Source: a bacterium (lineage in GTDB: Bacteria; SAR324; XYD2-FULL-50-16). From it: a stretch of 64,000 nt of DNA. Below are positions 1-64,000 of the stretch, piece after piece (the stretch's first letter is position 1; each line of letters starts with the position of its first letter). The notes below the pieces were generated by a model, which had not been told where the DNA came from, did no database searches, and worked only from the letters and a program-made list of their open reading frames with translations. The stretch covers positions 186,001 through 250,000 of the forward strand of contig JAHJTV010000079.1 of NCBI GenBank assembly GCA_018829445.1, given 5' to 3'. A program made the position numbers and the translations under genes.

Positions 1-93
1 TGTCCGGCACCCTTTCCATTTTACTGATCATGGACTGTATTTTCTTAATTTTCCTGATGCCAAACGGAGCATCGCTCAGATCCGGAGGAGCAA

Positions 94-1071
94 ATGTCAG
101 TTTATCTAATTCGTAGACTCCTGCAGGCTTCAATGGTGGTGTTCTTCATGTCCGCCATTGTCTTTTCAGGAATTTACATCATCGGAGATCCAGTTGATCT
201 TCTGGTGAGCAATGAAGCAAGTCCGGAAGAGCTGGCCCGCGCTACCAAAGCTCTGGGACTCAATAAGCCATTTCATGAACAATATTTTGTTTTCTTGAAA
301 AATGCTTTACGGGGAGACCTGGGGAGATCTTTTGTATTTGGGGTTTCGGCAGTTACACTGATAATCGAACGGATGCCTGCCACCCTGGAACTTGCAGTGG
401 TGGGAATGATCATGGCACTAGTTATCGGTATTCCACTTGGCATGTACGCCGGGTTAAAACCGCATAAATTATCGAGTCGGGGTATCATGGCCGGTTCTAT
501 TTTCGGTTTCAGCCTGCCTCACTTCTGGCAGGGAATGATGATGATTCTGATCTTTTCGGTGATGCTGGGGTGGCTTCCTTCCAGTGGCCGGGGAGATACT
601 GTCACTGTTTTCGGAATCCAATGGAGCTTTTTGACATGGGATGGGCTCAGACACATTCTTCTCCCTGCACTCAACATGGCTTTGTTCAAGATGAGTTTAA
701 TCATACGTTTGACCCGTGCCGGGGTACGAGAAGCCATGCTTCAGGATTATGTCAAATTCGCCCGTGCAAAAGGTGTTTCCGGAATGAGAATTATCTGGGT
801 GCATGTCTTCAAGAATATCCTTATTCCCATTATTACGGTTTCCGGACTGGAGTTCGGGCATATGGTGGCATTTGCGGTGGTAACGGAGACAGTCTTCTCC
901 TGGCCGGGTATGGGACGACTGATTATCCAGTCAATCGAAATGCTTGATCGTCCCGTTGTGGTCGCCTATCTGATGATTACGGTTCTGTTTATTATCATCG
1001 TCAACCTGGTGGTCGACGTCTTGTATTCCATCGTCGACCCCAGGGTGCGTCTACAAAACCTTAAGGGGTAG
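94..1071 (+). CDS. Dipeptide/oligopeptide ABC transporter permease (DppB/OppB type)
   Basis: Inner-membrane permease of a peptide-type ABC importer, 325 residues, normal for DppB/OppB. It starts with an N-terminal membrane segment after MSVYLIRRLL, has a periplasmic loop containing the family-typical LGLNKPFHEQY and GDLGRSF segments, then about five further hydrophobic helices. The EAMLQDYVKFARAKG stretch near residue 215 is the EAA-type cytoplasmic loop that contacts the ATPase. The ATG is preceded by a strong GGAGGAG ribosome site. It is first of four co-directional transporter genes, two bases before the second permease. The substrate-binding protein is not visible; it could lie left of the window. 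The substrate cannot be read from this protein. Confidence 0.93.
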   Translation: MSVYLIRRLLQASMVVFFMSAIVFSGIYIIGDPVDLLVSNEASPEELARATKALGLNKPFHEQYFVFLKNALRGDLGRSFVFGVSAVTLIIERMPATLELAVVGMIMALVIGIPLGMYAGLKPHKLSSRGIMAGSIFGFSLPHFWQGMMMILIFSVMLGWLPSSGRGDTVTVFGIQWSFLTWDGLRHILLPALNMALFKMSLIIRLTRAGVREAMLQDYVKFARAKGVSGMRIIWVHVFKNILIPIITVSGLEFGHMVAFAVVTETVFSWPGMGRLIIQSIEMLDRPVVVAYLMITVLFIIIVNLVVDVLYSIVDPRVRLQNLKG

Positions 1072-1073
1072 AG

Positions 1074-1976
1074 ATGAACAAAAAAACAGCAATAACTGAG
1101 CGAGATCAAACCCCTTTGCGACTGATCATTTCTGAGTTTTTGGATAACAGGCTGGCAGTAGCTGGTCTTGTGGTGTTTCTGATCATTGTTTTGACTGCGG
1201 TCTTGGGTCCCTATTTTACACCTCAAAATCCATATGACCTGGCCCAGATGGATATCATGGATGGTAAACTTCCCCCGGGAGCCCAAAGCCTTGATGGTGA
1301 TATTTATCTGCTCGGTACAGACGAACAGGGTAGGGACATGTTCAGCGCCATTATTTACGGACTTCGACTGAGCCTCTTTGTCGGTATTGTCGCCGGATCT
1401 CTGGCGGTCGCCATTGGTGTAATGATGGGATTGGTAGCAGCTTACTTCGGTGGCAAAGTGGATACTATTATCATGAGACTGGTTGACCTGCAGCTCAGTT
1501 TCCCAACCATCCTGGTTGCTTTAATGCTTCTGGCTATATTGGGAAAAGGGGTGGATAAGGTGGTAATGGCGCTGATAATTGTACAATGGGCTTACTATGC
1601 ACGAACAATTCGCAGCACGGCAATGGTTGAACGATCAAAGGAGTACATCGAAGCAGCCCATTGTTTGGCCTTGGGGCGCCGACGCATCATCTTCAGTCAC
1701 ATGTTGCCCAACTGTCTGCCTCCTGTGATTGTTGTGGCCACAGTCAATATCGCCCGTGCCATAGCCATCGAAGCGACCTTAAGTTTTCTTGGGGTGGGAG
1801 TGCCACAAACCGAACCGAGTTTGGGAAGTCTGATCAAAGGCGGTTTCGATTTTCTATTGAGCGGAAAATACTGGATTAGTGTTTATCCTGGGATAGCGCT
1901 GGTGGTGACGATAGTTGCCATCAACCTGGTAGGGGATCATTTACGCGACGTGTTAAATCCCAGGTTGAGGAGGTAA
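1074..1976 (+). CDS. Dipeptide/oligopeptide ABC transporter permease (DppC/OppC type)
   Basis: Second inner-membrane permease, 300 residues, pairing with the upstream DppB-like protein. The N-terminus has the DppC layout: a cytoplasmic lead, one helix (LVVFLIIVLTAVLGPYF), then a periplasmic part with LGTDEQGRDMFSAIIYGLR, the diagnostic DppC/OppC signature. The EAAHCLALGRRRIIFSHML stretch near residue 195 is the EAA loop, and the C-terminus ends LNPRLRR as in the family. AGGGG(N)AGAG lies just before the ATG. It begins two bases after the first permease stop and ends four bases before the ATPase gene, so the genes are almost certainly one operon. Confidence 0.93.
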   Translation: MNKKTAITERDQTPLRLIISEFLDNRLAVAGLVVFLIIVLTAVLGPYFTPQNPYDLAQMDIMDGKLPPGAQSLDGDIYLLGTDEQGRDMFSAIIYGLRLSLFVGIVAGSLAVAIGVMMGLVAAYFGGKVDTIIMRLVDLQLSFPTILVALMLLAILGKGVDKVVMALIIVQWAYYARTIRSTAMVERSKEYIEAAHCLALGRRRIIFSHMLPNCLPPVIVVATVNIARAIAIEATLSFLGVGVPQTEPSLGSLIKGGFDFLLSGKYWISVYPGIALVVTIVAINLVGDHLRDVLNPRLRR

Positions 1977-1980
1977 AACA

Positions 1981-2961
1981 ATGATAAACCAGACCATATT
2001 GGAAGTGAACAACCTGAAGACCCATTTTTTTACCAAACAGGGAGTGGTGAAAGCGGTTGACGGTGTGAGTTTCTCGGTTGACAGAGGAAAGGTGATGGGG
2101 CTTGTGGGAGAATCCGGTTCAGGAAAAAGTATTACCGGTTTTTCCATTATCGGGCTGATTGATCCGCCCGGAAAAATCGTTGATGGTGAAATTTTACTGA
2201 ATGGCAAATCGATCACTAATCTGCCGGAAGAGCAGATGAAACAATATCGGGGACGTAAAGTTGCCATGATTTTTCAGGATCCCATGATGACCTTAAATCC
2301 AGTGCTCAGAATCGATACACAAATGATTGAGGCATTGACAACCCATGAAAAAGTGAATCGAGAAACGGCCTTGAACCGCTGTCGTCAAGCTTTGGTCAAT
2401 GTTGGAATTTCGTCACCGGATGAGCGGTTGAAGGCGTATCCTCACCAGTTTTCCGGAGGGATGAGACAACGGGTTGCCATTGCCACCGCGCTGTTGAATG
2501 ATCCCGATCTGATCATAGCCGATGAACCGACCACCGCCCTGGATGTAACGATACAGGGACAGATCCTCTACGAAGTGCAAAAACTCTGTAAAAAATCCGG
2601 AATGGCCCTGGTATGGATTACTCATGATTTGACCGTAATAGCCGGATTAGCCGATACTATCAGTGTCATGTATGCCGGTCGGATTGTGGAACAGGGAAAG
2701 CTGGATCAGGTTCTAGACACTCCGGTTCACCCTTATACCAAAGGACTAATCAGCAGTGTTCCTGGTCACAACAAAAGGGGAGGTCGCTTGGATCAGATTC
2801 CGGGAATGGCTCCTTCGTTACTGAATTTACCGGACAGTTGTGCTTTCCGCCCTCGTTGCCCTAGGGTAACGGATAAGTGTTTGAAAGCACCGGGTGAAAC
2901 AACAGTGGAAACGGCCAGAAAGATTCGCTGTTTTAACCCCATTATGGGAGATGCACAATGA
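1981..2961 (+). CDS. Peptide ABC transporter ATP-binding protein (DppD/OppD type)
   Basis: Cytoplasmic ATPase subunit, 326 residues. Visible motifs in order: Walker A GESGSGKS near residue 43, Q-loop [12 protein letters not shown], signature [12 protein letters not shown] near residue 157, Walker [14 protein letters not shown], and the switch histidine in WITHDL. The C-terminal extension carries the oligo/dipeptide transporter Cys-rich motif (CAFRPRCP...C...C) that in this family can hold an Fe-S cluster. A GAGGAGG site precedes the ATG. Its stop overlaps the next start by four bases (ATGA), pointing to coupled translation with the second ATPase. Confidence 0.95.
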
Positions 2962-3965
2962 CGATGCCGCTACTATCATTAGATAATGTCTCCAAACGCT
3001 TTGTGAAACCTCTAGATATTACCGAACGTCTGCTGGCAAAATTAGGGGCTAATTTGAAGGATGAAGTGATTCATGCTGTCGATCATGTATCCTTTGACGT
3101 AAATGAAAAGGAAGTTGTTGGTCTGGTGGGTGAATCGGGCTGCGGGAAATCAACCCTGGGCCGGGTTATTGCCGGAATTCATAAACAAAGCACTGGATCG
3201 GTCAGCTACAAGGGAGAAAATGTTGATAAAATGACAGCCAGACAGAAGCACGAGGTTAATCTGGCTATCCAGATGATATTCCAGGATCCTTTCGCCTCCT
3301 TAAACCCCAGGAAAAAGGTACGGGAGATTATTGGAGAAGCACCCCTGGTTCATGGCTTGGTTAGCAAAAACCGGCTGGATTATTATGTGGATGAGCTTTT
3401 AGAACGTGTGGGGCTTGATTCCTCTTACAAGCATCGTTACCCTCATCAGTTTTCCGGAGGGCAGCGGCAAAGAATTGGAATCGCCCGAGCACTTGCGGTT
3501 CAACCCGATTTCCTGGTTTGTGATGAGTCCGTGGCGGCGTTGGATGTTTCGATTCAAGCCCAGATTTTGAACCTGTTTATTGATCTAAAGGATGAGCTTG
3601 GCTTAACCTACCTGTTCATCAGTCACGACTTAGGAGTGGTCGAGCACCTGTCTGATCGGGTGGCGATTATGTACCTGGGGCGCATTGTGGAGATGGCGTC
3701 GACGGAAGCAATTTTTGAAAAGCCCAATCACCCCTATACCAAAGCGCTATTAGCTGAAGTGCCCAGGCTTGAGAATCGACACAAGGATTTTGTCGGGATC
3801 AAAGGAGAAATACCTTCTCCCATCAACCCGCCTTCAGGATGTCACTTTCATCCCAGGTGTCTTCATGCAAAGCCGGAGTGTAGTCAGGTGGAACCAAAAC
3901 TAAAAACAATTACAAAGGACTGGCTTAGTGCCTGTCATCTGAATGATGGAGTTATCGATGATTGA
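2958..3965 (+). CDS. Peptide ABC transporter ATP-binding protein (DppF/OppF type)
   Basis: Second ATPase of the transporter, 335 residues. Walker A GESGCGKST, Q-loop MIFQDPFASLNPRKKV, signature FSGGQRQRIGIARAL, Walker B FLVCDESVAALDVS and switch histidine FISHDLG are all present. The SLNPRKKV stretch and the C-terminal CHFHPRCLHAKPEC motif are typical of DppF/OppF rather than DppD. The Walker B region reads DES in place of the more usual DEP/DEA, still with the catalytic glutamate. It overlaps the upstream ATPase gene by four bases and the downstream amidohydrolase gene by eight, so all five genes appear to be one transcript. Confidence 0.95.
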   Translation: MTMPLLSLDNVSKRFVKPLDITERLLAKLGANLKDEVIHAVDHVSFDVNEKEVVGLVGESGCGKSTLGRVIAGIHKQSTGSVSYKGENVDKMTARQKHEVNLAIQMIFQDPFASLNPRKKVREIIGEAPLVHGLVSKNRLDYYVDELLERVGLDSSYKHRYPHQFSGGQRQRIGIARALAVQPDFLVCDESVAALDVSIQAQILNLFIDLKDELGLTYLFISHDLGVVEHLSDRVAIMYLGRIVEMASTEAIFEKPNHPYTKALLAEVPRLENRHKDFVGIKGEIPSPINPPSGCHFHPRCLHAKPECSQVEPKLKTITKDWLSACHLNDGVIDD

Positions 3966-4824
3966 GCTGGATGGTGTATTCACGGTAATTGAACCGGGAG
4001 ATGTTGGCTGTGAAACAATTGTACCGGTGGTATTTGATTCGCCCCATAGTGGTGTTCAATTCCCGGAATCATTCAATACCACAGCACCGGAGCAAAAAAT
4101 CCTTTGGAACTGCGACATGCATGTAGAAAGTCTCCTGGAAGAGGCGCCGAAACATGGCGCAATTCTGCTTTATGCACAGTTTTTAAGGAGTTTCATCGAT
4201 CTACATCGAAGTTTGAGTGATATTGATGAGAGCATGCTGCAATCTCCCTGGCCAGAGCCGGTTGAACCTTCGGATAAAACCAGGTTGGGAAGAGGATTGA
4301 TCCGAAAATACGCAGATAAAGATCTACTGATCTATAATCACCTACTGACAGTGGAGGAAGTGCAGCAGAGAATCACCAACTATTATATGCCCTATCATCG
4401 GACCCTGAAAAAGTTAATGGATGATCTTCACCATCAGCATGGAAAAGTGTGGCATATCAACATGCATTCCATGCCGCCATATGGTCGGGCTTTGTTTGAG
4501 GATTCCGGAGCCAGACGTCCCGATGTCGCAATGGCCAACAAAGATGGCAGTACCTCATCCAAGGCATTTTTTGAAATGGCGGGTGACACCCTTAAAGATC
4601 TTGGGTATGAGGTTTGGATGAATAAACCCTATAAAGGACAAATTCTGATTACAGCCTATTCCGATCCGGAAAATGATCGTCATAGCATACAGATTGAACT
4701 CAACCGGAAACTGTATATGAACTGGGATGATACCCTGGCTATTCATGATGGATTTGAAAGATTCAAGGGGGATATCACCTTTTTTATTCAAAATGTCTGT
4801 CAGTTTGCAGCTCGAAATGGTTGA
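3958..4824 (+). CDS. N-formylglutamate amidohydrolase family protein
   Basis: Zinc-dependent amidohydrolase of the N-formylglutamate deformylase (HutG/FGase) family, 288 residues from the chosen ATG. Diagnostic segments: VVFDSPHSGVQFPESF near the N-terminus, FIDLHRSLSDID around residue 80 and WHINMHSMPPYG around 165; the histidines and acids in these are the likely metal ligands. The family hydrolyses N-formyl-glutamate or similar N-acylated amino acids. An in-frame ATG at 3943 would add five residues, but the ATG at 3958 overlaps the DppF stop in the usual ATG-N4-TGA manner. Its position at the end of a peptide importer operon suggests it processes an imported N-blocked amino acid or peptide (inference). 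No other histidine-degradation gene is nearby. Confidence 0.85.
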   Translation: MIELDGVFTVIEPGDVGCETIVPVVFDSPHSGVQFPESFNTTAPEQKILWNCDMHVESLLEEAPKHGAILLYAQFLRSFIDLHRSLSDIDESMLQSPWPEPVEPSDKTRLGRGLIRKYADKDLLIYNHLLTVEEVQQRITNYYMPYHRTLKKLMDDLHHQHGKVWHINMHSMPPYGRALFEDSGARRPDVAMANKDGSTSSKAFFEMAGDTLKDLGYEVWMNKPYKGQILITAYSDPENDRHSIQIELNRKLYMNWDDTLAIHDGFERFKGDITFFIQNVCQFAARNG

Positions 4825-5152
4825 GATGAAAAATGGAATCTCATATTTTTACATTGGTTTCAATCGGGAATTACCGATAATCTACAAAGAATAGGGCTAT
4901 TCCCGACCACTTGCCCTATCAGATTTCCGCTTTTTATTAACGTCTACAATGTCAATGTAAAACTTGTGTCATCGGGTTCCCTGCCTGTTTCAAGTACCTC
5001 CTTTAAAATCAAATCATGACAGCATAATTCCTGAAAAGTACCAATGTAAAACAATTGTAACCTTCTGTCTCCTCAGGCTTTTTCTGATATACTATTCTTA
5101 AAATTAGTGGGTTCCTTCCATTAATAATAACCCTCCTTAAGTGAGAATAATC
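4825..5152. other. Intergenic region without a recognisable gene
   Basis: Region of 328 bases between the transporter operon and the radical SAM gene. No supported reading frame, repeat-family member or clear terminator was seen. The stretch around 5080-5105 (TTTTTCTGATATACTATTC) is AT-rich and could contain a -10-like TATACT for the downstream gene, but no convincing -35 partner was found. Confidence 0.4.
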
Positions 5153-6895
5153 ATGAAAACTGCTCATCCCCGTCATCCTCTCGGACAAAAAGCGAGAGTC
5201 CTACTCTCCAGCGTTTTTGGCCCTTATGCCCATGATGATGAATACGGGAGTCGGAAAATCAATCCAATGGAACTTTATCATAACCAGGTAACCCGAACCC
5301 AGGGAGGGTTTTCATTAAGGATGTTCGTGCGCTCATTCGGACTGAAACTGATCCAGGAGAATCTCGAAGCTCCCTGCACTCTTTTGGATTTTCCCGATCT
5401 GGATCGTTTTACAGCGGAAATTCGGGATAACACCTATGATATTATCGGGATCAGCGGAATTGCCCCAAATCTGGGGAAGGTTAAAAAAATGTGTGAATTG
5501 ATACGAAGTTTTCAACCCGACGCAACCATAGTTGTCGGTGGACATATTGCCAACAAGGTTGATATCGAAAACGCTATTGATGCTGATTACATCGTCAAGG
5601 GGGATGGGGTAGCCTGGTTTAGAAAATTTTTAAACCAGAATGAAAAGGCTCCAGTCAAGCATCCCAAACTGCTTTCCGGGTTTGGAACCAGAATTCTGGG
5701 AGTGCCTCTGAAGGATAGACCAAATGACACGGCAGCGATTCTGATACCTTCGGTGGGTTGTCCCCTGGGGTGTAACTTCTGTTCAACCTCTGCCTTTTTC
5801 GGTGGGAAGGGGAATTTTGTTAATTTTTACGAAACAGGTAAGGAACTTTTTGATGTTATGTGCGATATCGAGAAAACCCTGAAGGTTCACTCCTTTTTTG
5901 TCATGGATGAGAATTTCCTGCTGCATCGAAAGCGATCACTGGAGCTACTGGATCTCATGAAAGCCAACGGTAAAAGTTGGGCTTTGTCTGTTTTCGGTTC
6001 AGCCAAGGTTCTAAGATCATATTCAATGGAACAACTGGCCGGACTCGGTATTGCCTGGGTATGGATAGGCCTAGAAGGGGAGGAAAGTCAGTATGGAAAG
6101 CTTAAAGGAGTTGATGCCAAAGAGCTGGTAGAAAAACTACAGGCCACCGGTATTCGTGTATTAGGATCATCGATCATAGGAATGGAAGATCATTCTCCGG
6201 AGAATATTGATCAGGTAATCGATTATGCGGTTTCTTATGACACGGTTTTCCATCAGTTCATGCTTTATACACCGGTATCAGGCACACCACTGCATCAGCA
6301 GCTCGCTCTGGAGGGGAAACTATATTCCGAAGAGGAGTTCTCCGTGGCGGACAGTCACGGTCAGTACCGTTTCAATTATCGACATGCAAATATAAAGGAT
6401 GGCAAGGAGGAAAAATACCTCATCAATGCTTTCAACAAGGATTTCAGTGTCAATGGACCCAGTCTGGCCAGATTGATCAGGGTTTTGCTGAATGGATGGC
6501 ATACCTATAAAAACCATCCGGAAAAACGCATTCGAGATCGTATTGCCTGGGAGACCAAACCGCTTAAGGCTACCTACACAGGCGCCGTCTGGGGGATGAG
6601 AAAGTGGTATGCCGACAATAAAAAAATCTATAAAAAATTGGATTCACTTCTGAGTGATCTGTATAAGACATATGGCTTGAAGACCCGGTTGTTATCTCCG
6701 TTGATCGGGCGGGTTATCTTCAGCAGATTGAAAAGAGAGGAAAAGAGGCTTGCTACTGGTTGGACCTATGAACCGACTACCTGTTTTGAAGAGAATAAAG
6801 CGGCTGTAATGTTGAGGAAAGCGGAAAGTATCAGGGTCAAAAAGCAACCGGGAAAAGTTGAAATGGGAACCCTGCTAAAACCGGCCTTGCGTTAA
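5153..6895 (+). CDS. Radical SAM protein with N-terminal B12-binding-type domain
   Basis: Cytoplasmic iron-sulfur enzyme of 580 residues from the ATG at 5153; a GTG at 5141 would add four. Residues about 60-160 form a Rossmann-like cobalamin-binding-type domain (DIIGISGIAPNLGKV, then IVVGGHIANKV), but the DxHxxG cobalt-ligand motif is not visible. The radical SAM domain follows, with the CPLGCNFC motif at C203/C207/C210 that binds the 4Fe-4S cluster and SAM. WIGLEGEESQYGKLKG and SSIIGMEDHSPENI further on match the radical SAM barrel. A basic C-terminal domain of about 180 residues follows. The gene stands alone between divergent spacing and a convergent neighbour. Family known, substrate not assignable. 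Confidence 0.85.
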   Translation: MKTAHPRHPLGQKARVLLSSVFGPYAHDDEYGSRKINPMELYHNQVTRTQGGFSLRMFVRSFGLKLIQENLEAPCTLLDFPDLDRFTAEIRDNTYDIIGISGIAPNLGKVKKMCELIRSFQPDATIVVGGHIANKVDIENAIDADYIVKGDGVAWFRKFLNQNEKAPVKHPKLLSGFGTRILGVPLKDRPNDTAAILIPSVGCPLGCNFCSTSAFFGGKGNFVNFYETGKELFDVMCDIEKTLKVHSFFVMDENFLLHRKRSLELLDLMKANGKSWALSVFGSAKVLRSYSMEQLAGLGIAWVWIGLEGEESQYGKLKGVDAKELVEKLQATGIRVLGSSIIGMEDHSPENIDQVIDYAVSYDTVFHQFMLYTPVSGTPLHQQLALEGKLYSEEEFSVADSHGQYRFNYRHANIKDGKEEKYLINAFNKDFSVNGPSLARLIRVLLNGWHTYKNHPEKRIRDRIAWETKPLKATYTGAVWGMRKWYADNKKIYKKLDSLLSDLYKTYGLKTRLLSPLIGRVIFSRLKREEKRLATGWTYEPTTCFEENKAAVMLRKAESIRVKKQPGKVEMGTLLKPALR

Positions 6896-6912
6896 TACCG
6901 GAAAGCAAAATC

Positions 6913-6987
6913 CAGCAGAACAATGAACGGTTTAGTCAAATTCAATCAGCCCAATAGTATGTTTTATGACTAAGAGGGGTTCTGCTG
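6913..6987. repeat. Nested inverted repeat between convergent genes
   Basis: CAGCAGAAC at 6913-6921 is matched by its exact complement GTTCTGCTG at 6979-6987, and inside them TTAGTCA at 6932-6938 pairs with TGACTAA at 6967-6973. The two nested stems lie between the radical SAM gene and the convergent GH130 gene. No T-run follows either strand, so it is not a standard intrinsic terminator. It may be a structured 3' end or a degraded repeat element. Confidence 0.45.
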
Positions 6988-7052
6988 ACGTGGTATCTAT
7001 CCGGATGCAGCTTCAAATGGTACTTTGGCTTAATAATTCGATAACCTCACAA

Positions 7053-8522
7053 TCATGAAGCTGCAGTATCCATACAGTTTATTAATTCGCTAACATCGAC
7101 TGTTGCTATTCCGGAATTGATATCAGACATCGCATAGGGGATAATCAGCTTGTTATTATGAATCATTGCGCCGCAAGAATAAACAACATTGGGAACGTAT
7201 CCTTCGCGCTCTTTCTCATGTGGCACAAGCAGTGGCTTCGCAAGGCGGGCAATAACCTTTGAAGGATTTTCAAGATCAAGCAGGATGGCGCCGATGCAGT
7301 ATTGACGCATGGGGCCGACGCCATGGGTGAGTACGACCCAACCCTGACTGGTTTCCAGAGGTGATCCGCAGTTGCCAATCTGGATGAATTCCCAAGGATA
7401 TTCAGGCTCCTGGATGATCTGGGATTTCTGCCAGAAATGGATATTGTCTGAGAACATGATATGATTGTTTTCGCCGTCCTGGCGAGAAAGCATGGCATAT
7501 AGACCATTAATTTTCCGGGGAAACAGCGCCATGCCTTTGTTCTGTACCGCTTTACCGTTGAGTGTCAAGATGTTGAATTTGACGAAATCCTTTGTTTCAA
7601 TCAATTGCGGCAATATCGTTACCCCGTTATAGGCTGTATAAGTTGCATAGTAGATAACCTCCCCATTATCATTGAAGAATTGCACGAAACGGGCATCTTC
7701 AATGCCTCTGCTCTCGTTTTTCGAAACCGGAAATATCACCCGCTCAGATATGCGGTGATTGGAGTGGAAACTCACTTCATAATTGGAATCTGCCAACCAG
7801 CGCATGATCTCGAATGCTCTGGTTTGGTCTTTTTTTTCAAATTGTGGTTTTTCGTGAAGATCTTTGATCTGTTCTTGCAATTCCTTAAAAGTAAAATTAT
7901 CCGGAATCCGGCTGAGCACATTTTCGGTTATCGCTTTGTTGGCTCCCATCTCGTTAAGTTTACGTTGAAAAACACTTCGGTGAAAGGCAGCGTCCAATTG
8001 GAGATCAGGTGTTTCCACAAAATCACTGATCGGATCGAAGTGTAGTCTATTATGGCCATCAAGGACACCGCTACGAAAGACAATAGACGAAACATGGCCC
8101 TCGCCGGTTGCACGGAGACTCATGACAAAGCGCAGGCTGCCTTTTTTCAGATGGCTTTGATCAGGATGAGGAACAATAGAAGGGTTGAAAAGGGCGGCTG
8201 ATTCAATGGCGTATTCTTTCGTAAAGTATGCACCGATAAGAGCTTTTTGCACCTCGCTGAGAATTGTGTCCCGGGGAAGATAGGCCTTTACCTCATTCAA
8301 GTGACGTTCAAAAATATGTCCGATGTTTTCATGCCGTCCGGAAAAATCGTCCATTATTTGAGTGAACAAGTTTGCGGCAGCTGTTTCAGAAAGAAGCATT
8401 ATCCGTTGAATCATTTTCGATATGCGATATTTGTCATCAGGAAGATGAAGACGTGTGATTACACGTGACGTATCTCCGTTAATCTTATTTGCTTTTCTTT
8501 CAACCTTTAGCTTCTGACTCAT
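7053..8522 (-). CDS. GH130-family beta-mannoside phosphorylase/hydrolase
   Basis: Predicted cytoplasmic glycosidase-like protein of 489 residues (no signal peptide). GH130 enzymes are five-bladed propellers that phosphorolyse or hydrolyse beta-mannosides. Visible: ALFNPSIVPHP near 111-120, RFVMSLRATGEGHVSSIVF near 131-149, and GIEDARF at 273-279, which corresponds to the GxEDPR catalytic-Asp motif of the family (D276, with Ala where Pro is usual). About 100 residues precede the propeller, longer than the smallest family members. The ATG follows AGGGAAAA. It is last of three co-directional carbohydrate genes with two GT4 glycosyltransferases upstream, which suggests turnover of the same mannose-containing glycan (inference). 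Whether it is a phosphorylase or a hydrolase cannot be decided by eye. Confidence 0.82.
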   Translation of the reverse strand: MSQKLKVERKANKINGDTSRVITRLHLPDDKYRISKMIQRIMLLSETAAANLFTQIMDDFSGRHENIGHIFERHLNEVKAYLPRDTILSEVQKALIGAYFTKEYAIESAALFNPSIVPHPDQSHLKKGSLRFVMSLRATGEGHVSSIVFRSGVLDGHNRLHFDPISDFVETPDLQLDAAFHRSVFQRKLNEMGANKAITENVLSRIPDNFTFKELQEQIKDLHEKPQFEKKDQTRAFEIMRWLADSNYEVSFHSNHRISERVIFPVSKNESRGIEDARFVQFFNDNGEVIYYATYTAYNGVTILPQLIETKDFVKFNILTLNGKAVQNKGMALFPRKINGLYAMLSRQDGENNHIMFSDNIHFWQKSQIIQEPEYPWEFIQIGNCGSPLETSQGWVVLTHGVGPMRQYCIGAILLDLENPSKVIARLAKPLLVPHEKEREGYVPNVVYSCGAMIHNNKLIIPYAMSDINSGIATVDVSELINCMDTAAS

Positions 8523-8634
8523 TTTTCCCTGTATGTTGTCATATTATTGTTGCTGTTTGTACTTTTTGTCCGGTTTTATGAGTTTGTGTCAGGATAAGCA
8601 ACAAATGGAACATATCCTCGAAAGTATTTCACTG

Positions 8635-9696
8635 TCAGTTGACACCACTATCTATCTTAGATGCCTCGAAAGCATTTTTCTGGTCTTTGGAGTTGAGAAT
8701 CATTTGGTAAACTTCTATGTATTTTCCAATCATACGCTCGACTGTAAAATGACGATCAATATGACGCCGACAGTAGGCGCGGTCAATCTCTTTAATATGT
8801 GCAACAGACTCAATGGCTTCTTCCACGTTGTTGACTAAAAATCCATTCTTATTATTCTCAATAATTTCAGGCATACTACCACGATCAATGGCGATCACGG
8901 GGGTACCGCATGCCATCGATTCAATGACAGAGAGACCGAAAGGTTCATCAAATTGTATGGGGTGCAATAGAGCACAGGCTTCTCCAAGCAGTTGATTGCG
9001 CTCAACCGGTCCAACGCTGCCGACATATGTTACTTTATCGTTGTCCATATAAGGGGCAACATATTGATCAAAGTAAGCTTGGTCCTGGATAATCCCCGCC
9101 ATGATCAGTTTTTTGTTACAGGCTCCGGCAATTTGAATCGCTTCCTTTGCTCCTTTATCGTTGTGAATACGTCCGAAAAAAAGCAGGGTATCACCAGAAA
9201 CAGGTTGAAAATCAAACAGTTTGATGTCGATACCGTGATGGATGGTTTTGATATAATCAAGTTCAGGCGAGCGGTCGGCATCACTAATGGCAACGTAATC
9301 CGTTTTACCATTGAATTTTTTGAAAACCGGTAGGATTTCAGGAGATGAAAAACCATGAATGGTTGTCACCACCGGGGTGGTGGTCAGACCGGAATAGGTC
9401 AATGGTAGATAGTCAAAGTGGTTATGGATGATGTCGTACTCATCAGCTTGTTCAAATAGCTCTAAAATGTGAAGGCACTCCCAAACTTTTGGAATCAACG
9501 AATGATCCTCTTCATAACCCCGTGGGCAAACCGAGTGCAAAGTACCGCTGGTCTGCGAATCTGCAGTTGCAAACAAAGTTACTTCATGACCGCATGCCAC
9601 TAATCCTTCGCTTATGAGGGAGGCTACGTTTTCCCAAGGGCCATAATGTCGGGGTGGTGTCCGCCAGGCAATGGGTGAAAGTATAGCGATATGCAT
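8635..9696 (-). CDS. Glycosyltransferase family 4 protein
   Basis: GT-B fold glycosyltransferase, 353 residues from the ATG at 9696; the longer frame opens with a TTG at 9702, but an AAGGT site sits at the right distance from the ATG. N-terminal half: IAILSPIAWRTPPRHYGPWENVASLISEGL, typical of nucleotide-sugar retaining GT4 enzymes. C-terminal donor-site half: YVGSVGPVERNQLLGEACALLHP, then FGLSVIESMACGTPVIA with the EX7E-type glutamates. It starts 14 bases after the stop of the larger GT4 gene upstream and precedes the GH130 gene by about 110 bases, so the three are probably cotranscribed. Confidence 0.88.
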   Translation of the reverse strand: MHIAILSPIAWRTPPRHYGPWENVASLISEGLVACGHEVTLFATADSQTSGTLHSVCPRGYEEDHSLIPKVWECLHILELFEQADEYDIIHNHFDYLPLTYSGLTTTPVVTTIHGFSSPEILPVFKKFNGKTDYVAISDADRSPELDYIKTIHHGIDIKLFDFQPVSGDTLLFFGRIHNDKGAKEAIQIAGACNKKLIMAGIIQDQAYFDQYVAPYMDNDKVTYVGSVGPVERNQLLGEACALLHPIQFDEPFGLSVIESMACGTPVIAIDRGSMPEIIENNKNGFLVNNVEEAIESVAHIKEIDRAYCRRHIDRHFTVERMIGKYIEVYQMILNSKDQKNAFEASKIDSGVN

Positions 9697-9710
9697 AGCC
9701 AAGACCTTTA

Positions 9711-12017
9711 TTAAACGGGTTTCTGTAACGATGATTGTTTTAAAATCTCGTCGGCATAAAGCTTTTTTAATGTCATCAGTGAAAGTAACCAGGCAAGCGA
9801 TGATTCCGCTCCCTGATTCTGGTTCATGCCGTCTACCATCAATCCATCCCGGCAGCCACCGGATTTGGAGTCATATAGTACCATATTCAGGTCATTGTGA
9901 CCGAGAAACCAGTTAAAACACATGACAGCATTTTTATACCAGATCTGGTCCCGGGTTATATTATAAGCTTCAACACAGGCTTGGACCATGGCTTTGGCTT
10001 CTATGGGCTGCTGGTCGAAGCGTGCCTTATTGCCACCCTTTTTATACCACCCGTTGCAACCGATAGGTACAAAGTGATTATCTTCGGTTTGGATTGTTAA
10101 CAGCCATTTAAGGGAATTGAGTCCCATATCGATCATATCATTTCGCTGCATCAGGTGACCGGATATCAGCAAGGCATGAGGTAGTTTCCCGTTGGCGTAG
10201 TTAAGTGTGTTTTCAAGCCAGGGCCAATCGTCCGTTTTATTGTCTTTAAACTGGTTAAAAAGTCTGCCGGCAAGAAAGTCCCTGATCCTGCGCACATCAC
10301 TATCCCCGGAAAACCTGTGCAGATAAGCATGTATACCTACTAAACTGTAGGCGAGAGCACGGGGGGAACTGAATTCTTCGATTACTCTCAGAGCTTTATT
10401 AAAGAGGGTAGTACTCATAGCCAGGTAACCGGGATCATCAAGAAAAGTCACTGTTTTACCAAGGCACCAGAGTGCTCTGCCATGTGAATCCTCGGAGCCT
10501 GTTTCTTCTGTCCAGTTCCTTGAATAGGTCATGAAATTGCGAAAACGTCCGCTTTTTTCATTATAGGCATACAGAAGAAACCCGAGATAATGACCGCTGA
10601 GGGTTTCAAGTCCATAACCGTTAGTTGGCAGATATTTTTGTCCCATTGCGGTTACGAGCAGCGCTCTGGCATTATCGTCAGTACAATAACCATGAGTACG
10701 GTCGGGGGTAGTGTAGTTGGCATGCTGTAGCATGCCGGTATCATCGGTAATTGCTTTGAGGTGATTGAGCTTGATCTCCGGGAGTTCAAAACTTGTGATG
10801 GCTTTGATATTTTCAACGTAAGAGTGCCGGGGACGAGGGTTTCGAGTCCGGTTATTTCGTACTTCACTGAACAGCTGGAGATATTTTCGGGATACTTCTT
10901 TCCAAATGGCTTCACGGCTGAATGTATAGGCTTTTTTACGCATGGCGTGTCGTTCAATGTCATTACCCAAAAGTCCGATAACCTGTTCTGCAATGGTATC
11001 CGGATTATTGAAGGGGACAATTCGTCCACGGCCTTCGGCCAGCATTTCTGTGGCATACCAGTAAGGTGTCGAAATAACAGCTTTTCCGCTACCCATGGCA
11101 TAGGCAAGGGTACCAGACGTTATCTGGGCTTCATCAAGATATGGGGTAATATAAATATCAGCGATGCTGAGGAACTCACATAATTCTCTCAAGGCTACAA
11201 AGCGGTTTTGAAAAATAACATGCTCCTCGATGTGGAGTTTACGAACAAGCTGCTGCAAATCAATTCGGTATGCATCTCCATGCAGCTTTAAAATATGTGG
11301 GTGTGTAGCCCCCAGAACAATATAGACTACTTCAGGATGTTCTTTGACAATTGCGGGTAGTGCTTGCAGCACCGTTTCAATGCCTTTATTGGGTGATAGC
11401 AATCCGAATGTGAGCAGCACCTTTTTCCCTTCCACCCCGAATTTGTCCTTATTGAAGCTTGAATCAATAAATGGTGTATCCGGAATGCCATGATGGATGA
11501 AGGCAATTTTCTCCTCGGGCACATCATAAACATTTTTAAGGAAATCCGAGGCTTTTTGACTCATCACCACCAGTTTATCGGAAAGATCGGATAGTTTGCA
11601 CATGACCTCGTGGTATTCCGGGGCGGGATCTTTCAAAACTGTGTGCAACGTCGTTACCACAGGCATACGCAGATCAGCTAACAAATTCAGCAGATGACTG
11701 CCGGCGAGACCTCCGAATAGACCATATTCATGCTGCAAACAGACAATATCCGTTTGACTGATATTTAAGAATTGAGCTGCAACACTATAATCAGTCAACC
11801 TGTTCTGGTTTATCTCAAAGCGAACTTTTTCCGGATAGGAATATCCTTCGGGTTTATCATTCATAACGGCGGCCCAGCAGTTCACGTCCGGGGCTTCCGC
11901 AGTTAATCCTTCAACCAGGTCTGTGGTAAAAGTTGCGATGCCGCATTGGCGGGGCAGATAGTTGCCGATTACTGCAACCGAGTTAATGCCCTCATAATAC
12001 TTTATTACAGATGTCAT
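9711..12017 (-). CDS. GT4 glycosyltransferase fused to a C-terminal helical (alpha/alpha-barrel-like) domain
   Basis: Protein of 768 residues from the ATG at 12017; a GTG six bases upstream extends the frame, but the GGAAA site is better spaced for the ATG. Residues about 15-390 are a GT4 GT-B domain: YLPRQCGIATFTTDL, LQHEYGLFGG, FGLLSPNKGIETVLQAL, and YLDEAQITSGTLAYAMGSGKAVISTPY in the donor site. Residues about 400-765 are a separate domain with MLQHANYTTPDRTHGYCTDDNARALL and WLENTLNYANGKLPHALL, resembling the helical barrels of glycan-processing enzymes. Such fusions are known next to GH130 genes. The fusion suggests a polymerising or chain-modifying enzyme (inference). Co-directional with the second GT4 and GH130. 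Confidence 0.85.
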   Translation of the reverse strand: MTSVIKYYEGINSVAVIGNYLPRQCGIATFTTDLVEGLTAEAPDVNCWAAVMNDKPEGYSYPEKVRFEINQNRLTDYSVAAQFLNISQTDIVCLQHEYGLFGGLAGSHLLNLLADLRMPVVTTLHTVLKDPAPEYHEVMCKLSDLSDKLVVMSQKASDFLKNVYDVPEEKIAFIHHGIPDTPFIDSSFNKDKFGVEGKKVLLTFGLLSPNKGIETVLQALPAIVKEHPEVVYIVLGATHPHILKLHGDAYRIDLQQLVRKLHIEEHVIFQNRFVALRELCEFLSIADIYITPYLDEAQITSGTLAYAMGSGKAVISTPYWYATEMLAEGRGRIVPFNNPDTIAEQVIGLLGNDIERHAMRKKAYTFSREAIWKEVSRKYLQLFSEVRNNRTRNPRPRHSYVENIKAITSFELPEIKLNHLKAITDDTGMLQHANYTTPDRTHGYCTDDNARALLVTAMGQKYLPTNGYGLETLSGHYLGFLLYAYNEKSGRFRNFMTYSRNWTEETGSEDSHGRALWCLGKTVTFLDDPGYLAMSTTLFNKALRVIEEFSSPRALAYSLVGIHAYLHRFSGDSDVRRIRDFLAGRLFNQFKDNKTDDWPWLENTLNYANGKLPHALLISGHLMQRNDMIDMGLNSLKWLLTIQTEDNHFVPIGCNGWYKKGGNKARFDQQPIEAKAMVQACVEAYNITRDQIWYKNAVMCFNWFLGHNDLNMVLYDSKSGGCRDGLMVDGMNQNQGAESSLAWLLSLMTLKKLYADEILKQSSLQKPV

Positions 12018-12129
12018 AACCACTTTCCATTTTTACTTCTGATTCGTAACTCAAGCCATATGAGCCAGGTTTTTCGACGTTTACCCTCAACAATGTTCGG
12101 AAAAATTTGATATGATGCAACAAATTCCC

Positions 12130-12282
12130 TTATGATTTTTTTTTCGGGTTCGCAGTAGTAGTTGAAAACATCGAGTCAGCTTTTCCTTTATCCCTTTTTT
12201 CCTTCCGTTTCTCCTTCAGAGTGCTTTTTCCAACCTTCTGTTCTTCTCGTTTTCCTTTGTCTCTTTTCCCTTTGTCACCCAT
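12130..12282 (-). CDS. Very small Lys/Glu-rich conserved-type protein (50 residues)
   Basis: Short gene of 50 residues. The protein begins MGDKGKRDKGKREEQKVGKS and continues TLKEKRKEKRDKGKAD before a short polar tail ending NPKKKS. Almost half the residues are Lys, Arg or Glu, predicting a charged helix. The ATG is preceded by a strong AGAGGT site six bases away, which supports a real gene. Similar MGDKGxKDKGK-type small proteins are, as far as I recall, annotated as hypothetical in diverse bacteria; I know no function. It lies between the 78-residue protein gene and the GT4 genes in the same direction. Confidence 0.7.
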   Translation of the reverse strand: MGDKGKRDKGKREEQKVGKSTLKEKRKEKRDKGKADSMFSTTTANPKKKS

Positions 12283-12351
12283 TTTGACCTCTTTTTATTA
12301 AGTAACTGTCTTATCCAATAACATTGGATCTTTTGATGATAGCGAATTGGT

Positions 12352-12588
12352 TTAATCGGTCGACTGATTTCTGTGGCCGGATGTTTCATCAGCAGAACTC
12401 TCAGATCCTGAAAGTGCGCCTTTGTTAGGCGTCATATTGCTATAATAACCATTGGCTGTATCCAGTTTGGTTATTTTCCCGCCTTTGTTTACATATTCTT
12501 CCACAGCGTTATTGATAAATTTTCTATTGGGTGTGAACGATACTTTTTTTTTCCGCGAAGAGCTCTCGTTTTCTATTTTATTTATCAT
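12352..12588 (-). CDS. Small conserved-type protein with a basic linker and GGKITKLD motif
   Basis: Protein of 78 residues from the ATG at 12588, chosen because GGAG stands four bases upstream; a longer frame from 12615 lacks this. Sequence features: an early basic patch SSSRKKKVSFTPNRKF, then a predicted helix FINNAVEEYVNKGGKITKLD, then a polar Ser/Asn-rich tail. The VxxYLxKGGKITKxx pattern resembles the end of several small RNA-polymerase-associated or stress proteins such as SutA, but the resemblance is weak and no function is claimed. Co-directional with the surrounding stress/glycan block. Confidence 0.6.
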   Translation of the reverse strand: MINKIENESSSRKKKVSFTPNRKFINNAVEEYVNKGGKITKLDTANGYYSNMTPNKGALSGSESSADETSGHRNQSTD

Positions 12589-12730
12589 ACATCTCCATTG
12601 ATCTTTAATTAACAACGGATCTGCCGTCTTTGGTCAGGGATTTTCCTTGATTTCGGATATTAAGCCGGGGTGGTAACCGGCAGCATTTTTCCAACTCCTC
12701 TTTTTGCAGACTGTCCTGTGTGATACCAAT

Positions 12731-13072
12731 TCAACCTGAGAGATTATTTTTTGTTTCTCTTGAGGAGTTCACAGCCTCTATTCCTTCAGAGGCTGCAACG
12801 GTAAAAATTTGAATTTTAAGTGGTTTGCATAAAAGTGTCTTTGATCCGAGTAAAACACTGAATCTATGCGACCTCATATGATGATTCAAATCTTCACGGG
12901 TTTCCCACTCCTCCAACAGGTTATAACAGTTCTTGTCTTCGATATCACTATAGACGCCATAGCTCAGACAACCTGTCTCCATTTCCGTTGCTTCAATCAT
13001 GGAGAGCAGTGTTTGCGTGAACTCCAACTGTTTTTCCGGCAGCACGTTCAATGTTATCCTGACAATGATCAT
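12731..13072 (-). CDS. Antibiotic biosynthesis monooxygenase (ABM) domain protein
   Basis: Small dimeric ferredoxin-like ABM-family protein, 113 residues from the ATG at 13072; AGGAG sits at normal distance there, whereas the longer frame from 13102 has none. Typical pattern: IIVRITLNVLPEKQLEFTQTLLSMIEATEMETGCLSYGVYSD, then NLLEEWETREDLNHHMRSHRF, where the strand-turn-helix and EEWETREDLNxHxxS segment match quinol monooxygenase YgiN-like proteins. Likely role: oxidation or protection against small aromatic or quinone compounds (family knowledge), specific substrate unknown. It sits in the same direction as the block controlled by the nearby sigma-54 activator. Confidence 0.78.
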   Translation of the reverse strand: MIIVRITLNVLPEKQLEFTQTLLSMIEATEMETGCLSYGVYSDIEDKNCYNLLEEWETREDLNHHMRSHRFSVLLGSKTLLCKPLKIQIFTVAASEGIEAVNSSRETKNNLSG

Positions 13073-13203
13073 GAAAGTTCTCCTCTGCGTAGAGCAGAAC
13101 ACTCCACAATAAGAACAAGTGTTTGCATAATTAGAGATCTCCCTGAATAAACCGTTGCCGCATATTGGATATTTGAAAATTTCAGAGTGCCGATAACAGA
13201 TTC

Positions 13204-13554
13204 TTACTGGCCATTCTTCATGAGCGATGTGGAACAGCTGTCTGCGATTTGAGTGTCTGGCTCTGCTTCAAAAGGCATTGTTGCCCAACCCTGGTCCATG
13301 ATGTATTGCTCTTTTTTCCAGAAATCAATATTTCTGAATTCCACCAGCTTTTTCTCTTTCTCCAAATCCTGGTTGAACTGAGCAACACACATCGGGGTCA
13401 AACGCTCGATGACAGCACTCTGAGCCATCTTTTTACCTGAATCCAGCGAGGTGCTGCCTAAAACCCATCCACCCATTGAAAAACCGACAATCATCGTGAC
13501 AACTGCACCACCGATTGCACTCCAAATACCAGTTTTAATTTTCTCTTGATTCAT
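13204..13554 (-). CDS. Membrane-anchored conserved hypothetical protein
   Basis: Protein of 116 residues. One N-terminal membrane segment (GIWSAIGGAVVTMIVGFSMGGWVLG, roughly residues 9-33) ends in a GGWV motif, followed by a soluble part with AVIERLTPMCVAQFNQD and QGWATMPFEAEPDTQIADSCSTSL. This pattern matches a conserved hypothetical family I recall from proteobacteria; function is unknown. Two cysteines (in PMCV and DSCS) could pair. GGGGAA precedes the ATG. It is the first gene downstream of the tandem palindromes and the sigma-54-like promoter described separately, so it is the likely first gene of the activator's regulon. Confidence 0.72.
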   Translation of the reverse strand: MNQEKIKTGIWSAIGGAVVTMIVGFSMGGWVLGSTSLDSGKKMAQSAVIERLTPMCVAQFNQDLEKEKKLVEFRNIDFWKKEQYIMDQGWATMPFEAEPDTQIADSCSTSLMKNGQ

Positions 13555-13614
13555 TTGAGTTCCCCTGTTTTAAAGATTAATCATATTTAGAATTGAAATA
13601 CATATACTTCTATA

Positions 13615-13630
13615 CTCAAGATTCAAGCCA
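13615..13630 (-). promoter_or_regulatory. Sigma-54-like promoter (imperfect -12 element)
   Basis: On the minus strand the sequence TTGGC, seven bases, TTGA occurs about 60 bases before the ATG of the 116-residue membrane protein. Sigma-54 promoters have GG and GC dinucleotides spaced by ten bases; here the GG is perfect, but the second pair reads GA. The spacing and the upstream activator-type palindromes make it a candidate despite the mismatch. Confidence 0.4.
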
Positions 13631-13729
13631 AGGGGGCTGGTGATTGATATATTGTGTTTAAGCGGCTGATTACAATGGTGATACTTTTGATTGATGTTTG
13701 ATTGCTATCTGAAATATTGGAGGGATTTC

Positions 13730-13763
13730 ATGGTCATATATGACCATTGGTCATATATGACCA
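13730..13763. promoter_or_regulatory. Two tandem perfect palindromes (candidate activator binding sites)
   Basis: TGGTCATATATGACCA occurs at 13731-13746 and again at 13748-13763, so the two 16-base palindromes repeat every 17 bases; the first extends to 18 bases (13730-13747). They lie between the sigma-54 activator gene and the 116-residue protein gene, roughly 100-130 bases upstream of the sigma-54-like promoter. That is the classic location of enhancer-type upstream activating sequences for NtrC-family regulators. No other copy was noticed in the window. Confidence 0.65.
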
Positions 13764-13859
13764 TTGATTCTGATATTTTTAACTCTGGATTACCATTATG
13801 CTGTTGGGAAAAATTGAAAAGTTGTCTTTGTGGGAGGGCAGCAAAAAAAATTGGATCAT

Positions 13860-15407
13860 TTACGGCTTCATGATACCCAGTTTTCGCATACGTGCACGCA
13901 GGGTGCTACGATCAAGCCCAAGAATTTCTGCAGCCCCGTTATTTCCGGCGATTTTCCACTGGCACTGTTCAAGCACCTGGACAATGTGATCTCGCTCCAC
14001 CGTTTCCAGCGTTTTCTGGTTTGGTCTGTTATCCGTTAACGGTTTCTTGAGTTCATCAACCAGGCGTAATTTAGGGCCCGATGAATTAATCACTCCTCTC
14101 TCAAGAACGTTTTCCAGTTCCCTGATGTTTCCCGGCCAGTGGTATTTTTTCAGGGTATTCATGACACTCACAGGAATCATTTCAATCACCTTACCCAACC
14201 GCTTGGATATTTTTTTGACATAAAAATCAACAAGAAGCGGAATGTCGTCTACTCTGTCACGGAGTGGGGGCATAGTAATCGGAAATATATTTAATCGGTA
14301 CCAGAGATCGTCACGGAAACGTCCCTTGCGAACCTCTTCTTCCAGATTACGATTGGTAGCTGCAATAATGCGTGTATCGATTTTAATGGTGTGGGAACTA
14401 CCCAACCGTTCAAACTCACCGTCCTGGATGACCCTGAGCAGCTTTGGCTGCAATTCCAGTGGCAATTCACCGATTTCATCCAAAAAAATAGTTGCACCGT
14501 TGGCAATCTCAAATCGTCCCAGCCGTCTGGAATGAGCACCGGTGAAAGCTCCTTTCTCATGGCCGAATAGTTCGCTTTCAATTAGACTGGAAGGCAATGC
14601 GGCACAATTCATTTTGATTAGAGCACGATCCTTACGCAGACTCAAACCGTGAATGGCTCGAGCCACCAACTCTTTGCCGGTTCCGGTTTCACCAAGAATC
14701 AGTACATTTGTATCAGTACCGGCGATCTGTTCGACCTTATAGAAAACGTAATTGATTTCGTTACTTTGGCCGATAATATTCTCATGGTTGTATTCCAGTT
14801 TGATTTCTTCCTGGAGATAGGCTCTTTCAGCTTCAAGTTTGTCCTTTAACTTCTTAATCTCATCAAGGGCAGTTTCAGTCAGATGTTTGCTTTTTTCCGC
14901 TTCTTCCCTTGCGATGACAAGTTCGGCCGTTCGTTTTTCAACAATCTCCTCAAGATTTCTTTTATAATATTCACGCTCAGTCACATCCTCAATTGCCAAC
15001 AGAATCAACTCGGTTTGATCAGATTTTTGGTAGATCCGTCTGGCATTCAAATGCATTATCTTCCAACCGACAGTTTCAAAGTTATGTTCCACTTCAAAGT
15101 CATTGAATATGGAATTCTGTGGAAGGATATCTTCAAGTAGTTCTCTGAGTCTGGGAATATCCCATTGCCGATTTCCGATATCATATATCAGCAATCCTTC
15201 TGTTTCATCCGGATTAGCGTTGAATGTCTGGTAAAAGGAATAATTGGCTTTTACGACCTTCAGGTCGGAATTCAACATCATTAATGGTTCACGAATCGAG
15301 CTCAAAAAATCCTCAAGAACTTCAACATGGGTCCGTAACATTTGTCTGTTTTGTCCAGAGTACTCAGGTTTTTGTTCCGTCTTTTTAGATGGTTGATAGT
15401 AAAACAA
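13860..15407 (-). CDS. Sigma-54-dependent transcriptional activator with PAS sensor domain
   Basis: NtrC-family enhancer-binding protein of up to 515 residues. Residues about 30-145 are a PAS sensor domain; 145-205 a coiled-coil signalling helix; 210-450 the AAA+ domain with Walker A GETGTGKE at 239-246, the sigma-54-contacting GAFTGA loop at 286-291 and Walker B TIFLDE at 306-311; 470-515 a Fis-type helix-turn-helix (GAAEILGLDRSTLRARMRKLG). There is no receiver domain, so control is probably by PAS ligand or partner. The long form begins with TTG; an ATG at residue 23 (15341) also fits, just before the PAS domain. The tandem palindromes just downstream are its likely DNA targets. Confidence 0.92.
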   Translation of the reverse strand: MFYYQPSKKTEQKPEYSGQNRQMLRTHVEVLEDFLSSIREPLMMLNSDLKVVKANYSFYQTFNANPDETEGLLIYDIGNRQWDIPRLRELLEDILPQNSIFNDFEVEHNFETVGWKIMHLNARRIYQKSDQTELILLAIEDVTEREYYKRNLEEIVEKRTAELVIAREEAEKSKHLTETALDEIKKLKDKLEAERAYLQEEIKLEYNHENIIGQSNEINYVFYKVEQIAGTDTNVLILGETGTGKELVARAIHGLSLRKDRALIKMNCAALPSSLIESELFGHEKGAFTGAHSRRLGRFEIANGATIFLDEIGELPLELQPKLLRVIQDGEFERLGSSHTIKIDTRIIAATNRNLEEEVRKGRFRDDLWYRLNIFPITMPPLRDRVDDIPLLVDFYVKKISKRLGKVIEMIPVSVMNTLKKYHWPGNIRELENVLERGVINSSGPKLRLVDELKKPLTDNRPNQKTLETVERDHIVQVLEQCQWKIAGNNGAAEILGLDRSTLRARMRKLGIMKP

Positions 15408-16157
15408 TTAAAAATATGCCCTACATGTTACCGGAAACTTAAAATCCTCTCCGTGTTGCCGGGCTTGATCCCATTAGAGCCAAAATAACAATTGGGTGAT
15501 AGAAATCCCGGTTGTATGCCAATTACAATCAAATTTTGGTAAGTTCTTAACCTTCCCATGTTGATAGATTACAGGCGACAACCGTCAAAAGTATGTTATC
15601 TTATAGGGGCATAACCGTCAATAAACTGTAAAATAACTAGGACGATTAAAAACAAACTGAACATGATTTAATTTGGAAAGTATCACATGCCATATGGCAT
15701 TGTCAGTATCTCCATTGTTTTGAGCCAAAAATATAGAAATAAGAGTTTTGAGGGGCATTCAAATAGCCGGATTTTGGATGGAGTGTTCGTGGTAAACGAG
15801 CTGTGAAGTGATGGAGTTCAGTATTCAATTTGACCAATAACCATTGTTCATACCCAACTGTTGAAGAAAACGGCTTTATGTCATGTATTATCAGCAAACT
15901 CCCCTCTTCTTTTTCCGACCATTTATTTTTTTGACAGTTAAAGACTGAATCGTGATACAATGCAGTATAGTGTATTAAGTATTTCCCCGTAAAACCCGGA
16001 GAGTACATGATGTAGTTGTCAAAGGAAAAAAGATGCCTGATCCTTTTTTTGTGCAAGGCATTCCGTTGATATAAAGACCTTTCCATAGAATGAGAGCTTT
16101 TAAATTTGCCATGCTTGCAGATTAAACCGAAGAATTTATATAGAAGAGGTAAAAATC
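15408..16157. other. Long intergenic region between divergent regulator and cheW genes
   Basis: Region of 750 bases between divergently oriented genes. It must hold the promoters for both. A fragment at 15463-15480 (GCCGGGCTTGATCCCA) resembles half of the class-1 palindromic repeat found elsewhere in the window. A minus frame at 15703-16086 has no ribosome site and no recognisable protein character, so no gene is called. Confidence 0.4.
15931..15961 (+). promoter_or_regulatory. Possible sigma-70-type promoter upstream of cheW
   Basis: TTGACA at 15931-15936 is a perfect -35 box. TACAAT at 15956-15961 differs from TATAAT by one base, but the spacer is 19 bases, two longer than ideal. It points toward the CheW gene about 195 bases downstream, so a long leader would result. 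Confidence 0.3.
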
Positions 16158-16658
16158 ATGGAACAAAGAGAATCACAATTCGATCAATATGAAGAAATAG
16201 ATGAGGATACTCAAAAAGGAAAGTACCTGTCATTTCATGTGGGAAGGGAATCGTACGGAATCGAAATCAAACATGTCAAAGAGATCATTGTCATGCAGGA
16301 AATAACAGAGGTGCCGGATATGCCGGAATCGTTTATAGGAGTGATTAATCTTCGGGGGAAAGTAATATCGATAATCGATTTTCGCAAGTTTTTTAAAATG
16401 GAAGCTCGTGAGTACGATAATCGAACCTCAATCATTGTCGTTGAGATTGGCGAGGTGCCGGTCGGAGTGGTAGTCGATACTGTCAGTGAGGTCTTCGATA
16501 TTCCGGAAGAGAATATCGACCCTCCTCCTCGCACCCATTCCGGAATCAGCAGCAAATACATCAAGGGAATCGGAAAGATCGGTAACAATGTCAGGATTTT
16601 ACTTAATATTGAGAATATCCTGTATGAAGAGGAACTTGAATCGGTTGCGATAGTATAA
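16158..16658 (+). CDS. cheW: CheW chemotaxis coupling protein
   Basis: Cytoplasmic adaptor that links chemoreceptors to the CheA kinase, 166 residues, normal length. After an acidic N-terminal lead the CheW fold follows: KYLSFHVGRESYGIEIKHVKEIIVMQEITEVPDMPESFIGVINLRGKVISIIDFR. GVINLRGKVI is the family signature; the second half shows VVVDTVSEVFDIPEENI and IGNNVRILLNIENIL. AGAGGT precedes the ATG. No CheA, CheY or receptor gene is in the window, so it is an isolated copy whose partners lie elsewhere. Confidence 0.93.
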   Translation: MEQRESQFDQYEEIDEDTQKGKYLSFHVGRESYGIEIKHVKEIIVMQEITEVPDMPESFIGVINLRGKVISIIDFRKFFKMEAREYDNRTSIIVVEIGEVPVGVVVDTVSEVFDIPEENIDPPPRTHSGISSKYIKGIGKIGNNVRILLNIENILYEEELESVAIV

Positions 16659-16801
16659 GTGTTTTGCAGATGCTGAGGAAAATTTTTTATCAAACCTGTT
16701 GACATGATTATATATTATCCAGAGAATTGGGGTCGAACTGCAGCATGCTTTTGTTGGCTCAACAAAACTCAATAGTGCTGTGATATGTTGAGGGAGAACC
16801 T

Positions 16802-17848
16802 ATGAAAAAAGTATTGATCTGGATAATAGCGATTGTAACAACCTTATGCCTGATTGGCGTTTTTCTCGTTGATCATTGGGCGGATACCGGCCATGGTAAG
16901 CTAAATTATAAAGTTGCCATTGTATTGAAGTTCATGAGTCTTTCGGGGAAAGATTCAAGCAGTGAGGAAAACCGACCTTCGGTAGCCGAAAGCAGACAGC
17001 GGCTGATTGAGAAGGCAAAATCCTTTTCCAGTGAACCCGTACCATTAAAAAGGGTCGTAAATCGGACTATCCCGGGAGCAGCGACAGATATCCCCATTCG
17101 GATCTACATTCCAATTGAGAAAGAAATGCTTCCGGTAATTGTTTTCTTCCATGGAGGTGGATGGGTACAAGGGAATCTGGATTCTCATGATAATCTTGTT
17201 CGATACCTTGCAAATAGATCCGATTCCATCGTCGTGGCGGTTGATTACAGACTTGCCCCCGAACACCCCTTTCCGGCCGGACTCGAAGATTCCTATGCCG
17301 CCCTCCTCTGGGTCTCTGAAAATGCAGCATCTTTTGGGGGAGATTCGGCAAAAATTGCGGTAATGGGTGATAGTGCGGGAGGTAACTTTGCCGCTGCCAT
17401 CTCTTTGATGGCAAGAGATAAAAACGGGCCGAAGATACTACGCCAGGTACTGGTCTATCCGGCAACCAACCTCAGCGAACTTGAAACAGATTCCTATCGG
17501 TTTTTTGCCAAGGGTTTTATGTTGACAAAAAAGGATATCGAATGGTTCAGGGGGCTTTATTTGCCTGAAGTCAGTGAATGGGCAAATCCACTTGTCTCAC
17601 CCTTACTGGCAAAAGATTTCAGCAATCTTCCACCTGCAACCATCATTACCGCTGAAATGGATCCTTTAAGAGAGGATGGAAAGTTATATGCCGATAAATT
17701 GGAAGAAGCAGGAGGGGATGTCCATTATCGTTGTTTTAAAGGAATGATTCACGGTTTTGTCAGTGCCGATAAGGTATTAAGCCAGGCTCATGAGGCATTG
17801 GATGAAATTGCGGTTGATCTGCAGCAATCCTTTGGAACCAGTTTATGA
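16802..17848 (+). CDS. Alpha/beta hydrolase, hormone-sensitive-lipase-like esterase
   Basis: Carboxylesterase of the HSL (family IV) group, 348 residues. An N-terminal hydrophobic segment (VLIWIIAIVTTLCLIGVFLV, residues about 4-23) suggests export or membrane anchoring. The HGGG oxyanion motif occurs in VFFHGGGWVQG, the nucleophile in GDSAGGNFAAA (GDSAGG), the acid in AEMDPLREDG and the catalytic His in GMIHGFVS. VAVDYRLAPEHPFPAGLED is a typical family segment. GAGGGAGAA precedes the ATG. The natural ester substrate is unknown. It stands alone between cheW and the convergent lipoprotein gene. Confidence 0.9.
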   Translation: MKKVLIWIIAIVTTLCLIGVFLVDHWADTGHGKLNYKVAIVLKFMSLSGKDSSSEENRPSVAESRQRLIEKAKSFSSEPVPLKRVVNRTIPGAATDIPIRIYIPIEKEMLPVIVFFHGGGWVQGNLDSHDNLVRYLANRSDSIVVAVDYRLAPEHPFPAGLEDSYAALLWVSENAASFGGDSAKIAVMGDSAGGNFAAAISLMARDKNGPKILRQVLVYPATNLSELETDSYRFFAKGFMLTKKDIEWFRGLYLPEVSEWANPLVSPLLAKDFSNLPPATIITAEMDPLREDGKLYADKLEEAGGDVHYRCFKGMIHGFVSADKVLSQAHEALDEIAVDLQQSFGTSL

Positions 17849-17919
17849 GGGGGTTCAAACAGTAGGGAACGGGAAATCAGAATTCTGCCTCCTGATCGGA
17901 TTTTATTAATATGATTTTA

Positions 17920-17942
17920 CAGGGCTTCTCGTTGAAGCCCTG
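17920..17942. terminator. Strong hairpin between convergent genes
   Basis: CAGGGCTTC at 17920-17928 pairs exactly with GAAGCCCTG at 17934-17942 around a five-base loop. It lies between the 3' ends of the convergent esterase and lipoprotein genes. Neither side has a clean T-run, so it is probably a bidirectional terminator or mRNA-stabilising hairpin, not a textbook intrinsic terminator. Confidence 0.6.
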
Positions 17943-17960
17943 AAGTAATAATCACAATTT

Positions 17961-19061
17961 CTATTGAGCCGTTGGAATTACTGAGAAACTGCTACTGATC
18001 TGATCAAGAAACTCCATTTGCTCAACATCCGCAACATAGGCACTGCATTCGGAGGTGCTGCTTACCGGAATTTTGGTGGCAGCGCTGGAATCGATACAGA
18101 AAAAATATGCATCCGTTGTGCTGTCTTCTTTAAACCCTGCCAGGAATCTGGCGTTGGTACCTTCTGAGGTTCCCTTGCCTACCATTTGAATACTGCCTGA
18201 GGAAAGCTGAACAGTAAAAGTGTGGTCACCCACATTCCCGGATACTTTGGCTGCCAGCCGCCATTCATTCGTATCGAAACTGCCGTCTCCATCCAGTTTA
18301 TCATCCAACTGCGCAACCTTCATGCTGAAATTGTGGGTGGTTTCGCTGTACTCGCCATAAAAGACAAGGTACTGTTTTCCGTTTTCGGAATCGTTGATCT
18401 TTGAATGCAGGAATTTAACATCAGTACTCTGATCGTTTTTAAGGAAAACGTTGTATAAAGCATCATGGTCCGACGGTAAATCAGTTGATTCAAAGAAACA
18501 ATCAAACCCGGTGACGATTTCATTAAAATAGGGGAGGGTGACTGTTTGTCCTTCAATATCCGAAGCTCCGACACCGGTACAAACGGATATATCTTTGACT
18601 GTTCGGGTTGCCTCAGCCTGCTTCTGGTCGGTGAAGGTGTTTACAGTGTCAACATAGCTGTAGTATATATCATTAACAAAGAATTCACCGTGTGCAATGA
18701 GACCCATAATGGTCGTTGTCGTGGTATCGTTGGAGGAATCGAACAATCCATTAAAGAATGATTGAAACCCCTGATCAGCATAATCAGAAGTCGGATCATA
18801 AGTAAAACTTCCAATCGCAGCAAGACTGATATTTGCTTCCTCGTCAAGCAAATATTCAGATTCACTGGAAAATGTTGTTGATGAACTGGCTTCCTGTCCA
18901 GACAAGGGCAATACTTTTTTCGCATTGGTATGCAATGATGGGACGGGACTGCCCGATGAAGAGGCAGTTGAGTTGTCGTCATCATCTTCGGAAGTCGCAC
19001 AGCCAACAATAAACACAATCGTCATCAGACTTATCAAAACTCTTAACCAAACTTTTTTCAT
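17961..19061 (-). CDS. Hypothetical secreted lipoprotein
   Basis: Protein of 366 residues with a lipoprotein signal peptide: MKKVWLRVLISLMTIVFIVGC, where the lipobox IVGC places the lipidated Cys at about residue 21. Ala at the next position would favour the outer membrane under the Lol rule. A Ser/Asp-rich linker (TSEDDDDNSTASSSGSP) follows, then a polar beta-rich body with paired cysteines (DISVCTG, GFDCFFES, FFCIDSS, ECSAY) that may form disulfides. No domain is recognised. A very strong AAAGGAGG site precedes the ATG, suggesting high expression. Confidence 0.8.
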   Translation of the reverse strand: MKKVWLRVLISLMTIVFIVGCATSEDDDDNSTASSSGSPVPSLHTNAKKVLPLSGQEASSSTTFSSESEYLLDEEANISLAAIGSFTYDPTSDYADQGFQSFFNGLFDSSNDTTTTTIMGLIAHGEFFVNDIYYSYVDTVNTFTDQKQAEATRTVKDISVCTGVGASDIEGQTVTLPYFNEIVTGFDCFFESTDLPSDHDALYNVFLKNDQSTDVKFLHSKINDSENGKQYLVFYGEYSETTHNFSMKVAQLDDKLDGDGSFDTNEWRLAAKVSGNVGDHTFTVQLSSGSIQMVGKGTSEGTNARFLAGFKEDSTTDAYFFCIDSSAATKIPVSSTSECSAYVADVEQMEFLDQISSSFSVIPTAQ

Positions 19062-19420
19062 CCCAAATCCTCCTTTGAAGGTTGTCTAATATCCAATAAA
19101 AACTGTCAGGCTATTTCCTCTCTGATTTTCAGCAGATTTCTGACAGAAATTAGTCCAATTTCGGTATTGGTATTTTTCCATCAAATGGCTTACAAATTAC
19201 TTACAGATTCCAAATATTTGATATTGCCGCCAGATATATGTCTAGATTAGAACTCCGGGAATCAAACAAGACATTCTGAATACAAAAATGAGAATGTTTA
19301 GGCAGCAAATTGTGAGATAATTCTCGTTAACAATAATATAGATTAAACTGGATAAGAAAAATGCGGGAAGAGATCTAAAAAGATAAGTCTCTTAATCCGG
19401 AAAACAGATTAGGAGATTTA
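19062..19420. other. Intergenic region upstream of the lipoprotein gene
   Basis: Region of 359 AT-rich bases between the lipoprotein start and the 3' end of the large regulator gene (both minus strand). It presumably carries the lipoprotein promoter. No reading frame, repeat-family member or convincing hairpin was seen. Confidence 0.4.
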
Positions 19421-22400
19421 TTACACGGAAGAGAGGGTTATTTTTCGTAGTAATTCGGTCATCTCCTCGGAAACAGGCAGGTTCAAGTTGCTTTTCATGG
19501 TTTGTTCATAAAGCCGGTAGGTTTTTTCAGCTTCAGAAATGAGTCCCTGGGAGTGGTAACACAGGATCAGGCAGCGGTAAAACTCTTCAATGGTATTATC
19601 GATTCTTAATCCTTTCAGGTACCTGTCAGCAGCCAACCGATATTCTCCTTCAGCTTCCAACAGGTTACCCAGCCTTAATAGAAGCTTTACGAAAGTTCGT
19701 CTCAGGTTTTCCCTGATAGATATCGCCCATGATTCCTGGCAGGAATAGTGGCCATGGTAAAGACTGATCGCTTCCTCCAACAGATCTATTTCCTGCTGGT
19801 GCGACAGCTTTTGGTCGAGAGAAAGATCTGAATTTTTAATCTTTCGATCCAGAGCCTCGAATTGCTGATAATCGAGGTAGCACATGACAGGATTCAGGCT
19901 CAGTCGTCCTTCATTCATATGGATGCAATCATCCACGCCGATCAGCTTTCTAAGTCGATGAAGGGTGATTTCAAAGTTCTTGTGTCCGGAATCACCTTCG
20001 GCGTCGGGCCATAAAGCATCGGTTACCCTGTCTTCATCGATATCCTTTCCACCCAGAGTAACAATCAGCCGGAGCATTTCAAGGGGTTTCTTTGGAGGTT
20101 TTCCCTTGAACCGCTGCTCAGTGCCGTCAATTTCAAACCGGAAACTTCCCAGTGTGTAAAACCGGATACGCCAGGGCCAAACTGCAATACTCACGGGAGG
20201 GTGATCCGGTTGAAGATTTCTTAAAGATACCAGCTTTTGAACATATGGTGTTTCAATTCCAAGCTCCAGGGCTGTCAGGCACAGTCGGGTCATAACCCGG
20301 GGCAGGAAAAGCCAGAAGTTCAATAGATCACCTCTGTGTCCAAGAATCATGGCTTTTTCCAGGCTTTGTACCACTTGGTCACGAGTGCCACAATCAAACA
20401 TCAAAATGGCATGGGTGCACATTGATTGGAACCTGAGTAGCGAACTGTCCATTCTTTCACTGAGTGCAATCGCTTTTTTAGAGATTTTAAGGGCCTGTTC
20501 GGGTTTTCCTTTCTGGTGTTTGCAGAGGCAAACAGCCTGGTAACCGATCACCAAAGGAATAGTTCCTCCCAACTCTTCCGCCATCTTTAACGCTGTTTCA
20601 GCATGGTTTTCAGCCTGGCGCAGATCTCCTGCCAAAAGGTGCAGCCAGGCAGATATGCAGTGGTACATTGCCACTGTGTAAAGCATTCCCGGGATCATTG
20701 CCTGAGACATCCGTTCCAGGTAGTTCCGGGCCAGATCGTAGTTCCCACCGCTCAGTGCGCCGGCAGCACCAAAGCCGAGAAAATGAGCGTCCCACAAGTG
20801 AATGCCTTGTTCTTCCGAAAAGGATAAAGCTGCTTCTGTTTCCTGCAAACATTGATCCGAGTGCCCCGTTAACCAGTATCTTCCGGCAGAAGCCAGCCTG
20901 ACAAGGACGATCCAGAATGGGTGGGCTTCTCCTCCTTCTGTTTGTCGGCGCAGGGTATCTACTATGAAACCAATACTGGAAAAATCGCCGGTATAGAGAT
21001 AATGGCTGCACAAGGCAAATCCGGCTACCAGCTTAAGATTCTCATCCAGGCTATTCAACAATACATTGCGCGTGCGCTCCAGCCACTCCTTAAAATCGGG
21101 GTGATCCGGTTGTCGGTTGACCATGGCACCAAAAATCGTGGATGCTGATCGCTCTTCAATCTCCCGAGAGGGAAAACCCTTGTTCTCGGAGACTAGCTGA
21201 ACCATCTTGTCGATCCAGTTGTTTAGCAGATGAAAATTTCGCCCCTCTACAAAAGTAGCCTCGGCAGCACCGGCGATGATCATCATCATTTTAACGGGAT
21301 CATTGCGATTTAAAAGTAATGCATAGGCTTTTTCAAAGATAATCCTTGCCTGAGTCGGATTATAGGGAAGCTTACAGATCGCAAGCCAGTAATACAGCCA
21401 TGGGTGGGTATCGATCTCTTTCTCTGGAATCTTCTCTATCCAATTCTCGAGTGTTTTCCACTTGGTCTGATTGAGAAACAATCCGGCGCTGCGATTAATC
21501 AATTCTGCCATGGCGGACCAGTCACCTATTTCTCCCAACAGTCTTAGAGATTCATCCACCTGACCGTTTTCTTCCAGCAACAGAGCTGCCCTGATGCTTA
21601 GGCATCTGATCTCGCTTTCAGTCAGTAACTCCTTGGCTCTATTTAAAAGAAACTGGCGAAATAATGCGTGATATTGATAAACGGGCGTTTCTCCGGGACG
21701 GAACTCAATAAAGTAGTTGTTTTTTTTGAGATCGGGCAGAATTCTGGCGGAATCGTGAAGAGTCAGTTTTGATACTAGCTCCACAGGCATTTTGGTTAAC
21801 AGTGCGCTTTTTATCAGGAAATCTTTTTTATCACAATCAAAATGCCGAAAAACTTCATTTGACAAATAATCAAAGGTGAGTTCTGAACAGGTTTCCAATG
21901 ACAGATTCGGCTCAAATCCTGATTGTCTGGCGCTTTCTGCCAAAAGGATCAGTCCGGCCATCCAGCCGTCTGACCGATTGTTCAGCTTTTCCACCAATTT
22001 ACCGGGAATCTTATCATTGATGCGGGTTCGCAGTACACCCTGTGCTTCTTCACCAGTCAGACGTAGCTTTTGCCAGGAGATCACCTCCATTTTATGATCT
22101 AATCGAAATTTTGCCAGGTTTGATGACGGTTCAGAGCGGCTGATAAAGAACACCTGAATATCTTTAGGTAATATCTCCAGCAGGACATGAAACACTGTTA
22201 GCATTGCCGGGTTTTCCGGCAGTTCCTGAAAGTTGTCGAACACAATGACAAAGGGAAGTGATAACCCGGAAAACATAGTCTGAAAAAACCGTCGACAAAA
22301 TGCCGGAAGACCTAATGTGTATTCGGGAGTAAAAAATGGCAGGTTGTCTGGGCTGGAAAACCCGGATTCCTGAGCTGCCATTCTCATGTTGAAGAAGAAA

Positions 22401-22627
22401 GATGCAACATCGTCATCACTGTCATCTATTTGATAGTAGCAATGGGAGATTTTAATTTTCTCCAGGTATCCACCGACAACGGTCGTCTTTCCTGCCCCCG
22501 CTGGTCCTCCAATCCAAACGACGGATTTGTTCCTGCTTTTTCTAAGGATCTGATAAATCCGATTTCGATGATAGATTCCTGTGAGGGTCGGAGAAATAAC
22601 CTTCGAAGGGAAAACTGCACTAGTCAA
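19421..22627 (-). CDS. Large MalT/BTAD-type transcriptional regulator (STAND ATPase, TPR, OmpR-type wHTH)
   Basis: Regulator of 1068 residues. The N-terminus has Walker A GGPAGAGKTTVV near residue 41 and a P-loop signalling ATPase core (FVIVFDNFQELP as Walker B, VFFISRSEPS as sensor), as in MalT-type proteins. A long helical repeat region follows (about 330-790). The C-terminus carries an OmpR/SARP winged helix (FYTLGSFRFEIDG ... NFEITLHRLRKLIG) and a BTAD domain (AISLYHGHYSCQESWA ... LCYHSQGLISEAEKTYRLYEQ). Thus DNA binding is C-terminal with a transcriptional activation domain, unlike MalT, which ends in a LuxR helix. The start is a TTG with no strong ribosome site. Its inducer and target are unknown; the adjacent TRAP transporter is a plausible target. 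Confidence 0.88.
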   Translation of the reverse strand: MTSAVFPSKVISPTLTGIYHRNRIYQILRKSRNKSVVWIGGPAGAGKTTVVGGYLEKIKISHCYYQIDDSDDDVASFFFNMRMAAQESGFSSPDNLPFFTPEYTLGLPAFCRRFFQTMFSGLSLPFVIVFDNFQELPENPAMLTVFHVLLEILPKDIQVFFISRSEPSSNLAKFRLDHKMEVISWQKLRLTGEEAQGVLRTRINDKIPGKLVEKLNNRSDGWMAGLILLAESARQSGFEPNLSLETCSELTFDYLSNEVFRHFDCDKKDFLIKSALLTKMPVELVSKLTLHDSARILPDLKKNNYFIEFRPGETPVYQYHALFRQFLLNRAKELLTESEIRCLSIRAALLLEENGQVDESLRLLGEIGDWSAMAELINRSAGLFLNQTKWKTLENWIEKIPEKEIDTHPWLYYWLAICKLPYNPTQARIIFEKAYALLLNRNDPVKMMMIIAGAAEATFVEGRNFHLLNNWIDKMVQLVSENKGFPSREIEERSASTIFGAMVNRQPDHPDFKEWLERTRNVLLNSLDENLKLVAGFALCSHYLYTGDFSSIGFIVDTLRRQTEGGEAHPFWIVLVRLASAGRYWLTGHSDQCLQETEAALSFSEEQGIHLWDAHFLGFGAAGALSGGNYDLARNYLERMSQAMIPGMLYTVAMYHCISAWLHLLAGDLRQAENHAETALKMAEELGGTIPLVIGYQAVCLCKHQKGKPEQALKISKKAIALSERMDSSLLRFQSMCTHAILMFDCGTRDQVVQSLEKAMILGHRGDLLNFWLFLPRVMTRLCLTALELGIETPYVQKLVSLRNLQPDHPPVSIAVWPWRIRFYTLGSFRFEIDGTEQRFKGKPPKKPLEMLRLIVTLGGKDIDEDRVTDALWPDAEGDSGHKNFEITLHRLRKLIGVDDCIHMNEGRLSLNPVMCYLDYQQFEALDRKIKNSDLSLDQKLSHQQEIDLLEEAISLYHGHYSCQESWAISIRENLRRTFVKLLLRLGNLLEAEGEYRLAADRYLKGLRIDNTIEEFYRCLILCYHSQGLISEAEKTYRLYEQTMKSNLNLPVSEEMTELLRKITLSSV

Positions 22628-22836
22628 GGCGATTTTTATTCAAATATCAGGGTTATGGTGAATTTAAGCCGTTGAGTCTTCCTGGTTCCAGTATGCACGG
22701 GAAGTCTTTGAGTTTTCCCATCGTAACTATTAGATAAATGGTTGTCAATTGACTCATAAGCGGATACTGGCGAATTCATGGGCATTAGATTATAAGTCCT
22801 CTTTCGATCGAGATCGGCTTTGTGAAACGGATCTTG

Positions 22837-25434
22837 TCAAACGGTTTTTAGATCAGTCAGTTTTCTTCGTCTACGCTGAAGTGCCCAAATTATTGTCAGC
22901 ATTAAAAGTGCAGGGATAAATGCAATATGTTTGGAAGGACGATCAGACTCTACACGTAGTATTTCGATTTTCCAGTCGAAGTCGAGTCCCACCTTTTGAG
23001 CAATACTGTCGAAAGCCACATTGTCGATGATGACGATGCCGTCATCTTGTATACTCAGCATCAATCCGGTATCTTCAATCCTCGCCCGCCCTGATCCGGA
23101 TTCACCCATGGGTAGGGTAACCGCCTTTCGTTCAAAATCGCCCTCAATATTCAGTCCTGAAGCAACAATTTGCAACCGACCTTTAGAGACTATATTTTCA
23201 GCCGCATCATAGATTTTTGCCGGAGCCATATCGATATAAGGCGGATACAGTTTATCCCACCAGAAACCCGGTCGAAACAAGGTGAAAGCAATCAATAAAA
23301 GCATGACTGTTTCCCACTTCCTGCTATTGGTCAGCCAATAGCCCTGTGTGGCAGCGGCAAACAGCAACATTGCAGTTACAGCACTGGCAATCACCAGCAG
23401 CAATTCAAAGATACTGTCGATACCGATCAGCAACAACTGGGTATTAAAAATAAACATGAAGGGCAAAATAGCCGTACGGATATCGTACATAAAACCCTGA
23501 ATACCCGTTTTAATAGGGTCACTTTTGGCAATGGCGGAGGCGGCAAATGCCGCCAATCCCACGGGCGGCGTATCATCGGCAAGAATTCCAAAGAAAAAGA
23601 CAAACATATGTACCGCAATTAACGGCACCACCAGCCCGGCTTCTGCTCCCAGCTCCACGATTACCGGCGCCATCAAGGTAGAAACCACAATATAGTTGGC
23701 TGTGGTTGGCAATCCCATGCCGAGAATCAGGCAGATAACAGCGGTAAAGAGCAGGATCAACATAATGTTACCACCGGAAATAAACTCAACCAGCTCAATC
23801 ATAACCTGACCAATACCGGTCAAAGTAACGGTTCCAACAACGATACCGGCAGCAGCAGTTGCTACACCGATTCCTATCATGTTGCGGCCGCCATTAACCA
23901 TTCCCTCAAATACATCCTCGACTCCCTGCCTAAATGCGACGTAATAATCAAATTTCCCGCGGAAATAGCTGAAAATCGGACGTTGCGTCAGCGAGATAAA
24001 GATCATCAACACGGTTGCCCAGAAAGCCGATAATCCGGGAGAAAATCTTTCCACAATCAAACACCACATTAAAACAACCAGTGGAATCAAGTAGTAGAGT
24101 CCAACCTTAATTGTGGGTCCCGGCTCCGGCAACTCCAGGATTTCTGAACCGACATCATCCATTTTTAATTCGGGATAACGGGAGGCGAATTTCAGAAGCC
24201 CGATGTAGGCAGCTAATACCAAGACAGCCACTATCCAGACGGAGGCTTCACCGAAAACGTTCTTAAGCCAGCCGATGCCGTAATAAACAACTATTCCCAT
24301 AATACACATGCCTAATATGGAGCCGACAAAGGATAACATGCTCTGTAGGATAGTACGTTTGACCCTGCGGGGTAATCCAACAATATTCGCCTTACATGAT
24401 TCCAGGTGGACAATGTATACCAAGGCGATGTAGGAGATTAGGGCCGGAAGAATCGCATGTTTTATTACCTCCAGATAGGTAATGCCTACATATTCCACCA
24501 TCAGAAAAGCCGCCGCTCCCATAACCGGTGGTGTTAATTGACCATTGGTAGAAGCCGCCACCTCTACTGCTGCGGCTTTGGACGCCGGGAAACCTACACG
24601 TTTCATCAGAGGGATGGTGAAAACACCTGTTGTTGCCACATTGGCGATGGATGATCCGGAAATAATCCCGGTTACGCCGGATGCAACGACGGCAGCTTTA
24701 GCCGGTCCGCCACGCATGTGTCCCAACAGTGAAAACGATGTTTTTATAAAGTAGTTTCCCGCGCCCGCCTTTTCCAACAGGGAGCCAAACAAAACAAACA
24801 GAAACACAAAGCTGGTGGAAACACCCAAGGCCACTCCAAAAACACCTTCTGTTGACAGCCATTGATGTGCTGAAACTTTGTAAAGACTTTGCCCTTTGTG
24901 TGAAATGATGTCAGGCATATAAGGGCCTGCAAAAGTATAGGTAAGAAAGACGATAGCAACCACCATCAAGGGCGGGCCGAGTGCTCGCCGCGTTGCTTCC
25001 AGCAGTATCAGCATTCCGATTATGGAAACAGTAATATCAATGGTAGTTGGCAATCCTGACCTTTGCGAGAGACCTTCATAGAAAATGTATATATATGCGG
25101 CGGCAAAGGCTCCTCCTAAGGCTAATAACCAATCCTGGACAGGTATATAATCACGCGGCGATCGTTTTAAAGCTGGAAAAGCTGTAAATGCCAGAAAAAC
25201 GGCGAATGCCAGGTGGATGGATCGCGCCTCTGTTCCATTAAAAACACCAAAATTAAATATAAAGGGTAAGGGCGAAGCCAGCCAAAGTTGAAACAATGAC
25301 CAGGTAAAGGGAATAAGTATCAGTAGTTTCCCAACATATCCTCCTGGCCTACGGGTTCCGGATTCTGAATCAACTATCAATTTGTCGAGACTTTTTTCTG
25401 TGGTTTCGTGATTTGAAGTACCTATTTCTGCCAT
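22837..25434 (-). CDS. TRAP transporter permease, fused small and large membrane subunits
   Basis: Inner-membrane protein of 865 residues from the ATG at 25434 (a TTG five codons upstream extends the frame). It is the TAXI-type fusion of the 4-helix and 12-helix TRAP subunits. Conserved pieces include FGSLLEKAGAGNYFI, AAVVASGVTGIISGSSIANVATTG, AAVEVAASTNGQLTPPVMGAAAFLM, ILGMGLPTTANYIV and ILADDTPPVGLAAFAASAIAKSDP. After the last transport helices a soluble stretch with a PDZ-like look (VDNVAFDSIAQKVGLDFDWKI-type) and a final helix match the DUF3394 extension seen in this subfamily. Uptake is driven by an ion gradient; the substrate is unknown. The binding-protein gene is immediately upstream. 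Confidence 0.92.
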   Translation of the reverse strand: MAEIGTSNHETTEKSLDKLIVDSESGTRRPGGYVGKLLILIPFTWSLFQLWLASPLPFIFNFGVFNGTEARSIHLAFAVFLAFTAFPALKRSPRDYIPVQDWLLALGGAFAAAYIYIFYEGLSQRSGLPTTIDITVSIIGMLILLEATRRALGPPLMVVAIVFLTYTFAGPYMPDIISHKGQSLYKVSAHQWLSTEGVFGVALGVSTSFVFLFVLFGSLLEKAGAGNYFIKTSFSLLGHMRGGPAKAAVVASGVTGIISGSSIANVATTGVFTIPLMKRVGFPASKAAAVEVAASTNGQLTPPVMGAAAFLMVEYVGITYLEVIKHAILPALISYIALVYIVHLESCKANIVGLPRRVKRTILQSMLSFVGSILGMCIMGIVVYYGIGWLKNVFGEASVWIVAVLVLAAYIGLLKFASRYPELKMDDVGSEILELPEPGPTIKVGLYYLIPLVVLMWCLIVERFSPGLSAFWATVLMIFISLTQRPIFSYFRGKFDYYVAFRQGVEDVFEGMVNGGRNMIGIGVATAAAGIVVGTVTLTGIGQVMIELVEFISGGNIMLILLFTAVICLILGMGLPTTANYIVVSTLMAPVIVELGAEAGLVVPLIAVHMFVFFFGILADDTPPVGLAAFAASAIAKSDPIKTGIQGFMYDIRTAILPFMFIFNTQLLLIGIDSIFELLLVIASAVTAMLLFAAATQGYWLTNSRKWETVMLLLIAFTLFRPGFWWDKLYPPYIDMAPAKIYDAAENIVSKGRLQIVASGLNIEGDFERKAVTLPMGESGSGRARIEDTGLMLSIQDDGIVIIDNVAFDSIAQKVGLDFDWKIEILRVESDRPSKHIAFIPALLMLTIIWALQRRRRKLTDLKTV

Positions 25435-25535
25435 TGCGCGATTCCCCAACTGATCATTGAAAAGATGTTGTGATCATAACTTGTCAAATATCAAACCCCG
25501 GGTGCCCAAATTCAAGGTAACCATGACACGGAGGG

Positions 25536-25566
25536 CAAAAAGGGGGCAGATTAATCACTGCCCCTT
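25536..25566 (-). terminator. Hairpin plus T-run between TRAP binding-protein and permease genes
   Basis: Read on the minus strand, GGGGCAG, an eight-base loop and CTGCCCC are followed at once by CTTTTT. The stem (25543-25549 with 25558-25564) lies eight bases after the stop of the binding-protein gene. This is a good intrinsic terminator in an intercistronic gap and probably lets more binding protein than permease be made. Confidence 0.75.
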
Positions 25567-25573
25567 GTCAGTG

Positions 25574-26548
25574 TTACTTAAGTCCAACCTCTTTGTAGTA
25601 TTTCAAAGCGCCGGCATGCAACGGAGCTGACAAACCGTCTTTTATCATCTCCTTTTTGTCCAGATGTTCAAAAGCAGGATGGAATTTCTTAAAAGCATCG
25701 AAGTTTTCAAATACCGCCTTGACCACGCTGTAAATAACATTGTCAGGCGTGTTGGTTGAGGAAACAAAAGTTGCACCGACACCAAAGGTGATGGTATCTT
25801 TCGGGTTTCCGGTATACATACCACCTGGGATAACCGCTCTTCGGTAGTAATCGTTGTCTTTGATCAGCTTTTCAACCACAGGGCCGATGACATTGACAAG
25901 AACAGCATCACAGGAACTTACCGCTTCCTTGATCGAAGCGTTTGGATGTCCCACTGTATAGACCATGGCGTCGATTTTATTATCGCATAAGGCCTTGGAC
26001 TGCTCGGCGGGTTTCAGCTCGGAAGCTAGCGAAAAGTTATCCTTGGTCCAACCAAATGCTTTCATTAAGACTTCCATTGTCCCTCGCTGACCTGATCCGG
26101 GATTTCCAATGTTAACTCTTTTTCCCTTGAGATCCTCAAAGTTCACGATGCCGGAGTCTTTGCGTGCTACAACGGTAAAGGGCTCTGGATGAACTGAAAA
26201 GACAGCTCTTAAATTCTTGTTGGGACCTTGATCAGCAAAAGAACTGGTACCGTGAAAGGCATGATACTGCCAGTCGGACTGGGCTACACCCATATCAAGC
26301 TCGCCGGCACGAATAGTGTTGAGATTGTAAACGGAACCACCAGTGGATTCAACAGAACACCGAATGCCATGCTCTTTTCTATTCTTATTGACCAAACGGC
26401 AAATCGCTCCACCGGTTGGATAATAAACACCGGTTACTCCACCGGTTCCAATGGTAACGAACTCGTCAGCGGAAACCGTATTTGTGCCAAAAACCAGTCC
26501 GGACATGGCCAGACTCGCTATCATGGCGAGTTTTAATCTTTTTAGCAT
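25574..26548 (-). CDS. TRAP transporter solute-binding subunit, TAXI family
   Basis: Periplasmic binding protein of 324 residues with a Sec signal peptide ([27 protein letters not shown]). The mature protein starts [27 protein letters not shown], the TAXI signature, and continues with [34 protein letters not shown] and [21 protein letters not shown], which line the ligand cleft. AAGGAGGTG precedes the ATG, suggesting strong translation. First gene of the TRAP pair; it is followed by the attenuator hairpin and the permease. The ligand is unknown (TAXI members bind glutamate-like or dicarboxylate compounds). Confidence 0.94.
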
Positions 26549-27292
26549 TATTCACCTCCTTATTCGATTTAAAAGGTGATAAGTACAATCATCTTTTAAA
26601 TCAGGTTAACTATTTAATCAAAACGGCGTTATTGTTTCTCCCGGCATTTGATTGACACGACCGACCGGATTTTATACGCCTTTCCTCGTCCACGAATAAT
26701 CATGGATTGTTTGGATCTGTTCAGAGTTTTCTGAAATCCAAAAAGCAAAAAAACTGCCTGTCATTGACAATTTTTTTACAGAGTATTGTTGCTTTTAACA
26801 CAAGAAACCAATAAATACAACATTTAATAATTGTGTTGATTCTGTTTTTGAGTGTTTCTGGGACTAAATGGAGTCTGAACGGAGAGGTTGGGATTCGTGA
26901 ATGACTCCAGTTTGCAGAATCAGATTTAATTCGAGGATCAGAATATCTCGGGGATCAGTTCAGCACTCACCCACTTTTAGCTCATACAACCCTGATAGGT
27001 GAACCAGGAATATCTCGCTGTGAAATTCTGCTTGTTGATTAAATAACTGTGTGACCTTATGGGTGTTTGAACAGATGCTAATGCTCGATTTTTGTTAAAG
27101 ACAGCTGTGGATTTGTGAGGAATCTGCTGATAAATCCGGACAAAAAGATTTTTATGACCAATGGCAGGACACGTCGGGTGTAGATTGAATGAGGAATTTA
27201 AGAAGCGCCTTTCTTCACTATTCTACGCCCTGTAAGAGGAAACAATGCATAAAATTCTGGGTACAAAATGCTTGGGGATTCCTGTTCTACTG
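26549..27292. other. Long intergenic region upstream of the TRAP operon
   Basis: Region of 744 bases between the TRAP binding-protein start and two small minus-strand genes. It holds the TRAP promoter, which could not be pinned down. No repeat-family member, tRNA or supported reading frame was seen; a plus-strand frame starting at 27189 overlaps the small gene at 27293 and is rejected. Confidence 0.4.
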
Positions 27293-27481
27293 TTATTTAC
27301 GGGAGGTTTCGTCTGTCTTTTCTAAGGAGTACTTTTTACCCGTTCGATGTTTTAACTCGCGGATGCGTTCCCGATGTTCACGAATATGCTCCCGATAATC
27401 TTCTAAAATCTCTTCATAATCCAAATCACAATGTTTTAAAGCGAGTTGAATCTCGCGCAACTGCGTCTTGGCGTTTTCCAT
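27293..27481 (-). CDS. Small helical hypothetical protein
   Basis: Protein of 62 residues, almost entirely charged helix: QLREIQLALKHCDLDYEEILEDYREHIREHRERIRELKHRTGKKY. The regular spacing of hydrophobic residues predicts a short coiled coil. AGGA stands a few bases before the ATG. It begins 30 bases after the 98-residue gene in the same direction, so the two are probably one operon. No family recognised. Confidence 0.5.
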   Translation of the reverse strand: MENAKTQLREIQLALKHCDLDYEEILEDYREHIREHRERIRELKHRTGKKYSLEKTDETSRK

Positions 27482-27511
27482 TCTAAAATCCTGAACTCTT
27501 TGATTACCCTG

Positions 27512-27808
27512 TTATTTAATCTCATAGTCATGATATTTTTCAACCAGATCCAGCATTGCCCGCATTAGTGCCACCTTGACTTTAATCTTTTTGTTTTTAC
27601 AAAAATCCTTAAAATCATCATAAACCGCCTCATCTACCTGGTTTGTCAATGTGACATTTTTGTCAATTTTAATATTAAACGGATCTGAAACGGCATTCAG
27701 CAATCCTTTATCACCAAATAGCTGTCTGACTTCTTTCTCATGATCAACAAGAAACTGAAGTAGAGAACGCGTCTTTTCATCAATGCTTTCAGAATTGCTT
27801 TGAGGCAT
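27512..27808 (-). CDS. Small hypothetical protein with ribbon-helix-helix-like segment
   Basis: Protein of 98 residues. The C-terminal half (KNVTLTNQVDEAVYDDFKDFCKNKKIKVKVALMRAMLDLVEKYH) has the strand-helix-helix rhythm of a ribbon-helix-helix DNA-binding domain (LTNQVDEAVYDDFKDFC, then VKVALMRAMLDLV). The N-terminal half (residues 1-45) is helical and acidic. It could be a small regulator or a plasmid-type partition accessory protein, but this is by pattern only. It precedes the 62-residue helical protein by 30 bases. Confidence 0.55.
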   Translation of the reverse strand: MPQSNSESIDEKTRSLLQFLVDHEKEVRQLFGDKGLLNAVSDPFNIKIDKNVTLTNQVDEAVYDDFKDFCKNKKIKVKVALMRAMLDLVEKYHDYEIK

Positions 27809-28109
27809 GCTTTAAATTAATTGGTAGAACTTTATCATTTTGTCAGATTATGTCAAGAAAATAGTGGATTTAGAACAAGATTTTCAATAAGTGTGAAAAT
27901 TTAAAAATTATTAAAAATCAGCATATTAAAAAACTGTTGAGAATTAGTTCGAGAAAAGAAAGCTTTGAAGCTTTGTAAAATTAAATTAATTCTACAAATA
28001 GAATTTGTCAACAATAAAAACAGGTCATTAATTCTGAAGTTTTTCATTTTATGGTTGAAGTACAGGCGAGAAACTGGTGAGAAACCGATATTTTCCGGAA
28101 GGGGGGGGG
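27809..28109. other. AT-rich intergenic region with a G9 tract
   Basis: Region of 301 bases, very AT-rich (27890-28060), separating trmJ from the small RHH-like gene. It ends in nine consecutive G at 28101-28109, directly abutting the trmJ stop codon. No gene was seen. Confidence 0.45.
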
Positions 28110-28865
28110 TCAATCTTCCTTGTTTTTGTCTGTTTTTTGTTTTTTAAGGGTTACCTGGATACGGTTAAAGAAACCGCGAATCATTCGCACATCTCTTTCA
28201 TCGGGTTTTGCTCGTCCGATGATATCGGAGAAACTGCTCCACACATTTTCTTTTGAACTTCGATGGAGGTAATCGGTTTCATTCAGAATTTCAAAAAGAT
28301 GTTCCTTCATTCCTTCAATACTGGAGGAGGATGCCGGGGAGATGGTTTGCTCCTGTTGGTTGGGGCTGATATTGTAGAGTTTGGAAAACTCATAGAGAGT
28401 TACCAACACAGCCTGGGAAAGGTTCAGCGAACTGCTTTTACCAAAAGTGGGAATGTAGATCCATTCGTTACAAAGGTTAATATGTTCGTTCCGGAGGCCG
28501 GACTGCTCAGGACCAAAAACAATGGCAATATTCGTTTCCGGCGTAACTGATTCCAGCAGCCCTGAAATATTATGGAGACCTGACAGTTTTTTGATCTTCT
28601 CTCTTTCTCTGGCGGTGGTACCGATGATCAAATGCCGGTCTGCAACCGCCTCGTCCAGTGTATCATAGGTTTTTGCCTGGTGGAGAAGGTAACGGGCATT
28701 CATGGAAAACATGCGGGCTTCTGCATGGAAGTAATGACAGGGTTTAACCAATCTGAAGTCACTGACTCCCATGTTATCCAGTGCCCTGGCAGCTGCGCCA
28801 ACGTTGCCCGGTTGTGTTGGTTCGACCAGGACAACGGCGATTTGGGAAGGGTTGATCAGATTCAT
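28110..28865 (-). CDS. trmJ: TrmJ-type tRNA 2'-O-methyltransferase (SPOUT/TrmH family)
   Basis: RNA methyltransferase of 251 residues that in characterised relatives methylates the ribose of position 32 in tRNA. SPOUT motifs: VVLVEPTQPGNVGAAARALDNMGVSDFRLV (motif 1), IAIVFGPEQSGLRNEHINLCNEWIYIPT (motif 2, with GPExxGL) and SSLNLSQAVLVTLYEF (motif 3). The C-terminal helical extension with DxxxRASKENVWSSFSDIIGRAKPDERDVRMIRGFFNRIQ is diagnostic of TrmJ among its relatives. The stop codon is followed by the G9/C9 tract. Located ahead of UDP-sugar genes in the same direction. Confidence 0.88.
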   Translation of the reverse strand: MNLINPSQIAVVLVEPTQPGNVGAAARALDNMGVSDFRLVKPCHYFHAEARMFSMNARYLLHQAKTYDTLDEAVADRHLIIGTTAREREKIKKLSGLHNISGLLESVTPETNIAIVFGPEQSGLRNEHINLCNEWIYIPTFGKSSSLNLSQAVLVTLYEFSKLYNISPNQQEQTISPASSSSIEGMKEHLFEILNETDYLHRSSKENVWSSFSDIIGRAKPDERDVRMIRGFFNRIQVTLKKQKTDKNKED

Positions 28866-28916
28866 GAATAGGGTGCTATTGTTTTCAAGGGGTTGAAGAT
28901 TGGGGTTGCGGCAAGT

Positions 28917-29861
28917 CTAATTTGAAAGCCATTTTTCAAAATACTCGATGGTTCTTGTTAATCCCTCTTCAAGATTGACTTTAGGCTCCCATCCCAGTTT
29001 CTCTTTAGCCAGGCTGATATCTGGTTTTCTCTGGGTCGGATCATCAGAGGGAAGTTCCTTAAAACTCAGTTTCGACTTGGAGTTGGTCATCTCAATCACC
29101 TTCTGAGCAAGCTCCAGAATGGTGAATTCGTCAGGATTACCGGTATTGACAGGTCCGGAAAAATCCTCTTTTGCAATCATTCTCATGATAACTTCGATCA
29201 GATCGTCAATATAACAGAAGGATCGTGTTTGCGATCCGTCGCCGTAAATTGTTATATCATCTCCCTGCAGCGCCTGGACGATAAAGTTGCTGACGACCCT
29301 GCCATCATCAGCTCTCATCTTGGGGCCGAAGGTATTAAAGATACGGATAATTTTTGAGTCGACTTTCTGTTCTCTCTTATAATCCATCATCAAGGTTTCT
29401 GCCGCTCTTTTCCCCTCATCATAGCAGCTGCGCAACCCGATGGGATTGACATGTCCCCAGTAACTTTCTGTTTGAGGGTGTTCTTGGGGATCGCCGTATA
29501 CTTCCGAAGTACTGGCATGGAGAATTCTTGCTTTGACTCTTTTTGCCAAACCCAGCATGTTCAGGGTACCGAGGATATTGGTTTTAAGAGTTTTTATCGG
29601 GTTATATTGGTAATGAATAGGGGAAGCAGGACAGGCAAAGTTGAAAATCCAGTCCACCTCAATAAAATACTGGTGGGTAATATCATGGCGTATCAGTTCA
29701 AAACGCTTGTTATCCATGAGGTCAAGGATGTTGTCTTTACTTCCGGTAAAAAAATTATCCAGGCACATCACTTCATGATTCTCATCCAGTAGACGTTTGC
29801 ACAGGTGTGAACCGATGAACCCTGCTCCACCTGTAACTAGAACTCTTTTACTGTTTTTCAT
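28917..29861 (-). CDS. UDP-glucuronate decarboxylase (UDP-xylose synthase type SDR)
   Basis: NAD-dependent extended SDR, 314 residues from the ATG at 29861; a TTG three codons earlier extends the frame. It converts UDP-glucuronate to UDP-xylose. Motifs: [14 protein letters not shown] (NAD binding), [12 protein letters not shown], catalytic Tyr-Lys in [13 protein letters not shown], and [21 protein letters not shown]. The [20 protein letters not shown] and [17 protein letters not shown] stretches are characteristic of UXS over other epimerases. Its upstream partner, 18 bases away, makes UDP-glucuronate, so the pair forms a UDP-glucose to UDP-xylose pathway for cell-surface glycan. Confidence 0.92.
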
Positions 29862-29879
29862 TGTATTCAATCGGTATTG

Positions 29880-31226
29880 TTAGGGTTTTTTGTGTGAATT
29901 GCCGTTAATGGCTGCTCGACCGACACTATAATAGATGAATCCCCGGGTTTGCATCTTATGAGGGTCATATATGTTTCTACCGTCGAAAATGACGGGTTGT
30001 TTTAAGAGTTCCTTAATCCTGTTAAAATCGGGCCTGCGGTAATCGTTCCATTCTGTTAACACCAGCAAAGCGTCTGCATTTTCCAAAGCGTCGTAATAAT
30101 ATTCCCTGTATTCTATTTGATTACCCCATATCTTTTGGGCTTCTTCAATGGCAGCCGGATCACTGGCCACGATTTTTGCACCTTGTTCCAAAAGTCCGTT
30201 GATAACAACCCGGGAAGGTGCTTCACGCATATCATCGGTCTGGGGTTTAAATGCAAGCCCCCAAATGGCAAAAGTAAACCCGGAAAGATCCTGGCCATAT
30301 TTTTTATTGATCATCTGCAACAGATATTTTTTCTGGGCGCAATTGACCAGTTCCACTGATTTGAGGAGGTTCATGTCGCAGCCATTTTCCTGTCCGGTGC
30401 GAACTAACGCCTGTACGTCTTTCGGAAAGCAGGACCCGCCATATCCGATTCCGGGAAAAAGAAAAGCCGGTCCTATCCGGTTATCGGTGCCTATCCCTAC
30501 TCTTACCATATCGACATCAGCCCCTACGTTTTCACAAAGCCGGGCGATCTCGTTCATGAATGAAATCTTGGTCGCCAGCATCGAGTTGGCGGCATATTTT
30601 GTCATTTCAGCACTGCGGATATCCATGGAGATCAGGCAATCTTTTGTTTTCATGAAAGGGGCATACAGTTCATTCATCAAAACGGCTGTTCTTGGATTAT
30701 CAGTCCCGATGACCACCCTGTCCGGGTGCATAAAATCGTTAATGGCTGCGCCCTCTTTGAGAAATTCCGGATTTGAGACAACATCAAACTCAACCTCCAG
30801 ATCACGCGCGGATATGGCTTCATGAATCGCCTGTTTAACCCTGTCCGCGGTTCCGACCGGCACCGTGGATTTATCCACGATAATCTTAAAATCATTAATA
30901 TGGGCACCGATGGTATTGGCTACAGACAACACGTGCTTAAGGTCAGCACTTCCATCCTCATTAGGGGGGGTACCGACTGCGATAAAAACAAAGAGAGCAT
31001 GCTTGACCCCAGCTTCCATATCGGTTGTGAAGCTCAACCTGCGCTGACGCATGTTCCGTTTGATCATCTCCTCCAGACCCGGCTCGTAAATGGGAATGAT
31101 TCCTTTGTTCAGTTTTTGGATCTTTTCTTCATCGATATCAACACAAACAACATCGTTACCACTTTCGGCAAAACATGCGCCGGCGACTAATCCAACATAC
31201 CCGCTTCCAAATACGCTAACTTTCAT
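29880..31226 (-). CDS. ugd: UDP-glucose 6-dehydrogenase
   Basis: NAD-dependent four-electron dehydrogenase making UDP-glucuronate, 448 residues. N-terminal [32 protein letters not shown] binds [16 protein letters not shown] and [23 protein letters not shown] follow; the catalytic cysteine is in [14 protein letters not shown]-terminal [21 protein letters not shown] closes the domain. AAGG precedes the ATG. A run of seven C in the coding strand (near 30963-30969) lies in TPPNEDG, which is conserved, and the frame is intact. Precedes UXS. Confidence 0.95.
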
Positions 31227-31290
31227 CGAAACCTTGTTGCTATTCCAGTATTAAATCGGTTAATAAATCAGTTTCCAGCCAGGCAGGATT

Positions 31291-31875
31291 TTAAAGATCT
31301 GATCGTGATGAGACTATTTTATCAATCAAACCATATTCCAGAGCTTCATCCGCTGTCAGCCAATGGTCTCGATCCATATCCTTGAGAATCTGTTTAACAG
31401 GTTTTGACGTTTTCTCTGCATATAATTCAGCAATCTCCTGTCTTGTCTTCAGGATCTGTTTTGAATGAATTTCGAGATCGGTGGTTTGACCTTCAGCCCC
31501 TGTCAATAAAGGTTGGTGGATCATGATACGGGATTTGGGAAAAGCGAAACGTTTACCATCGTCTCCCCCCAGAGAAAGAATGGAACCCATGCTGGCGGCC
31601 AAACCGATAACCACAGTGGTGATAGGGCAGGATATGAATTTCATCATGTCAAAAATAGCATAACCGCTATAGATTTCTCCCCCAGGTGAGTTGATCAATA
31701 TAATAATCTCTTTTTTGGGATCTTTTTTCTCCAATAACAGTAACTGTTTGATAATTTTATCTGTCAGTTGACTGTCAACCGAACTGGAAATTATGATGGT
31801 GCGTGTGTCCAGCAGTTCTTTTGCCAGAGGTTCATCTTTTTCTTCGTTGTTTTTTTTACTTAATTCAATTTCCAT
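31291..31875 (-). CDS. ClpP-type ATP-dependent protease proteolytic subunit
   Basis: Serine protease subunit of 194 residues that would assemble into a double ring with a Clp ATPase. Catalytic Ser in GLAASMGSIL, catalytic His in SRIMIHQPL; LINSPGGEIYSGYAIFDMMKFI and DRDHWLTADEALEYGLIDKIV match ClpP. A charged N-terminal stretch (MEIELSKKNNEEKDEPLAKELLDTRT) replaces the usual start, so this may be a divergent paralogue, not the housekeeping copy, and no ClpX gene is beside it. Separated from ugd by 64 bases. Confidence 0.85.
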   Translation of the reverse strand: MEIELSKKNNEEKDEPLAKELLDTRTIIISSSVDSQLTDKIIKQLLLLEKKDPKKEIIILINSPGGEIYSGYAIFDMMKFISCPITTVVIGLAASMGSILSLGGDDGKRFAFPKSRIMIHQPLLTGAEGQTTDLEIHSKQILKTRQEIAELYAEKTSKPVKQILKDMDRDHWLTADEALEYGLIDKIVSSRSDL

Positions 31876-32385
31876 AGGGATAACAATAGATTTATATTTT
31901 AGATTCGAAGCTGTCGGGGAAAAGGAACCACGTTTTTAAACGTAAACGGATTAATACTTAGCTCGATTCCAATGTCATATGATTGAAATAAAAAAGGCAT
32001 AGGGGACTAATTTTGCTGCATTTTGGATTTCTGTAAAACGTTCAATATATATGAAAGCCGCTGCTCTTGCAATCGATACTTTGGCTGAGACGTGAGGGGA
32101 TTCAATAGCTGTTGGACTGAATAAAGAGCTTGTGCTAATAATAAAAAATCTGAACAAACTGTCATTCTGAGCTTTCAGGCTGTATCACAATTAGAAATTT
32201 TGGTATTTTTCCAAAAGTCTAACACTCTTGTCATTCCGGGTTCGACCCGGAATCCATTGTTATAAAAGAGTATTGCCTGTCTGGATCCCGGATCAAAGCC
32301 TGTCCTCAGCTTGACTGGGGATCCGGGATGACAAGGTAAAACAGTCTGTAAGATATTTTCAACACTATCAAAAAACAGATCGATT
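31876..32385. other. Intergenic region between divergent clpP-like and VWA genes
   Basis: Region of 510 bases. The right part (32230-32332) is a class-1 palindromic repeat listed separately. In the left part, a 60-codon minus-strand frame (31975-32157) has no ribosome site, and the plus strand is broken by stops, so no gene is called. The promoters of both flanking genes should lie here. Confidence 0.4.
32230..32332. repeat. Class-1 palindromic intergenic repeat, expanded right arm
   Basis: Left arm GTCATTCCGGGTTCGACC onward (32230-32256) and right arm from TGGATCCCGGATCAA to CCGGGATGAC (32282-32332) are inverted copies of one another. The right arm carries an extra internal stretch of about 25 bases that itself forms a hairpin (GGATCC on both sides). 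It belongs to a family also seen at 51978, 54954, 58105 and 59858. Confidence 0.8.
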
Positions 32386-33414
32386 TTGGATTCTATCAAT
32401 TTTCAATTTGCAGATACCGGCAACCTTGTCTGGCTGGCAGTGATCCCGCTGTTGGGAGTTGTTTCCATTTATGGCAGGGTTCAAAAAAAGAAGTCATTAC
32501 ATCGGTTTGCCAGTTCCGAACTGCTTCCCTTTTTATCAAATTCTGTTAGCCTTCACAAACAACGGTTGAAAACAGGTTTGTTGTTTGCAAGTATGCTTTT
32601 TCTTGTTTTTACGCTCATGAGACCTCAGGGCAATCCAGTTGAAAAAACCATAAAAAAGAGGGGGCGGGATCTGGTATTTGTGATGGATGTTTCCCGTAGT
32701 ATGCTGGCAGAGGATTTAAAGCCGAATCGATTGGGCAGGGCAAAACAACTGGTGTCGGATGTAGTTGATGTTTTAGAAGGGGATAGGGTTGGCTTATTGG
32801 TATTTGCCGGGTCAACGGCCATTAAATGTCCGTTAACTCTGGATTACAACTATTTCAAGAATGTGCTCAACCGGGTCACCATAAACGATGTAACCCGGGG
32901 AGGGACAGCCATTGGAGATGCCATTCGAACGGTCTCCGATCGGGTTTTCTATGATCAGGATACCAAGTATCGGGATATCATATTAATCACGGACGGTGAA
33001 GATCATGAATCATTTCCGGTTGAAGCGGCAGAGGGAGCTGCAAAAAGGGGGATAAAAATCCATACGATCGGTCTCGGAGATCCGGATGGTGCAAATATTC
33101 CGATTCGCAGTTCAGGCACTTATAGTCTGCTGAAGCATCAGGACCAGACGATTAAAACCAGGCTGGATGAAACAACTCTAAAAAAAATAGCCGAAGTGAC
33201 ACAGGGCGTTTTTATTCCGGTCAGGACCAACCTGGTGGATCTGGCAGATCTGTACAGGGATTATATTGCAGTTTTGGAAAAACGTGAAACTGAATCAAAA
33301 GAATCAAAAGTCTGGAGTGAACTTTTTCAATTCTTTCTTGGTATTGTTATTGTTCTGTTAATGGCGGAAGCATTAATCAGCGAGAAAGGAAAGAATTTTG
33401 GTAAATTATCGTAA
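32386..33414 (+). CDS. VWA-domain membrane protein (BatA/BatB-like)
   Basis: Membrane protein of 342 residues with the BatA layout: N-terminal helix (LVWLAVIPLLGVVSIY), second helix (LLFASMLFLVFTLMRPQG), a von Willebrand A domain and a C-terminal helix (FFLGIVIVLLMAEALI). The metal-ion-dependent adhesion site is visible: DVSRSM (DxSxS) near residue 103, a Thr in DVTRGGTAIGDAI and Asp in LITDGED. The frame opens with a TTG and has no in-frame ATG until much later. Bat proteins act in stress tolerance and respiratory or cell-envelope maturation with MoxR ATPases; no MoxR or other Bat gene is nearby, so the role is inferred only by family. Confidence 0.85.
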   Translation: MDSINFQFADTGNLVWLAVIPLLGVVSIYGRVQKKKSLHRFASSELLPFLSNSVSLHKQRLKTGLLFASMLFLVFTLMRPQGNPVEKTIKKRGRDLVFVMDVSRSMLAEDLKPNRLGRAKQLVSDVVDVLEGDRVGLLVFAGSTAIKCPLTLDYNYFKNVLNRVTINDVTRGGTAIGDAIRTVSDRVFYDQDTKYRDIILITDGEDHESFPVEAAEGAAKRGIKIHTIGLGDPDGANIPIRSSGTYSLLKHQDQTIKTRLDETTLKKIAEVTQGVFIPVRTNLVDLADLYRDYIAVLEKRETESKESKVWSELFQFFLGIVIVLLMAEALISEKGKNFGKLS

Positions 33415-33469
33415 CAGGCTTCCACAGGTAGCTTAAAACTTTTAAAGTGTAACGAATTAAAGGAAAATT

Positions 33470-34171
33470 ATGAGATTTAAATCTGCTGCAGTTATCTCAA
33501 TCATGTTTTGTTTTATCATTAGTCCTGTTATGGCGGGGGAGAAAAAACAGCCTGTTACTGAGAAAGAAAAGATCAGTTATGGAATCGGGTTGAGTTTGGG
33601 AAGGGATTTCAAGCAGAAATCGATTGAGGTGGATCCCCAAATGTTAATGCTGGGTGTTGAAGATGCCATCCAGGAGAATCAACCGGCCCTGACGGATGAG
33701 CAAATACGGGAAGCGATCAACAGCCTTCAGGCGAAACTTGCAGCCCAAAAACAACAGCAGGATCAAGAGCTCGCGGATAAAAATCTTTTAGCGGGTAGCC
33801 TTTTTCTGGAAGAGAATAAAAAGAAGAAGAATGTTGTCGTACTGTCAAGCGGATTACAATATGAGATATTGAGGGAAGGAAAGGGAGCAATCCCAAAACC
33901 CGAAGACATTGTTGTGGCCAATTACGAAGGGACGTTGATTGATGGAACGGTGTTTGATAGTTCTTATAAAAGAGGGCAGCCGGCCGAGTTTGCTGTCAAC
34001 AGGGTAATCATGGGATGGACCGAGGCTTTGCAGCTGATGAATACCGGAGCCAAATGGAAATTGTATATTCCTCCCAATCTGGCTTATGGACCAAAGAGTG
34101 CGGGCCCTGTTATCGGACCAAATTCCACCCTCATTTTTGAAGTGGAACTTTTGGAAATAAAGACTCAGTAA
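33470..34171 (+). CDS. FKBP-type peptidyl-prolyl cis-trans isomerase (Mip-like, exported)
   Basis: Periplasmic foldase of 233 residues with signal peptide (MRFKSAAVISIMFCFIISPVMAGEKK). Residues about 30-110 form the helical FKBP_N dimerisation domain (KISYGIGLSLGRDFKQKS, then EDAIQENQPALTDEQIREAINSLQ). The C-terminal PPIase domain has GLQYEILREGKGAIPKPEDIVVANYEGTLIDGTVFDSSYKRGQPAEFAVNRVIMGWTEALQLM and LAYGP...PVIGPNSTLIFEVELL, closely matching Mip/FklB. AAAGGAAA precedes the ATG. Its stop overlaps the next start by one base (TAATG), so the epimerase is translationally coupled. Confidence 0.92.
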   Translation: MRFKSAAVISIMFCFIISPVMAGEKKQPVTEKEKISYGIGLSLGRDFKQKSIEVDPQMLMLGVEDAIQENQPALTDEQIREAINSLQAKLAAQKQQQDQELADKNLLAGSLFLEENKKKKNVVVLSSGLQYEILREGKGAIPKPEDIVVANYEGTLIDGTVFDSSYKRGQPAEFAVNRVIMGWTEALQLMNTGAKWKLYIPPNLAYGPKSAGPVIGPNSTLIFEVELLEIKTQ

Positions 34172-35031
34172 TGAAGTTGCCGGTCATCGGAATACTTGGT
34201 TTTGGATATCTGGGCAAAGAGCTGGCCGGAATAGAAAACTGGCCAACGGATTCCTGGGTTGCCTGCAAGAACGACGTGTACCAGGAGGTTTCAAGTTTCG
34301 GATTTCGATCTGTTCATTTTGATTGGAGTCGAAAAGAGACCTGGGATCATCTGCCGAAGATTCCATCTGTTTTAGTATTGACTATACCACCAATTCTGGA
34401 TGAAGCCGGCGCTGAAAAAAACCGGATTCAGGAATGGTGTGACTGGATGGAGCAGAATCGGGCAGATCTAAAAAAACTGGTTTATATTTCGAGCACCGGT
34501 GTTTATCCAAATCGCCCGGGTTGCTGGTGTGAACAGGATCAGATTGATCCCGACAGCAGTAAGGGCGGTTTACGGCTAGTAACCGAACAGCGGCTTTCCG
34601 AAAGTTTTCAGGCAGTTTGCATCCGATCAGGCGCCATTTATGGCAGAGGCAGGAATATAGGTGAACGCATCCTTAACAAAAAAGCGATTCCCAAGGGAAG
34701 TCAACGTGTTCATCGCATTCATGTCAGGGATCTGGCGCGGATAATCATGCTTGCCATTACCAGTGAATCTTTTCCCGGGATTGTTAACGCCATCGACCGG
34801 GAGAGTGAGACGACCGACAAAGTTGCCAACTGGCTGGTTAACCAGTCTTTTTTCCCAAACGACAAAGATATTACCATTACCTACTCAAATCAATTTCAGA
34901 CCCGAAAATTCGATCTTTCCGAACCGGGGAGGAAAATCAGTAATCGGGTGTTAAGAGAGCAATGTCGGTTTGAGTATGAATTTCCCACCTATCGAGAAGG
35001 ACTGAAAGATTCCTTTATCAATTACAGTTAG
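34171..35031 (+). CDS. NAD(P)-dependent epimerase/SDR protein (YeeZ-like)
   Basis: Rossmann-fold protein of 286 residues. N-terminal GILGFGYLGKELAG is the dinucleotide-binding glycine motif; LVYISSTGVYPNRPGCWCEQD matches the SSTGVY stretch of atypical extended SDRs such as E. coli YeeZ; RSGAIYGRGRN and HVRDLARIIMLAI follow. It lacks the usual YxxxK catalytic pair at the normal place, as do other YeeZ-type members, so catalytic function is unsure. Coupled to the FKBP gene by a one-base overlap and followed directly by a radical SAM gene, suggesting one transcription unit. Confidence 0.8.
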   Translation: MKLPVIGILGFGYLGKELAGIENWPTDSWVACKNDVYQEVSSFGFRSVHFDWSRKETWDHLPKIPSVLVLTIPPILDEAGAEKNRIQEWCDWMEQNRADLKKLVYISSTGVYPNRPGCWCEQDQIDPDSSKGGLRLVTEQRLSESFQAVCIRSGAIYGRGRNIGERILNKKAIPKGSQRVHRIHVRDLARIIMLAITSESFPGIVNAIDRESETTDKVANWLVNQSFFPNDKDITITYSNQFQTRKFDLSEPGRKISNRVLREQCRFEYEFPTYREGLKDSFINYS

Positions 35032-35043
35032 TTGATCTCTAAA

Positions 35044-36345
35044 ATGCTGACCTCATCCAAATCAAGATCCATCAAAGAGCTGCAAAGACTATCCGCTGAT
35101 TATCCTGACATCCCCATGGAAGCCATAATCAAACAGGATATTCTCCGTATCGGTATTGATTTTTCGGAAGACAGCTGTCGGATCGCTTCCGGTTACAAAC
35201 CCAAAGACTATTTTATCTTCAGCTTTGATTTGGTAACGCTTGATGAGCTTGAAAAAGAGGGGGCTCAATTTCTCAATGCTCCCGAAGAGGTGCGATTTTC
35301 CGGCGGGGAATGGGATCTAAAACCCACCATTTTTAATGTCCGGTTAAATCCCATTTCTCCCTATAGGGTAGAAATCTTTGAGGGCAAACTCAGGCTTACC
35401 TGTGATGAGGAGTTCCTGGCTGATGCTGAATTCCATCCGGTTCCAAAATTTTACGATTCAACACTTTCGAGTGGCAAATCCATCTCGCAGATTTCGCCGG
35501 TTTTGGAGTGGGGATACCTGGTTTACCTGACGGTTTTTCGACTGTGTCAATACTGGGGAAGGGATGAGGAGTGTCAATTCTGCGACATTAATGAAAATTA
35601 TCGGCAGCAGAGAAAAGCGGGAAGAGAATATACAGGGATAAAACGCCTGGAGGATATTCTTGAAGCCTTGAGTTTTATTTATGAGAAGGATGATGTATCC
35701 AAGGCGATTACCATTACCGGGGGAAGTATTACCAGCAGACTCAAGGATATGGATGAGGTCGAGTTTTATCTGCAATATGCAAGGGCAATCCGTCAGAAGT
35801 TTAAAGATCGCTGGATCATCAAAACCGTGGTGGAAGCGTTTGAAAAAAAAGATTGTTTGCGACTGCGTGATGAAGGTAGCGTGGACATTTATCATCCCAA
35901 TTACGAAATCTGGGATCAACGTCTGTTTGCCACATTGTGCCCGGGGAAAGAACGATATGTCGGCTGGGAAGAATGGATGAAGCGAATTGTTGATTCGGCC
36001 GATGTATTTGGGCCGGAGAATGTGATTCCGAATTTTGTGGCTGGGGTTGAGATGTCTCAACCGGATGGATACAGCGATTTTAATGATGCAGTTGAGTCTA
36101 CAAGGCAGGGACTTGAATTCTTCATGTCCAGGTCAATAATGCCTCGTTTCACCACCTGGTGCCGAGAACCGTTAGCCCATCTGGGGCAGCAGAATCCTCC
36201 TCCTTTGGAGTATTATGTCAAGCTTCTCAGGGTATGGCGTGACACCATGGAAAAATATCAATTGCCAACACCTCCAGGTTATGGAGAGCCCGGACTCGGA
36301 AAAGCCGTTTTTTCGGTCTCGGCATTCATGGATGTTCTGCGATAA
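35044..36345 (+). CDS. Radical SAM-like protein with CX8CX2C cysteine motif
   Basis: Protein of 433 residues from the ATG at 35044; a TTG at 35032, just after the preceding stop, gives four more. No strong ribosome site supports either. The putative cluster motif reads FRLCQYWGRDEECQFCDINENY, three cysteines with CX8CX2C spacing in place of the usual CX3CX2C. The following AITITGGSIT matches the GG SAM-binding motif, RWIIKTVVEAFEKKDC and VDIYHPNYEIWDQRLF (EIWD) the barrel, and PNFVAGVEMSQPDGY the later strands. Known superfamily pattern, unknown substrate. It sits in a plus-strand run of VWA, FKBP, SDR, small secreted protein and P-loop protein. Confidence 0.78.
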   Translation: MLTSSKSRSIKELQRLSADYPDIPMEAIIKQDILRIGIDFSEDSCRIASGYKPKDYFIFSFDLVTLDELEKEGAQFLNAPEEVRFSGGEWDLKPTIFNVRLNPISPYRVEIFEGKLRLTCDEEFLADAEFHPVPKFYDSTLSSGKSISQISPVLEWGYLVYLTVFRLCQYWGRDEECQFCDINENYRQQRKAGREYTGIKRLEDILEALSFIYEKDDVSKAITITGGSITSRLKDMDEVEFYLQYARAIRQKFKDRWIIKTVVEAFEKKDCLRLRDEGSVDIYHPNYEIWDQRLFATLCPGKERYVGWEEWMKRIVDSADVFGPENVIPNFVAGVEMSQPDGYSDFNDAVESTRQGLEFFMSRSIMPRFTTWCREPLAHLGQQNPPPLEYYVKLLRVWRDTMEKYQLPTPPGYGEPGLGKAVFSVSAFMDVLR

Positions 36346-36467
36346 AACGGCTGAACAGTTCCATTGGAATTCAGATAAAAGCATGAGGTTTACAATGATT
36401 TGTACAAAACCTGCATGACGGGGAAATATCAATAACGATTAATCATCAGGCAACACGACACTAGTAT

Positions 36468-36839
36468 ATGAAATATTTGATAATATTAGCTTTATTGGTT
36501 TGTATTTCTCCTTTGAATCTCTTTTCCCAGGAAACCTACGATTCCGGCAGAAGCAGATTCTACAAAGTCAATGAACTTATCGAGCTGATTGACAGAGCCA
36601 GGAAAGCGGGAATCAGTGATGAGGAACTAAAAAAGCTGGAGATTCGGGACGGGGATAAAGAGATCAATGTTTTGGATTACATTAAGGCCGAGGAACTGGC
36701 TCGATTGCAGAAGGAAAAACGATTGAAAGAGATCTTAAGCAAAAAGTATCTGACCGTAAATGATATTTATGGTGAATTGATCAAAAGTGAACCCGACGTG
36801 ATTCAGAAACTTAGGGAAGAATTGGTCAGCGAGAGGTAA
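36468..36839 (+). CDS. Small secreted hypothetical protein
   Basis: Protein of 123 residues with a signal peptide (MKYLIILALLVCISPLNLFS, cleavage probably before QETYD). The mature part is charged and helical: VNELIELIDRARKAGISDEELKKLEIRDGDKEINVLDYIKAEELARLQKEKRLKEIL. No family recognised. It ends three bases before the TTG start of the BioD-like gene, so the two are likely cotranslated from one mRNA, although one product is exported and the other should be cytoplasmic. Confidence 0.65.
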   Translation: MKYLIILALLVCISPLNLFSQETYDSGRSRFYKVNELIELIDRARKAGISDEELKKLEIRDGDKEINVLDYIKAEELARLQKEKRLKEILSKKYLTVNDIYGELIKSEPDVIQKLREELVSER

Positions 36840-36842
36840 AAA

Positions 36843-37553
36843 TTGAAAAAACCAACTATAGTCGCCGGACTGGAAAATTCAGGAAAAACAACCTTTATCT
36901 GTTCTCTGCTCGCCGAAGCAAAAAATAGAGGCCGAAACGGAGCCGCCTTTAAACCGTTTGAATATGGATTGATGAGGCGAAATGCGGCTGATATTCTGGG
37001 TGATGGTGAGCTGTTTTGTCAGAATATGCAGGGGGAACCCATGGAAACCCTGGTTTCTCCCTATTGTGCCCATGAAGACTATCCACTGGAAATGTCATTC
37101 AGACGAGACGGAATAAATATCAACGAGGGTGTGATTGCCAAACGACTTGCAATCCTTGATGATCTATATGATTTTACTTTGGTTGAAGTTCCGGGCAGTC
37201 TGTTTATGCCAATATCGGAGAATAAATATGTTATTGACTGGATTCAGGAAATGGGCGGTCAGGTTATTTGGCTTATCCATCCTGTCAAGGAGCGGTTTTG
37301 TCATAACCTATCCGAACTCAACCACCTAAAATCACTGAATATTAACTATTCAGCCATATTTAATAATGCTTCCCAGATTACAAACCAGGATTTGCTATTC
37401 TATATCTGGGAGAAAACAGAGAAATTCCTGAATCGGCAAGTTGAAGGGATGATTCCCTTTGTCAAGATTACTGACAATGGTTTTGGAGCATTAGGGAAAA
37501 AGGTTGAGGAAGCCGTCCCTAAGGTCTTTAGTTCCCTGGTTGGGGTTGAGTAA
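36843..37553 (+). CDS. P-loop NTPase resembling dethiobiotin synthetase
   Basis: Cytoplasmic P-loop protein of 236 residues starting with TTG at 36843, a start supported by GAGAGG five bases upstream. Walker A is GLENSGKTTFIC at about residues 9-20; AAFKPFEYGLMRR follows at the place where BioD has its KPV motif, and LVEVPGSLFMPI corresponds to the VEGAGG stretch. Overall layout and length are BioD/CobQ-like, but several substrate residues differ and no other biotin gene is present, so a biotin role is not claimed. Alternative: a different member of the SIMIBI NTPase class. Confidence 0.6.
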   Translation: MKKPTIVAGLENSGKTTFICSLLAEAKNRGRNGAAFKPFEYGLMRRNAADILGDGELFCQNMQGEPMETLVSPYCAHEDYPLEMSFRRDGININEGVIAKRLAILDDLYDFTLVEVPGSLFMPISENKYVIDWIQEMGGQVIWLIHPVKERFCHNLSELNHLKSLNINYSAIFNNASQITNQDLLFYIWEKTEKFLNRQVEGMIPFVKITDNGFGALGKKVEEAVPKVFSSLVGVE

Positions 37554-37568
37554 AAACCAGGACCCGCT

Positions 37569-38288
37569 CTATTTTGGAACCTTCTTCAGGAATTTTGGCA
37601 GGTTATACCCTTTCTGCTTGTAGACCACTTCTCCTTTTAACACCAACACCATCTCCTGGTTGAATCCCTTGCAGAAATAGACCGGTGTTTTCAGTTTGGG
37701 ACCAAAAGCTTTCACCTTTTCCTCCAATTCCATGATCTGGGAATGTTGAGTGGCACCGCTGGTTTCAATAATGATTCCGGTGCGTTTTTTCTGTATGAAC
37801 TGGTTTTTTGCCGTCAACCCCGCCAGGGTTTTAATTGAAGATTTAAAGCGCCTGATATTGTCAATGATGTTTGCAACATACTCATCATGATTAAAGTCGC
37901 CCCTATAAAACTGGATATCGTTTTCACTAAGAAAAACAGCATACCCATGGCCTTCCGGAATCTGATCCCAGGTCAAAATCCGAGTGTCTGATAATTGCTT
38001 TTTTTCAACATTCTCTCCGTCGTTTCCCTCTTTGGGTTTCCTCTTTTCCTCTTTGGGAGCATTAAGTGGTGTCGAATTAAAGCCGTACAGCATAACCAGT
38101 TGGGGTAGTTTATCTATAAAACCATTTTCTAATTGACCAATGAATTTCTGCAGTTTTACACACTCTTCACAGTGCTTGTTAATGATAGTAACAACCAGAA
38201 GGGCTCTTCCGTTGAGCTGTTTTAGTACCTTCTTAAAACTCTCGATGGTGAAGTTGCCTCCCAATTTTTTGATTCTATTACTTGCCAT
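37569..38288 (-). CDS. Cytoplasmic thioredoxin-fold-like protein with CEEC motif
   Basis: Protein of 239 residues, no signal peptide. The N-terminal part GRALLVVTIINKHCEECVKLQKFIGQLE has a strand followed by C40-E-E-C43 and a helix, the thioredoxin active-site arrangement with an unusual acidic CxxC. A charged insertion (KEEKRKPKEGNDGENVEKK) interrupts the fold, and a second, cysteine-containing half ends YFCKGFNQEMVLVLKGEVVYKQKGYNLPKF, which resembles the last strands and helix of thioredoxin. AAAGGA precedes the ATG. It converges with the BioD-like gene. Fold assigned by pattern only; activity unknown. Confidence 0.5.
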   Translation of the reverse strand: MASNRIKKLGGNFTIESFKKVLKQLNGRALLVVTIINKHCEECVKLQKFIGQLENGFIDKLPQLVMLYGFNSTPLNAPKEEKRKPKEGNDGENVEKKQLSDTRILTWDQIPEGHGYAVFLSENDIQFYRGDFNHDEYVANIIDNIRRFKSSIKTLAGLTAKNQFIQKKRTGIIIETSGATQHSQIMELEEKVKAFGPKLKTPVYFCKGFNQEMVLVLKGEVVYKQKGYNLPKFLKKVPK

Positions 38289-38771
38289 TAAATCCTTTAA
38301 ATCTTATCAAGTTGAACGGATATCCTTAAATTCATGCTGGTAGTTGGGGCTGGGCAGATAGAATTTTTCTAATGCTCGTTTGTTTGGTGTATTATGAGAG
38401 AATAGAATATTTATTCTGCTCTGTAATTGTCATAAATTAAATTATTTGATCCCTTATACAAAATGCAGCGCTTTGTATGAATCTCTTAGTTGTTCTTATC
38501 CGGCAATGGCAATATTAACAATGGATTTTGAGTTGATATAACACAGGGTTGGAAAAAAAAATCATCATTTATCAACCTGCACAATGTTTCAGAGAGATAA
38601 GAGATTGCTGAAAACCATTACAATTGTTAATTTTTATATATGAGCTTGATAATAGCAGGCCGTCGACCTGGTATCTGAGGCAGAGATTAACGGGGAGATC
38701 AGGTTATTTAATCCGATTTACATACAGAGGGATCTGTATATATGTAGTGATAGGTTCAAAGAAATAATAAA
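38289..38771. other. Intergenic region between divergent thioredoxin-like and ribF genes
   Basis: Region of 483 AT-rich bases. No reading frame or member of the palindromic repeat families was seen. Short inverted stretches exist, but no riboswitch-like structure for ribF could be supported by eye. Confidence 0.4.
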
Positions 38772-39704
38772 ATGGAATTGATTCATAAACAGTTTAAAAG
38801 TTCGTCTTTAAATGGCGATTGGGTAATCACAATCGGCAATTTTGATGGGTATCATTTAGGACATCAAGCATTGGTAAATCAAGTGCTTGCGGACAAAAAA
38901 GTGAAAAAAACAAAAGGAGGTGTGCTGACTTTTGATCCTCATCCAAAAAAGGTTTTACAATCTCAGATCCCTTTTAGGCATATTTACAGTAACCAGAGCA
39001 AGTGGAGGTTTCTGGAGGAATCCGGTCTGGATGCCTGCTTCATTATCCCTTTTACTGCTAAATTTGCGGCGTTGAATTCTCAGGATTTTCTTAACGGTCT
39101 GTTCAATTTTGTCAAGCTTAGAAAAATCGTGGTGGGTTACGATTTTAATTTTGGCAAAGCGAGGGAGGGATCAGCCAGTTTCATGAAGCAGGAAGCCGAA
39201 AAACATGGTATTGAATTCCAGCAGCTGGAAGCGATCAAGATTGGGGACATCACGGTTTCCAGTACCATGATTCGGAGACTCCTCTTTGAGGGAGATTTTA
39301 AAAATGTGAGAAAATTCCTGGGGAGACAATGGTCTGTTTCGGGAATAGTCCAAAAAGGAAAGCTGATCGGAAACACCATCGGTTTTCCCACAATGAACCT
39401 GGAACCCAATATTCTATTGCCATTAAAAAGAGGCGTCTTTATTTGCCAGGTTGATGTTGATGGAACTCGCCATAAGGGTGTCTGCAATGTTGGTGTCAGT
39501 CCGACCTTTAATGGAAAAACCTTAAAGGTTGAGACTCATCTTTTTGATTTTAATGAAGATGTATATGGTAAGGAGATTACGGTTTATCCTGTACATTTTG
39601 TCAGAGAAGAAAAAAAGTTCAATTCAGTGGATGAATTAAAAGAACAGATTCAGAGAGATGCAGAGACAGCCAGGCATTTCTTTATAAATAATACTCCATT
39701 TTGA
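38772..39704 (+). CDS. ribF: Bifunctional riboflavin kinase/FAD synthetase
   Basis: Makes FMN from riboflavin and FAD from FMN in the cytoplasm, 310 residues, standard length. The N-terminal FAD-synthetase domain has TIGNFDGYHLGHQALV (nucleotidyltransferase GxFDGxHxGH) and FDPHPKKVL. The C-terminal riboflavin-kinase domain has RGVFICQVDV, GFPTMNLE (PTxN motif), GVCNVGVSPTFNGKTLKVETHLFDFNEDVYGK. The ATG has only a weak upstream site. No other riboflavin gene is adjacent. Confidence 0.95.
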   Translation: MELIHKQFKSSSLNGDWVITIGNFDGYHLGHQALVNQVLADKKVKKTKGGVLTFDPHPKKVLQSQIPFRHIYSNQSKWRFLEESGLDACFIIPFTAKFAALNSQDFLNGLFNFVKLRKIVVGYDFNFGKAREGSASFMKQEAEKHGIEFQQLEAIKIGDITVSSTMIRRLLFEGDFKNVRKFLGRQWSVSGIVQKGKLIGNTIGFPTMNLEPNILLPLKRGVFICQVDVDGTRHKGVCNVGVSPTFNGKTLKVETHLFDFNEDVYGKEITVYPVHFVREEKKFNSVDELKEQIQRDAETARHFFINNTPF

Positions 39705-40232
39705 GTTTTCAAGTTGTTAAGCTATTAAGGAAAATAACCAAATATTTAGAGATGAACGTGTCATCCAGAACGAAGTGAAAGACCTTGAATGCCAAAGGTT
39801 CTTTGATAGTTTGTTTGACCCCCCCCGAAATTCCTTTTTTCAATAGTGTAATTTCTTATTTGCCAAGGGGCAGAAACCGAATCTCAATGCCTTGGCAAAC
39901 TTTCCCATATTCAGAAATAAAATTATTGGATAAACTGGAAAAGTTTATCTACTGAATACCGCTTGATGAGCAGCATGTAAGTGGTTAATAATAAAAGATA
40001 AGAAAAACTTTTTATAAAGGGTTTTGGTGACCAAGGTTGAATAGGTTAAAAAGAGGATAACAGATGCAGATGAATAGTTGGAATGAAAAGCAGAGATCAA
40101 CATCCTGATTCTAACTTGAATAATTACAATTTTTAGCTTCTGTTTTCGATAATCAAATAAAGAAGAGTTCCGAATTGACCTTAAGACCTAACCAGAGAAA
40201 TAAATTAATAGTAATAATGCAACAGGTGAGTA
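39705..40232. other. Intergenic region between ribF and carA
   Basis: Region of 528 bases. It contains a degenerate repeat-like stretch near 39758 (TGTCATCCAGAACGAAGTG), an eight-base C run at 39819-39826 and otherwise AT-rich sequence. The carA promoter must lie here, but no PyrR-type or peptide-attenuator structure could be supported. Confidence 0.4.
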
Positions 40233-41282
40233 ATGGATTTAATCCTTGAAGATGGAACAGTTTTTTCCGGAAAACATTTCGGATATGAAAAATCAGTTGC
40301 AGGTGAAGTTGTTTTTAATACAGGAATGGTCGGGTATCCGGAGACCTTAACTGATCCTTCCTATAAGGGACAGATTCTTGTCTTTACCTATCCTTTAATA
40401 GGTAACTATGGTATCCCCGATAATTCCAGGATCGATGATCTCCTGGTAAATTTTGAATCGGAGAAAATTCAGGTACAGGGCATTGTATTAACGTCCCTGA
40501 CAAAAGACTATTCTCACTGGAACGCAGTGAAAAGTCTGGAAGAGTGGATGATAGAACACAAGATTCCAGGTATTGAAGGAGTGGATACCAGGGCGTTAAC
40601 AAAACGGTTGAGATCAACAGGTACACAATTGGGGAAACTGATATATAAGGAAAAGGATGTTCCCTTTTATGATCCAAATACGGAAAACCTTGTTTCCCAG
40701 GTTAGTGTTAAAGAACCTGTATTATATGGTGACTATAAAAAACGCGTGATTCTGGTGGATACCGGCTGCAAAAAAAATATTATCCGCAGCTTTCTTAAGC
40801 GCAATATCTCAGTGCTCAAGGTTCCCTGGGATTATGATTTTTCCGGGGAAAAATTCGACGGTATCATGCTTTCCAATGGACCCGGTGATCCCACGAATAT
40901 TCCTGAAACCATTGAAAATGTGAGAAAACATCTATCTAATAACAAGCCCATATTTGGAATCTGCCTTGGGCATCAGATCTTATCTCTGGCTGCAGGAGCC
41001 CAGAGTTATAAACTGAAGTTTGGCCATCGGTCACAAAATCAGCCTTGTTTGCTGGTTGGAACAAAACGATGTTTTATCACATCACAGAATCATGGTTATG
41101 CCATTGACGAACAGACATTGCCGAAAGATTGGAAGCCCTGGTTTTTTAATGCAAATGATGGCAGTAACGAGGGGATTCGTCATAGTTTTAAACCCATTCG
41201 CAGCGTGCAATTTCATCCGGAAGCAATGCCCGGACCGGTAGATACCGGGTTTCTGTTTGATGAATTTGTTGAGATGTTCTAA
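40233..41282 (+). CDS. carA: Carbamoyl phosphate synthase small subunit
   Basis: Glutaminase subunit that hands ammonia to CarB for arginine and pyrimidine synthesis, 349 residues, slightly shorter than the usual 360-390. N-terminal domain begins MDLILEDGTVFSGKHFG; FNTGMVGYPETLTDPSYKGQI and EGVDTRALTKRLRSTG are signatures. The amidotransferase domain has SNGPGDPTNIPETI, the nucleophile in FGICLGHQIL, and the His-Glu pair in QFHPEAMPGP. AGGTGAG precedes the ATG. Fifty-one bases separate it from carB. Confidence 0.96.
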   Translation: MDLILEDGTVFSGKHFGYEKSVAGEVVFNTGMVGYPETLTDPSYKGQILVFTYPLIGNYGIPDNSRIDDLLVNFESEKIQVQGIVLTSLTKDYSHWNAVKSLEEWMIEHKIPGIEGVDTRALTKRLRSTGTQLGKLIYKEKDVPFYDPNTENLVSQVSVKEPVLYGDYKKRVILVDTGCKKNIIRSFLKRNISVLKVPWDYDFSGEKFDGIMLSNGPGDPTNIPETIENVRKHLSNNKPIFGICLGHQILSLAAGAQSYKLKFGHRSQNQPCLLVGTKRCFITSQNHGYAIDEQTLPKDWKPWFFNANDGSNEGIRHSFKPIRSVQFHPEAMPGPVDTGFLFDEFVEMF

Positions 41283-41333
41283 AGCCTCTATAATCCAAGT
41301 ACCTTAAAAACGATAGTTTGAACCGACATAACA

Positions 41334-44300
41334 ATGGAACACAATATAACAAAAGTAATTATCCTCGGAAGTGCGGCTCTTAAAATCGGGGAAGCCGGTG
41401 AATTCGACTATTCGGGCAGTCAGGCAATCAAAGCCTTAAAACAGGAAGGGATCCAAACCATATTGGTTAATCCTAATATTGCGACGATTCAAACCTCCGA
41501 TCACCTGGCCGATAAAGTCTATCTTCTGCCGGTGACTCCTGATTTTATTGAGGGAGTTATAAAAAAGGAGAAACCGGACGGTATTCTGTTATCATTTGGT
41601 GGCCAAACAGCTCTAAACTGTGGGATGGAGCTTGATCGACTCGGTGTTCTTAAAAAATATAATGTTAAAGTATTGGGGACCCCGGTTTCTGTTATTCAAG
41701 CCACCGAAGACCGGCAACAATTCATAGAACGCCTGGCTGAAATTGGCGTAAAGGTACCAATTAGCAAGACTGCTTCATCGGTAGAAAAATCTCTTCAGAT
41801 TGCCAATGAAATCGGGTATCCGGTTATGATCCGGCTTGCCTTCGCCCTGGGCGGTCTGGGATCAGGGATCTGCAGGAATGATGAGGAGGTAAAAGCTCTG
41901 ACAACCAATGCTTTTTCCTACACCCCTCAGGTTTTAGTTGAAGAGTACCTGAGAGGCTGGAAAGAAGTTGAGTATGAGGTTGTGAGGGATTGCTACGACA
42001 ATTGTATCACCGTCTGTAATATGGAGAATTTTGACCCCCTTGGTATTCATACGGGGGAGTCAATCGTAATTGCGCCCAGCCAGACCTTGACCAACTCGGA
42101 ATATCATAAACTGAGAGAGATCGCCATCAAAACGGTCCGACACCTGGGGGTTATCGGCGAATGCAATATTCAATATGCTCTTGATCCTTATTCCGAAGAG
42201 GTCAAAGTGATTGAAGTCAATGCCAGGTTGTCCAGGAGTTCCGCTCTGGCTTCAAAAGCCACCGGTTATCCCCTGGCATTTATTGCGGCTAAACTTGGTC
42301 TTGGCTATAGTCTTTCGGAGCTTAAAAACTCCATTACCCTGTCTACCATGGCCTGCTTTGAACCTGCCCTGGATTATGTTGTTGTAAAAATACCCCGCTG
42401 GGATCTGAAAAAATTCAGAATGGTGTCCACCGAGATCGGCAGCAGTATGAAATCAGTCGGGGAGGTGATGGCCATCGGTAAAACATTTCAGGAAGCCCTG
42501 CAGAAAGCGATTCGAATGCTGGATACAGGGGCTTGGGGACTGGTTACCAATCCAGAAGATTTCAGTATGAAACCGGACAGAAAAGCCATTATTCAGGAGT
42601 TGACCACCCCGACCGACGAACGTATCTTCGCCATTCCCTATGCCCTGAAAGAGGGAATAAGTATTGAGGAGATACATGAACATACCCGCATAGATCGTTG
42701 GTTTCTTCACAAGATCGCCAATGTCGTCAGGGTGGAAAGCCTGATTCAGGAATATGCAGGCGGGCTTTGTCCAAGACCGGTAGTTGAAGAGGCAAAAAAA
42801 GTTGGATTTTCCGATCCGCAAATCGCCAGATTACTGGGAACTTCGGAACGAATTGTCCGTAAAATGAGACTCAATTACGGCATTAAACCCTATGTAAAAC
42901 AGATTGATACGCTTGCTGGCGAATATCCGGCCCAGACCAATTACCTTTACCTGACTTATAATGCCAGTGAAGATGATATCCTGTTCAACCATGGAGCTTC
43001 CGGAGTTATGGTGCTTGGATCGGGCACTTATAGAATTGGCAGCTCCGTAGAGTTCGACTGGTGCTGTGTTAATGCAGTCAAAACTGTTAAGAGTGAAGGG
43101 TATCGATCGATTCTGGTGAATTATAATCCAGAAACGGTATCAACGGATTATGATGAAGTAGACAGGCTCTATTTTGATGAAATCCGTCTTGAGACCATCA
43201 TGGATATCTATGAGAAGGAGCACCCCAAGGGGATTATTATCTCCATGGGAGGCCAGGTTTCCAATAACCTTGCCATTCCGCTGGAGGAGATGGGAGCAAC
43301 TGTCCTGGGAACCTCACCCAAGCAGATCGACAGGGCGGAAGACCGGCATAAGTTCTCCAGTATGTTGGATTCTTTGGGGATTGATCAACCGGAGTGGAGT
43401 GAACTCACATCGCTGGATGAGGCGAAAACGTTTGCGCAAAAGGTTCAATATCCGGTTCTGGTTAGACCCTCATATGTATTAAGTGGTGCTGCCATGGGGG
43501 TTGCAACCTGTGATGAAGAGATCGATTATTTTCTGCAGAAGGCAGTTAAATTGTCAGTTGATCATCCGGTCGTGATTTCCAAATTTTTGTCCAATTCCAA
43601 AGAGATAGAACTTGATGCCGTTGCACAGAATGGTGAAATCATAACATTCGCCATTTCAGAACATGTCGAAAACGCAGGGGTGCACTCGGGTGACGCGACC
43701 CTGGTATTACCACCCCAGCGAACTTACCTGGAAACGACAAGACGGATTAAGAAGATTGCCAGGGAAATTGCCAAAAATTTGAATATTACAGGTCCGTTCA
43801 ACATTCAATTCATCGCCAAAGCCAACAGTGTAAAGGTGATCGAATGTAACCTCAGAGCCAGTAGGAGTTTTCCCTTTGTCTCGAAAGTGACAAAGGAAAA
43901 CTTTATTGCAACGGCAACCAGAGCGATTCTCGGTAAAAAGGAACCGGCAAACAATCGATCTTTTCTGGAATTGGATTATGTGGGGGTCAAAGCTTCTCAC
44001 TTTTCATTTACCCGCCTTTTGGGAGCTGATCCTACTTTGGGTGTGGAAATGTCTTCAACCGGGGAGGTGGGGTGTTTGGGCGATGATTTTAATGAAGCCT
44101 TGTTGAAAGCGATGAGGTCAGTTGGTTTTAAAATGCCGTTGAAAACAATCTTATTGTCAACCGGCCCCTTGGGTAATAAAGTTAATTTTTCAGATTCTGC
44201 CAAGTTATTGCAAAAGATGGGTGCAACTTTGTATGCTACAACCGGAACCCATAAATTTCTCACGGAACTTGGAATTGATTCGACCCTTGCGATTTGGCCT

Positions 44301-44540
44301 GATGAAGAGGGTAGTCCTAATGTCCTTGATATATTGGAAGAACACGAGTTTGATTTGGTGATCAATATACCAAAAAACTTCCGGAAAGAGGAGTTGACAT
44401 TTGGCTATCAGATTCGCCGTAAAGCAGTTGATCATGTAATTCCCTTGATAACAAATATTCAACTGGCAAAGCGATTTATTGAGGCTGTCTATTTGAAACC
44501 GCTGGAGGATTTAAAGATCAAGTCCTGGGACGAATATTAG
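41334..44540 (+). CDS. carB: Carbamoyl phosphate synthase large subunit
   Basis: Catalytic subunit of 1068 residues, full length, with two homologous ATP-grasp halves. First half: GSAALKIGEAGEFDYSGSQAIKALKQEG and GGQTALNCGMELD, VEEYLRGWKEVEYEVVRD, IEVNARLSRSSALASKATGYPLA. Second half: GSGTYRIGSSVEFDWCCVNAVKTVKSEG, LVRPSYVLSGAAMGV, IECNLRASRSFPFVSKV. The C-terminal allosteric MGS-like domain (TGTHKFLTELGIDS ... INIP) is complete. No frame break. Follows carA in the same operon. Confidence 0.97.
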   Translation: MEHNITKVIILGSAALKIGEAGEFDYSGSQAIKALKQEGIQTILVNPNIATIQTSDHLADKVYLLPVTPDFIEGVIKKEKPDGILLSFGGQTALNCGMELDRLGVLKKYNVKVLGTPVSVIQATEDRQQFIERLAEIGVKVPISKTASSVEKSLQIANEIGYPVMIRLAFALGGLGSGICRNDEEVKALTTNAFSYTPQVLVEEYLRGWKEVEYEVVRDCYDNCITVCNMENFDPLGIHTGESIVIAPSQTLTNSEYHKLREIAIKTVRHLGVIGECNIQYALDPYSEEVKVIEVNARLSRSSALASKATGYPLAFIAAKLGLGYSLSELKNSITLSTMACFEPALDYVVVKIPRWDLKKFRMVSTEIGSSMKSVGEVMAIGKTFQEALQKAIRMLDTGAWGLVTNPEDFSMKPDRKAIIQELTTPTDERIFAIPYALKEGISIEEIHEHTRIDRWFLHKIANVVRVESLIQEYAGGLCPRPVVEEAKKVGFSDPQIARLLGTSERIVRKMRLNYGIKPYVKQIDTLAGEYPAQTNYLYLTYNASEDDILFNHGASGVMVLGSGTYRIGSSVEFDWCCVNAVKTVKSEGYRSILVNYNPETVSTDYDEVDRLYFDEIRLETIMDIYEKEHPKGIIISMGGQVSNNLAIPLEEMGATVLGTSPKQIDRAEDRHKFSSMLDSLGIDQPEWSELTSLDEAKTFAQKVQYPVLVRPSYVLSGAAMGVATCDEEIDYFLQKAVKLSVDHPVVISKFLSNSKEIELDAVAQNGEIITFAISEHVENAGVHSGDATLVLPPQRTYLETTRRIKKIAREIAKNLNITGPFNIQFIAKANSVKVIECNLRASRSFPFVSKVTKENFIATATRAILGKKEPANNRSFLELDYVGVKASHFSFTRLLGADPTLGVEMSSTGEVGCLGDDFNEALLKAMRSVGFKMPLKTILLSTGPLGNKVNFSDSAKLLQKMGATLYATTGTHKFLTELGIDSTLAIWPDEEGSPNVLDILEEHEFDLVINIPKNFRKEELTFGYQIRRKAVDHVIPLITNIQLAKRFIEAVYLKPLEDLKIKSWDEY

Positions 44541-44747
44541 TACCTTATAAATTATTTTCTGCGTTTTTTTGGCAGGAAACAATCTGTTAAGGTACTTATC
44601 CAGTTTATCTGGGTAAGGGGGATGTCCGGCAGGTGCAATTTTTTAACCAACTTTTTCTTAACTAATTAATATCATAATGATAATTGCCATTAATCTTTTT
44701 TAGACGGTTTTTGTATTTGATAACATATTTACTAACCTTAACCTATT

Positions 44748-45758
44748 ATGAATTTAAGAACTCTATTTGAACCTATTGATCGGGTAATTGTTCAGGCAAA
44801 AAGTTATATCCATGAACAGGACATCCGAAAGAGTAATGTTGCGATAATTGAAAAGAAAGTTGAAGAGATCAGACCTGAGTTGGAGAAACGCCGGAATGAA
44901 TTGGTAATCCTGCTGGAACAGATCGATCCTGATGATGAGATTAAAGCTCGTCTGGAGGAAAGTCTCAACCAGATCATTGGATATCTTGAACATGTGGAAC
45001 TGATCGCAGAGAAAGAACTCGCTTTTGAAATCATTGATCAGGAAGAGGATGAAAACGATGATATCAAAAAAGAGCTAAGAGAAAAGTATATCAGGCTTCA
45101 GGTAGCTCGTTTGGAAGAACAGTTGAGAGATACCAACAGTTTTTTTGAAGTAGCTGATTTTGCAAATGAAATATGGGCAGATTTTGATCTGTTTGAAGAG
45201 TTTAATCGGGATGAAGTTGTGGTTCAATTGTTGGTTGACCGTATGAATGAAACCAATGCAAAGAATACAGAAACCAGAATGGGAAGGGATCTGCGTAAAA
45301 CCCTTGAACATATCCGATTAAATCTGGTGAAATCTTCAGCCTGGTCGGATGAAGATGTTCGTGAATATCAGGCGGAAAGGGATCTGAAATTAAAACAGCT
45401 GAAACCTGTAAAAATTCCGGATAACCGCAATTTTTATGTATCAATTTTTGGTGGAGGTCCCGAAGTACTAAAAAAAATAAACGATGTTTATGCCCTGCCC
45501 AGTCGATTGAATATTGAATGGATCGACATTGATAAACCGGAAGTAATTGAAAATATGTTTCGCCTGACCAAACAGGATCTGGTTGTTTTTTATTCAATGT
45601 TCCCCAAACACCCCAAATTCCTTGAGATTAAGGACCGGTTGGTTGAAAATGGGATTCCCTATTCGGATGTGATCTCTTTTGGCACGGTGAAGCTATTAAA
45701 AGTATTGGAGGATGAATTGATTCAGATTAGTTTTCAGAATCAATTTGGTGGGAAATAA
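44748..45758 (+). CDS. Hypothetical coiled-coil protein with C-terminal alpha/beta segment
   Basis: Protein of 336 residues, no signal peptide. Residues 1-200 are acidic, helical and coiled-coil-like (VAIIEKKVEEIRPELEKRRNELVILLEQID, EKYIRLQVARLEEQLRDTNSFFE). The C-terminal third (residues about 225-335) alternates strands and helices: FYVSIFGGGPEVLKKINDVY, LDLVVFYSMFPKHPKFLEIKDRLVENGIPYSDVISFGTVKLLK, suggestive of a Rossmann-like domain. I do not recognise a family. It lies about 200 bases after carB and ends near a terminator hairpin facing mtaB. Confidence 0.6.
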   Translation: MNLRTLFEPIDRVIVQAKSYIHEQDIRKSNVAIIEKKVEEIRPELEKRRNELVILLEQIDPDDEIKARLEESLNQIIGYLEHVELIAEKELAFEIIDQEEDENDDIKKELREKYIRLQVARLEEQLRDTNSFFEVADFANEIWADFDLFEEFNRDEVVVQLLVDRMNETNAKNTETRMGRDLRKTLEHIRLNLVKSSAWSDEDVREYQAERDLKLKQLKPVKIPDNRNFYVSIFGGGPEVLKKINDVYALPSRLNIEWIDIDKPEVIENMFRLTKQDLVVFYSMFPKHPKFLEIKDRLVENGIPYSDVISFGTVKLLKVLEDELIQISFQNQFGGK

Positions 45759-45823
45759 GTTATTTGTCATTTGGGTTACCTGTAGGGTTGCCCAAATCTC
45801 AATTGAAAAAATCTGCGAGAACT

Positions 45824-45864
45824 CCCCGAATGTGTTTTTGGACAAAAAATTGTCGCATTCGGGG
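45824..45864. terminator. Long hairpin between convergent genes
   Basis: CCCCGAATG at 45824-45832 pairs exactly with CATTCGGGG at 45856-45864, and TTTTT/AAAAA runs pair inside the loop. It sits three bases from the mtaB stop codon and about 65 bases after the coiled-coil gene. It is probably a shared transcription terminator, although no external T-run is clear. Confidence 0.6.
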
Positions 45865-45866
45865 GA

Positions 45867-47156
45867 TTAGCTAACAAGCTTGCCAAATACCAGATCTCCC
45901 CTGACGTCCGTTATAAGCACAGACCTGATTTGGTTTTTAAGATTCACCTCACTTTTAACCGTTACTCGAATATAGTTTTCACTGTATCCCTGCCAGTTGT
46001 TTTCACCCGTAACCTTTTCAAATAACACCTTCAAGGTGTTTCCCAGGTTTTGTTTGATAAAACCCTGTCTTTTCTGGTCACTCAACTCCCTCAGCACCAA
46101 TGCTCTTCTTTGGATCTCTTTTTTATCAATTTTGGGAGTGAGTTTTTCGCTTGTAGTTCCTTTCCTTTCAGCATAGGGGAACACATGAAAATAATCGATG
46201 GGTGCTTTACTGAGGGCTGTAAACGTATCTCCAAACACGGTATCATCCTCAGCCGGAAAACCGACGATAACATCACTGCCAATGCAGATATTGGGAACTT
46301 CCTGTTTAGCCTGGTTGATAAAATCCAGGTACTCTTCAAATGTGTACCGGCGCCTCATTTTTGCAAGAATTTTATTGTTTGCCGATTGCAGGGGCAAATG
46401 AAGATAGGGCAGGATCTTGCTGTCATTTTTCATCCACTCAAATATCTCGGTTCCAACTGTTGTAGGTTCAATGGAGCTGATCCTTACTCTTTTTATCCCA
46501 TCAAATTCCTCAAAAATATCCAGTAGCTTAATAAAATCTATGGTTTCAAATTGATAGGTACCGACATTCACACCTGTCAAAATCACCTCTTTGATTCCAT
46601 CCTCCTCCAACTTTTTTAATTCCTCCCTGATGTTTTCAGGCTGTCTGGGTCGAGAGCGTCCCCTGGCCGAGGGGATAACACAGAAGGAACAGATAAAATC
46701 ACAACCATCCTGGATCTTGAGATTTGCGCGGGTGGTGTTCAGGTGTTGACCGATGGTTGCTATGGAAAACGGTTCTTTTGAAAGCTTCCCGATATGGACA
46801 ACAGGTTGATCCGACGTGCTGATTTCGGGCAGGTACTCATGAAGATTGAGTTTCTCCTGATTTCCCAGGATCAAATGCACCCCTCCGATTTCCAGAATCT
46901 GTTCACTGGCAATTTGTGAAAAACATCCCACAACTGCAATGATGGAATTCGGACTGGTTTTCTGAATGGAGCGTATTTTTTTCCTGCATTTTGAGTTGCT
47001 CTGGTTGGTGACAGTGCAGGTATTGATTATATATAAATCGGCATCATTTCCGGATTCCTCTATTATATATCCTGCGTTTTCAAGACCTTTTGCCATGATG
47101 GCTGATTCGGTCTGATTAAGTCTGCAACCTAAGGTATAAAATACGGCTTTTAACAT
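45867..47156 (-). CDS. mtaB: MtaB-type tRNA methylthiotransferase
   Basis: Radical SAM enzyme of 429 residues that adds a methylthio group to N6-threonylcarbamoyl-adenosine 37 of tRNA. N-terminal UPF0004 domain: YTLGCRLNQTESAIMAKGL and INTCTVTNQSNSKCRKKIR, whose cysteines hold the auxiliary cluster. Radical SAM motif: IQDGCDFICSFCVIPSARGRSR (CX3CX2C). LTGVNVGTYQ and VRISSIEPTTV follow, and a C-terminal TRAM-like domain. The GCRLNQxES N-terminus and GVNVGTY identify MtaB rather than MiaB or RimO. It converges with the coiled-coil gene. Confidence 0.93.
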   Translation of the reverse strand: MLKAVFYTLGCRLNQTESAIMAKGLENAGYIIEESGNDADLYIINTCTVTNQSNSKCRKKIRSIQKTSPNSIIAVVGCFSQIASEQILEIGGVHLILGNQEKLNLHEYLPEISTSDQPVVHIGKLSKEPFSIATIGQHLNTTRANLKIQDGCDFICSFCVIPSARGRSRPRQPENIREELKKLEEDGIKEVILTGVNVGTYQFETIDFIKLLDIFEEFDGIKRVRISSIEPTTVGTEIFEWMKNDSKILPYLHLPLQSANNKILAKMRRRYTFEEYLDFINQAKQEVPNICIGSDVIVGFPAEDDTVFGDTFTALSKAPIDYFHVFPYAERKGTTSEKLTPKIDKKEIQRRALVLRELSDQKRQGFIKQNLGNTLKVLFEKVTGENNWQGYSENYIRVTVKSEVNLKNQIRSVLITDVRGDLVFGKLVS

Positions 47157-47611
47157 GATTTATTGCTGTGGAACTCAGGATTTTCAAAATAGTGATAACA
47201 TAAAACTATTTTACTCAGCATTGTCCGGTTAGAAATTTGCAGCTACTCGTAGGTTGGGCTACTTGTTGCCCAACATCGCTTTCTATTGATGGGCAACGAG
47301 TAGCCCATCCTACTTTTTTCTAAAGTTAAAGTTATGGCGTCTTTGGGCATCCCATTATTTTGAAAGCCGTTTCTCGTTATTGCTGCAAAAACCTAACCGG
47401 ACAAAGCTGTATTTTACCCCTTAATGGCAGCATCGTTGAATCAACCAGGTTTTATTGGTGATGTGGATCATGAAAAGAAATGGATGCCGGATCGGAGTCC
47501 GGCATGACATGGTGCTAACTAACTCTGCTGAGGTGAGTTTTCAGTATTGTGGCACAGTCTGCAAGCCCGGCATGACAGCGGGCTATAATAGTTAACTATG
47601 ACACAATCTGT
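47157..47611. other. Repeat-bearing intergenic region between mtaB and the CHAT gene
   Basis: Region of 455 bases, all repeats. A class-3 imperfect palindrome occupies 47249-47313; class-1 half-units occur at 47481-47509 and about 47557-47578; TATGACACAATCTG at 47597 recurs beside repeats elsewhere. No gene was seen. Confidence 0.5.
47249..47313. repeat. Class-3 imperfect palindromic repeat
   Basis: GTAGGTTGGGCTACTTGTTG starting at 47249 is followed after a short loop by the approximate complement TGGGCAACGAGTAGCCCATC ending at 47309 and a final CTAC. The stem carries a few mismatches. It belongs to the repetitive extragenic palindrome type. Only one copy was noticed in this window. Confidence 0.7.
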
Positions 47612-50600
47612 TTACATATTGGCAGAAAATCTTCTTTCAACCAGAACAAAGGCTGCCCAATAATAGGGAGCACTCCACTCTGAGTTTAGAAGCTCCAATT
47701 GAGCCGCTTTTAATGCTTTTCTCGGGGGCACACCATCGAACAGGTTTTGATAAAACGCCGTCATCAAACGCCTGGTTCCCTCATCACTTACCGGCCACAG
47801 GGAGTTAACCACACTTTTAACTCCGGCTTCCTGGAATGCTCTTCTCAATCCGTAGACTCCTTCACCCGCATAGATTTCACCAACCCCGGTTTCACAAGCT
47901 GAAAGAACAACCAGCCTTGTTCCGGACAGATTAAGACTCAATACTTCCAGGGCGGTCAGAACGCCGTCATTATCAGTATCAATCTCACCCAGAAAGGGAG
48001 CATTGGAATTGATCCCGGCAAATGCCAGCCCTGCCCTTAGCAACGGGTTGTCACCCGGAGGAGGAGCTGTTTGTACCCCACCGCGTTGAAGGGAAAGCAG
48101 TCGTTTTTTTAATCGTTCTTCGGCTTGCAGGAAAAAACCGTGGGTTGCAATATGGATCATTTTCGGTGATTTGCCAATACTCCGAAGTTGATTTTCCTCT
48201 GCATCCTGGTTTAGGTAAATGATTGATGTTCCGGCCTGTTTTCGTGCAACTTCATCAATCGCCTTACCTTCGTCTTCAGCTCCGGGAAGTGCTTCGAAAG
48301 AGTCGGAGACTTGCTTGATGGTTTTCCCTTCAATCTCGGCTCCAAGCAACGGTTCAAATGAGAGTGATCTCAGACCATGGGAAATACGAAGTCCCCTGTC
48401 CACACCGCTTCGTTTGCTGGCAATTGCTTTCTTGGTTTCCAAAACGCTGGCTTTCTCCAGGTCGTAGTCAGGTCCGGCCAAAATGATAAACTCTCCTTCG
48501 GCATCAGGCAGGGTTGAAACAACCAGATCCCTGCTGGATGACAGTACTTTCAAATCAGTTGATTCAATGAGAAAATTATCGTTTTCATTTACAATTGCAT
48601 CGAAAGGTAGCAGATGAAGAACACTGTCCGGAACGATATAGATCGATTTTTTGCTTTTCAGGTACGGTAACAAGGGTTTCCAGACCTTGTTGAATACGTC
48701 GTATCCTGTTTCCAGCAGGTCTTCCTCTTCTGAATCTTCATCTTGAATAACCTCTCGGAAAATATCGACAACTTTTTTTATACTGGCCAGATTACCCAGA
48801 GGGACTATGTTGATCTTATTTCCGATACAATTCCACCACACAAAACATTTTTGTGGATCTGTCTGGGCAACCACGGCGAACATCTTATCGGTTCCTTCAT
48901 CATTATAGGCAATGTAATCAACTAAAACATCTTCGACCTCCAGATTTTTAAACACCTTTTCGACTGAGATCGGTTGGGAGGCCAGATGGTAAATCATACT
49001 GATGCGACCCATTTCTGCCTGAAGTTCTTCCAGATCGTTTTCCAGTCCAACCACCGTTTTTCTGAACTCTTCGGGTGTTTCCGTTGTGGGCCCGGAAAGT
49101 GTCAGGGATGCCAGTTGTTTCCTTTTCTCATGCAGTTCCTCTGCCTTATTTTTTAATTCCGGAGTATTCATCATCTCAACAATCTTATGGATCTCCGATG
49201 TTATTTTCAGCAGAAGTCCTTTCCGCTGCAGGCTCGAATGCAACGCCAATCTTGCCGAAGCAATATCATTTTTGCTGACCAGTAGTTTTAAAAACCGATC
49301 CTGTTCAGGTTTATGGAGTTCAATATAACTTTGGCGAGTATTTTCTCCGGCTGCCCAGAGAACCCTGTCAAAGAACTCAGATCTTCTGTCAAATCCAATC
49401 TGCATGGTTTTTAGAGCCTTATCGGTCTCTCCCATGATTTCATAGAGTTTTGCCAGGTTATTGATTGCTTCAAAGGTGTATTGATGTTTATCCCCCAGGA
49501 TCTCTTCAGCCAGGGTAATCGTTTCCAGTAAAAGATCTTCGGCGGCGCGGTATTTTTTTTGCGTAATCATCAAAGCTGAAAAATCGATCATGCTTCTCAC
49601 CACATCCGGATGTTTTGCGCCCAAGACCTCTTTTCTCAAATTAAGCGCCGTAATAAACATAGCTTCAGCTTTGTCGGTTTCTCCTTGCCAATGGTAGACT
49701 CTGGCAAGATTGTTCAGGGCTTTCAGCGTTTTCTGATGACGTTCTCCCAATTGTGCTCGCCAGATTTCATAAACCTTTGTAAAAAGGGGCTCTGCTTTGT
49801 CATACTCATTCTGCATCAAATACAGGTATCCAAGATTGTTAATACCGGCGATCGTATTAGGATGTTCGGGGCCATACACCTGGGTATTTAGCTGGATGGT
49901 TTTGTTATAAAGCGGTTCCGATCGTTCGAAAACTCCCTGGCTTTCATAAAGAGACGCCAGGTTGTTCATCAAGGCCAAAGTGGTGGGATGCGTTGTTCCC
50001 AGTACCTCTTCTGAATACTTCATGGCCGTTTTATACAAGGGTTCGGCTTGATCATATAATCCAAGGTTTTCGAACAATAGCGCGAGATTATTCATGATCG
50101 AGATGGTCTCGGGATGAGTTTCTCCCAAAACATCTTTTATAAGGTTTAAAGCTTCAATATAGGCAGTTTCCGATTGGCCATATTTACCCTGGAGTCGATA
50201 AATTCCGGCCAGATTGTTCAGGTCAATTATCGTATTGGGATGGTCTTCACCCAGGGCGCTTTTCTCAAAATCATAAACTTTTAGGAACAAGGCTTCCGCC
50301 TCACCATAACGTCCCTGATCTTGGTGAAGCTGGGCCATGTTTGCTATGATCGTGTATAATTCCGGATCCTCTTCGCCAATCTCCTCTTTAAACAATAGGA
50401 TTGCATTCTGATATAGTGGTTCCGCCTCGTCATATTCACCCATTTTATGGATGACTTCGGCCAGACCTCCCATAGTGATGATGGTTTCCGGATGTTTGTC
50501 TCCCAGGGTACTACTCTTTATTTGATAGACCTGATTCAAAATTTCCCGGGCTTGCTGAAATTGCCCTTGAGTCTTGTAGACTGATGCCAGACTCTCCTTC

Positions 50601-51223
50601 GCAAACAGGGCATCCGGGTCGTCCGCACCAGCAGATTGTTCATACAGGATAATGGCTGACTTCAGCAACTCCTCGGCTTTTTTATATTGCCCCAAGGCTT
50701 CATTTACCTGGGCAAGTGTGATCAACGTTGACAGTGTTTCCGGATCAGTCTCTCCCGAATTGGTTTGTCTAAATGCCAGAACACTTTCCAGCAAAGGGAG
50801 CGCCTCATCAAATCGTCCCTGCTCTGCGAGCAATTGGGCTAAACTGCTTTTGATCTCCATGGTATCAGGTTGATCCTCTCCGAATAAGGCTTTGGAGAGT
50901 TCAAGGGCCTGCATTTGCAGGTTGATTGCTTCATCCGGGTACCCCAGACTGCCGTAGAAGTATCCGAGAGTATAATAGCTGGTAATGGTGGCAGGATGAT
51001 CAGTGCCGAATCTGTTCTCTGCAAATTCCATGGCTTCGGATGCAGTTGCAACTGCTTGCTCGTAATTCTCCTGTTCAAAATAGGAGTTGGCCTGGTTGAT
51101 CAATTGCTCCCATTCTGCCTCATCATCTGCTAACAGCGCACCAGGGTTCAAGAGAATACTGATTCCCAAAACAAAAATGGTGATTAATCGGGCTAATGTT
51201 ACCTGGCTTACTTTTTTTTCCAT
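47612..51223 (-). CDS. Secreted TPR-CHAT domain protein with EF-hand loop
   Basis: Protein of 1203 residues. A signal peptide (VTLARLITIFVLGISILLNPGALLADDEA) is followed by about 13 or 14 exact 42-residue TPR units of kinesin-light-chain type (pattern HPxTxxxxNNLAxLYxxQGxYxxAEPLY), then a coiled-coil stretch and a C-terminal CHAT protease domain. Catalytic His is in IHIATHGFF (codon 48140-48142) and catalytic Cys in VVLSACETGVGEIY (codon 47894-47896). Just before the cysteine, DTDNDGVLTALE (47945-47980) is a perfect 12-position EF-hand loop. Strong AGGAG precedes the ATG. CHAT proteins are caspase-like proteases; a periplasmic or surface role with protein-binding TPRs is inferred. Confidence 0.9.
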   Translation of the reverse strand: MEKKVSQVTLARLITIFVLGISILLNPGALLADDEAEWEQLINQANSYFEQENYEQAVATASEAMEFAENRFGTDHPATITSYYTLGYFYGSLGYPDEAINLQMQALELSKALFGEDQPDTMEIKSSLAQLLAEQGRFDEALPLLESVLAFRQTNSGETDPETLSTLITLAQVNEALGQYKKAEELLKSAIILYEQSAGADDPDALFAKESLASVYKTQGQFQQAREILNQVYQIKSSTLGDKHPETIITMGGLAEVIHKMGEYDEAEPLYQNAILLFKEEIGEEDPELYTIIANMAQLHQDQGRYGEAEALFLKVYDFEKSALGEDHPNTIIDLNNLAGIYRLQGKYGQSETAYIEALNLIKDVLGETHPETISIMNNLALLFENLGLYDQAEPLYKTAMKYSEEVLGTTHPTTLALMNNLASLYESQGVFERSEPLYNKTIQLNTQVYGPEHPNTIAGINNLGYLYLMQNEYDKAEPLFTKVYEIWRAQLGERHQKTLKALNNLARVYHWQGETDKAEAMFITALNLRKEVLGAKHPDVVRSMIDFSALMITQKKYRAAEDLLLETITLAEEILGDKHQYTFEAINNLAKLYEIMGETDKALKTMQIGFDRRSEFFDRVLWAAGENTRQSYIELHKPEQDRFLKLLVSKNDIASARLALHSSLQRKGLLLKITSEIHKIVEMMNTPELKNKAEELHEKRKQLASLTLSGPTTETPEEFRKTVVGLENDLEELQAEMGRISMIYHLASQPISVEKVFKNLEVEDVLVDYIAYNDEGTDKMFAVVAQTDPQKCFVWWNCIGNKINIVPLGNLASIKKVVDIFREVIQDEDSEEEDLLETGYDVFNKVWKPLLPYLKSKKSIYIVPDSVLHLLPFDAIVNENDNFLIESTDLKVLSSSRDLVVSTLPDAEGEFIILAGPDYDLEKASVLETKKAIASKRSGVDRGLRISHGLRSLSFEPLLGAEIEGKTIKQVSDSFEALPGAEDEGKAIDEVARKQAGTSIIYLNQDAEENQLRSIGKSPKMIHIATHGFFLQAEERLKKRLLSLQRGGVQTAPPPGDNPLLRAGLAFAGINSNAPFLGEIDTDNDGVLTALEVLSLNLSGTRLVVLSACETGVGEIYAGEGVYGLRRAFQEAGVKSVVNSLWPVSDEGTRRLMTAFYQNLFDGVPPRKALKAAQLELLNSEWSAPYYWAAFVLVERRFSANM

Positions 51224-51609
51224 TTTTCACTCCTGATCAAATTGAGTGGAACCGACTTTTTCAGTGTTGTTTTTCTTGTGTGGCATCAATGTGTCTTATG
51301 AAAATGTTAATGCAATTGTAGAAAATATTATACTGGTATGTATAGTGTTTTATAAAACAGCATGAATTGGACTTTTGGATTGATTTACACTAAATCCAAC
51401 GACAGTTTCAATCCCAAAGGATCGACTATTTAATGATAATTTTATTCTGTTCTCGGTGTCACAAAAACCATTTGCTGTGTTATAACTGATCCGACAACAA
51501 GCTTAAGCGATTTGATTCTTAATAACAAATTTTGAGTTCACCAGACCCAAAATTATCAGACTTCCCATAAGCGATTACTTAAGCAAATATTACCAAGAGC
51601 AAGGATTAT

Positions 51610-51673
51610 GGTAGGGCGGGGTTACATCCCCGCCAGAACCAACTCAAAGGCGGCCATGTAGGGTCGCCCTACC
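51610..51673. repeat. Class-2 palindromic repeat, inverted pair
   Basis: A unit reading GGTAGGGCGGGGTTACATCC and on to CGCC (51610-51634) is followed, after a 14-base gap, by a near-inverted unit GGCGGCCATGTAGGGTCGCC and on to CTACC (51649-51673). The same unit type appears three times near 58149-58323 and as a fragment at 61439. Confidence 0.75.
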
Positions 51674-51724
51674 GTTCAGGAAACTTGTATTTTGTATCAG
51701 AAAAGTGCTTAAGTAAGCGCGTGT

Positions 51725-51799
51725 GGGGCTTGATCCGGCATTCAGGGTAAAAAGAAATATATTTTAACTAGAACCCGGATCAAGTCCGGGATGACAAAG
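51725..51799. repeat. Degenerate class-1 palindromic repeat
   Basis: GGGGCTTGATCCGGCATTCA (51725-51744) and GGATCAAGTCCGGGATGAC (51777-51795) are inverted halves of the class-1 family, with some divergence on the left. A further fragment, GACCCGGAATGAC, follows at 51838-51850. Confidence 0.6.
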
Positions 51800-51977
51800 C
51801 GAAGGATTTTTATTGTGCTATTGTGACACAGTCTGTTGACCCGGAATGACAAAAAAAATCGACTTTTCGGAGTGGACTCAATACTTAGACAAAATTATTT
51901 CAATAAATTAGTAACTGAACAGTTTTGAGTTATTGCCAAAATTATTGAAATTATAGGCCATAGAAAGCTGACATGTT

Positions 51978-52049
51978 GTCATTCCGTGCTTGACACGGAA
52001 TCCATAATTATTTCAAAAATCTGGATGCCGGATCAAGTCCGGCATGACA
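51978..52049. repeat. Class-1 palindromic intergenic repeat upstream of polA
   Basis: Left arm GTCATTCCGTGCTTGACACG at 51978 onward and right arm GGATCAAGTCCGGCATGACA ending at 52049 are inverted relatives of the class-1 family. A second class-1 copy lies just after polA (54954-55032), so polA is flanked on both sides. Confidence 0.8.
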
Positions 52050-52150
52050 GAGAACCCTATACTCTCAAGTTAGTAACATAAAGAAAATAATTCCCACACG
52101 CATGAGGAAATTGCAGTTTATAACCCCATTTTCAATTGATTAATCCCAAA

Positions 52151-54835
52151 ATGAAAAAACAAATACTACTGATTGATGGCAGTTCCTATATCTTTAGAGC
52201 TTTCTACGGCGTAAGTTCCGGTTTGAAGAATAAAAACGGATTCCCAACCAATGCGATTTTCGGTTTTAAAAATATGCTGATGCAACTTCTTAAAAATGAG
52301 GAACCATCGCATTGTGTTATGATTTTCGACAAGGCGGGACCAACGTTCCGAAATGAAATCTATTCGGGATATAAGGCAAACCGCGATACAGCACCGGATG
52401 ACCTTAAATTACAGTTCGATCCCATTTACCGGTTTACCGGTCTTTTGAACCTACCCATTATACAAATGGAGGGATATGAGGCTGACGATGTGATTGGGAC
52501 TCTTGCTAAACAGCTATCCGGAGAAATAAAAGTAACCATTATTTCCGGGGATAAAGACCTAACTCAGTTGGTCACAGATCAGGTTCACATGCTGGATACC
52601 ATGAAAAACAAGATTTATACCCCGGACGAGGTAAAAACAAGGTTTGGTGTTCCTCCGGAAAAAATCCCTGAATATCTGGCTCTGGTCGGTGATTCGTCTG
52701 ATAATATTCCCGGCGCATCCGGGATCGGACCGAAATCGGCGGTTAAACTCTTTGAGAAGTTTGGTTCCATCGAAGGGATTTATGAAAACATCGAACAATT
52801 AAAAGGGAAACAGAAGGAGAACCTGGTTAACTCGAAAAGTAATGTTGAATTGAGTTTAAAACTCACCCATATCAACTGCGATCTTACCATCAACCCCTTA
52901 TTGGATCAATACGAGCGGAAAGAGCCTGATCTGGAGGGTTTAAAAGCCTTTTATGAGGAGATGGATTTTAGACAGGACGATTTTTTCAAAGGCTTCAGTA
53001 GCCAGATTGTGCAGGAAGAAAGCTCGGTATTGGATTATAACTCATATGAACTGGTGACCTCAAATGATCGATTAAAAGAGATTTGCGGGAAAATTCTGGA
53101 ACTTGGAGAGGTAACCATCGATTTGGAAACGACTTCGCTTCACCCCATTGAAGCCAGAATAGTTGGAATTGCGCTGGCCTGGAAGGGAGGTAATCCGGTC
53201 TATGTCCCGGTCGGGCACAATGATGCTGTTTCCCAGTTGCCAATTGATAAGGTATTGAGAGAGTTATCCCCTGTTTTTGAAAAAAAGGAGATGACCATTA
53301 TCGGACAGAATATAAAATATGAGATAATGGTGCTGGCAAATTACGATGTGGAAATCAAAGGAAAAATCAATGACACCATGCTGGAGTCCTATCTGCTGGA
53401 CGCCAATCTGCATCGCCATAATCTTAATGATCTTGCGGATCGTTATCTGCAGCATAAGATGATTAAATTTGAGGACGTAACAGGAAAAGGTAAAAAACAG
53501 ATTCTGTTTAGTGAGGTGCCTGTACAAACCGCCTTGCGCTATGCAGCAGAAGACGCCGATGCTACTTTACGTGTACATGAGAAAATGTTTCCCAAACTGA
53601 AAACCAGAAATCTGCAGGATCTTTATGAAAACATAGAGTTGCCATTGTGTCGGATTCTGGGAAAAATGGAGCGGCACGGCGTAAAAATCAACACCCGTTA
53701 CCTGGAAGAGCTGAGAGATAGATTGTCAAATGAACAGGAGGTGTTACGTCAGAGTATTTATCAGCAGGCAGGTCAGGAGTTTAATCTCAATTCCCCTCAA
53801 CAGCTGAGCAAAGTGTTGTTTGAAGATCTTGGGATAACGGTCGGTATGAAAAAAACCAAAACGGGTTTTTCCACTGATGCTTCGGTTCTTGAAAGGATCG
53901 CAAAATATGAGCCCATCGGCAAAGATCTGCTGGACTATCGAACAAAAACAAAACTGATCAATACCTATCTTGATGTTCTGCCGTTATTGATAAATGCCAA
54001 AACCGGAAGAATCCATACGTCCTATAACCAAGCAGTGGCGGCAACCGGTCGGTTGGCTTCCAATAATCCCAATCTGCAGAATATCCCTATCAAAGATGAA
54101 GACGGCCGTAAAATCCGAAAAGCATTTATTCCGGAGGAGGGGTGTTTGCTGGCTTCAGCCGATTATTCCCAGGTAGAACTGCGATTCCTGGCCCATCTGT
54201 CTGAAGATGAACGTTTGATCAATGTCTTTCAAAAAGGAGGGGACATTCACACCGAAACGGCTGCTGCCATTTATGATATTTCGGCCGAAGAGGTGTCTCC
54301 TGATCATCGTCGGGCAGCCAAAGCGATCAATTTTGGAATTATATACGGGATGGGCGCGTATCGATTATCCCAGGAGATCGGTGTATCACAAAAACAGGCT
54401 GCGGCTTTTATCGATTCCTATTTCTCCAAGTACCCGGGAATAAAACGCTATATGGAGGAGACCGTATCCTTTTGCAGGGAAAATCTCTTTGTTGAAACCA
54501 TGTTTCAGCGCCGGAGATTGATTCCGGATATCAATTCCAAAAATCGTCTGGCCCAGTCAGGAGCCGAAAGAGTGGCGATCAACAGCAGAATCCAGGGATC
54601 GGCAGCGGACCTTATAAAAATTGCCATGGTTAATATCCAATCCAAACTTGAGGCGAGATACCCAAAGGCAAAAATGATCATGCAGGTTCATGACGAACTG
54701 GTTTTTGAAGTTCCCGAGGAGGATCAATCCGGGTTCGTGGAGTTTATTAAGGAGATCATGGAAAATTCAATCAACCTGAAAGTTCCCCTGCTTGTGGATG
54801 CGGGAATAGGAAAAAACTGGCAGGAAGCTCATTAA
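52151..54835 (+). CDS. polA: DNA polymerase I
   Basis: Repair and Okazaki-fragment polymerase, 894 residues from the ATG at 52151; a TTG at 52136 adds five residues, but the polA family starts at MKKQILLIDGSSYIFRAF. 5'-3' exonuclease: GSSYIFRAF and GYEADDVIGTLA. 3'-5' exonuclease: TIDLETTSLHP (DxE), NIKYEIMVLA and YAAEDADAT. Polymerase: motif A DYSQVELRFLAHLS, motif B RRAAKAINFGIIYGMG, motif C VHDELVFEV. At the conserved NxKYD aspartate of the proofreading site this protein has Glu (residue 391), a conservative change. Flanked by class-1 repeats. Confidence 0.96.
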   Translation: MKKQILLIDGSSYIFRAFYGVSSGLKNKNGFPTNAIFGFKNMLMQLLKNEEPSHCVMIFDKAGPTFRNEIYSGYKANRDTAPDDLKLQFDPIYRFTGLLNLPIIQMEGYEADDVIGTLAKQLSGEIKVTIISGDKDLTQLVTDQVHMLDTMKNKIYTPDEVKTRFGVPPEKIPEYLALVGDSSDNIPGASGIGPKSAVKLFEKFGSIEGIYENIEQLKGKQKENLVNSKSNVELSLKLTHINCDLTINPLLDQYERKEPDLEGLKAFYEEMDFRQDDFFKGFSSQIVQEESSVLDYNSYELVTSNDRLKEICGKILELGEVTIDLETTSLHPIEARIVGIALAWKGGNPVYVPVGHNDAVSQLPIDKVLRELSPVFEKKEMTIIGQNIKYEIMVLANYDVEIKGKINDTMLESYLLDANLHRHNLNDLADRYLQHKMIKFEDVTGKGKKQILFSEVPVQTALRYAAEDADATLRVHEKMFPKLKTRNLQDLYENIELPLCRILGKMERHGVKINTRYLEELRDRLSNEQEVLRQSIYQQAGQEFNLNSPQQLSKVLFEDLGITVGMKKTKTGFSTDASVLERIAKYEPIGKDLLDYRTKTKLINTYLDVLPLLINAKTGRIHTSYNQAVAATGRLASNNPNLQNIPIKDEDGRKIRKAFIPEEGCLLASADYSQVELRFLAHLSEDERLINVFQKGGDIHTETAAAIYDISAEEVSPDHRRAAKAINFGIIYGMGAYRLSQEIGVSQKQAAAFIDSYFSKYPGIKRYMEETVSFCRENLFVETMFQRRRLIPDINSKNRLAQSGAERVAINSRIQGSAADLIKIAMVNIQSKLEARYPKAKMIMQVHDELVFEVPEEDQSGFVEFIKEIMENSINLKVPLLVDAGIGKNWQEAH

Positions 54836-55160
54836 ATTAAAAAACATTATAGCTTTTCAGCTGAGTTTTATACTGCAATCATTGTGGATTCAGGCTTAAC
54901 AGGCTGTATAATAAATCAGAAATGCTTGGGTTATCTCAAAAATTCAGTAAGGTGTCATTCCGGGCTTGACCCGGAATCTATTGTTTTGACAGAGAATTAT
55001 CAACCTGGATCCCGGATCAAGTCCGGGATGACAAAGCGTAAATATTGCGATTTGTCAGTTTTTACTTGTCCTGCAAGTCCGGCATGATAAACGGGGATTT
55101 TGTTTCTTTCTATGTTTTTTCAACAAGTTGCTTAAAAGCTATTTTAATTATTTTTTCATA
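54836..55160. other. Intergenic region between polA and mpl
   Basis: Region of 325 bases. A complete class-1 palindrome occupies 54954-55032 and a half-unit lies near 55070-55088. The rest is AT-rich. No gene was seen; mpl has no obvious promoter or ribosome site here. Confidence 0.5.
54954..55032. repeat. Class-1 palindromic intergenic repeat downstream of polA
   Basis: GTCATTCCGGGCTTGACCCG at 54954 and GGATCAAGTCCGGGATGAC ending at 55032 form the consensus class-1 palindrome with about 25 bases of variable spacer. It is the best-preserved copy in the window and defines the consensus used for the others. Confidence 0.85.
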
Positions 55161-56573
55161 ATGGATCAAAAACATTTTCATTTTTCAGGAGTATGCGGGA
55201 CAGCCATGGCGTCACTGGCGGTACTGTTAAAAAATCGTGGTCACCGGATAACGGGCTCGGATGAGAATATCTATCCACCCATGTCCGACTTACTGGCAGA
55301 AAACGGCATTGAAGTCTTTACTCCATACCACCGGGATAATCTAAAACCCCACCCGGATTTTGTCGTGCTGGGCAACGTATTGAGCCGTGGAAATCCCGAG
55401 GTTGAATACGCCCTGGAGTCTCATCTTCATTATCTGTCAATGGCTGAACTTTTAAAAAACGAGTTCATTCGCGGAAACAAGTCCGTGGTCATCACCGGAA
55501 CCCATGGTAAAACCACTACTACATCCCTGGCCGCCCATGTTTTCCATCAGTGCGGTAAACCAACAGGATTTATGGTTGGAGGCGTTCCGGAAAATTTCGG
55601 AACCTCATCAAAAGATGTGGAAAAAGGGGGATATTTTATTGTTGAAGGTGACGAATATGACACCAGTTTCTTTGACAAACGGTCAAAATTTTTTCACTAT
55701 TTGCCCGATCTGCTGGTAATTAACAATATCGAATTTGATCACGCCGACATATTTTCCAGTATCGATGATATAAAACGATCCTTTTCCCTGATGTTGCGGC
55801 AAATGCCCGGGAATGGTCTGATTCTGGTGAACGGAGATGATGATATTGCCGTAGAAGTTGCAAAAACAGGGTTTTCCCCCTACATAACTTTTGGAACCGG
55901 GGAAGACTGCGATGCCGTTATCAGATCCCAGCAGCCTCTGGTTGGGGAATTGGGGATGAAATTCAACCTTCTTTTCGAGGAAAAGGAATCTTCCTGGAAA
56001 ATCCCCCTGTTGGGGGAGTTTAATATCAGAAATGCGACGGCTGCTATTCTGCTTGCCTTGAACCAGGGGATCTCTCCCGGCGCCATCCAGTCAGCTCTAT
56101 CCGGTTTTAAAAATGTGAAAAGACGGTTGCAGCAGTTGACCCGCACCAACGAAATAAGAGTATTTGATGATTTTGCCCACCATCCCACTGCCATTGAAGG
56201 GACAATTGCCGCTATCAGAAATGCATGGCCACAAGCAAGAATCCATGCAATTTTTGAAGCCCGCAGTAATACCGCTGTCCGCAGGTATCATCAAAACAAA
56301 ATGGCCCGGGCGTTTTCCCAGGCTGATACTGTAACCTTTTATAAACTGCATCGTGAACAAAACATTCCTCCTGAGGAGAGGCTGGATGTAAAGCAACTGA
56401 TTTCGGAACTGGGAGCCCGGGATATTTTTGCGCAACAATTGGAAAGTCATGATTCGATAGTGGAGTATTGTGTGAATACGGCAAAACCTTCTGATATAGT
56501 TGTGGTTATGAGTAATGGAGCTTTTGGAGGTATTCAGTATCGAATTGCTGAAGAGATGGACAAAAAATGCTAG
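55161..56573 (+). CDS. mpl: Mpl murein peptide ligase (UDP-MurNAc:tripeptide ligase)
   Basis: ATP-dependent Mur ligase that recycles the cell-wall peptide L-Ala-gamma-D-Glu-meso-DAP onto UDP-N-acetylmuramate, 470 residues from the ATG at 55161 (a TTG at 55128 opens the frame earlier). N-terminal FHFSGVCGTAMASLAVLLKNRGHRITGSD binds UDP-MurNAc; ITGTHGKTTTTSLAAHVF binds ATP; FIVEGDEYDTSFFDKRSKF, NNIEFDHADIF and FDDFAHHPTAIEGT are Mpl/MurC signatures. EGDEYDxxFFDKRxKF distinguishes Mpl from MurC. Its stop overlaps the next gene's ATG by seven bases. Confidence 0.93.
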   Translation: MDQKHFHFSGVCGTAMASLAVLLKNRGHRITGSDENIYPPMSDLLAENGIEVFTPYHRDNLKPHPDFVVLGNVLSRGNPEVEYALESHLHYLSMAELLKNEFIRGNKSVVITGTHGKTTTTSLAAHVFHQCGKPTGFMVGGVPENFGTSSKDVEKGGYFIVEGDEYDTSFFDKRSKFFHYLPDLLVINNIEFDHADIFSSIDDIKRSFSLMLRQMPGNGLILVNGDDDIAVEVAKTGFSPYITFGTGEDCDAVIRSQQPLVGELGMKFNLLFEEKESSWKIPLLGEFNIRNATAAILLALNQGISPGAIQSALSGFKNVKRRLQQLTRTNEIRVFDDFAHHPTAIEGTIAAIRNAWPQARIHAIFEARSNTAVRRYHQNKMARAFSQADTVTFYKLHREQNIPPEERLDVKQLISELGARDIFAQQLESHDSIVEYCVNTAKPSDIVVVMSNGAFGGIQYRIAEEMDKKC

Positions 56574-57856
56574 ACAAGCGGATCTTTAGCCAGCTTGAGA
56601 TCAACCATCCGATGCTGGCAGCCGTTTTTAAAGAACACTGGCAGACACCCCTCGATCAATATACTGCTTTATTGTATGATAAAGATCGTGTATCAATTGA
56701 ACCCGAATTGAGGGACGCTTTTTGTAGTGAATGGGAATGTTACGGCAAAAATAAAAAAGAAACAGAACAATTGCTTGACGAGCTGGAATCAACTCCGGTT
56801 CTGCAAACCTCCCATCACGTGACACCCACCAACGGACCTACATTTCTGGCTTATGATCTGATCAGTTTGGCCGGATTAAGGGAAAACAAAACCTATATGG
56901 TTGCTGCCAACTCCGGTGTCGCATTTTCCAATCCTGCCTGGTCAGGGGCATTAAGCTACGGCCAGCTCTCGTTGGATTGGTTGTTGTTAAAAAATACTAA
57001 TGCTTACCGGCAGGCGGAGAAGTCAGCAAGAGACAGATCAAAAGACGGGCAAGCGGATAATCGCATCTCTCTGATTCCGGCGAAAATGAGAGATCAGTTG
57101 GTTTTTGGAACACGGATCTCCGATTTTCAAGTATCCTTGTTTAATCAGTTTGCAGCCGGACTGAAAGAGATATCCATTCCCATGGTTACCGATCAGGTGT
57201 ATTCCATATGGGCGTCCGGGTTTTGCAGCCGTGTTCAATCAGCGATTTTCCAGGGAAAACATATTTTATACTTTGATGTTAACAGGGTGATTTCAAGATA
57301 TATTGTCCACATTCTCCAATCGCGAACGAAACACCCGCTGCTGGAGATTCTGTTTTCGGATCGGATCAACAAGAAAATAAATGAGAAGTTTGAAAACCCG
57401 GTGTTTTTTCAGGGGAACTGGGAGGGGAAAAAGTCATTTAAGGTGGATGGGTTACGTTGGCAATTCAGTCGATTGATTGGAGAAAAAAGCGGTATCAGGG
57501 AACTGGGAAGACAGCAATTGATCGAAGAATTGCAGCAGGAAACGCTTTGCCCGGGCATTTTTCTCCAGTTTTTTATTTTAAGGTTTTTAAATGGAATTTG
57601 CTGCCTGGGATCTTTCAATCAAATTGAATATATGGAGAGTTACAGAAGAGGCTGGTCAGATCTAAAAACAGGCTGGCAACTGTTTACCGACCCCGATTAT
57701 CGGGAAACTCTGACAACCGGAAGATTGATCAACAAAGGAAAAGCAGTTTGGCCTTTGGATTTAGCTTTAAAGGGTGATACAATCAATCTGCAGCAGTACC
57801 TGAAAATGGAGATGTCCTATTTTTGGGAGCCGATTGTGAAACAGATACTTTTATAA
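56567..57856 (+). CDS. Unrecognised protein translationally coupled to mpl
   Basis: Protein of 429 residues, no signal peptide, start ATG inside the mpl stop region (seven-base overlap), so the two proteins are made together. No family recognised with confidence. The segment TSHHVTPTNGPTFLAYDLIS (about residues 85-104) aligns residue by residue with the TGQQxGxxGGPLYxxYKxxS motif of BshC, the last enzyme of bacillithiol synthesis, in spacing and in the GP-aromatic core, but not in the paired QQ (here HH). That likeness is an inference from one motif. Eight or so cysteines, C-terminal helical region. Pathway link to cell-wall recycling is suggested only by coupling. Confidence 0.5.
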   Translation: MLDKRIFSQLEINHPMLAAVFKEHWQTPLDQYTALLYDKDRVSIEPELRDAFCSEWECYGKNKKETEQLLDELESTPVLQTSHHVTPTNGPTFLAYDLISLAGLRENKTYMVAANSGVAFSNPAWSGALSYGQLSLDWLLLKNTNAYRQAEKSARDRSKDGQADNRISLIPAKMRDQLVFGTRISDFQVSLFNQFAAGLKEISIPMVTDQVYSIWASGFCSRVQSAIFQGKHILYFDVNRVISRYIVHILQSRTKHPLLEILFSDRINKKINEKFENPVFFQGNWEGKKSFKVDGLRWQFSRLIGEKSGIRELGRQQLIEELQQETLCPGIFLQFFILRFLNGICCLGSFNQIEYMESYRRGWSDLKTGWQLFTDPDYRETLTTGRLINKGKAVWPLDLALKGDTINLQQYLKMEMSYFWEPIVKQILL

Positions 57857-57872
57857 ATTATAAAGAAAATCA

Positions 57873-58064
57873 ATGAAGAAGAAACTATCCATTGTCATCC
57901 TCATCATTTTTTTCTTTCAAATCGGATACCTGTCCTATTATCTGCCGCAGATAATACTAACTGGGAAAGATTTCCCTCCCGAGATCAAGCTTTCAGCTAT
58001 TATCGCAGGAATCTGCCTGGGGGTTCTCCTGTTTCTCAAAGGTTATACCAGCCCCTTTAAATGA
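57873..58064 (+). CDS. Tiny two-helix membrane protein
   Basis: Protein of 63 residues with two membrane segments: IVILIIFFFQIGYLSYYLPQIIL and LSAIIAGICLGVLLFLKGY, joined by a charged loop. It lies 16 bases after the 429-residue gene in the same direction. Upstream AAAGAAAATCA is a weak ribosome site. Function unknown; may be a membrane anchor for its neighbour. Confidence 0.55.
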   Translation: MKKKLSIVILIIFFFQIGYLSYYLPQIILTGKDFPPEIKLSAIIAGICLGVLLFLKGYTSPFK

Positions 58065-58104
58065 GAGCTTTTCTTACATAACTCCCCTAAGTTTGTCGCG
58101 TGCT

Positions 58105-58131
58105 GTCATTCCGGGATTGACCCGGAATCCA
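58105..58131. repeat. Class-1 repeat, left arm only
   Basis: GTCATTCCGGGATTGACCCG begins at 58105 and ends in AATCCA, but no right arm with GGATCAAGTCC follows. It is a solo half-unit. Confidence 0.65.
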
Positions 58132-58148
58132 TTTTTGCATGTTTGTTT

Positions 58149-58365
58149 GGCGCCCATGTAAGGGCGCCCTACCATTTTATCTCCGATTATCCAGAGACTT
58201 TGGAAACACCACGGAATAACGGTAGGGCGGCCCTACGTGGCCGCCGGAAAGGTTGATGCATTGCTTTTGCTGTGTTTTCCCGGAGCGGAAGATGATCAGG
58301 CGCCCATGTAAGGGCGCCCTACCATTTTATCTCCGATTATCCAGAGACTTTGGAAACACCACGGA
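58149..58365. repeat. Class-2 repeat array with perfect 67-base direct repeats 150 bases apart
   Basis: 58149-58215 and 58299-58365 are identical over 67 bases and exactly 150 bases apart. Each starts with a class-2 unit (GGCGCCCATGTAAGGGCGCC, then CTACC) followed by a 42-base unrelated tail ending ACACCACGGA. Between them lies an inverted class-2 unit beginning GGTAGGGCGGCCCTACGTGG (58221-58245). The layout is forward, reverse, forward, probably from a recent partial tandem duplication. Confidence 0.85.
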
Positions 58366-58389
58366 TTATGACCACATAAAACGAGCGAA

Positions 58390-59631
58390 TTATAGATCTT
58401 CCGTATCAATCCCTTGTTCTCGCAGGGCGGCTTTTTGACGATTTACGCCAACAAAACAGACACCGATGCTGATGATGTAGAGCAAAATGAGTGGACCAGC
58501 CATCAGAACCATGGTGAAGGGATCCGGAGGTGTCAGAATGGCACTCAGAATAAAAATAACAAGGATTGCCACTCGCGACTGTTTAATCATGATTTCGGGA
58601 GTAATGATACCCATTCGAGCCAGAATAAACGTAGCCAGGGGCAATTCAAAGATAAATCCGAATGCCAAGAGCAACTTCAGGGCAAAGCCCAAGTATTCCC
58701 CTACTGAGAGGGAAGGCATGATCTCCCCCATCTGAGTAAGACTCAAAAAGAAATCAAATCCATAAGGAAACACCACAAAATACCCAAACAACGCTCCCCC
58801 GATAAAGAAAAAATAGGATGCAATGGAAAAAATCCAAAATATTTTTCTTTCACCCCGATAAAGTGCAGGACCGACAAATCCCCATATTTCAATAAGCAGA
58901 TAAGGAAAGGCAATAAAAAACCCTGCAAAAATCGCTACTTTCATTTGGGCAAAAAACAGCTCGGGCAGACCGATAAAAACCATGGAAGAGTGCGTACTCT
59001 GAGATTCAATATCCGAAGATGCCAGGGTGCATTGACAATGAAGATTCAATTGCCCGGGAAGATTTTGGACAACCCTGTTTTCCTGTTGAGATGCGGGCAA
59101 GTATTTTTCTGTCTCGAAGACGGGGGAAGGATCTTTCCCCAACAATGCCTGGAAAAATACAACAAAATCGTTGATGGTTTCCTTGGCAATATCGGTATAT
59201 TGACCCGCTTTTTCTGAAATGTTTTCCAGATCTGAAGCTTCATCTCCTGTAGAGCTTTTTTCTGTACTCTCGACTGTATCTTTATCATTCTGTTTTTCCT
59301 TTTTATCTTCGACCGGAACCGCAACCGTCGATTGGATATCCTCACAGGAGCAATTATATGAGTTTAGAGACTGGATGGGCAAGTTTGGCCTGGTTTGGGT
59401 ATGCATGGTTGAAGAGGTGTATTTCTTCAGGGGAGCATCCACCGGTTTTCTGATCAGATCCAGAATATCTTTTCTAAATGCATACATGACCAAAACGCAA
59501 AGGGTCATCACGATGATAAATCGAATCAACCGTTTTCGAAGTTCATCCAGATGATCGATAAAAGTCATGGTACCGTTCTTGGTTGTCTGCTTTTTTTTGG
59601 GTGTGTGTTCTTGGCTTGACTGATTTTCCAT
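58390..59631 (-). CDS. tatC: Twin-arginine translocase TatC with large periplasmic insertion
   Basis: Six-helix inner-membrane subunit that recognises twin-arginine signal peptides, 413 residues from the ATG at 59631 (a GTG at 59676 adds 15); the family is usually about 250. TatC signature FIDHLDELRKRLIRF is intact, and helices two to six (LFFAQMKVAIFAGFFIAFPYLLIEIWGFV, ..., FILSAILTPPDPFTMVLMAGPLILLYI) are normal. Between helix one and two, in the first periplasmic loop, about 140 extra residues are inserted. They hold two CxC pairs (NCSC and HCQC) and an acidic Lys/Glu/Ser-rich linker. No TatA/B gene is in the window. Confidence 0.88.
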   Translation of the reverse strand: MENQSSQEHTPKKKQTTKNGTMTFIDHLDELRKRLIRFIIVMTLCVLVMYAFRKDILDLIRKPVDAPLKKYTSSTMHTQTRPNLPIQSLNSYNCSCEDIQSTVAVPVEDKKEKQNDKDTVESTEKSSTGDEASDLENISEKAGQYTDIAKETINDFVVFFQALLGKDPSPVFETEKYLPASQQENRVVQNLPGQLNLHCQCTLASSDIESQSTHSSMVFIGLPELFFAQMKVAIFAGFFIAFPYLLIEIWGFVGPALYRGERKIFWIFSIASYFFFIGGALFGYFVVFPYGFDFFLSLTQMGEIMPSLSVGEYLGFALKLLLAFGFIFELPLATFILARMGIITPEIMIKQSRVAILVIFILSAILTPPDPFTMVLMAGPLILLYIISIGVCFVGVNRQKAALREQGIDTEDL

Positions 59632-60142
59632 TTGTCTTATTTTTACAGGCGCAGTTATGTTAGCTTGTTGTCTCACTTCACTTTATTCGGCAATGGTAGT
59701 ATGAATGTGTTTATATAGGCAACTCTATATCATAATTCACTGCTCATAATTGTTCTAAAGCTTTGAAAAGCATGTTTTCATGGTCTGGAGTTCCAGGTTC
59801 ACTCTTGTCGTGTCACATTTGATATTTCTCTAATTTTTTCGTAAAAACCTCGGTCCTGTCATTCCGGCCTTGAGCCGGAATCCATGATGTTTGCAGCATT
59901 TTAGAACCTATGGATACCGGGTCAAGCCCGGCATGACAGCAGTGAAATTGGATTAAAAATAATTATGACAAAGCCTGTGGTTTCAATTCTTCTGATTTCA
60001 ATGGTGCCAACAAGACAATTAACCTATGACGCAGTGTCTGTAAGAATTTGTAAGAAATATTGATCGTCGACGAAAACAAGAAATTACCGGAGCCCGATCA
60101 ACCTGATACTTAAATTTTGAATACGCTCAACTTGCTCGTGAT
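59632..60142. other. Intergenic region between divergent tatC and acetyltransferase genes
   Basis: Region of 511 bases with a full class-1 palindrome at 59858-59938. The rest is AT-rich and should contain both promoters; none could be pinned down. ATGACAAAGCCTG near 59965 and ATGACGCAGTGTCTG near 60026 resemble the flank found beside other repeats. Confidence 0.45.
59858..59938. repeat. Class-1 palindromic intergenic repeat
   Basis: GTCATTCCGGCCTTGAGCCG at 59858 and GGGTCAAGCCCGGCATGACA ending at 59938 are inverted arms with about 30 bases between them. Slightly diverged from the consensus copy at 54954. Confidence 0.8.
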
Positions 60143-61264
60143 ATGGATCAATCAATTGAGATACAAATGTTAAATGCGCTTGAATTCTTTCACTATTCTT
60201 GCCGCTTTCAAAACCATCTGTTTGTCTTGTCTCTGGAGAAAGGGATTGCGCTTCGGAATATCATCAATGATTTACGGGTACTTAATGCGGCACAAATCCG
60301 GTGTATTATCGTTGTTTGGAATTATAGTGAATTACAATCTGAGCTCAGGGAATGGACGGACAGAGGATGCCCCTTTGAATACCGGGACTTTTCCGGCAGC
60401 GACACCATTGACTCACAACAGGTTAAAGATATTATTGCATCATACGAAACAGGCAGAATTCCTGTCATTGGGATAGATTCTCCTGTCACCGAAGAGATGG
60501 AAAACAGATATATGGACCGGTTTTCGATGAAACTGGTACAGTATTTTGTGGTCGATAAGGTCTTTTTTCTCTCTCGACATGACGGATTATACATAGACAA
60601 CCGTTTTATCTCACACCTGACGCCCCAGGAGGCTCAGAATTGGCTGGAAAAGGCAGAAATCTTTAACATTGATAAAAAAAGACTCCTCTCTTTCATTCAG
60701 GGCAATCTGGAAAACGGGTTTGAGATTGTTCTTCTGAAAGGTCAGAGCGGTAGCTTGTTTCAAGAGATCTTTACTCACAAGGGTGAGGGAACCTTGTTGA
60801 CCAGTGATTACCCCAATGTGATTCGAAGAGGACTTATCTCCGATGTCTCCGATATCGAGATGCTTCTCAAACCCTACATGAGATCCGGAAGCATTTTAAC
60901 GGTAACTGAAGATGCCATCGCCAGGGAGGTAACCGAATATTATATTTATACGGTTAACAATTCCATTGTTGCCATCGGCAAACTGACAGATCATGACAAG
61001 GCCTTTGAGCTGGCAAAATTCTGCACTTTACCTCGTTACCAGGGAAAAGGAAGAGCAAGAGAACTCGCTGTCGAGATGATTAAAACAGCCCGGGAAGCTG
61101 ATAAGGAATATATTTTTGCCTTAACGGTCGAACCAAAGATGATCGACTTTTTTGAAAGCCTGGGTTTTGTTGAATGTGATCGAAATATTCTGCCCCGACA
61201 GTGGAGACAATCATACGATATGAACCGTCCTTCAAAAGCATTCAGGCTCAATATCGAAAAATAG
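60143..61264 (+). CDS. N-acetylglutamate synthase-like protein (kinase-like domain plus GNAT)
   Basis: Cytoplasmic acetyltransferase of 373 residues. Residues about 20-215 resemble the amino-acid-kinase domain of ArgA-type synthases (YFVVDKVFFLSRHDGLYIDNRFISHLTPQEA ... GFEIVLLKGQSGSLFQEIFTHKGEGTLLTSD), but the ATP-binding lysine and glycine motifs are not evident, as expected for the non-kinase arginine regulatory domain. Residues about 220-373 are a GNAT domain with LAKFCTLPRYQGKGRARELAVEMIKTA (Q/RxxGxG/A acetyl-CoA motif) and MIDFFESLGFVECDR. Such enzymes acetylate glutamate for arginine synthesis; paired with carAB in the same window, but not cotranscribed. Arginine pathway role is inferred. 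Confidence 0.82.
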   Translation: MDQSIEIQMLNALEFFHYSCRFQNHLFVLSLEKGIALRNIINDLRVLNAAQIRCIIVVWNYSELQSELREWTDRGCPFEYRDFSGSDTIDSQQVKDIIASYETGRIPVIGIDSPVTEEMENRYMDRFSMKLVQYFVVDKVFFLSRHDGLYIDNRFISHLTPQEAQNWLEKAEIFNIDKKRLLSFIQGNLENGFEIVLLKGQSGSLFQEIFTHKGEGTLLTSDYPNVIRRGLISDVSDIEMLLKPYMRSGSILTVTEDAIAREVTEYYIYTVNNSIVAIGKLTDHDKAFELAKFCTLPRYQGKGRARELAVEMIKTAREADKEYIFALTVEPKMIDFFESLGFVECDRNILPRQWRQSYDMNRPSKAFRLNIEK

Positions 61265-61855
61265 TGAATAGAACCGGGTTTCTCAATTGACCCGGGGAAA
61301 ATCTGCAGCATCCTCAATGGCTATTATCGGCTTAAATCAAATCTCTTAGGCACACTGACTGCATAATAAAAGTGTTCAGCTGTTTAAATCAAGGAACAGG
61401 GACTTTGTTAGCTAGTGTCCTAGTTTGCTTGGGGAAACGGTAGGGCGCCTTTTGCTTTAACTCCAAAATTAGAATTGCTGCGTTTTAATACCCAAGATAA
61501 TCCGGATCACTGATACTTATGATTCATCACAACAATGACGGTATATTTAGGGTTATTTGGAGCAAAATTTTAAAAATGATCAGAATAAAAATAAATACCC
61601 AAAGATTTCATACTGTTTTCATCAGCAGATTCAAATAAAACAAGTATCTCTATAGTTACTCAATACATAAAAAAGTAATTATTATATATATTTACATGAA
61701 AAAGCGATAACAGTATGAACCGATCAATCATTGATTTAGATAAATAAACCGGGTCGTTTTTAGCTACAAGCACTGGTTTTAAACTCCATATGTTATAACA
61801 TTAAGGTTTACGCTTGATATCTGAGAGCGTTTTTTTTAACGAAGCATGAGTATAT
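61265..61855. other. Intergenic region between acetyltransferase and transglycosylase genes
   Basis: Region of 591 mostly AT-rich bases. A class-2 repeat fragment GGTAGGGCGCC lies at 61439-61449. No gene, tRNA or convincing terminator was seen. Confidence 0.45.
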
Positions 61856-62572
61856 ATGTTTAGCAGAAGTTTCTTTCTTTATTTTGTTGTTTTGTTTAGT
61901 GGTTTATTGGTGTTTTCACCAAGCAGAAACAACGCCTTCAGTTCGACGGAGATTGTGCAAAACTCAATCTCAATCAGCTTGAAAGGGATATATAATCTGC
62001 CGGAAGAAGATATTCGTATGGCAGAACTGTATATTCCCTATATTTTGAAATATACAGAAAACAAAGATATCTCCATTCCATTGGTGCTGGCAGTAATTAA
62101 AGCGGAGTCAAACTTTCGCAGTCAGGCCATAAGCCATAAAGGAGCACTTGGACTGATGCAATTGATGCCAACGACCGCATTGGATGAATACAGAGATTAT
62201 GGAATGGATGCACCGCTGCATCAACTAGAGAAAAATCTTATCAAACAACCGGAATTGAATATCGCCCTAGGGATCAAACATATCCAAAGGCTTCAGAGCC
62301 GTTTAGAGGGAATCGAAAATCCGGATAAGTTCAGGCAACTGGTGATTGTCTCCTACAATGCAGGAATACACCGGGTCAAGCGGGCGTTTAAATGCAAAGG
62401 GTTTGAGTGCTATAAATACAAGGCAAATCGATACAGTAACCGCTATTTTAATAATTCTATCCGATCTTTGCCTGCAGAAACAAGGATGTACCTGCAGAAT
62501 GTGGAAATATACTATAAGCAGTATAAGGACGCATTCTCCCAAAACCAGACAAGCGAGTTTTTTACGACCTAA
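61856..62572 (+). CDS. Lytic transglycosylase (SLT domain), exported
   Basis: Peptidoglycan lytic transglycosylase of 238 residues with an N-terminal signal (FLYFVVLFSGLLVFSPSRNNAFS). SLT domain signature ISIPLVLAVIKAESNFRSQAISHKGALGLMQLMPTTALDEY contains the catalytic Glu (in KAESNF) and the GxxGLMQLMPxTA motif; LGIKHIQRL and VIVSYNAGIHRVKRA complete the domain. Acts in the periplasm on the glycan strands. No strong ribosome site is seen before the ATG. It converges with trmFO. Confidence 0.92.
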   Translation: MFSRSFFLYFVVLFSGLLVFSPSRNNAFSSTEIVQNSISISLKGIYNLPEEDIRMAELYIPYILKYTENKDISIPLVLAVIKAESNFRSQAISHKGALGLMQLMPTTALDEYRDYGMDAPLHQLEKNLIKQPELNIALGIKHIQRLQSRLEGIENPDKFRQLVIVSYNAGIHRVKRAFKCKGFECYKYKANRYSNRYFNNSIRSLPAETRMYLQNVEIYYKQYKDAFSQNQTSEFFTT

Positions 62573-62600
62573 TTCTTTTTTGGGTTAACAACCATTCCCA

Positions 62601-63938
62601 TCAGTTCCACTCCAACTCATGTAACTGGCTTTTCCATTTCTCAAAAGCCAGTTCGGCCTGCAACCTCTTTCTATCCCTCTTTTTTACTTTTCCTTTGGTC
62701 TCCGGCGGTGGCAATAAACCAAAGTTTGCATTCATTGGCTGGAAATTTTGTGGGGACGCTGTTAGTAGATAATTCACCAAAGCTCCGATCATTGTCTGCG
62801 GATTCACCTGCACCGGGTCTTTTTGCCTGATGTCAGCAACAATGTTGATTGCCGCCCACAAGCCCATGGCGGAAGACTCCGCGTATCCTTCGACTCCGCT
62901 CAGTTGACCGGCGATGTAAACTCCCTTCTCCTTATTGAGTTCCAACTTTGAATTGAGGTGGTTGGGAGCATTGATATAAGTGTTTCGATGCATACTACCC
63001 ATTCGGGCAAAGTCGCAATTCTCCAACCCGGGTATTTTTCGAAACACTCTTTTCTGTTCCGGCCAGGTCATGCGAGTTTGGCATCCAACCAGGTTATAAA
63101 GAGAAGCGTTTTGATTCTCCTGCCGCAACTGCAGGACAGCCCAAGGTTGCTTGCCTGTTCTGGGATCTATTAATCCTACCGGTTTCATAGGGCCGAATGA
63201 CAGGGTACTGACCCCCCTCTCCGCCATTACTTCGATGGGCAGACAACCCTCAAAATGTTTTGCCTGTTCAAAATCCCTGAATGGAACTTTTTTTGAGTCT
63301 ACCAGATCATATACAAATTCCAGATATTCGGTTTCGTTCATCGGACAATTAATGTAGTCGGCCTCTCCTTTATTATATCTTGACGCTTTATAGGCAATCT
63401 CCATGTTGATGGAATCAGCAAGGACGATGGGCGCTATGGCGTCATAAAAAAACAGGCCCTGTTCACCTAATGTGCGATTGAGTGACTGGGCAAGAGAATC
63501 CGAGAGCAGTGGTCCGCCGGCAATGATAACGTGTGAATGTTCTTTTTGCAGGTCTTTAAAATCAGTAATTTCCTGTTGAATACAATTAAATTTATCCAGG
63601 CTATTCAGGCTGGTTTCGATTTCTCGAGAAAAGAGGTCACGATCAACAGCCAGTGCTGAGCCGGCAGGTATTGCGCTGGCTTTGGCGGCGTGAATGATCA
63701 ATGAATCGGCTGCTTCCATTTCAGCTTTGAGCAATCCATGGGCGTTACCGATATCCACTGATTTAAAGGAGTTGCTGCAAACCAGTTCTGCCAGGGAACC
63801 TGTTTGATGGGCAGGTGTTTTAACATGGGGACGCATTTCAAACAACGAAACGGGAATCTCCCTTTTTGCCAGTTGCCAAGCGGCCTCACAACCGGCCAAT
63901 CCACCACCGATAATCGCTACTTTTGTCATATTGTGCAT
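62601..63938 (-). CDS. trmFO: TrmFO: folate/FAD-dependent tRNA uracil-54 methyltransferase
   Basis: Methylates U54 of tRNA using methylenetetrahydrofolate and FAD, 445 residues, normal length. N-terminal FAD motif VAIIGGGLAGCEAAWQLAKREIPVSLFEMRP, then QTGSLAELVCSNSFKS (conserved Cys), YDAIAPIVLADSINMEIAYKASRYNKGEADYINCPM, LVGCQTRMTWPEQKRVFRKIPGLENCDFARMGSMHRNTYIN and GVEGYAESSAMGLWAA. All are family signatures, and both functional cysteines are visible. Its presence suggests the organism uses the folate route rather than SAM-dependent TrmA. Confidence 0.96.
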   Translation of the reverse strand: MHNMTKVAIIGGGLAGCEAAWQLAKREIPVSLFEMRPHVKTPAHQTGSLAELVCSNSFKSVDIGNAHGLLKAEMEAADSLIIHAAKASAIPAGSALAVDRDLFSREIETSLNSLDKFNCIQQEITDFKDLQKEHSHVIIAGGPLLSDSLAQSLNRTLGEQGLFFYDAIAPIVLADSINMEIAYKASRYNKGEADYINCPMNETEYLEFVYDLVDSKKVPFRDFEQAKHFEGCLPIEVMAERGVSTLSFGPMKPVGLIDPRTGKQPWAVLQLRQENQNASLYNLVGCQTRMTWPEQKRVFRKIPGLENCDFARMGSMHRNTYINAPNHLNSKLELNKEKGVYIAGQLSGVEGYAESSAMGLWAAINIVADIRQKDPVQVNPQTMIGALVNYLLTASPQNFQPMNANFGLLPPPETKGKVKKRDRKRLQAELAFEKWKSQLHELEWN

Positions 63939-64000
63939 TAATTTTTCCGGTTATCACCGATTAGAAGAATATTGTGTTTTTGATCCATTCCGATTTAATT

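Follow-up and report, generated by a model that had tools for sequence, protein, structure and literature searches.

Two perfect palindromes in the window, which is the whole 64-kb stretch of DNA analysed here, most probably serve as docking sites for the neighbouring sigma-54 activator. We hold with high confidence that they form the upstream activator sequence (UAS), or enhancer, of this adjacent PAS-type activator, which would act with IHF at a -24/-12 promoter and would belong to a dispersed regulon passed between lineages. In many bacteria of the sulfate-reducer type the predicted switch is found again with its spacing unchanged, often before stress-related genes, and it has apparently jumped between distant lineages. 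The sites, the promoter, the spacing, the IHF-like element, the conservation and the co-occurrence of site and activator were all read from the sequence.

Palindromes, predicted promoter and activator in the window

The sequence TGGTCATATATGACCA is a perfect 16-bp palindrome and is present in two copies, putative UAS palindrome 1 at 13748-13763 and palindrome 2 at 13731-13746 (no strand assigned), which are 17 bp apart both from start to start and from centre to centre. The whole 64-kb window has no other perfect palindrome of 16 bp, and two such palindromes within 40 bp of each other did not occur in any of 100 dinucleotide shuffles. The two copies lie between two genes on the minus strand, i.e. 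the activator gene (13860-15407) and the gene for a 116-residue protein (13204-13554). The initial annotation, which had described two 16-base palindromes 17 bases apart between the gene of a sigma-54 activator and the following one in the same direction, is thus exact on both points. The GG-N10-GA element that it had placed about 100 bases downstream was also found, at 13631-13615 on the minus strand. This predicted sigma-54 promoter (TTGGCTTGAATCTTGAG) has the GG at -24 and the N10 spacing of the consensus, whereas its -12 element is TTGA, with GA in place of the consensus GC, at a conserved position. Between the UAS and the promoter there is an IHF-like site, AATCAGCCGCTTA (13659-13671, minus strand), which fully matches the IHF consensus WATCARNNNNTTR at offset 93. 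A search of viral contigs for the exact tandem palindrome gave no match.

The activator (515 aa, minus strand) consists of an N-terminal PAS domain (PAS_9/PAS_4), an AAA+ domain (Sigma54_activat, 1.1e-70) and a C-terminal Fis-type HTH (HTH_8, 2.3e-9). The motifs GETGTGKE at 239, GAFTGA at 286, FLDEIGEL at 308 and FRDDLWYRLN at 364 are intact, and the protein therefore has the features of the bEBP family, namely the AAA+ sigma-54 interaction domain, the GAFTGA loop, Walker A/B and the C-terminal Fis-type HTH. A Pfam domain search found no receiver domain, the PAS domain being the sole N-terminal one. Since the receiver domain is missing, the name 'NtrC-type activator' given in the initial annotation fits the AAA+ class and not the two-component NtrC family. 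The AAA+ and HTH regions match best the NCBIfam models for FhlA, NifA and NorR, with scores all below the cut-offs (399.6 vs 830, 368.9 vs 528.85 and 361.6 vs 476, respectively), and the protein is also under the cut-off for NtrC. By its domain content, it is a one-component PAS-type sigma-54 activator, NtrC-like in a broad sense only. The recognition helix of the HTH reads [DN]RSTLRAR in the activator orthologs and is different in the other activators of the same genome. A second sigma-54 with an altered -12 preference was considered and rejected, for there is one rpoN each in the genome of the window (G000) and in G009, a genome of the same family and another genus.

Conserved geometry and the choice between explanations

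The locus in G009 is syntenic with that in the window, with identities of 81% for the activator, 58% for the 116-residue protein and 62% for the ABM-domain protein encoded further downstream. The non-coding DNA has diverged except for the palindromes (TGGTTAAATATGACCA and TGGTCATATTTAACCA in G009 for palindromes 1 and 2, respectively), an ATCAG...TT element, the -24/-12 element (TTGGCTCGAACCTTGAG in G009) and the gene start, the main islands of identity being the palindromes and the -24/-12 element. The geometry was examined at 18 loci with a generic sigma-54 consensus having no preference for TTGA, taking the best match per locus over offsets 50-229. In 16 of them the best match begins 130-133 bases from the first palindrome (binomial P = 1.8e-23, which is only a guide, because the loci are homologous and the value overstates their independence). 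The -12 element of these 16 promoters is TTGA in 14 cases, TTGT in two and TTGC in none, and some promoters in the delta-proteobacterial MAG G067 and in Desulfopila carry TTGC. The profile of the IHF consensus over 16 loci also has its maximum at offset 93, the same offset as in the window. Conserved palindromes about 100-150 bp upstream of a predicted sigma-54 promoter and an intervening IHF-like site correspond to the arrangement of an enhancer and its promoter. Several observations count against this reading: the -12 element is TTGA instead of the consensus TTGC, though conserved as such; at C50 in the own genome the best promoter lies at 143, outside the fixed spacing; a clear promoter is missing at two sites, G009 C475 and L074; the activator gene beside the site in G060 is split; and the own genome holds over 100 activator-like candidates, another of which might also use the site.

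The distribution of the sites follows that of the activator. Among 58 relatives, the strict tandem pattern was found in G000 and G009 only (control pattern, 0), and among 52 genomes of the class an activator ortholog (E<=1e-128) occurs in exactly these two. A wide scan of 84,980 species, with one genome per species and the motif alone as the query, without the activator, gave 23 matches in total. Seventeen of these fall in 13 genomes (G009 and 12 others, mostly labelled Desulfobacterota), all 13 of which encode an activator relative. The best activator matches in them are 63-81% identical, apart from G060, where the split copy beside the site gives 74-82% over two frames and further matches give 58-59%. 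The remaining six matches are in five genomes (Calothrix, Spirochaetaceae, Clostridia, a delta-proteobacterium and Acidimicrobiaceae), in which no activator relative was found at the same threshold. Single sites with two mismatches in C60 and C119 were discarded as chance matches, being inside genes and having no partner site, and a pattern of the promoter with a single site gave extra matches in G002 and G028 that were no more frequent than those of the control pattern. As side observations, in G062 a palindrome pair lies between two tandem activator copies (L074:1406-4778), the second of which contains stops, and a contig with a complete Desulfobacterota-type locus (L088) is found in a MAG labelled Alphaproteobacteria SZUA-429, by either misbinning or transfer.

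The palindromes might instead be the operator of a different protein (e.g. a dimeric GntR/FadR-type repressor, TGGTC...GACCA) that modulates the promoter, the activator being merely a neighbour. Many kinds of regulator have operators of perfect dyad symmetry, operators of other families have half-sites like this one, and the C84 and C50 sites of the own genome are away from an activator gene. However, an activator relative is present in every tested genome with a credible pair and absent from those without one, the distance to the sigma-54 promoter is fixed with the IHF-like site in between, and the recognition helix is conserved along with the site, all of which make such an operator quite unlikely. 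We consider it highly unlikely that the pair is a true enhancer for a paralogous activator or one common to several: the genome has about 100 activator-like candidates and the G009 C235 site is adjoined by a 55-56% identical paralog, but the recognition helices differ in the own-genome paralogs, and no sites occur in genomes of the same genus that have dozens of paralogs and no ortholog. A terminator-like score for the 13748-13763 repeat on the plus strand would agree with RNA or DNA hairpins, either ending transcription of the activator gene or folding in an mRNA. Yet the activator gene lies on the minus strand, where the AT-rich hairpin has no T-run, terminator counts across the region are no higher than in shuffles, and the palindromes keep their place with respect to the promoter even at loci with no activator gene ending upstream, as before groES, which renders this last explanation extremely improbable. 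The core reading of the initial annotation, i.e. upstream activator sites and a -24/-12 promoter served by the adjacent activator, is in turn strongly supported by the conservation, the fixed spacing, the IHF-like site and the co-occurrence of site and activator.

With the palindromes taken as enhancer, we infer the binding, activation, signal, start and operon extent as follows. Activator dimers would bind both palindromes through the Fis-type HTH, IHF would bend the DNA between the palindromes and the promoter, and the assembled AAA+ ring would contact the RNA polymerase-sigma-54 at 13631-13615 and open the promoter. Transcription would start near 13604 and run into the genes for the 116-residue, ABM-domain and 87-residue proteins, with the PAS domain presumably sensing a signal. 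The same switch would run a dispersed regulon including stress-related genes, passed between lineages as activator, operators and targets together.

Downstream genes, predicted regulon and probable horizontal transfer

The predicted first target (13204-13554, minus strand) encodes a 116-residue protein with a hydrophobic N-terminus and two conserved Cys, which has no match in Pfam or NCBIfam; its structure model is helical with a mean pLDDT of 66, i.e. of low to moderate confidence. The gene directly follows an equivalent promoter in L068, L071, L072 and L082, and its predicted control by the activator and promoter is well supported by the sequence. Relatives of this gene were also seen in L013, L014, L015 and L016, which are genomes of the class or contigs where this activator is not alongside. 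The likely second gene (12731-13102, minus strand) encodes an ABM-domain (antibiotic biosynthesis monooxygenase-like) protein (PF03992, 3.4e-16), whose homologs, 53-68% identical, are downstream of the sites at most loci and are encoded by the first gene at several other loci. It is followed by a gene for a conserved 87-residue protein (12352-12615, minus strand), paralogs of which appear as direct targets at G009 C235 and C380, and by the glycan block on the same strand, comprising two glycosyltransferases (PF00534) of 770 aa (9711-12023) and 355 aa (8635-9702) and, at its end, a GH130-type phosphorylase (7053-8522; PF04041, 1.4e-34). The glycosyltransferase genes keep this neighbourhood at two Desulfobacterota loci (83-84% identity for the larger protein in L069 and L073, and a partial match of 85% for the smaller in L073). 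No palindrome site was seen in the 328-bp gap before the glycosyltransferase, and from 13554 to 12023 the minus strand has no predicted terminator, region-wide predictions not exceeding those in shuffles. It is possible that the glycan genes are under the same control. Elsewhere in the window, 19421-22627 encodes a large MalT-like regulator with a BTAD domain.

Two further sites lie in the own genome. The C84 copy (C84:103609 in G000; L051:3610-4175) has the UAS and promoter, then an apparently decayed 116-residue gene and an intact 87-residue paralog, and the C50 site is upstream of a gene for an sll1863-family stress protein. G009 has six palindrome pairs, before the 116-residue gene, the ABM gene, two 87-residue paralogs and groES-groEL, the target of one being unclear. 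The pair in G009 C141 (L050:3005-3382), with the promoter GTGGCTTGAAACTTGAG, is upstream of groES-groEL, for which sigma-54 control is predicted. Moreover, G067 has eight pairs, most with a promoter offset of 130-134, adjoining genes for BON-domain, YflT, PRC-barrel and peptidase proteins, and one of them comes directly after an activator gene whose product is 70% identical to that of the window. These downstream gene families (groES-groEL, sll1863, BON, YflT and PRC-barrel) support the suggestion that the switch serves a stress regulon. As for the proposal that the activator controls the glycan/stress block, a stress role is supported by genes behind like sites elsewhere, and in the window itself control is well supported for the first gene. 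Two side observations concern target genes: in L084 (CP070746.1), around 5200, an ABM gene begins behind the conserved promoter and is soon cut short, apparently a broken target gene, and L113:4260-4886 and L115:4849-5466 encode similar-looking, probably secreted proteins near sites in two genomes, possibly a common regulon member. RpoS, RpoH, SigB and other alternative sigma factors usually run such stress responses. We propose only tentatively, and with some doubt, a horizontally mobile sigma-54 regulon in which the PAS activator and its operators, with the variant TTGA -12 element, would run a general or envelope stress response in Desulfobacterota and the window lineage, through the chaperonin, BON, YflT, sll1863, PRC-barrel and glycan genes.

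The two glycosyltransferases are 83-85% identical to those at Olavius-symbiont loci, and the C-terminal part of the activator 74-82%. For the housekeeping CarB, the identity is 87% with a same-genus genome, 83% with G009 and only 42% with Desulfobacterota. Furthermore, the activator ortholog and the 116-residue gene are both absent from the same-genus genomes G001 and G002. Because the block is so much closer to Desulfobacterota (74-85%) than CarB is, and because G001 and G002 lack these two genes, it most likely moved horizontally. Its base composition is no different from the rest of the window, and composition alone therefore gives no sign of transfer.

Relation to known sigma-54 systems

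For bacteria that are largely uncultured, an orphan sigma-54 activator can now be assigned a defined operator, a promoter geometry and a predicted regulon, with sigma-54 control predicted for groES-groEL and further stress genes and with activator, operators and targets common to lineages whose CarB is only 42% identical. A literature search found no earlier account of the motif or the regulon. The window activator shares with NtrC the AAA+ sigma-54 interaction domain, the Fis-type HTH and the tandem upstream sites, but unlike the two-component NtrC regulators it has no receiver domain, and its palindromes are 17 bp apart. With FhlA, NifA and NorR it shares the AAA+ domain, the HTH and the enhancer-dependent mode of sigma-54 activation predicted for it, whereas its scores are far under their cut-offs, its sensor is a PAS domain and its target genes differ.

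Parallels are also found in Desulfovibrio vulgaris, where comparative genomics of the sigma-54 regulome predicted one-component PAS activators, inverted-repeat sites and conserved -24/-12 promoters (PMC4641369). The main text of that paper lacks the motif TGGTCA...TGACCA, and the consensus there is tGGcacg / tTGCt, as against TTGA at -12 in the window, a conserved element that is directly testable. In the orp operons of the same species, regulation by the activator DVU2106, IHF and sigma-54 has been measured (PMC3897727). Although the target genes are different, the orp system is alike in layout: it has palindromic activator sites upstream (at -131 in orp1), an IHF site between (-79), a sigma-54 promoter and an adjacent activator gene, and its order of UAS, IHF site and sigma-54 promoter is that of the window.
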